Virus record (IMG/VR): IMGVR_UViG_3300047476_000384
Location: 1 to 22,951 of that record
Origin: a virus
Length of the DNA: 22,951 bases
Direction: 5' to 3' (one strand)
The notes beneath the pieces are model-generated. The model had not been told where the DNA came from. It worked only from the letters and a program-made list of their open reading frames with translations, and did not search any database. Below are positions 1-22,951 of the stretch, in pieces; the stretch's first letter is position 1, and the number at the start of each line of letters is the position of its first letter. The position numbers were made by a program, and so were the translations under genes.

Positions 1-183
1 CGAGCCTTTCGGAGAAGGGATGCCAGCACTACGTGCGCAGTAAGAATTACCCGCATCCGTGCCGGGCTTAATCCGATACCCCGAAGCGCCAAAATGAATC
101 TCGTTACCTTCATTATCTACGGCTTTGTACTTTTTGCCCTCACGCTCCGAAGCGGTAACGTTATAACCCTCATACTGCGGCAT
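1..183 (-). CDS. Small phage protein, 3' end beyond window
   Basis: This is the first 61 codons of a minus-strand gene that runs off the left edge. It begins MPQYEGYNVTASEREGKKYK and continues with an IHFGASGYRIKPGT segment and a GNSYCARSAGIPSP segment. The 'K-K-Y-K-A...IHFGA.GY' pattern resembles small hypothetical proteins (DUF5754-like) that sit in the head-gene region of Bacteroidetes phages; that comparison is from memory. Its start codon lies inside the end of the preceding 53-aa gene (14 nt overlap), which suggests coupled translation. No catalytic motif is visible and I do not assign a function. Confidence 0.6.
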   Translation of the reverse strand, partial: MPQYEGYNVTASEREGKKYKAVDNEGNEIHFGASGYRIKPGTDAGNSYCARSAGIPSPKGS

Positions 184-331
184 AGCTTTCTTTTGTTAGC
201 TTTGTTTGTAAATCATTAAGGATTACGTTAAGCGCCTGAGTTAATTTTTCAGGTTTCACCATTTCTGAATGTTCGCCTTGCCGCCATTCGGCGTGATGCT
301 TCAAAATTACGTATGCTTGGTATAATGTCAT
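170..331 (-). CDS. Small hypothetical phage protein (53 aa)
   Basis: This short gene encodes a helical 53-aa protein starting MTLYQAYVILKHHAEWRQGE and ending in KESYAAV before TGA. Its ATG overlaps the TGA of the scaffold-like gene upstream (ATGA), and its own 3' end overlaps the next gene by 14 nt, so it is embedded in a coupled chain. The 'LKHHAEWRQGEHSEMVKPEKLTQALNVIL' type pattern recalls small phage proteins of unknown role found with many accessory and head genes. No metal-binding, membrane or DNA-binding motif is clear. I judge it real from the exact junctions on both sides; its function is unknown. Confidence 0.65.
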   Translation of the reverse strand: MTLYQAYVILKHHAEWRQGEHSEMVKPEKLTQALNVILNDLQTKLTKESYAAV

Positions 332-1152
332 TTCACAAAGAAACGAGGGTTAACACCTTTAACACGTTTATCGGCTTGCGTTTCGATTGCAGGTATTAGC
401 GGTTGACCTGAACGGTTCATAGGCTTACCCGCGTGAGGATTCTTTTGAATAATACCCGCCGCCGTTGCTTCGGCTATCAATACATCATTAACACCTAAGA
501 ACGCGCCCGCTTTGTCTTTCGATTTTAAGCGTTCGCCCGTCTTACGGTCTTTAACTATTGCGCTGCCATCGTCCTCTAAATCGATAACAAACTTTTCGTT
601 TATAGCCGATTTAAAGCCTTTAATCGTGTACTCGTTTACGGTCGGGTCTAACTTCAATGCACCCAGTTCGCGCTCGAATACGCTGCTTACTTTGATTGCT
701 TTTTGTTCTTCGGCGGCTTGCGTTTTGTAGCTTTCGAATTGTGTTAATGCTTCCTGACGCGCCTGCTCTACTTCGCTGTATTTGCGCTCAAGTTGCTTAT
801 GTTTCTTTTCCCATTCGGCTACTAACTCAGCCGCGCCGTTACCCGTTGCTTTTTTCTCCCACTCATCGCGCTGCTTTTCGTATTCCGTTTTAGCGCGTTC
901 GGCTGCATTGCGAATTACGTCTAAGCTCTTTTGCTCTTTAAAATCGTCTTCGGTTAGCGTAACGCCAAACGGTTCGAAGGCGCGTTTAACTACGTTAGCT
1001 ATTGAGCCGTTAAGTTTACCCAGCGTTGCGGCGTGTTCTTTTTGGTCTATCCAATTCAGTTGGAATTTCTCCTTCGCTGTTTCGAGGTTTTCGGCTTCGT
1101 CGAGGTTTAGAAACTTCACCAGTTCTAACGCCTCCTCGGGTTTCATTGCCAT
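328..1152 (-). CDS. Putative capsid scaffolding protein
   Basis: The 274-aa product is acidic and lysine-rich. A long central segment, about residues 70 to 155, is dominated by E, K, Q and A and should form an extended coiled coil. A globular-looking C-terminal part follows, ending VKGVNPRFFVK. Scaffolding proteins of tailed phages (Gp20/PF06810-like) have this composition and lie between the minor head gene and the major capsid gene, which is the context here, with portal and MuF-like genes upstream. I infer that it acts inside the procapsid and is removed on maturation. Its first 46 codons overlap another open frame (1016-1273), an unusually long overlap. The start MAMKPEEALELVKFLNLDEA is preferred because the helical N-terminus looks conserved in style; M3 is an alternative. 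Confidence 0.6.
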   Translation of the reverse strand: MAMKPEEALELVKFLNLDEAENLETAKEKFQLNWIDQKEHAATLGKLNGSIANVVKRAFEPFGVTLTEDDFKEQKSLDVIRNAAERAKTEYEKQRDEWEKKATGNGAAELVAEWEKKHKQLERKYSEVEQARQEALTQFESYKTQAAEEQKAIKVSSVFERELGALKLDPTVNEYTIKGFKSAINEKFVIDLEDDGSAIVKDRKTGERLKSKDKAGAFLGVNDVLIAEATAAGIIQKNPHAGKPMNRSGQPLIPAIETQADKRVKGVNPRFFVK

Positions 1153-1273
1153 AAATTATAGGGGTTTCAATTTGTTTTAATTTCAATTCACGAGCGCCCC
1201 GTGCTAATAGGTTTGAGGCTACAACGTCGGACGCGTGTATTATTTTACCATCTGATAGCAGTAAATATTTCAT
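1016..1273 (-). CDS. Small basic hypothetical protein
   Basis: I start this gene at the ATG ending at 1273 (MKYLLLSDGKIIHASDVVAS), not at the earlier in-frame ATG at 1282, because the latter lies inside the promoter's -7 element. The N-terminal 40 residues look like a compact small fold. The C-terminal half is very rich in R, K, E and G (KPRRSRKPRNSEG), suggesting a disordered basic tail. The last 137 nt overlap the scaffold-like gene in another frame. The N-terminal part resembles small proteins near head genes in Bacteroidetes phages; the Arg-rich end may be a by-product of the overlap. Function is unknown. Confidence 0.5.
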   Translation of the reverse strand: MKYLLLSDGKIIHASDVVASNLLARGARELKLKQIETPIIYGNETRGGVRTGEVSKPRRSRKPRNSEGEIPTELDRPKRTRRNAG

Positions 1274-1279
1274 GCAGCA

Positions 1280-1310
1280 CAAAGATAGTTAATTGAAATT
1301 GCAAAACAAA
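1280..1310 (-). promoter_or_regulatory. Bacteroidetes-type promoter, near-leaderless
   Basis: On the minus strand the sequence reads TTTG (1310-1307), 19 nt, then TATCTTTG (1287-1280). This is an exact match to the Bacteroidetes housekeeping-sigma consensus TTTG-N19-21-TAnnTTTG. It occupies the 43-nt gap after the MuF-like gene, one of the few gaps in the virion module. The expected transcription start falls at or within a few bases of the ATG at 1273, so the transcript would be leaderless or nearly so. It would give the scaffold and capsid genes their own supply of mRNA (inference). Confidence 0.72.
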
Positions 1311-1316
1311 AAAGGG

Positions 1317-2228
1317 TTAATCAATATACCCTTCAGCCCTTGCGCGCGCCTTAACGGTTTCGGGAACTTTTGACGCTGGCACGGGTACTAAATCATGGCG
1401 GCAATTCCAACCGCCTACGAAAGTAAAAATAGTTCTGCTATCCGTTCCATCGATTCGCCCCGCCCACGTTCCGTTCTTAATGTCGTTTATATCCGCGCTG
1501 TTTTGACCGCGCCCCCATGCCTCTATTTCTTTACGGTGGAATATTTCACCTTGCCTATGTTCGCAAAACGGACGCGTCGTAGGTATTTCACCCCCTAAAT
1601 ATTGAAACCATTGTATTCCTATTTCCTCATTAACAGCCGCCGAAAAGCTACGGTCTGCCACGGCTTGCGCGGTTGTGGCGGTTGTTTTAATATGACCTAA
1701 CAAATTACCATCGAGTTTACTATCGCCTATAATCGTAGAGCTTAACGCCTTAACGGCTTCGCGCAGCGGTGCGCGTGCTGCAATGTTAGCCGTTAGCTGC
1801 TCTAAAAACGGTTGTGTTACGCGTTCCCTTAATCCACTACCAAAAAAACTATTAATTGCGTTCTGTTTGCTTATTTGAACTAATCGCCGCTGTGCTTCGG
1901 TAGGCTCAAAACCCGCTTCGAACTTTTGCGCTATTTCAGTCGATAGGTTTACGCCCGCTTCGATTTGCGAAAGGAATTTAGAAACCGCCTCTTTATATTC
2001 GCCGCCCGCTAAAACCTTATTCAGTTCGTCGGCTATTAATCCGATTCGGTTAATGTTAGCATCGCTCTGAATTATATTCCCGGTACTATCTACGTCCATA
2101 TCGCGTAACAACGGCTCGACGGTACGCCACGCATCGAGCTGGGCGCGTTCGGCGCTCGTAGCCATGTCCTTCGGTATCTGTTCAAATAACCGAATTTTCT
2201 TTTTAATCAGTTCGTCAAGCGATGCCAT
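1317..2228 (-). CDS. MuF-like minor head protein
   Basis: The 303-aa protein is mostly helical. Its C-terminal block has the layout of phage Mu F-like head morphogenesis proteins: TTRPFCEHRQGEIFHRKEIE at about residues 218-237, followed by GGWNCRHDLVPV near residues 272-283, which matches the family's 'R..C....G....EI...G...C.H...PV' pattern. Such proteins sit near the portal vertex and help head assembly or early ejection. The gene starts 14 nt inside the portal gene's end, as expected for the usual portal-MuF pair. The conserved Cys and His residues could bind a metal, as proposed for this family. Length is normal and no fused toxin domain is seen. Confidence 0.8.
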   Translation of the reverse strand: MASLDELIKKKIRLFEQIPKDMATSAERAQLDAWRTVEPLLRDMDVDSTGNIIQSDANINRIGLIADELNKVLAGGEYKEAVSKFLSQIEAGVNLSTEIAQKFEAGFEPTEAQRRLVQISKQNAINSFFGSGLRERVTQPFLEQLTANIAARAPLREAVKALSSTIIGDSKLDGNLLGHIKTTATTAQAVADRSFSAAVNEEIGIQWFQYLGGEIPTTRPFCEHRQGEIFHRKEIEAWGRGQNSADINDIKNGTWAGRIDGTDSRTIFTFVGGWNCRHDLVPVPASKVPETVKARARAEGYID

Positions 2229-4125
2229 TTAATAAGTCCCGTTGCGCTTGTTGTATAGGGTCTAATTGTACGCGCACCTTTTCGGCTGCAATGTTACGCA
2301 AGGCTACGACCTGCTCCTGTAATGGCAAATCGGTAAACTTTGGCGCGTCTTCGGTTGGTATGTAGTTACGGATTAACTCCATTACTAACTGTGGGGCGCT
2401 AAAGTGCAAAACGTCTTGCCACTTTTCAACCGTACCATTTGCCACCCTTGCGGCTATATCCGCGCTGCTCATTAGTAACAGTTCGTCCGAATGAATAATT
2501 AAATCGTATATCGCGCTCGTTTCCTCGTCGGTGTAGTGTATTGCTTTAATGTAATTGTACACGTTGCTAAACGTTACCGAAGGTGGTACGCCCGCTGTGA
2601 TACCCTCACCGATTACAGCTAAATAGTCGCTCGGTGTACTTATATCGAAGGTCGTGGGATAAACCAACGTAACACCCCCGAATAAGTCGCCGTAACGCAT
2701 TTTCCCAGTCGTTACCAAGATAAACTCATACAAGCTGAATAGCTGGTCTGAAATAGGCTTTAAAAACGCATATAAGCTACGCATCTTATTGAGGCTACCC
2801 GTAGCCGTTACACCTTCGCCAACGCCTACCGAACTATCGCTGCTTGGTAGGTGCAAAATTGAACGCGCTTTTTTCATTTGTGCATCTATTTCGACGCGCA
2901 AAAAGTTAAGGGTATCCATAGGCGGCGAAACGAATTTTAAGTATTCGCCACTTATACCGCTATCGCCCTCGCTTACCGAGGTCTTAGGCTTAATCAATAG
3001 CATACCAGTCGGGCTAAAACGCGACTTCAAACCGCCGCCGCTACACGATGGACACGTCCGATAGCCGCCGTTTATAGGGTCGAATATTTGACCGTCTACG
3101 CACTTATTACCCTCGCGGTCGTGAAAGTCGCAAACCTCACCCAACGCCACCATAAAAGGAAATGCGCTGGTTGCTTTACTTATTTGTAAGTAGCTTTCGT
3201 CTAAAACAACTTGGTCGAGAAAAGGAACGGCGGTAATGAATGGCGACTGAAAACATATTTCGCCGTTAATCAATTGCGGCATACCTTGTAACTTATGGCA
3301 GGGGACATAACCGAGGTTGTGCGCAAAGTAAAGCACAGGTTCGCTAAATTCCATTTCGGACTTTTTACCAGTTTGGTAAATCTTCCAAATATTCATAGTA
3401 TCGTAAAGCTCTAACACGATACCGCTTTTCTCCATTTTAGAGCCGTTCTTTACGCTGCTATAATCGTCGGTAATAACAAGATAGTATTCACCGAACTTTT
3501 GCCCTACAATCGACTTACATGAATAGTAATGCGGCATCGGTTTTAAAAGGTCGTTGCTAATTACTTCGCTATCGTCCTCGTCGCTTAAAACCGTTTCTAC
3601 GTCCTCGGGTTCGATTGCAATAATGCCGTTCGGGTCTACCAGTTTTAACGTTGGCAGCATCGTTTTAACGAACGCCTCAACGCTTCCGAACTTTTCTATT
3701 TCCTCGTTAACGAACCTTTGAAAAGTATCATCGCCAAACCTTTCGTCCGCTTCAGGAAAATATTTAATACTCCAATTTTGGTCTGCGAACGCACGGCTTA
3801 CCGTAGATTTAAAATCTTCGAAAACGCTTAACGTCGTAGGCTTATAATTTGCTTTGATGTATTGCGCCTGTACGTCGGTTTGGTTCGGGGCGCGTACGCT
3901 TAACAAATGCTCGGGGTAAACATCGGGTCGCGTATGCGGTAAAATAGAATCGTACATCTTCGCCGCGTAGTTATACCCGTCCCAGTATTCAGGGTACTGG
4001 CTTACACCCGTGCGCTGTTTAGTGATAGGGTTAAGCGGCGAAGACCTTTGAGCCTCCGCCCAGCCTTTAAACTTAACAGCAAAGCGATTAACGACCTTGT
4101 TTATTTCCTCGGTAGATAGTGCCAT
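2215..4125 (-). CDS. Portal protein
   Basis: The 636-aa protein has the position, size and style of a portal protein, the dodecameric channel at the head vertex through which DNA is packaged and ejected. A GEGVTATGSLNKMRSLYAFLKP segment at about residues 437-458 and the preceding IDAQMKKARSILHLP helix resemble the core helical region of portals of this group. A likely zinc-binding insert sits at about residues 333-367 (CDFHDREGNKC followed by CPSCSGGG). The MuF-like gene follows immediately. Its ATG overlaps the stop of a 25-codon ORF (TAATG). The last residues are glutamine-rich, as is common where a portal tail is flexible. Identification is from pattern and context, not from a search. Confidence 0.78.
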   Translation of the reverse strand: MALSTEEINKVVNRFAVKFKGWAEAQRSSPLNPITKQRTGVSQYPEYWDGYNYAAKMYDSILPHTRPDVYPEHLLSVRAPNQTDVQAQYIKANYKPTTLSVFEDFKSTVSRAFADQNWSIKYFPEADERFGDDTFQRFVNEEIEKFGSVEAFVKTMLPTLKLVDPNGIIAIEPEDVETVLSDEDDSEVISNDLLKPMPHYYSCKSIVGQKFGEYYLVITDDYSSVKNGSKMEKSGIVLELYDTMNIWKIYQTGKKSEMEFSEPVLYFAHNLGYVPCHKLQGMPQLINGEICFQSPFITAVPFLDQVVLDESYLQISKATSAFPFMVALGEVCDFHDREGNKCVDGQIFDPINGGYRTCPSCSGGGLKSRFSPTGMLLIKPKTSVSEGDSGISGEYLKFVSPPMDTLNFLRVEIDAQMKKARSILHLPSSDSSVGVGEGVTATGSLNKMRSLYAFLKPISDQLFSLYEFILVTTGKMRYGDLFGGVTLVYPTTFDISTPSDYLAVIGEGITAGVPPSVTFSNVYNYIKAIHYTDEETSAIYDLIIHSDELLLMSSADIAARVANGTVEKWQDVLHFSAPQLVMELIRNYIPTEDAPKFTDLPLQEQVVALRNIAAEKVRVQLDPIQQAQRDLLNGIA

Positions 4126-4202
4126 TATGCGACTGCTTTAGTTGTAGGGTTAACAATTACGTGCGAACCGCACGATTTAGAACGGCAAAAAGTTAGTTTC
4201 AT
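4125..4202 (-). CDS. 25-aa candidate microprotein with CxxxxCxxH
   Basis: This ORF reads MKLTFCRSKSCGSHVIV followed by eight more residues ending KAVA. It exactly fills the space between the SAM methyltransferase and the portal. Its ATG overlaps the upstream TGA (ATGA) and its TAA overlaps the portal ATG (TAATG). Both junctions are the coupling types used elsewhere in this operon, which is hard to explain by chance for a random ORF. Cys6, Cys11 and His14 could form half of a zinc site, needing a dimer or partner. It may instead simply act as a translational relay. No known family is recognised. Confidence 0.5.
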   Translation of the reverse strand: MKLTFCRSKSCGSHVIVNPTTKAVA

Positions 4203-4825
4203 AATCTTTGTAGTATTGATAAGCCACGCCCCTCGGATGTGTTGAGCGTAACAACGTTATACTTGTAATGATTAACGTAGCGCATTAATTCGGCAACGTC
4301 GGGTATGTGTAGCGTATCATGATAGGCAATAATACCCCCCTTTGCGATTACGCGCTCAATCTCTTTGAACTCGGGTAATATATTCGCCCAGCTATGGTCG
4401 CCGTCAACAAAGATAAAATCGAAATGCTCACGCGGCATACCTTTAATAACCTTTATCGATTCGCCTAAAATGAAATCAACAGCAACGCCCGAACGTTCTA
4501 AATTATGTTTGCGATGGTCGTTAATATCGATGCCAGCATAGTAACCGCCTTGCGGCAAAGCCTCAATCATTTTAACCGAGGTTTCGCCCTCGAATACACC
4601 AATCTCTAAAACAGCTTTAGCGCCGTGCATTTTAATTAATGAACCAATAAACTCGCATACATCAGGCTCACTATTCCAACCGTGGCGCGTGGTTTCGCTA
4701 AACGTTTCGGTCGTTACTAATTCCTTTTCGGGTAGCGGCTCAAGTGCGTAAACGTAATCAGTTTTAACCGTCTTTTGTTTTTTAGCTTTTGGCTCGGTTG
4801 CTTTTTTACTTTTTGTTCCCTGCAT
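4199..4825 (-). CDS. SAM-dependent class I methyltransferase
   Basis: The 208-aa product has a basic lysine-rich N-terminal tail of about 25 residues, then a Rossmann-type methyltransferase fold of the Methyltransf_24 kind. Motif I is AVLEIGVFEGETS near residue 70, the acidic loop after strand 2 is AGIDIND, and FDFIFVDGDHSW gives the strand 4 region with possible metal or substrate residues (D, D, H). GGIIAYHDT follows. These enzymes often methylate sugars or other small O-linked groups. The gene overlaps the glycosyltransferase gene by 20 nt, so a shared job in making or capping a glycan is the natural inference. The substrate, host surface glycan or virion, is not shown by the sequence. Confidence 0.75.
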   Translation of the reverse strand: MQGTKSKKATEPKAKKQKTVKTDYVYALEPLPEKELVTTETFSETTRHGWNSEPDVCEFIGSLIKMHGAKAVLEIGVFEGETSVKMIEALPQGGYYAGIDINDHRKHNLERSGVAVDFILGESIKVIKGMPREHFDFIFVDGDHSWANILPEFKEIERVIAKGGIIAYHDTLHIPDVAELMRYVNHYKYNVVTLNTSEGRGLSILQRL

Positions 4826-5774
4826 ATTTGTTCGAGGTTATTCGGTTTATAAAATGTATGTGTTGTTTACCCGCTTCGGCAAACCATTTTTTCAAAAGTC
4901 TATCAAGCCATTCGACATAAAACAACGGGGTAAAACCTTGCCCGCCGTAATATGATTGCAAATAGAATCGCTCGGTTATTTGTTCAAAGGTTAAGCGGCG
5001 CTGCATCGCGAAATGAATATATCCGTTTTCGCTTCCGTCGGTTTGCCCTACTGAAATAATCGCAGGGTCTAAACCTAATTTAGCTAACGCAACGTTCATA
5101 TATAGTTCGTCAGGTTGCCCGCCGCCCCACTTCATGCGCAGCTTTTGAACTGGTAGCTGTTTGTTTTCGTAATAGTCTTTAGCTATTATGTAAATCTTTT
5201 CGGCTTCAATTCCTTTACGAATGTATTGAATTGAGCTATTGATGGCTGGTAAAACCGCCGTATCGCTTAAGCCAAAATGCTGCCAAATATCATCTGCCCA
5301 TGCCCATTGCATCGAAGGTATTACGCGCCCTTGCTGAATGGTATGGTAGCCGACCGTGTGGCTTATGTAATCTTTACCCGCGTTAATCAATTCGTTAAGC
5401 ATAGGCTCAATATCTTTAAGCGCCACGGCATCAACGTCGAGGTAAATGTTATGTTCAAATGGTAGGTATTCGTATAGATTAACCTTTAGTTTACCGGGGT
5501 CTAACTTACCGCCCGTTGTTAGGTGTTCAGGTTTAATCTCATTAATTGAATCGACGTAATCCGCAAGCCCGTTAGCGTAGCCATAGCATTTACTTCTATC
5601 GTCGACGTAAAGGGCAATTTTAAGCCCGCTATTGAATCGCTTAATACTAAACGCTAAATTATAAGCCGCCCCATAGTAATGCGGTTTACCAAACGCAAAA
5701 AGCACAACCCCGATATTATTCGAGGCGTGCTTTTGTTCGTTAGTCAAATTAGCTAAAGATTCCCGCTGGTGCAT
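4806..5774 (-). CDS. GT8-like glycosyltransferase
   Basis: The 322-aa protein begins, after a polar leader, with GVVLFAFGKPHYYGAAYNLA and contains NIYLDVDAVAL near residues 108-118. The DVD is a classical DxD metal/nucleotide-sugar site of GT-A fold enzymes. The later GGGQPDELYMNVALAKLG, near residues 217-234, matches the conserved D-E acceptor region of glycosyltransferase family 8-like proteins. No signal peptide or membrane segment is seen, so it should act in the cytoplasm. It lies inside the virion gene block between a tail protein and the portal, coupled to a methyltransferase. That suggests decoration of a phage structural protein or alteration of a host glycan (inference). The first clear methionine gives a 26-nt overlap with the upstream gene. 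Confidence 0.72.
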   Translation of the reverse strand: MHQRESLANLTNEQKHASNNIGVVLFAFGKPHYYGAAYNLAFSIKRFNSGLKIALYVDDRSKCYGYANGLADYVDSINEIKPEHLTTGGKLDPGKLKVNLYEYLPFEHNIYLDVDAVALKDIEPMLNELINAGKDYISHTVGYHTIQQGRVIPSMQWAWADDIWQHFGLSDTAVLPAINSSIQYIRKGIEAEKIYIIAKDYYENKQLPVQKLRMKWGGGQPDELYMNVALAKLGLDPAIISVGQTDGSENGYIHFAMQRRLTFEQITERFYLQSYYGGQGFTPLFYVEWLDRLLKKWFAEAGKQHIHFINRITSNKYAGNKK

Positions 5775-6288
5775 TGTACTGAGTTGGGATATCTTTATCG
5801 CGCCATGAAAAGGTTACTTCGTAACGCTGTAATTCGTTATTCTGCTCGGGCAAAATAAAGTTAGCGCTCGTTGTAATCCCTACGGGCGGGTCGATAAAAA
5901 TAATCTTACCGCTATCGCACATATACGCCATAATCCAACCAACGCGACGGTTATTAACGTCGTTCCAAAATAGGTTATTTTCGTCGGTTACATTTGCATC
6001 GTATAACGTGGCGGTGCGGTCTTCATTAATGCGGATAGGTGTACCACATCCAATCGGGCTATCTACCGTTACGGGCGAACCTGCTGGTAATGCAAATCGT
6101 ATGTCTTCGATAATACGGGCTTCGCCGCTCGCTAATAGCGCAGCAATTTCTACCGCGTCCGACGGGTCGGCTACGGTTACATTACAAGCGCCTACGATAA
6201 TCGCAGAAACACCGCCGAGTTTATACTCATTGCAGTCCACCAAATTATGTTCGAGTAACGACGAATCGCAATAGGAAACGCATCCCAT
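5749..6288 (-). CDS. Putative tail tube/major tail protein
   Basis: The 179-aa protein starts MGCVSYCDSSLLEHNLVDCN and looks mainly beta-stranded. It ends with LQRYEVTFSWRDKDIPTQYN and then APAGIFS. This 'E..R.E.....D.P....APAGIF' ending recalls tail-tube-like proteins in Bacteroidetes phages; the assignment is tentative. It is one of few virion genes with a leader of its own, a 96-nt gap with an inverted repeat, which would suit a protein needed in many copies. Its location, downstream of the fibre-like gene and not upstream of the tape measure, is unusual for a tube protein. A decoration protein is the main alternative. Confidence 0.45.
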   Translation of the reverse strand: MGCVSYCDSSLLEHNLVDCNEYKLGGVSAIIVGACNVTVADPSDAVEIAALLASGEARIIEDIRFALPAGSPVTVDSPIGCGTPIRINEDRTATLYDANVTDENNLFWNDVNNRRVGWIMAYMCDSGKIIFIDPPVGITTSANFILPEQNNELQRYEVTFSWRDKDIPTQYNAPAGIFS

Positions 6289-6384
6289 AATTTAAAAGGT
6301 GTTTATTGTTTTACCTTCGGTTCGATAGGTCGAAAGGTTGACACCTAAAAAAGGATTGCTCAAATGTTCCCCAAATTTACAAAA
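6289..6384 (-). promoter_or_regulatory. Leader with nested inverted repeats
   Basis: This gap separates the fibre-like gene from the tail-tube-like gene. The minus strand first shows TAAATTTG (6379-6372), a perfect -7 element with no TTTG at N19. Two nested arms follow: AGGTGT (6346-6341) pairs with ACACCT (6302-6297), and ACCTT (6338-6334) pairs with AAGGT (6317-6313). The whole could fold into a long hairpin close to the start codon at 6288. The sequence around the -7 box, TTTTGTAAATTTG, is repeated before the structured RNA at 22048-22176. I infer a leader that affects mRNA stability or translation. Confidence 0.4.
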
Positions 6385-8034
6385 TTATTCTTGATATAAG
6401 TTAATCAAATCTTGAGTAGTTATTCGTTCGCTATCCTGCGTTAAAATAAACGGCTCTGCGTTGTTATCTAATATCGAGGGTAGGCAATCGGCATCCACGC
6501 CAACACAAACCGTCTTACGCACCTTATCGCGCTTGTTATAAAGGTCGATTGTTAACGCTCCTAAATCGTCGGCGTTATCGTATTCGATAGTAGGAAATTC
6601 GTTATCGGCTGGGAAAACAGTATCGCCATTTATGTAACAATTATCGAAATAGAAAACAATCGAAAGGAAATCTAAAACGTATTCAGGCAACCGCCCGAAA
6701 TAATAGCTTAGTTTCTTTTTGCGGTCTACAAATGACGCTTGCCAACGCCCCGAAGCATATCTAAATAAATCGGTATCGGTGTCGTATTGCGGTTGGAATC
6801 GTCGCCCTTCTAATCGAATGCCCGGTAAAAATGACGTACCATAAAACGCTAACCCAAATTGATTCTCGCCGTTGCAACCTTCAATCTTAAAGAACCTGCA
6901 ATCGTCCGAGTAATCGCCTATTTGAATAACCTCGCTGTACTTATCATAAGCCGCCCAGTTTTTATCGGCTCGAACGGTTATTTTTTCAACGGCTATCACT
7001 CCGTTAAGCGAAGCGCCAAACTGCGAACCTAATAAACTAACGAACCCCGTTGAGGTGTTTGTAATGGTGTATGTGTACGTACCTACGGCGCTTATTGTGG
7101 CGTATGTAATGCCGTCTACCTGTAAGCGTAAACGTGCATTTGTTATGGAACTTACAACTATTTCAACGTAATAATCTTTATCCTCGCATAATTCAGTTAT
7201 GCTAATTAGCTCGGTTTGGTTACCTAACGCAGTAAGCTCGATTGTTGCCTCACCCCCACCAACTACCCAATCGTCCGCGCCCGTTACGGGTGTCGATGTC
7301 CAGCCGATAGGCGGGCAATCAATACATAAAGGGTCGCCGTTAAAGAAAGGATTATAAATAAAATATTGCCCGCAAGTATTCGTACAATAATCGGCAATCG
7401 CTAAACGATAGCAACCCGAATCGATTGTATAACCCGAAAGGTCGATACCCGCCGTTAAATATTGGTCTTTAACAGTTAGCACAGGGTCGAGCCTTTCAAT
7501 TATTGAAAGCGTTTCGGCATCTACTAAGCCCGCAAATAAAGCGCCCGTAGGTACAGGCTCGACGCTATTAACTATAAACACGCCGTCGAACTCATCGCCC
7601 GCTAAACCATTAAAATAAAACAGCAAGCCCGCCGAGGTTGTATCGGGCGTGTTGAGGTAAATCGTATGTGTACCCGGTGCGTTTAAATAAAGAAACGAGC
7701 CGCTCGGGAAAATACCAACTACTAACGTACCGCTGTTATAGGTTTCAATCGTTACCGTTACCTTATAGTTTAACACCACGTCGTAACGCTCATACCCTTG
7801 TATGTAACCGCCCGTATTACCCGTTGCGGTTATTTCGCTACCCGACTGCGTCCAATCGCCCGAAATGACATCGCTAACAAATTTTAGTTCGCCGCATACT
7901 CCCGTTTCGAGCTGCCAAAATAGTTGGTCGTTAAAGTCTGCTAACTGCGCAAATTGATTGTTACAACCTTCGCACGCTTCAGGCAATACGGTATTAAATA
8001 AAATAGGTTGGTTTGGTATCGAGGTGTAACTCAT
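6385..8034 (-). CDS. Tail fibre/adhesin-like structural protein
   Basis: The 549-aa protein is rich in T, S, G, N and aromatic residues and looks entirely beta. Two segments share a layout typical of jelly-roll carbohydrate-binding domains: about residues 58-160 (GDWTQSGSEITATGNTGGYI, then FDGVFIVNSVEPV) and about 248-355 (DDWVVGGGEATIELTALGN, then LNGVIAVEKITV). Cysteine pairs such as CEGC near residue 17, CGQYF near 220 and C-x2-C around 238-241 surround the domains. The C-terminal 190 residues are a separate region with RRFQPQYDTDTDLFRYASG. It follows the distal-tail candidate by an ATGA overlap. A receptor-binding or baseplate-peripheral role is likely (inference). Confidence 0.55.
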   Translation of the reverse strand: MSYTSIPNQPILFNTVLPEACEGCNNQFAQLADFNDQLFWQLETGVCGELKFVSDVISGDWTQSGSEITATGNTGGYIQGYERYDVVLNYKVTVTIETYNSGTLVVGIFPSGSFLYLNAPGTHTIYLNTPDTTSAGLLFYFNGLAGDEFDGVFIVNSVEPVPTGALFAGLVDAETLSIIERLDPVLTVKDQYLTAGIDLSGYTIDSGCYRLAIADYCTNTCGQYFIYNPFFNGDPLCIDCPPIGWTSTPVTGADDWVVGGGEATIELTALGNQTELISITELCEDKDYYVEIVVSSITNARLRLQVDGITYATISAVGTYTYTITNTSTGFVSLLGSQFGASLNGVIAVEKITVRADKNWAAYDKYSEVIQIGDYSDDCRFFKIEGCNGENQFGLAFYGTSFLPGIRLEGRRFQPQYDTDTDLFRYASGRWQASFVDRKKKLSYYFGRLPEYVLDFLSIVFYFDNCYINGDTVFPADNEFPTIEYDNADDLGALTIDLYNKRDKVRKTVCVGVDADCLPSILDNNAEPFILTQDSERITTQDLINLYQE

Positions 8035-10103
8035 GGTAAAAGTTTGTTAGAACGTAGTTCGAATTGTGCGCCCTTGCGCATTACGGATTCAATTTGTAGG
8101 TTTTTAATATACGTCGGCGCAACGGCTAACGAATCGTCTTTACGCCCGAGTAAAATAGGCTTTGAGGTTTCGCTCGTTATTGCGTTAATCTCTGCCATGC
8201 TTAACGGGCGTTTGAACTTATATACATAGGCTTGCACCTCGTTAATGTCTACGGGTTCGAGCGTTTGCGGTGTGAAGGGTTGACCGATAACCGAGAAAAA
8301 GGAAAATGCAGAGGGCAGGGTAGTGTTTTGAAACCCACTACCAAATCGTAAGAAACGTTGTATAACGTCGGGAAATGGTGCTGTTGCGGTTGCCGATATA
8401 CCTATATCGATTGCAATTAAATTACCAGCCTCGCAAATAAATACTTCGTTGGTTATTGAATACCATGCAGGTTGACCCGGTACGGCAAAATCGCTACCAG
8501 TTATAAACCGCGTCTCTAATAAATTTAAAGCCGCGTCAAATCTCTTAATCATTAATTTTACTTGTCTGCCAGCCGAAAAGGCTATCGGCACAAACGTTAC
8601 GGGGTCTAAGTATTCATCTAAAACAAGCCCCGCGTTAACGGTATAAATACCGGGATTCGATACGATGTAATACTCATACGTACCCGGTACGGGCTGTGTA
8701 AAATTACTGGGATTAACTACAGGGTCGAGCCAAATAAAATAATGCGATAGCAATCCCGATAAGGTGTTTTGTGTTGGGGCATTAACAACGCTAAATTGGT
8801 TAACGATTTGATTTGCCGTTGAGCTATCAAACCTTAACGTTCCCGATGCTGTGATTGAACTAAAGCCCTCAAAGAATGATTCTAACGAGTTCGGGTAACC
8901 GCTTAACCAATTAGCCGAAACAACCTCGTTACGATACGGGCTGTTATAAATAGTATTGCCTACCCCGTAAGGGTCGTATCCGTTAGCCGTCGCCGTGTTA
9001 GCTGCTATGCTTCCCGTCCAGTTCGACTGAATGATTACGCCGTTTGTTTCGTAGCCCGTATTATTGAATACAACAATATCCTGAATGAGGTTAGTATCGA
9101 ATATTATTTCGCTCGTTTTAAGGTTTAATATATTGCTTGTATTGCACTCACCAACGAACCCGAATGTTTCAGCCCTAAAGCCCCTAAACGGCGTTTGTGT
9201 AAACTCGCACAGCGTATCGCCGTTATCACATTGCCCGACCTCTAAATATAATTCGTTACCGAAATCAGTCGCCTGATATAAACGCCGTGTATCGAATTGC
9301 ATTTCAATATCGGACTGGTCGAATAGATTAGCCGATGCGCCGATTTGCTGAAAGTATGAAGCCTGTTCGATGCGTAACAACGGGCGACCGTTGGCTTGCT
9401 TTTCAAAACCCATACCGAGGTTAAGTTTTGAGCGCATCGCTAAATACAACTGCTCAAAGGTCGCAAGTATTTCGACATTGCTTTTTAGTCGTATCGATTG
9501 CCCGTTAGTGTAAAACGCCACATCGGTTTGCGGGTAACTGGCAGCAAAGAAATTCGAATCGAAATCTACTAACCCGTCGCTCATACAATTTACCAAATGC
9601 GCGAACGTATCATAAACCGTGTAAGCGTAAGCGGGGTTAGGGTAAATGATTACGCCCGGATTAAACACGTAAAGAGGTACGGCGGTCGGTGGCGTTATCG
9701 GTGTGCCGTTCTTTGATGTAGTGAGGCGAAGCGAAAACGGGATAGACTTATTATTATTAATCTTTGTGCTAAAGGTTTCGTCGTAAAGCTTGGTTTTTAC
9801 TTGACATCTATCGAGCACAAAGTTACATTCAGTAACGATTATATACCCATCGACTAAACGCTCCCAAACGCCACTCGAACAAATGTATTGAACCGATACG
9901 CGTACCAACTCACAATAGCCCGAGGTTGCTAACTTATTGTAAAGGTAGCCGAATACATCGCCCCCAAAGATTAATTCATTATCGAATGAAACAACCCGCG
10001 CCCCTATCGTATCGTCCTCGTTAATATTAATACCAAAGTCCTCAGGGTTTAGCGGTTGCCCTCGGTCGATGCCGTCGATTAAAAATTTTAATTCAGATGC
10101 CAT
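8031..10103 (-). CDS. Distal tail/baseplate-like protein
   Basis: The 690-aa protein directly follows the tape measure gene, overlapping it by 16 nt, where distal tail or baseplate hub proteins are normally encoded. The N-terminal part (MASELKFLIDGIDRGQPLNP, then VDGYIIVTECNFVLDRCQVK) alternates short hydrophobic strands as in hub proteins of Bacteroidetes phages. Later sections are long N/T/S/F-rich beta regions. The end, near ITSETSKPILLGRKDD and VMRKGAQFELRSN, may be a joining domain. No peptidase or lysozyme motif is visible. I rely mostly on position and composition; it could also carry receptor-binding domains in its second half. Confidence 0.5.
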   Translation of the reverse strand: MASELKFLIDGIDRGQPLNPEDFGININEDDTIGARVVSFDNELIFGGDVFGYLYNKLATSGYCELVRVSVQYICSSGVWERLVDGYIIVTECNFVLDRCQVKTKLYDETFSTKINNNKSIPFSLRLTTSKNGTPITPPTAVPLYVFNPGVIIYPNPAYAYTVYDTFAHLVNCMSDGLVDFDSNFFAASYPQTDVAFYTNGQSIRLKSNVEILATFEQLYLAMRSKLNLGMGFEKQANGRPLLRIEQASYFQQIGASANLFDQSDIEMQFDTRRLYQATDFGNELYLEVGQCDNGDTLCEFTQTPFRGFRAETFGFVGECNTSNILNLKTSEIIFDTNLIQDIVVFNNTGYETNGVIIQSNWTGSIAANTATANGYDPYGVGNTIYNSPYRNEVVSANWLSGYPNSLESFFEGFSSITASGTLRFDSSTANQIVNQFSVVNAPTQNTLSGLLSHYFIWLDPVVNPSNFTQPVPGTYEYYIVSNPGIYTVNAGLVLDEYLDPVTFVPIAFSAGRQVKLMIKRFDAALNLLETRFITGSDFAVPGQPAWYSITNEVFICEAGNLIAIDIGISATATAPFPDVIQRFLRFGSGFQNTTLPSAFSFFSVIGQPFTPQTLEPVDINEVQAYVYKFKRPLSMAEINAITSETSKPILLGRKDDSLAVAPTYIKNLQIESVMRKGAQFELRSNKLLP

Positions 10104-12595
10104 GAATACCGCGAATCGTTGCCGTTAATATTTATTACCGTGTTATTGCGCTTTAGGTCGCGCCTCATGCCTTTTATTTCGCGTTCCATCCCTTTACTAT
10201 TTAAAGACGCGTTAACGTTTATAGCGCGCTCCTTTTTACCCATGTAGTAATTCAATGCAGGGCGAACATAACGTTCATCGATTAAACGCTTAAACGCCGC
10301 GCTCGAGGTGTTAAGCGCATCGAGTTCGGAACGGTGGCGGCTAACCGAATTACGATTAACAACAAACTCGCCGCTCTCGGCTTCGATTAACGTACCGCCC
10401 GCCTCATGGCTTTTACCGCCTACCATGCCGCCTCGCTTAAACTTAGGTATCGGTGTGGCTGCGATAATAGCAATTTGAGCCGCGCCAGCCGCTATGGCTA
10501 TTGCGGTTTGAACTGGATTACCCGCCGCTTTAGCAACCGCCACCGCAGCGTTAATCGTTGCTTCAAAGATTGCCGCCGCCTTTTCTGCGACCGCTTGCTT
10601 ACGCTTTTCGGCTGCGACCTTTTGCGCCGTCCTTAATTGCAATGCTTCGAGCTTACGTTGCTTATCGGCTTCGCTTAATGTGCTTTGTTCGATTGCTAAC
10701 TTTTCGGCTTCCGATGCGGCGTTAATTTCCTCGATTCGCTTTTGCGATTGTATGCCTTGCAACTCAATTATACTACCGAATAAATCGGCGGTGGCTTGCG
10801 CTATTTCTGCCAGTTGCTCGAGTTGTTTATCGGCTGATTGTTTACGTTCGTCCTGAATCGCCTTTTGGGTTTCGGCTTCAATAAGTAAAATTTCATTTGC
10901 CCGCTCCCGTTCATCATTAATACTATTGGTCGCGGCTAACTTACGCTGGTCGGCTTCTAAATTGATTAATTGAATACGGCGCTCAAGTGAACTACCCTGC
11001 TCAATCTCTAATCGTTTAACTAAACTTATTTGAGTATTTATAGACGATTCGGCGGCGGCTCTTTGCTCTTCGGCAATCTTTTCGGCTGCTTCCTTTTCTT
11101 TAGCTACCTTATCTTCTAAAGCCTTTTGGTCTATATCTGCTATTTGTTTAGTGGCATCTTGTTTAATCGCTTGTATCGCGTTTTGTAGTTTTGTTTCCTC
11201 TTCGCTACCCTTCGCGAATTTACTATCGATAAACGCCTGCTCAAGTTCGGCAATCTTTGTATTACTTTCGCTTAATATCTTTTCGCGTTGGTCTACCGAA
11301 TTAGCGAAGGCATCTTGTTCTAATTTGGCTAATTGCTCACGGGCTTTCGTAACCTCTTCGGCTGATTTCTTTTCGGCTTCAGCGGCTTTCTTTGATTCCT
11401 CTTTTTGCTTATCGGCTGCTTCCTTTGCGGCGGTTGCCCGAATAACTAAAATATTATTCGATGCTTCTTGTACCGCGTCCGATGCTTCCTTTTGCGTTTC
11501 AAGTAGCTTATCGCGCTCCTCTTTATCGAGGTCGAGTATTTTAGATTGCTTTGCCTGAAAGTCTTTTAGTATCTTTTGGTTTGCTGCGATAACCGCCTTT
11601 TCGCGTTCAATCTCGAGTTGTGTAGTATTTCGCCCCGCCGCCTTTTCAACTTCGATACGTCTATTGTAACCGTCAACTATTGATTTTGTCGCGTCGGCTT
11701 GTCGCTTAGATGCCTTTTCAAATGCAGCCCCAGCGCGTTCGGCATCGTCCGAAGCACCTACCCATTCTTTAATAGTATCCACTACATCGCCTATCGCATT
11801 GCTTACAGTCTTAAAGCCCGGTATCGAATTTTCAAGCGCGGCTTTTACCTTATCAAAGTTTTCAATTAAAGCAACTAAACCTAACACCAACAAACCAACA
11901 CCCGTAGCCGCTAACGCTATTCTAAACGCTTTTAACGCGCCCGTAGATGTTCCGACTACCGTTGTATAGATTGCTTGCTTTGCGGTTAATACAGCCGTCT
12001 TAATTGCGCTTTCCTCAAGTAGTAAGTTTGCGATTTGCTGAACGCCATTAGCGACCGCGATAGCGCCCTGAACTTTTAGAATGCCTTTTTGTAAATCTTC
12101 GCTTTCAGCCCCGAACAAAGCCGCCGCACCTTGCGCAACTTCGAACCCCGCTGCCAGCCCTTGCGTAGCTTGTACCGCTGCATCGAACTTAAACGTATCG
12201 GATGCAAGGATTCGAACCCTTGCGCGGGTGTCGCCTATTTGGTCTTCGAGCCGTGAGGCTGCGATTAACAACTGGTTAAACTCGGCTGTGTTATCCTTGC
12301 CTTGTTGCTCAAGTAAAGTTAATTCAGCCTTTAACCCGCGTAATTGACCCGTTAACGATTTGCCGCTTTTGGTTAGCCGTTCGAGGGCGGTTGTATTGCC
12401 TTCGATTGCTTTCTTTACTTCGCCCCCACTAAACGCAGCGGCGGCGCTTTTGGCAGCGTCTTTATATTCAGTTGCAATCTTATCCGAAGCTTTTTGAGCC
12501 GACTTAACAGCCTCGTTATTTACTTCGTTAATCTTGTTAACAGTAGCTTCGAGGTCGCCCGCGTCGGCTTTATACTTTATGAGAACTTCAGCCAT
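10088..12595 (-). CDS. Tail tape measure protein
   Basis: I start this gene at MAEVLIKYKADAGDLEATVN (835 aa), ten codons after the first available ATG, because the start then overlaps the preceding small gene by only 8 nt. The protein has a long coiled-coil N-terminus, a hydrophobic stretch around residues 224-244 (IALAATGVGLLVLGLVALI), an E/K/Q/A-rich coiled coil of several hundred residues, and a second hydrophobic alanine-rich segment (INAAVAVAKAAGNPVQTAIA). KFKRGGMVGGKSHEAGGTLI and GEFVVNR follow; this 'GG...GG...EAGE.V...' stretch is a hallmark of tape measure C-termini. Such proteins set tail length and help DNA entry. The length suggests a fairly short non-contractile tail. Confidence 0.9.
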   Translation of the reverse strand: MAEVLIKYKADAGDLEATVNKINEVNNEAVKSAQKASDKIATEYKDAAKSAAAAFSGGEVKKAIEGNTTALERLTKSGKSLTGQLRGLKAELTLLEQQGKDNTAEFNQLLIAASRLEDQIGDTRARVRILASDTFKFDAAVQATQGLAAGFEVAQGAAALFGAESEDLQKGILKVQGAIAVANGVQQIANLLLEESAIKTAVLTAKQAIYTTVVGTSTGALKAFRIALAATGVGLLVLGLVALIENFDKVKAALENSIPGFKTVSNAIGDVVDTIKEWVGASDDAERAGAAFEKASKRQADATKSIVDGYNRRIEVEKAAGRNTTQLEIEREKAVIAANQKILKDFQAKQSKILDLDKEERDKLLETQKEASDAVQEASNNILVIRATAAKEAADKQKEESKKAAEAEKKSAEEVTKAREQLAKLEQDAFANSVDQREKILSESNTKIAELEQAFIDSKFAKGSEEETKLQNAIQAIKQDATKQIADIDQKALEDKVAKEKEAAEKIAEEQRAAAESSINTQISLVKRLEIEQGSSLERRIQLINLEADQRKLAATNSINDERERANEILLIEAETQKAIQDERKQSADKQLEQLAEIAQATADLFGSIIELQGIQSQKRIEEINAASEAEKLAIEQSTLSEADKQRKLEALQLRTAQKVAAEKRKQAVAEKAAAIFEATINAAVAVAKAAGNPVQTAIAIAAGAAQIAIIAATPIPKFKRGGMVGGKSHEAGGTLIEAESGEFVVNRNSVSRHRSELDALNTSSAAFKRLIDERYVRPALNYYMGKKERAINVNASLNSKGMEREIKGMRRDLKRNNTVININGNDSRYSWHLN

Positions 12596-12701
12596 CTTTG
12601 TGGTGTTGCTTATAGAACACCCCAAATTTAATTAAAAAAACGTCAATATCGGACTGCATCAATTCTTTAAACTCGAGAACGTTACCGCCCGCGATGTGCA
12701 T
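12588..12701 (-). CDS. Small protein between chaperone and tape measure
   Basis: The 37-aa product starts MHIAGGNVLEFKELMQSDID and ends YKQHHKDG. Its ATG overlaps the upstream TGA as TGATG, and its own stop overlaps the tape measure start by 8 nt. The reading frame stays open upstream to an ATG at 12812, but that longer version would overlap the preceding gene by 112 nt. It lies in the -1 frame relative to the upstream gene, the geometry of the lambda G/GT frameshift pair, yet I see no X XXY YYZ slippery heptamer in the overlap. Termination-reinitiation is therefore more likely. The product may be the second tail-assembly chaperone. Confidence 0.55.
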   Translation of the reverse strand: MHIAGGNVLEFKELMQSDIDVFLIKFGVFYKQHHKDG

Positions 12702-13363
12702 CACTTGTTCCCTGAATCTTTCTTGCGCTTGCTTTGCCCGTCGTCCCGGTGAGAACTCAACGCCGCTAACGTTTCGTGCAGCTTTTGGAGCTGTACTCGG
12801 TTGTACTCCCATAATGTCGTTAATTCGTCGGGCGACATACGTAGTAAGGGTTTCAGCGGCTCGATATCCAAACCTGTAAAAAAATCGTGCGACCCCTCCT
12901 CTGCCATCGCCTCAAATACTTTTAGTTTTGCTTGGTGTACGTCGGGGTTTATTATCGCAGGGTTTTCGTCCGAGCGTACTACCCACGTAGCCGCAATGTT
13001 TAACAATAGGTCGCGGTGTATTACCGTGTTTTGCCTTTCGCGTATTACGTGAATGTATGTAGCAACTAACGCCGCGTTGCGTGGGTTCGTTAGCCCCGCC
13101 CCTAAAGCCTTTTCCATTTCGGTTAGTATCGCTTCCATTTCGCTACCCGATAAACCACTACTTAAACGCTCAAGTAAACTCATGCTCATTGCAAAGCGTT
13201 CGAGCGGTAATGCGGTTTCCTTTGGGAATCGGTAATAGGTGTACCCGTCCTTAGTGAATAGCTGAACTAAATTGTATTTCGGTAGTTCGGCGTTTTGTTT
13301 ATTGCGCGAAAATATTGAGCGCAGTCGCCCGCCTAATTTGTTGAATGATGTGGTCAATGTCAT
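12701..13363 (-). CDS. Tail assembly chaperone-like protein
   Basis: The 220-aa protein is mostly helical, with a core of YNLVQLFTKDGYTYYRFPKE and then ALPLERFAMSMSLLERLSSG, and later VIHRDLLLNIAATWVVRSDE. The 'YRFP....LP..R......' pattern and its place two genes before the tape measure match tail-assembly-chaperone-like genes that I recall from Bacteroidetes phages. Chaperones of this kind coat the tape measure before tube polymerisation. The last 20 residues are polar and charged (SSHRDDGQSKRKKDSGNK) and may be disordered. Its start overlaps the preceding small gene by 65 nt; a later start is possible, but the N-terminus MTLTTSFNKLGGRLRSIFSR looks plausible. Confidence 0.5.
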   Translation of the reverse strand: MTLTTSFNKLGGRLRSIFSRNKQNAELPKYNLVQLFTKDGYTYYRFPKETALPLERFAMSMSLLERLSSGLSGSEMEAILTEMEKALGAGLTNPRNAALVATYIHVIRERQNTVIHRDLLLNIAATWVVRSDENPAIINPDVHQAKLKVFEAMAEEGSHDFFTGLDIEPLKPLLRMSPDELTTLWEYNRVQLQKLHETLAALSSHRDDGQSKRKKDSGNK

Positions 13364-13562
13364 TATTTACTTTTATTAAACTGCCACTACGCAGCTGTAT
13401 TATGCAATCATCATTTTCGCCGCTAAATACGTGGCTTATATCGTTTACGTTTATCAGTACCTCAACAAACCCAATATCGCGCTCACTTAATTCGCGCAGG
13501 GTGTCATCCTCGGTGTCGAGCGATTCGGTCAGGAACGCTTTGCAGAGGATGAACCCAGTCAT
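13299..13562 (-). CDS. Small hypothetical protein (87 aa)
   Basis: I use the ATG at 13562 (MTGFILCKAFLTESLDTEDD), which sits two bases after the upstream TAG. The ORF can be extended to 13589, but that would overlap the zinc-ribbon gene. Hydrophobic segments alternate with acidic ones (IGFVEVLINVNDISHVFSG, then CIIQLRSGSLIKVNN), suggesting a small mixed alpha/beta or beta-barrel domain. The 'D...HVF....D..I.LR.G..I.V' portion resembles small phage proteins with an SH3- or PH-like core. The position between terminase and chaperone suggests a tail-completion or connector role, but I do not recognise the family. Confidence 0.5.
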   Translation of the reverse strand: MTGFILCKAFLTESLDTEDDTLRELSERDIGFVEVLINVNDISHVFSGENDDCIIQLRSGSLIKVNNDIDHIIQQIRRATALNIFAQ

Positions 13563-13564
13563 AT

Positions 13565-13783
13565 CTAACTCCAGTAATCGTGCGGGCATTCAGCATCTTT
13601 AACCCGCGTTTTAGCGGGTAGGAAACAACCGCACGCCGTACAAAGGTTTAATGCTTTGTTTCGATGCTGGCAAACGTTACAAATAGGCGTTCGCGTTTCG
13701 CTTAGTTCGTTTGCCTCTTTGTTGGACGTTATCCAAAACCACCAACCGCGAATAATTGTACCTATCCTGCGCATTCGATACAT
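13565..13783 (-). CDS. Small zinc-ribbon protein
   Basis: The 72-aa protein has an N-terminal basic, tryptophan-rich stretch (RRIGTIIRGWWFWI), then ICNVCQHRNKALNLCTACGC followed by FLPAKTRVKDAECPHDYW. The two CxxC knuckles and further Cys/His residues form a clear zinc-ribbon. Proteins with this 'C..C..R......C..CGC.LP.KTR....CP...W' signature recur beside structural genes of Bacteroidetes phages; their role is unknown to me. The ATG at 13783 overlaps the previous gene by 22 nt; an ATG three codons later (13774) is an equally good start. Its nearness to terminase could mean a role in packaging or regulation, but this is speculation. Confidence 0.7.
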   Translation of the reverse strand: MYRMRRIGTIIRGWWFWITSNKEANELSETRTPICNVCQHRNKALNLCTACGCFLPAKTRVKDAECPHDYWS

Positions 13784-14115
13784 TCCATTAAGTTAATTAC
13801 TGGCAACTCTTCAGCATCGGTTTCAATATTCGCCACGCTAAAGCTAATACAATCGTAAGTCGTTTCGCAAATAGTAAACTCACCACATGAACCGAGCTTA
13901 ATAGTGTAGCCCTGCCCGTTATCTATCTTTGCATTGTTTATAGTTAACAGCCCATCGACATCAGAGGTAACACTAAACGTTTGAACGCGGTTAGTAGCAT
14001 TGTGCTTTAATACCACTACATACTCGGTTTCGGGTTCTACGTAACCGAACTGAATACCGCCGTTACAATAGGCTATTTGAATGCCTGAATCGAAACAAGG
14101 TGTACAAACGCTCAT
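13762..14115 (-). CDS. Cysteine-rich beta protein next to terminase
   Basis: I start at MSVCTPCFDSGIQIAYCNGG (117 aa), whose ATG overlaps the terminase TGA as ATGA; the longer ORF to 14157 would run inside the terminase gene. The protein contains at least nine cysteines, with CTPC near the start and MECIECAG at the end, around a beta-rich middle (EYVVVLKHNATNRVQTFSVT). This looks like a small all-beta domain with paired cysteines as metal sites. It could be a decoration, spike or connector protein. The family is not recognised. Confidence 0.55.
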   Translation of the reverse strand: MSVCTPCFDSGIQIAYCNGGIQFGYVEPETEYVVVLKHNATNRVQTFSVTSDVDGLLTINNAKIDNGQGYTIKLGSCGEFTICETTYDCISFSVANIETDAEELPVINLMECIECAG

Positions 14116-15389
14116 AGGTATCGTTTTAAAATTGCGTTTACAAAGTAACGAAAACAATCTAAATAATCGGCGCGTTCGGTTAGGTTTTTACGATTGCTCT
14201 TTATTATCTGCCCCTCGGCGTTGCATTGTACTTGCTTCGCATCGAATACAAACCCCTTACATTTCTTTGAGTTTACTTTAATATCGAGTTTCTTTAATGC
14301 GGTGTTGCAATCAATACGGCTGTTAACGTGTCGCGGGTTAGCTGGTATTATTATTTGGTTATCGGCTAACTTGAGGCGGCGTTTAATTTGAATGTAGGCG
14401 CTTGAGTTATCGCGCTCCTGAATCGTGCCACCCTTACCCATCGCGTCGCCCGTTATTCGTATAAGCCCAGTCGGTATGTTTAAAGCATCGACCGCATCGC
14501 AAAAAGCATCAATCGAACCGCGCTCTATCTTTATTTCGTCCACTACCCGAGCCGCGCTGCCAACGTTTTGAATAACCAAAGCGCAAAGCGGGTTAATATT
14601 GAAATCGACGCTAATAAAGGTCGGTAAGTGCGGGTTATGGTTAGCGCTATCGTCGATGTGCTTATCGTCATCCCATGCGTACAAGAAAGGATTGGCAACG
14701 TCGTCTAATACGTCCCAGTCGCCCTCAACAAATCGAGCGTATTGAATAGGCGGTAATTCCTTTAAGGCTTCGAGGTATTCGGGTGCAATGTGCGGGTTAT
14801 CTGTTATTCGGCTCGGTATGTACGCCCAGCGTTCGGGTAGGGTGTTTTCCCGGTAACGGTTGTAGATAATTGACTTAACCCAATTTTGCGCGGGATTGCA
14901 CGTTGCAAGGCAAATAATGGGTGGCTTACCTTGCGCTTTATTCCAACTTCCGATACGTTCCTGAACTTTATAAAACGTTACTTCCTGCAATTCGTTTACT
15001 TCATCCAAGCCCGCGCCGTTAATCTCTAAACCTCTAAACCGGTTGAGGTCTTTATCATCGTCGAATGATTCAGCCATAAAGATTAACTCCGAACCGTTCG
15101 TAAACGTTATAACATTCGTTTCCCTATTCCAGTTCTTAACATAGTTACTTACGCCGTCCATCATTATTGAGGCAAAGCTCGGGAACGTAGTGCGCTTTAG
15201 GTCGGGTAGGCTTTTACGAATAACCGCCCACCTCGAACGCGGGTAAGTTAAACAAAGCGATGTAAGGGTTAATAATAGCCAATATGTTTTACCGCCACGT
15301 ATCGCGCCCCCAAAAACAATAACGCGCTTAGTACCGTCTACGGCGTAATCGTACGCGGTCGTTTGTGTTTCGGTTAATGTAAACTTCAT
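14112..15389 (-). CDS. terL: Terminase large subunit
   Basis: The 425-aa protein is the ATP-driven packaging motor plus nuclease that fills the capsid and cuts the concatemer. The ATPase part shows Walker A VFGGAIRGGKT (about residues 25-35), Walker B-like INGAGLDEVNE (123-133) and coupling motif LATCNP (161-166). The nuclease part shows SVDFNINPLC (about 260-269), TGDAMGKGG (313-321) and ADYLDCFRYF (407-416), the acidic residues expected for the RNase H-like active site. Layout and length fit PBSX/Terminase_3-type large subunits. It overlaps the small subunit gene by 4 nt. All key residues appear present. Confidence 0.93.
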   Translation of the reverse strand: MKFTLTETQTTAYDYAVDGTKRVIVFGGAIRGGKTYWLLLTLTSLCLTYPRSRWAVIRKSLPDLKRTTFPSFASIMMDGVSNYVKNWNRETNVITFTNGSELIFMAESFDDDKDLNRFRGLEINGAGLDEVNELQEVTFYKVQERIGSWNKAQGKPPIICLATCNPAQNWVKSIIYNRYRENTLPERWAYIPSRITDNPHIAPEYLEALKELPPIQYARFVEGDWDVLDDVANPFLYAWDDDKHIDDSANHNPHLPTFISVDFNINPLCALVIQNVGSAARVVDEIKIERGSIDAFCDAVDALNIPTGLIRITGDAMGKGGTIQERDNSSAYIQIKRRLKLADNQIIIPANPRHVNSRIDCNTALKKLDIKVNSKKCKGFVFDAKQVQCNAEGQIIKSNRKNLTERADYLDCFRYFVNAILKRYL

Positions 15390-15694
15390 TCATTCGGTTT
15401 ACTCGATTCAGTTCGCACAATAACGAGCGGTTCGGTTGTAGTGATGTTATTATCGATGCTTTGCTTTGGCTTACCGTATGCGCGGTCTAATAGCAATTCA
15501 GCGGCGCGTACATCACCCTTCGCCGCCTTTGCTCGTATCGATTTAAGTATTGCCTCGGCGGCGCTTATGCCGTCCTTTTCCTCGCCTAATACATCGGCAA
15601 GCAATACGTGAAGCTCGGGCAGTTTACGTGGTCGCCCGTTCGGGTTTAGTGTTTCGCCCTTCTTCATTTTTCTACCATCATGCGGGAACGCCAT
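15386..15694 (-). CDS. terS: Putative terminase small subunit
   Basis: The 102-aa protein begins with MKKGETLNPNGRPRKLPE at residues 10-27, the 'G...NP.GRP.K' signature of DUF5681-type small terminase proteins. A helical part follows (AAEAILKSIRAKAAKGDVRA), with LLLDRAYGKPKQSI after it. Small terminases bind phage DNA at the packaging start site and hand it to the large subunit, whose gene follows with an ATGA overlap. I use the first ATG at 15694, which overlaps the end of the methyltransferase gene by 17 nt; M10 is an alternative. The short length is normal for this group. Confidence 0.8.
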   Translation of the reverse strand: MAFPHDGRKMKKGETLNPNGRPRKLPELHVLLADVLGEEKDGISAAEAILKSIRAKAAKGDVRAAELLLDRAYGKPKQSIDNNITTTEPLVIVRTESSKPNE

Positions 15695-17213
15695 ACGTCT
15701 GTTTTTTGTCTGTTTTTGTATACTCTTGCCCGTTGCGTTTTATCGTAAGCGTTGGGTCGAGTTTAATCATGCGGTCGACTATCACTTGGCAGTACTTTGG
15801 GTCAAGTTCCATGCCGTAGCATTTGCGTTTAAGTTGATGCGATGCGACCATTGTTGAACCACTGCCAAGAAAAAAATCTAAAACCAAACCACCATCAGGG
15901 CAACTGCTTTTAATTGCTCTTTCGCATAATGGAATCGGTTTAGGTGTTGCGTGTCCTCCTTCGCTTCCATCTTTGTTGTGCCTTGAGAAATGCCAAACAT
16001 TGTTCATATTGTCATGCGTATTATTGAAATAGGCACGAGTAGAGTAGTATTCCTTTTTCAGCGCATCGTATTCCTTTTTCAGCGCATCGTATTCCTTATG
16101 AAACGCATCGTATTCCTTATGAAACGCATCGCCTTTCGCTGCTTCCCTTATTGAATTGTAATGCTCTCTTGTAGGAAAATGCCACTGTGATTTACTGAAG
16201 TAGTGCGATGCGCTTGATTTGCCAGTTATCTCAATAATTTTGTCAACATTCCATCCCAATTTATTCTTTTGAGTAACAAGATACTGCCTTATTGATTCAA
16301 AGCCTTCAAAGTAATTATCTGCATTTGTGTTGAAGCCTTGAACTCCAAGCATTATAAAAAGGCATTTTTCGTCTGCCGTTGCGTAAGACCTTGTGTTATC
16401 TGAGTTTTGGCTTTGACCATGTCCTTTGTCCCATGTTAAAAGATTTCTAAACGTGGCTTTTTCTTGTTTAATATATGGCTTCAGGATATTGCTATAAATA
16501 TCCATCAATGGCTCATCTATTCCCCAGCAGTACCAACTGCCATTTTCTTTTAAGTGCATAAACTGCAAAGCAATCCATTGATGATTGAAATTAAGCAAAT
16601 CGGAATAATTAAGATTATCATTAAGCACTCCTTCGCTTTCTTTCTTCATTCCGTATGGTGGGTCATTGTGTGCAACATCCGCCTTCTGCCCATCCATAAG
16701 CCTTGCGACTGCATCGCTATCCGTTGAATCCCCACAAAGCAAACGATGCTCACCAATTTCGAAAAGGTCGCCAAGTACGATGTCGGTCTGTATTTCGTCG
16801 GGTACTTCGTAATCGTCCTCAACTGCTTCGAGGTGCTGCTCGGTTTCAAATTCGGGTATATCCAACCCCCACTCTTCGAGCTGCTCCGTATCCCATTCGC
16901 TCGTTAACGCGCTCCAATCCCAATCGCCGCCGCTTACGTTATCTTTAATTATAAACTCGCGCTGCTGTGCTTCGGTTAGTTCGTCTGCAATGATTATTGG
17001 TACTTGTTTAAGCCCAGCCTCGCGGCACGCTTTCAGGCGCATATTACCGCCTAAAACTACCATATCGTTATTAACTACGATAGGTCGAATGTTAAGCATT
17101 TCGGGGAACGCCTTAATCGATGCAACGAGCTTTGTGAATTTATCGTCGCGTATCGTTCGCGGGTTGTTAGGGTTCTGCTTAACCTCGGATATTTTAACGG
17201 TCTTTACGTTCAT
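15678..17213 (-). CDS. ParB-like domain + beta-class DNA adenine methyltransferase
   Basis: The 511-aa fusion begins with a ParB/Srx-like domain, about residues 1-110: KQNPNNPRTIRDD, then VVLGGNMRLKACREAG. A DNA methyltransferase follows, with motif IV NDPPYG at 183-188 and motif I LDFFLGSGSTM at about 445-455. The IV-before-I order is that of beta-class amino-methyltransferases, and DPPY favours N6-adenine. Between them, residues 362-389 are four tandem heptads (DAFHKEY twice, DALKKEY twice), encoded by 21-bp repeats. The ParB part and far C-terminus resemble surrounding phage genes in base use, whereas the middle is visibly A/T-richer, suggesting mosaic origin. It precedes the terminase genes, as such fusions often do in phages. 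It probably protects phage DNA or marks packaging sites (inference). Confidence 0.85.
   Translation of the reverse strand: MNVKTVKISEVKQNPNNPRTIRDDKFTKLVASIKAFPEMLNIRPIVVNNDMVVLGGNMRLKACREAGLKQVPIIIADELTEAQQREFIIKDNVSGGDWDWSALTSEWDTEQLEEWGLDIPEFETEQHLEAVEDDYEVPDEIQTDIVLGDLFEIGEHRLLCGDSTDSDAVARLMDGQKADVAHNDPPYGMKKESEGVLNDNLNYSDLLNFNHQWIALQFMHLKENGSWYCWGIDEPLMDIYSNILKPYIKQEKATFRNLLTWDKGHGQSQNSDNTRSYATADEKCLFIMLGVQGFNTNADNYFEGFESIRQYLVTQKNKLGWNVDKIIEITGKSSASHYFSKSQWHFPTREHYNSIREAAKGDAFHKEYDAFHKEYDALKKEYDALKKEYYSTRAYFNNTHDNMNNVWHFSRHNKDGSEGGHATPKPIPLCERAIKSSCPDGGLVLDFFLGSGSTMVASHQLKRKCYGMELDPKYCQVIVDRMIKLDPTLTIKRNGQEYTKTDKKQTYGVPA
16047..16130 (-). repeat. Four 21-bp in-frame tandem repeats
   Basis: Four units of 21 bp encode DAFHKEY, DAFHKEY, DALKKEY and DALKKEY within the methyltransferase gene. 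The units fall into two identical pairs that differ only in the codons for the second half of the heptad, as expected from recent duplication followed by divergence. Because 21 is a multiple of three, copy changes keep the frame and would alter a charged helical spacer of two turns per unit, not switch the gene off. Confidence 0.9.
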
Positions 17214-17350
17214 CGCTTACGTGCTTTGCGCCACTTTTCAGCCTCGGCGTATGCTATGGCTGCGGCTTGTTCGTTCGGGTAACCCTCTTCAATTAACTTA
17301 CGAATGTTCATTTGTATAATCTGTGGCGAATCGCCTTGAAATAGTGGCAT
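17210..17350 (-). CDS. Small phage protein (46 aa)
   Basis: This gene encodes MPLFQGDSPQIIQMNIRKLI followed by a helical, alanine- and lysine-rich end (YPNEQAAAIAYAEAEKWRKA, then RKR). The pattern 'MPL..G.S...I..NI..L...G.P..QA.AIA...A.K' is a very common small phage/prophage protein type of unknown function. Its TGA overlaps the ATG of the methyltransferase (ATGA), so the two are coupled. A -7-like TAAATTTG lies just upstream at 17357-17364, but no TTTG is at the expected distance. The basic helix-helix shape hints at nucleic-acid contact, which is only a guess. Confidence 0.75.
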   Translation of the reverse strand: MPLFQGDSPQIIQMNIRKLIEEGYPNEQAAAIAYAEAEKWRKARKR

Positions 17351-17362
17351 AGTGTTACAAAT

Positions 17363-17746
17363 TTATAAATTATAAGTATCGATTCGTTTTTTTACCATTT
17401 CGATAAAACGCTCCATCATTGCCGCGTAAAAGCCGTTAAAATCCTTATGCCCTTCGGGCGCGTGTTCGAATAACACGTAAAGCGTTGAGCGTAGGCGCTG
17501 GCTCGGTGTTTTGCTTCCAAGTTCGGCGGCATCGAGTTTAAGGTTATTAAGTAACTGTTCGTCGTTATAATTGAACTGTTCGCCCTTAAACGCCATAACA
17601 CCTACGCCGCCCATCCATTGACTAAATAGGGCGCTCGTTTGTTCGGGCGTTAGTTCCTGCGTTCCGATTGTTACCTTAATCGTTTTATCGCGGCGCGTGG
17701 CTACCGATTCAATCGCGCATGGTATGGTTAAGAGTTTAGCATCCAT
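17363..17746 (-). CDS. Hypothetical phage protein (127 aa)
   Basis: I start at MDAKLLTIPCAIESVATRRD, whose ATG overlaps the end of the upstream RHH-like gene by 11 nt; the longer ORF to 17779 would sit inside it. The N-terminal part looks beta (IKVTIGTQELTPEQTSALFS), and the C-terminal half has SKTPSQRLRSTLYVLFEH followed by a helical FYAAMMERFIEMVKKRID. The 'PS.RLR..LYVL.E' element with this layout is one I know from Bacteroidetes phage hypothetical proteins near recombination or replication genes. No catalytic motif is visible and the function is unknown. Confidence 0.65.
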   Translation of the reverse strand: MDAKLLTIPCAIESVATRRDKTIKVTIGTQELTPEQTSALFSQWMGGVGVMAFKGEQFNYNDEQLLNNLKLDAAELGSKTPSQRLRSTLYVLFEHAPEGHKDFNGFYAAMMERFIEMVKKRIDTYNL

Positions 17747-17945
17747 ACTCCGGCTCGCGCTTAGTTGCTTTATATTCAAGTTTTAGCGTTTCGAGGTAAT
17801 CGCGCACCATCGCCGTAATCTTTTCGCGGCTCGTTTGCGGTACGCGAAAGCATAAAGTAGCGGTTGGTTCGCCATATTTTGGCAACCTACCAGCACCTTC
17901 GCGGCGACCGCCTCGATTATCTTTTGCCTTTGCTTCGGACTTCAT
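17736..17945 (-). CDS. Ribbon-helix-helix-like DNA-binding protein
   Basis: The 69-aa protein has a disordered, basic glycine-rich start (NRGGRREGAGRLPKYGEPTA) and then TLCFRVPQTSREKITAMVRD, the 'T..FRVP.....I..MV..YL' layout of ribbon-helix-helix/CopG-like regulators in which a beta strand inserts into the DNA major groove. The 'GGRREGAGR' leader is frequent in such phage proteins. It is likely a dimeric repressor or accessory DNA-binding protein. A -7-like TATATTTG sits seven bases before the start, so the transcript may be leaderless. Its end overlaps the next gene by 11 nt. Confidence 0.68.
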   Translation of the reverse strand: MKSEAKAKDNRGGRREGAGRLPKYGEPTATLCFRVPQTSREKITAMVRDYLETLKLEYKATKREPEYGC

Positions 17946-17949
17946 GCTA

Positions 17950-17983
17950 CAAATATAAGTATTATTTGATTACGTTTTGCAAA
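17950..17983 (-). promoter_or_regulatory. Weak Bacteroidetes-type promoter
   Basis: On the minus strand TTTG (17983-17980) is followed after 22 nt by TATATTTG (17957-17950). The -7 box is perfect but the spacing is slightly longer than the usual 19-21. The RHH-like gene's ATG begins five bases after the box, so any transcript would be leaderless. This could be an internal promoter that the RHH protein itself controls, but no operator repeat is evident. Confidence 0.35.
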
Positions 17984-18198
17984 TTTACGCCGTGTTTTTT
18001 AAGTAGCTTCAACCAATCTAAACAACGATTTAAATACATTCGGTAGGCTATCGAGGTGCGCGGTGCGTTCATTAATTGCGCTGCATAGCTGTGATGTGTT
18101 TTAAGCGTGTCGGTGTAATATACCGCGCCCTCTTTAAACTCAGCTTGCTCGGGTTCGTGGTTAGTCATGTAATCGACTATGCGTTCCTCGGTGGTCAT
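17962..18198 (-). CDS. Small hypothetical protein (78 aa)
   Basis: The protein starts MTTEERIVDYMTNHEPEQAE and ends LKKHGVNLQNVIK. It is helix-rich, with several aromatic residues in the middle (VYYTDTLKTHHSYAAQL) and a C-terminal amphipathic helix. The ATG overlaps the previous gene's TGA (ATGA). No known motif is recognised. It may be a small early protein; nothing in the sequence gives a more specific role. Confidence 0.55.
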   Translation of the reverse strand: MTTEERIVDYMTNHEPEQAEFKEGAVYYTDTLKTHHSYAAQLMNAPRTSIAYRMYLNRCLDWLKLLKKHGVNLQNVIK

Positions 18199-18410
18199 TG
18201 CTTTAATAATTCAATAGTCATTTTTAACCCTTCTGCTATTTCGTATTGTTCGAGTTCAATATGGTTTTTTATCATTATTTCTAATCTTTTGCAATAACTG
18301 TCAATACTCCCATCTAAATTACACATTGCTTCATAATGCACCCTACCTATAAATCTTTTTATATCGCCTTCCATTATTGTGCTTGTTGTTTCGAAATATT
18401 CTTTTTTCAT
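18195..18410 (-). CDS. Small hypothetical protein (71 aa)
   Basis: The 71-aa protein (MKKEYFETTSTIMEGDIKRF, ending GLKMTIELLKQ) is predicted helical and carries mixed charge. Its DNA is clearly A/T-richer than the phage genes downstream, and it starts 33 nt after the stop of the cytosine methyltransferase, at the left edge of the cassette region. It may therefore be part of the same imported DNA, but it is coupled by ATGA to the next phage gene. No function can be assigned. Confidence 0.5.
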   Translation of the reverse strand: MKKEYFETTSTIMEGDIKRFIGRVHYEAMCNLDGSIDSYCKRLEIMIKNHIELEQYEIAEGLKMTIELLKQ

Positions 18411-18443
18411 GTAATGCGAAAGTTTATAGCGGCTATCGGATAG

Positions 18444-19118
18444 TTAGCGGTTATTCTGGAAGAACGCCTCTGCAAACCCAGCAGAACACATTGAACGAAT
18501 ATCAGCATCACATTTTATTTTATCTTTTGCCCATTGCATTTCAGGTATCAAATCAACAGCGGATTTATGAAGAAATGCGAGTGCGGGTTTTGGTCTTCCT
18601 GGTCTTATGTAAAGTTTATCATTTTTAGGAACATCATCCCATTTAGTGTATTTCTTTGGTGGCACATTAAAATCACCCCACAATGCTGTTTTCTTTGTCC
18701 AAGGGCTTCCGTATTCCCAAGGTTGGTAAACATACTTTGGTTTGCCTAAAAAATCTTTTAATCTACCATTTGCTGGGTTTTCAATCACCCACCATTTCGG
18801 CTTTGATTCTTCAATAATTCTTAAACAATGATTAACCATCTCCATACCTTTTTCATAATCTCGTGTTTTATGAAATCCATTTGCGGTTGAAAATTCAGTA
18901 CAAACAGGGTTTGCAATTATCCCATAAACATTTGTAGGTGGGTTATAGTTTTCAACTCCTATTTCTTCCCCTACCATTATTACTTCATATTCATCAGATA
19001 ATTGATAAAATAAACTATCACTACCTAAATCAGCACATAAGTGAAGTATAATTTTCGGAGAAGAACAACCGCTAACATAGGTTTTGTGCAAGTGGGGTTT
19101 TTGTAGTTTATCCATCAT
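18444..19118 (-). CDS. C5-cytosine methyltransferase-like protein in a cassette
   Basis: The 224-aa protein resembles Dcm-type DNA cytosine methyltransferases. ILHLCADLGSDSLF (about residues 24-37) stands in for motif I, ANPVCTEFSTANG (69-81) contains the Pro-Cys of motif IV with Cys73 as likely nucleophile, and WWVIENPANG (109-118) is the motif VI-like ENP. YGSPWTKKTALWGDF lies at about 136-150. It is short for the family, so it may be a reduced or solo enzyme. Related proteins normally begin near the ILHLCADLGSD segment; here about 20 extra residues precede it. Residues 1-14 come from the attC-like site and Val15 is the GTT core. The stop is inside the inverse core. Base use is A/T-rich relative to neighbours, supporting import. 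A later non-ATG start is possible. Confidence 0.75.
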   Translation of the reverse strand: MMDKLQKPHLHKTYVSGCSSPKIILHLCADLGSDSLFYQLSDEYEVIMVGEEIGVENYNPPTNVYGIIANPVCTEFSTANGFHKTRDYEKGMEMVNHCLRIIEESKPKWWVIENPANGRLKDFLGKPKYVYQPWEYGSPWTKKTALWGDFNVPPKKYTKWDDVPKNDKLYIRPGRPKPALAFLHKSAVDLIPEMQWAKDKIKCDADIRSMCSAGFAEAFFQNNR

Positions 19119-19206
19119 TTTTAATTATATTTAAGTTTAGTGGTGGGGGTTGAACATTTTAGCCTTGATGCCCCACCTGACACAAAGCCTTTTCCCGTTA
19201 GGCGTA
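19069..19206 (-). repeat. attC-like recombination site A
   Basis: The 138-bp element can fold as an imperfect hairpin like an integron attC. Pairs in plus coordinates are CTAAC 19072-19076 with GTTAG 19197-19201, AGG 19079-19081 with CCT 19188-19190, TTTGTG 19083-19088 with CACAAA 19181-19186, and GTGGGG 19092-19097 with CCCCAC 19171-19176. Unequal gaps (CAA against CTGA) leave extra-helical bases, an attC hallmark. The loop is about 70 nt and holds AACTTAAA and, 11 nt later, the ATG of the cytosine methyltransferase ORF. The outer cores match only over GTTAG, as expected for a junction between two different cassettes. Confidence 0.62.
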
Positions 19207-19383
19207 AGTTTTGCTGACATACTCGCACCATCTGTAATAATATTTAAAACTTTCTTTGCTCATATAGCTAAATACTTTTGTTTTATTGTGAACTGAATTA
19301 AACCATTGAAAGTAAGGAATAGGAATAAACCTACGCCTAACAGCAGTTTGGCAAGATGCGGGGGTTTCGTTTTCTATTGACAT
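19198..19383 (-). CDS. 61-aa cassette ORF, unknown function
   Basis: The ORF starts at an ATG within attC-like site B (MSIENETPASCQTAV, with Val15 being the core GTT) and then runs RRRFIPIPYFQWFNSVHNKT through an aromatic, lysine-rich end KYYYRWCEYVSKTYA. Its TAA lies within the inverse core GCCTAAC. Integron cassettes often carry such small, unrecognised ORFs ending in the recombination core. A shorter product from MSKESFKYYYRWCEYV (21 aa) is possible. The rich Y/W/F content hints at a folded peptide or toxin-like product, but no family is recognised. Coding status is uncertain. Confidence 0.4.
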   Translation of the reverse strand: MSIENETPASCQTAVRRRFIPIPYFQWFNSVHNKTKVFSYMSKESFKYYYRWCEYVSKTYA

Positions 19384-19469
19384 ATTGTTCTAAATTTTAA
19401 GTTAAGTACTTCTAATGGGCTGTGGTGCTAAAAATCCCGCACCTCACCAAGCCGCAAAACGTTATGTGC
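19332..19469 (-). repeat. attC-like recombination site B
   Basis: This 138-bp site begins seven bases after the helicase stop codon. Pairs in plus coordinates are TAAC 19338-19341 with GTTA 19461-19464, TTGG 19348-19351 with CCAA 19447-19450, and GCGGG 19358-19362 with CCCGC 19436-19440. It is clearly related to site A: both carry CCC-CACCT-AC-AAGCC before the GTTA core, AACTTAAA in the loop 11-12 nt before an ATG, and that ATG exactly 42 nt before the core GTT. The right-hand core GTTATGTGC differs from the left-hand core TACGCCTAAC, as expected for a junction of two different cassettes. Confidence 0.62.
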
Positions 19470-19475
19470 AATTTA

Positions 19476-20876
19476 TCAAAATGGCTCTTTGTCAAATTCA
19501 TTATTCGGCGCGATTGCGCTTATTAATTTCTCGGTTTCGGGCATCGGTAAAAACGAGCTGCCAGTATTACCGCCCAAATCGCTAAAGGCTGTAATCGTGT
19601 TGTTATGCTGAAATCGTACCTCACCCGTCGCGCCTTGCCTATGCTTTTCGAATAAGTAGAAAACGTGCTTATCGGTCTGTTCGCCGTCGACCTCATCAAT
19701 GCCGTAATACTTCGGGCGGTAAATAAATATTACCGTATCTGCATCCTGTTCTATTGAGCCGCTTTCGCGTAGGTCTGAAAGTATCGGGCGTTTATCGCTT
19801 CGCTGCTCTACTTGCCTACTTAACTGGGCGAGGGCTATAATTGGTATGTTTAGTTCCTTTTGCGCGGCTTTTAACGTGCGGCTTATCTCAGCTACTTCCA
19901 TTTCACGATTGCCGCCTTTAAACCCCTCTATCGTCATTAATTGCAGATAGTCTATTATCGCCCACTTGCAACGCCCTTTACGAGCTTCGCGTCGCATTAT
20001 CCGTATTGCCTCATGTACACCGCATCGCGGCTTATCGTATATTAAAATCGGTAGCTTTTCTATTTGCCCTATTGACTGCTCGAAGGTATGTAACTCGGGT
20101 TGGTTTAGGTTACCATCGCGAAGGCGTGCGGCGTTTACTTGTTCGTTACTATGCTGCAAAATTAAGCGCTGACATAGTTGGCTGTTATTCATTTCGAGGT
20201 TAAAGTAAATACCCGGCTCGTTAAAGTTGCAAGCGTGGTAAAGGGCTAAAGCTGTTTTACCCATCGAAGGACGACCCGCTAAGATTATAAGCTCAGGGTG
20301 AAAGCCGCCCGTAAAACGGTTAACGGATGCGATGCCCGTACTTAATCCGCTCGTTTGCCCGTTTTGATACATCGCAGCGCGGCGGTAATATGCTTGCCGT
20401 TCTTCGTCTGCGAGCTGAATTGTTGTTATGATGTTATCGATAGGGCTACCGTCCTCGATTAATGAGTTGAGGCGCTTAACGATTTCAACGGCTGTATTTA
20501 CGCCGCCTTTGTTGTTATTGATTCCTAACGTTTCCTCGGTTAGTATCGTCGTTATTGAACGCTTAATGTGTTCGTCCTTTAGAATCGCGATGTACTGGTT
20601 AACTGGTTCTGTGTACGATAGGTCGTTACCCCACCCCGAAACATTCGCAAGGTCGCGCGGTTCGATTGCTTTTGTGCTTAGTGCATAGCTGCCAAGTGTA
20701 ACGAGTGTCGGCTGCTTATTATCCGATTGTATCGATTTAATGATTTTAAAGCATTTTAACGCGAGTTCGTCGGTAAAGTGATGCTCAGATAGCTGCGGCA
20801 CTATTTCACGCGCTGCATCGGGTTCGTGCAGCATTATGAAAATTAAAGCCTGTTCGATTTTTGGTAGGGGTTTCAT
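19476..20876 (-). CDS. dnaB: DnaB-type replicative DNA helicase
   Basis: The 466-aa protein has an N-terminal helical DnaB domain (KIEQALIFIMLHEPDAAREI onward, about residues 6-105), a linker, and a RecA-like helicase domain. Motifs are ILAGRPSMGKTALAL (about 198-212, Walker A), YFNLEMNNSQL near 225, AIIDYLQLM (306-314, Walker B), ALAQLSRQVEQRSDKRP near 348-364, and DLRESGSIEQDADTVIFIYR near 367-386 with the arginine-finger region. These define a hexameric helicase that unwinds phage DNA at the fork. The start MKPLPKIEQALIFIML lies eight bases after the previous gene. The cassette region begins just after its TGA, so it marks the insertion boundary. Confidence 0.93.
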   Translation of the reverse strand: MKPLPKIEQALIFIMLHEPDAAREIVPQLSEHHFTDELALKCFKIIKSIQSDNKQPTLVTLGSYALSTKAIEPRDLANVSGWGNDLSYTEPVNQYIAILKDEHIKRSITTILTEETLGINNNKGGVNTAVEIVKRLNSLIEDGSPIDNIITTIQLADEERQAYYRRAAMYQNGQTSGLSTGIASVNRFTGGFHPELIILAGRPSMGKTALALYHACNFNEPGIYFNLEMNNSQLCQRLILQHSNEQVNAARLRDGNLNQPELHTFEQSIGQIEKLPILIYDKPRCGVHEAIRIMRREARKGRCKWAIIDYLQLMTIEGFKGGNREMEVAEISRTLKAAQKELNIPIIALAQLSRQVEQRSDKRPILSDLRESGSIEQDADTVIFIYRPKYYGIDEVDGEQTDKHVFYLFEKHRQGATGEVRFQHNNTITAFSDLGGNTGSSFLPMPETEKLISAIAPNNEFDKEPF

Positions 20877-20884
20877 TTAGTTGT

Positions 20885-21082
20885 TTAAGAAAACAATTCA
20901 ATTCCTAAAATTTCTCTGAACGATTTTGTATCGCCGTCCTCGTTATCAATCCAACCGCCTTTTAATTTGTCTTTTTTTGAAAGCCTTTTAAAAGCATCTT
21001 CAAAATCCTTTGCTTTAATTGTAAAGCATCCAATACCAAATTCGGTCGGTGTCCAAATTGTAAATTTTTGTAAAGTTTTCAT
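20885..21082 (-). CDS. Small hypothetical protein (65 aa)
   Basis: The protein (MKTLQKFTIWTPTEFGIGCF, ending FREILGIELFS) mixes aromatic strands and charged helices and looks like a compact alpha/beta fold. 'FTIWTPTEFG....TIKAKDFEDAFKRLSKKDK' resembles small domains in which a strand pair is followed by a helix that 'processes' a residue series, but no family is recognised. Its leader, in minus orientation TTAAACACTTACACC before the ATG, nearly repeats that of the next upstream gene. It directly precedes dnaB. Confidence 0.6.
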   Translation of the reverse strand: MKTLQKFTIWTPTEFGIGCFTIKAKDFEDAFKRLSKKDKLKGGWIDNEDGDTKSFREILGIELFS

Positions 21083-21103
21083 GGTGTAAGTGTTTAAAGG
21101 TTT

Positions 21104-21122
21104 GGGCGGTTGTTAGCCGCCC
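21104..21122 (-). other. Short GC-rich intergenic hairpin
   Basis: GGGCGG and CCGCCC form a 6-bp stem with a 7-base loop, in the 48-nt gap between two small genes. No run of T follows on the transcribed strand, so it is unlikely to be a rho-independent terminator. It may stabilise or process the mRNA between the genes. Confidence 0.5.
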
Positions 21123-21130
21123 GTTGGGGG

Positions 21131-21331
21131 TTAGTTAAAGTAAGCGTCGTAAGCGTCGGCGGCTGCAAGTAAATCGTTTAATTCGTTTTGTAATGTGACT
21201 TCTATCGCTTCCATTTCCTTAGTCCAAAAAGACTGCTCATGCATTTTGTCTAAAATATCTAAGCGCTTTGCGATTTCTGCTTGGATTGTTGGGTTAATTC
21301 TGAAGCCCATTTCTGAAAATTCTGTTCTCAT
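21131..21331 (-). CDS. Small helical hypothetical protein (66 aa)
   Basis: I start at MRTEFSEMGFRINPTIQAEI (66 aa). The upstream in-frame ATG at 21394 would fall inside the promoter, so it is rejected. The sequence is strongly helical (KRLDILDKMHEQSFWTKEME, then LQNELNDLLAAADAYDAYFN), suggesting a two-helix coiled coil. It is the first gene after the consensus promoter, 34 nt from its -7 box. No family is recognised; early regulators of phage operons are often this size, but a role cannot be given. Confidence 0.6.
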   Translation of the reverse strand: MRTEFSEMGFRINPTIQAEIAKRLDILDKMHEQSFWTKEMEAIEVTLQNELNDLLAAADAYDAYFN

Positions 21332-21364
21332 GGTGTGAATGTTTAAGTGTGTGTTTTGGTTCAG

Positions 21365-21395
21365 CAAACATACAACTATATTTTGATTCTGCAAA
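21365..21395 (-). promoter_or_regulatory. Consensus Bacteroidetes promoter
   Basis: On the minus strand TTTG (21395-21392) is followed by exactly 19 nt and TATGTTTG (21372-21365), an exact match to TTTG-N19-21-TAnnTTTG. Transcription should start near 21358-21360, giving a leader of about 28 nt before the ATG at 21331. It would drive the small genes, dnaB and the cassette region. It lies in the gap after the replication-initiator-like gene, one of the few non-overlapping junctions. Confidence 0.8.
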
Positions 21396-21426
21396 CTTTT
21401 TCTAAATTATTTTAAAAATATTTTTG

Positions 21427-22047
21427 TCATTGCATCTTAACCCCCATCGAGGCGCGTGTTACTACGGCGTTTTGTGGTTTGTTTTCTTTATCGCGTTTGC
21501 TCCATGTTACTAACCTTCGCCCAGTATCCCACGCATCTTGAGCCGTTAGTCTTAGTTTACCATTTGCTAAAGGTTCTGCCCAATAGTTAAAAAACTCGTT
21601 CAGCATATTTTTAGGGTAGCGTTCAGCGTATTGTGTCATTGATTTAATCAAATCGTCTTTGCCCCACTTTTTAAAATTAGCATTAGCATTTACATTATCA
21701 CTTACACTATCATTTACACTTACACTTACATTAACAGGTTTTTTGGGTTTCGATTTAACCGACTGGGTTTTTTGGGTTTCTTCTAAACCATCTTGGTTTT
21801 CTTTTGGTCGCCCACCTTTTAAACCATTAACCCTCGCACGTTCAGCGCGTTCGTTCCATTTTTCTAAATCTCTATCCATAGCGGAGCGAATAAACCCGAA
21901 AGCAATAAAAAGAGGGTTTGAGGGTTCGGGCGTATTACCATCGATTTGATATTCAAAAAGCATTCGCATTAATTCACCGAGTTGCTCATTAGAAAGGTGC
22001 TTTAATGTTACCCAGTTATCCGTATAAAGTACAAACGATTTTTTCAT
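21427..22047 (-). CDS. Replication-initiator/helicase-loader-like protein
   Basis: The 206-aa protein has an N-terminal domain MKKSFVLYTDNWVTLKHLSN to about residue 75, with 'LFEYQIDG...P....P.....AF..I...MDRDLEKW', a layout I associate with DUF6291-like phage replication proteins. A GLKGGRPKENQDG hinge and lysine-rich stretch follow, then a 20-residue V/S/N/D/A linker, then a C-terminal part: FFNYWAEPLANGKLRLTAQD followed by AWDTGRRLVTWSKRD. The last segment is common in phage DnaD/DnaT-like loaders. The position before dnaB supports a role at the replication origin (inference). It follows a structured RNA leader, so expression may be controlled by it. Confidence 0.65.
   Translation of the reverse strand: MKKSFVLYTDNWVTLKHLSNEQLGELMRMLFEYQIDGNTPEPSNPLFIAFGFIRSAMDRDLEKWNERAERARVNGLKGGRPKENQDGLEETQKTQSVKSKPKKPVNVSVSVNDSVSDNVNANANFKKWGKDDLIKSMTQYAERYPKNMLNEFFNYWAEPLANGKLRLTAQDAWDTGRRLVTWSKRDKENKPQNAVVTRASMGVKMQ
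21676..21735 (-). repeat. Ten degenerate hexanucleotide units
   Basis: Ten consecutive 6-bp units of the form G(T/A/C)(T/A)A(A/G)T encode the V/S/N/D/A linker at residues 105-124 of the replication-initiator-like protein. Identical neighbours occur (GTAAGT twice, GCTAAT twice), typical of slippage growth. Since units are 6 bp, length changes stay in frame and would only change the distance between the two domains. Confidence 0.85.
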
Positions 22048-22176
22048 AAAAAAACGCCCACTAAAAGCTGCGGTGAGAACCGGGTAAATTACTTTACCCT
22101 CGCAGCCTCTGTGGGCTATAAGTCGTTATGAATTAGCTCGGGGTTCTCACGTCCGAACGTTTCAAATTTACAAAAA
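22048..22176 (-). ncRNA. Unidentified structured RNA with pseudoknot
   Basis: This 129-base gap has no gene. In plus coordinates the stems are GCCCAC 22056-22061 with GTGGGC 22111-22116, GCTGCG 22067-22072 with CGCAGC 22101-22106, and GGGTAAA 22082-22088 with TTTACCC 22093-22099, closed in RNA sense by a GUAA (GNRA) tetraloop. Additionally GTGAGAACC 22073-22081 pairs perfectly over 9 bp with GGTTCTCAC 22142-22150, which crosses two stems and makes a pseudoknot or an alternative fold. In RNA sense the outer stem ends in GTGGGC-G followed by seven U and then the start codon AUG, resembling an attenuator. A -7 box TAAATTTG lies at 22170-22163. I cannot match it to a known riboswitch class. Confidence 0.6.
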
Positions 22177-22566
22177 TTATTGTTTCAAATAGTTTTCAAT
22201 TGTGTTTAAGCATTCATCCAACCCCGAGCAAAACAATGCTTCAAAACCAGCATTTTTAAGCCGCGTAAGGACTTCGAATTGTTCGGTTAGGTGTTCATCT
22301 TGTTTTAACGTTCCATCGCGTTTAAACGGCTTAAAATCGCCCTTTTTGATTTCGATAAACAAACCGCAAAATTTACCACGCGGGGCGGCTATAAATAAGT
22401 CGGGGTAACCTCGATGCGGGTTCATCGATTTGTGTACCCTTGCTTGTCCTACGCTCATTTTCGTACCCGCGCTGAAATCAAACCTAAATAGTATTTCGGG
22501 GTGTTTATAGCGCATATACTTAGCAATGGCGGTGTAAATATCGCTTTCGCGTGGCGGGCGTTTCAT
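22177..22566 (-). CDS. VRR-NUC domain nuclease
   Basis: The 129-aa protein is a stand-alone VRR-NUC endonuclease, a PD-(D/E)xK fold. After an N-terminal helix with Glu7, RGYPDLFIAAPRG (about residues 52-64) supplies the catalytic aspartate and GLFIEIKKGDFKP (68-80) gives the E-x-K. LTEQFEVLTRLKNAGFEALF then forms the helix-strand typical of the family's C-terminus. Such phage nucleases probably process branched DNA or recombination intermediates. The gene overlaps the upstream gene by 4 nt (ATGA). Length is normal and all key residues are present. Confidence 0.88.
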   Translation of the reverse strand: MKRPPRESDIYTAIAKYMRYKHPEILFRFDFSAGTKMSVGQARVHKSMNPHRGYPDLFIAAPRGKFCGLFIEIKKGDFKPFKRDGTLKQDEHLTEQFEVLTRLKNAGFEALFCSGLDECLNTIENYLKQ

Positions 22567-22817
22567 CGCTTGTAAATGTTATTGCATACAATCATAAACT
22601 CTACCCTATCTTTTCCATCGTCGTAAAGGTCGATAAGTATGCAGCGGTTATTGACATAATCGTTAAACACCTTTCGATACTTAAAATTACATTCGAGGTA
22701 ATCGAACCCACACGAAAGGATATAAGAGGCGACGTTCTTATAAGTATGCCCGATAAACTCGGTAAGGTCGCCGAGGTCTTCAGCGTATGTTAGCGCCTCT
22801 TTCTTTGATTTGTCCAT
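22563..22817 (-). CDS. Small hypothetical protein (84 aa)
   Basis: The protein (MDKSKKEALTYAEDLGDLTE, ending MIVCNNIYKR) has alternating aromatic and charged residues, with HTYKNVASYILSCGFDYLEC followed by YRKVFNDYVNNRCILIDLYD. It looks like a small alpha/beta fold, perhaps with an acidic surface. No family or motif is recognised. It overlaps the nuclease by ATGA and the upstream partial ORF by 38 nt. Confidence 0.55.
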   Translation of the reverse strand: MDKSKKEALTYAEDLGDLTEFIGHTYKNVASYILSCGFDYLECNFKYRKVFNDYVNNRCILIDLYDDGKDRVEFMIVCNNIYKR

Positions 22818-22951
22818 CGATTAAACGTATTAAATCAGTTCGTTCAACTTGTAAAAGAATTGCCACTGTTGCGGCTGGTATTGTACCCTTGTGCGTCCAC
22901 CAAAACTCGGCGCATTTTAGTAATCTCTTTTTATACCCTATGCCAGTTTGG
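22780..22951 (-). CDS. Partial helix-rich ORF, 5' end beyond window
   Basis: The last 56 codons of an ORF that enters from the right read QTGIGYKKRLLKCAEFWWTH, then KGTIPAATVAILLQVERTDL and IRLIDGQIKERGANIR before TGA. The second half has a helix-turn-helix-like rhythm (PAATVAILLQVERTDLIRLI). The 38-nt overlap with the next gene is longer than usual here, which lowers confidence. If real, it could be a small DNA-binding regulator. Confidence 0.4.
   Translation of the reverse strand, partial: QTGIGYKKRLLKCAEFWWTHKGTIPAATVAILLQVERTDLIRLIDGQIKERGANIR

What the first reader, a model, noticed from the sequence alone, without database searches (positions are those of the whole stretch)
22048..22176. 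Compact pseudoknotted RNA leader before a replication gene
Seen: three nested stems, one closed by a GNRA-type GUAA loop, plus a perfect 9-bp pairing that crosses two of them, then a stem followed by seven U directly before the start codon. This many perfect complementary segments in 129 nt is far beyond chance. Inference: a riboswitch, attenuator or stand-alone phage RNA controlling the replication initiator. I cannot match it to a known class.
Basis: partly seen in the sequence, partly recalled or inferred. Interest (0 to 1): 0.75.

Follow-up and report, generated by a model that had tools for sequence, protein, structure and literature searches.

The report
New pseudoknotted phage leader RNA family
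In phages that infect Bacteroidota, a ~110-letter RNA with its own promoter folds into a locked knot ending in a stop-transcription signal just before the DNA-replication genes; it matches no catalogued RNA family, and the knot's two matching halves change quickly but always together.

Summary
It comprises a 5' hairpin P1 whose loop makes a perfect 9-bp pseudoknot (PK) with a strand between P4 (GUAA tetraloop) and P3; nested stems P2/P3/P4; and U7 abutting the ATG of a DUF6291 gene. No Rfam 15 match. Sixty-one distinct homologues keep the core 8-bp PK with 488/488 Watson-Crick cells, 13 alleles and no G-U; covariation exceeds all 500 shuffles. A Bacteroidota sigma-A -7 box (TAnnTTTG) sits 2-5 nt before P1 in nearly all, so the RNA should start at P1 and end in a terminator-like stem + U tract. 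Flanking genes swap while the RNA stays before dnaB (92 of 93 testable loci). The same architecture with unrelated sequence is a candidate in cultured phages (11b, Lillamyvirus/Muminvirus, Baltivirus, Elemovirus, P12002L, FCL-2, B40-8). The PK is the fastest-evolving helix, yet always complementary. Best reading: a new family of promoter-proximal, PK-locked leader/attenuator RNAs of the replication operon, probably also released as a short RNA. Structure and promoter motif are well supported; termination and regulation are inferred. No evidence for a metabolite riboswitch.

The parts
22163..22170 (-). promoter -7 box TAAATTTG (Bacteroidota sigma-A consensus TAnnTTTG)
   Evidence: TAnnTTTG ends 2-5 nt before P1 in 54 of 74 distinct upstream regions and the weaker T[AT]nnTTT[AG] in 16 more at the same spot (strict-motif background 0.00075 per position); consensus and -12..-5 position from PMC9723704
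22153..22158 (-). P1 5' arm GUUCGG; inferred transcription start at or within about 3 nt of its first base
22142..22150 (-). pseudoknot 5' strand GUGAGAACC, in the P1 loop
   Evidence: core 8 bp are Watson-Crick in 488/488 cells of 61 distinct RNAs, 13 alleles
22136..22141 (-). P1 3' arm CCGAGC
22117..22135 (-). A-rich linker between P1 and P2 (15-20 nt in homologues)
22111..22116 (-). P2 5' arm GCCCAC
   Evidence: covaries in homologues
22101..22106 (-). P3 5' arm GCUGCG
   Evidence: GCUGCG/CGCAGC versus UUUACG/CGUAAA
22082..22099 (-). P4 hairpin GGGUAAA-GUAA-UUUACCC (GNRA loop)
   Evidence: stem and loop vary in homologues
22073..22081 (-). pseudoknot 3' strand GGUUCUCAC
22067..22072 (-). 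P3 3' arm CGCAGC
22056..22061 (-). P2 3' arm GUGGGC
22048..22054 (-). U7 tract directly before the ATG; terminator-like 3' end
   Evidence: U-rich tract after P2 in nearly all homologues
21427..22047 (-). DUF6291 gene, likely replication initiator; first gene after the RNA
   Evidence: Pfam PF19808 E=1.5e-24; a relative is annotated 'replication protein' in Elemovirus; its slot is taken by a PHROG 'replication initiation O-like' protein in L076
19476..20876 (-). DnaB-like helicase gene further down the same run of genes
   Evidence: Pfam PF03796 E=6e-79; RNA lies 0.7-1.7 kb upstream of dnaB in 90 loci by model/descriptor

Best explanation
It is a family of structured leader RNAs of Bacteroidota phages, not in Rfam. 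A host sigma-A promoter starts transcription at P1. The nascent RNA folds P1, then P4, then docks the P1 loop into the strand 3' of P4 (PK), and finally zips P3 and P2. P2 closes as RNA polymerase reaches the U tract, which makes it an intrinsic-terminator-like end. In the subfamily of the window the next start codon follows the U tract by 0-4 nt, leaving no room for another promoter, so the next gene can be transcribed only by reading through this structure. The PK-locked fold therefore most likely works in cis as an attenuator of the replication operon (premature end, plus a stem close to the ribosome site), and the terminated product is a stable ~110-nt RNA. Shown by sequence and comparison: fold, PK, strand, promoter motif, U tract, synteny. 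Inferred: actual transcription, termination, read-through control, and what relieves it.
For: Structure: 97.2% paired cells vs 85.7% shuffled, covariation 0.398 vs 0.158, 0/500 shuffles; PK 100% paired with double changes at 6 of 8 pairs; 61 distinct RNAs, PK 488/488 WC. RNA strand: P1 and P2 hold 73 G-U cells but 2 A-C cells when read on this strand. Promoter motif fixed 2-5 nt before P1. U tract then ATG at 0-5 nt (type A) or up to about 26 nt from P2 (other clades). 92 of 93 testable dnaB loci carry it (90 by model or descriptor, L382/L385 by inspection); one copy per genome in 20 of 21 matching records, the 21st being a contig with two dnaB modules. Divergent same-architecture versions at the same slot and in cultured phages.
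Against: No expression data. The simple terminator scan finds nothing because the hairpin loop is long and structured. No alternative antiterminator helix was sought systematically or noticed. In some relatives the U tract is short (L373, L378, L379: four U). One relative, L374, lacks the element. Phage genes are tightly packed, so the short U-to-ATG distance by itself does not prove cis control. The fast turnover of the PK is not explained by simple attenuation.
Confidence: 0.48

Rival explanations
1. A stand-alone small RNA acting in trans (on a protein or other RNAs) that merely shares the intergenic space; termination at the U tract is constitutive and downstream genes are fed by general read-through.
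For: Own promoter motif and own terminator-like end, the hallmarks of canonical Bacteroidota sRNAs (PMC7366714); flanking genes on both sides are exchanged while the RNA stays; compact 5' and 3' ends.
Against: Always on the coding strand just before a start codon; no single-stranded seed is conserved across subfamilies; PK 7-mers are not enriched elsewhere in the flanking phage DNA.
Confidence: 0.27
2. The PK is a specificity code: loop-strand exchange between RNAs of co-infecting relatives with the same allele shuts down replication or expression, like plasmid incompatibility loops or the P4 CI RNA (both recalled from own knowledge).
For: The PK is the fastest-evolving segment (5.0% between near-identical RNAs versus 0-1.9% in P1, P2, P3, P4 and linker) although it never mispairs; cultured Elemovirus isolates carry two versions 77.7% identical, both self-complementary; the same allele recurs on different backbones.
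Confidence: 0.13
3. A cis-acting antitermination element like HK022 put, acting on RNA polymerase from the nascent transcript.
For: Promoter-proximal structured RNA of a phage operon, as for putL (PMC9378689); most downstream genes are co-directional.
Against: put RNAs are ~70 nt and consist of two stem-loops with specific polymerase contacts; here the sequence is not conserved between subfamilies, a PK is present and a terminator-like end follows at once.
Confidence: 0.06
4. A replication primer or origin RNA.
For: Usually lies just before the initiator/dnaB module; iteron-like repeats lie in the DUF6291 gene.
Against: Candidate elements also occur before the rha gene in B40-8 and in the late region of G006, away from a replication initiator.
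Confidence: 0.06

Closest known systems
Intrinsic-terminator attenuators / terminated leader RNAs (for example Gifsy-1 IsrK, which exists in two isoforms, PMC4825925, abstract)
   Same: Promoter, structured leader, terminator-like end, downstream gene reached only by read-through (read-through here inferred).
   Different: The terminator-like stem encloses a PK-docked domain; no alternative antiterminator identified; termination not measured.
HK022 put RNA (PMC9378689)
   Same: Structured nascent RNA just downstream of an early phage promoter (putL).
   Different: Different topology and length; PK and U tract here; no conserved sequence for polymerase contacts across subfamilies.
Pistol ribozyme (Rfam; topology recalled from own knowledge)
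   Same: 5' hairpin whose loop forms a pseudoknot with an internal strand of a second hairpin.
   Different: The PK strand lies 3' of the inner hairpin here, not 5'; no Rfam match to any member tested.
Type III toxin-antitoxin RNAs / AbiF RNA (PMC12373285 for AbiF)
   Same: Structured RNA that accompanies a gene in a phage.
   Different: Single copy, no repeats, no toxin-like downstream gene family.

Membership tests
any Rfam 15 family | covariance-model match | tested here: not met
   no match at the RNA for the window or for 12 + 11 further loci; the only others were tRNAs, one snoRNA hit elsewhere in L040, and sub-threshold chance matches
intrinsic terminator / attenuator | GC-containing stem directly followed by a U tract | tested here: met
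   P2 followed by U7 in the window; U-rich tract in nearly all homologues; note that the standard short-loop scan does not call it
intrinsic terminator / attenuator | alternative antiterminator structure or demonstrated regulated termination | not testable with these tools
   no expression data; no alternative helix noticed, none sought systematically
HK022 put | ~70-nt RNA of two stem-loops | tested here: not met
   ~110 nt, PK plus three nested stems; put features
pistol ribozyme | PK strand 5' of the inner hairpin; Rfam match | tested here: not met
   order P1-PKa-P1'-P2-P3-P4-PKb-P3'-P2'; no Rfam hit
pistol ribozyme / self-cleaving RNA | self-cleavage | not testable with these tools
   needs in vitro transcription
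type III antitoxin RNA | tandem pseudoknot repeats followed by a toxin gene | tested here: not met
   single unit; downstream genes DUF6291, O-like initiator, HNH, methylase
metabolite riboswitch | conserved ligand-binding core across the class | tested here: inconclusive
   conserved unpaired bases within type A only; subfamilies B and C and isolates share architecture, not sequence
canonical Bacteroidota sRNA | transcription start plus terminator of its own | tested here: inconclusive
   promoter motif and U tract present; transcript not observed

The most novel reading that the evidence does not exclude
A class of pseudoknot RNAs across Bacteroidota phages in which the PK is a rapidly diversifying, strictly self-complementary identity tag: RNAs with matching tags from co-infecting phages exchange strands and shut down each other's replication operon, giving allele-specific superinfection control.
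Probability: 0.13. Interest if true: 0.88.

Novelty: new variant of a known kind. Interest (0 to 1): 0.7.

Why it matters
It adds an uncatalogued structured RNA family that accompanies the replication module of a group of Bacteroidota phages, with candidates in culturable phages (Elemovirus, Lillamyvirus, Baltivirus, 11b, B40-8) where it can be tested at once. It shows an RNA whose architecture persists while sequence is almost wholly replaced, which sequence-based searches such as Rfam miss, and a helix that evolves fastest of all helices yet never mispairs. If it controls replication it would be a new control point in phages of gut and aquatic Bacteroidota.

Tried and rejected
Rfam: nothing at the RNA. 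BLASTN of the RNA against isolated phages: nothing for the window, one spurious 23-nt hit for L040. Covariance model on six isolate phages: none, because their sequence has diverged; only the architecture descriptor and inspection found them. PK strands targeting elsewhere in the phage: 7-mers not enriched. Sigma-70 promoter/terminator scan: nothing, as expected for Bacteroidota and a long structured loop. DNA-level hairpin (origin) as the primary function: disfavoured by G-U pairs on one strand only. Opposite-strand model hits on the same loci are weak antisense shadows. No second element was found in G003 at the place where G006 has one. Isolate P12024L and the region held of CRP6 gave no candidate. 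Literature: no description found.

Full report
1. Check. The 5'->3' order is: -7 box TAAATTTG; P1 GUUCGG/CCGAGC with loop AC-GUGAGAACC; a 19-nt linker; P2 GCCCAC; P3 GCUGCG; A; P4 GGGUAAA-GUAA-UUUACCC; GGUUCUCAC (PK partner of the P1 loop, 9 bp); P3'; P2'; G-U7; AUG. The nested part alone folds 5.0 s.d. better than shuffles on this strand; the plus strand scores less (z -3.1).

2. Homologues. Relatives of the DUF6291 and DnaB proteins in IMG/VR brought 97 loci. Covariance model R1 found the RNA in nearly all that reach far enough upstream, with E-values down to 1e-27, with only weak antisense shadows besides. Pattern scans and relatives of two divergent helicases added more. Sixty-one distinct RNAs were parsed into segments.

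3. Covariation. On 27 diverse sequences 97.2% of cells pair versus 85.7% in shuffles, the covariation score is 0.398 versus 0.158, and no shuffle of 500 reached either; sliding the partners by 1-3 columns drops pairing to 30-49%. Over the 61 RNAs the 8-bp core of the PK is Watson-Crick in 488 of 488 cells with 13 alleles and no wobble; P1 and P2 contain 73 G-U cells but 2 A-C cells, which says the functional molecule is RNA of this strand. R-scape was not available; the shuffles do not correct for relatedness, although four pair types at one PK position and the replacement of P3 (GCUGCG by UUUACG) are hard to explain otherwise.

4. Boundaries. Of 74 distinct upstream regions, 54 have the strict Bacteroidota sigma-A -7 box TAnnTTTG ending 2-5 nt before P1, and 16 more a weaker form at the same spot, against a background of 0.00075 per position for the strict motif. 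In Flavobacterium this box lies at -12 to -5 (PMC9723704), so transcription should begin at or within about 3 nt of P1. The 3' end is P2 followed by a U-rich tract, then a start codon at 0-5 nt in the window's clade and somewhat further in others. The upstream stop codon typically lies just before or within the promoter region. The intergenic region is thus promoter + RNA + U tract.

5. Context. Genes on both sides are exchanged. Upstream: nuclease-like protein, ~85-aa lipoprotein-like proteins, N6/N4 methylase, a 264-aa protein. Downstream: DUF6291, small ORFs, an O-like initiator, NUMOD4/HNH, HNH, methylase. The RNA stays 0.7-1.7 kb before dnaB: 90 loci by model or descriptor, two more (L382, L385) by inspection, one without (L374); loci truncated before the expected place are not counted. 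Most genes in the near-complete contigs examined run in the same direction. There is one copy per record in 20 of 21 matching records; the 21st is a 52-kb contig that holds two dnaB modules and two RNAs.

6. Beyond sequence similarity. A descriptor using only architecture found divergent subfamily B (L381, L383, L384), while subfamily C (L382, L385) was recognised by eye at the same slot. The same architecture then appeared in cultured phages: Flavobacterium 11b (P1 GUUAUUA/UAAUAAC; PK CGGGCAGG/CCUGCCCG; P2 GCUCAUCA/UGAUGGGC), Muminvirus/Lillamyvirus/Hattifnattvirus (PK GUGAGACG/CGUCUCAC), Baltivirus phi13:2 and phi19:3 (PK CUCUCACAA/UUGUGAGAG), Elemovirus, Polaribacter P12002L (before the primosomal protein gene), FCL-2, and Bacteroides B40-8 (before rha). 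In Elemovirus, isolates of one species group carry two versions 77.7% identical whose PKs are GUGAGAUG/CAUCUCAC and UGAGAGC/GCUCUCA, a compensatory exchange in cultured phages. A Markov null gave 11 scores of 53 or more in 11.9 M nt, so in the 0.6 M nt of isolate DNA scanned about half a chance hit is expected. B40-8 (73), Muminvirus (62), 11b (57) and Elemovirus (54, 55) stand at or above that level; Baltivirus (53), FCL-2 (52) and P12002L (50) are weaker by score and rest on a clear promoter motif and an intergenic position. P12002L also has other hits of 50-58 that look like chance or ordinary terminators. Single-sequence isolates are candidates by architecture, not proven homologues.

7. 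Evolution of the PK. Between RNAs differing by at most 3% elsewhere, the PK differs at 5.0% of its positions, against 1.0% in P1, 0.4% in P2, 0 in P3, 1.8% in the linker and 1.9% in P4; only the U-rich tail (4.0%) comes close. L051 and L067 differ at one base outside the PK and at two base pairs inside it. Recombination or diversifying selection are both possible; this pattern is the strangest feature and is not explained by simple attenuation.

8. Mechanism. Because the next AUG in type A follows the U tract almost at once, the next gene can be expressed only through this RNA. Closing P2 last, as polymerase reaches the U tract, makes a folding-dependent terminator the most economical reading; the terminated RNA would be a stable sRNA. 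Which signal opens it is unknown. Trans-acting sRNA, PK identity tag, put-like antiterminator and primer are rivals, listed with tests.

9. Known or new. No Rfam family matches any subfamily tested at the RNA and no paper describing it was found in the open-access library; most subscription papers were not searchable. Filed as a new family within the known kind 'phage leader/attenuator or small RNA'.

Noticed in passing
L425:2073-2180 (record G006, late region): A second promoter + kissing hairpin + U-tract element (PK GUGAGGG/CCCUCAC, P2 of about 11 bp) in the same genome as a type A RNA, between structural genes.
   Followed up: partly
window 21681-21736: Iteron-like tandem repeats (TTACAC / 18-bp unit) inside the DUF6291 gene, reminiscent of an origin inside an initiator gene such as lambda O.
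   Followed up: no
L063/L064 (contig IMGVR_UViG_3300044695_002763, 52 kb): Two dnaB modules and two different RNAs in one contig, possibly two phages joined or a tandem.
   Followed up: no
L006 and L007 versus window: RNA identical to the window's from P1 through P2 while the upstream gene is unrelated and the downstream protein is about 57% identical overall: recent modular exchange around the RNA.
   Followed up: partly
L350 and L437 (Elemovirus isolates): Upstream of the RNA the tRNA gene is also exchanged (tRNA-Met versus tRNA-Ala) between related isolates.
   Followed up: no
L374: The only testable dnaB relative of this group without the RNA; the 5' gene runs almost directly into the DUF6291-like gene.
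   Followed up: no
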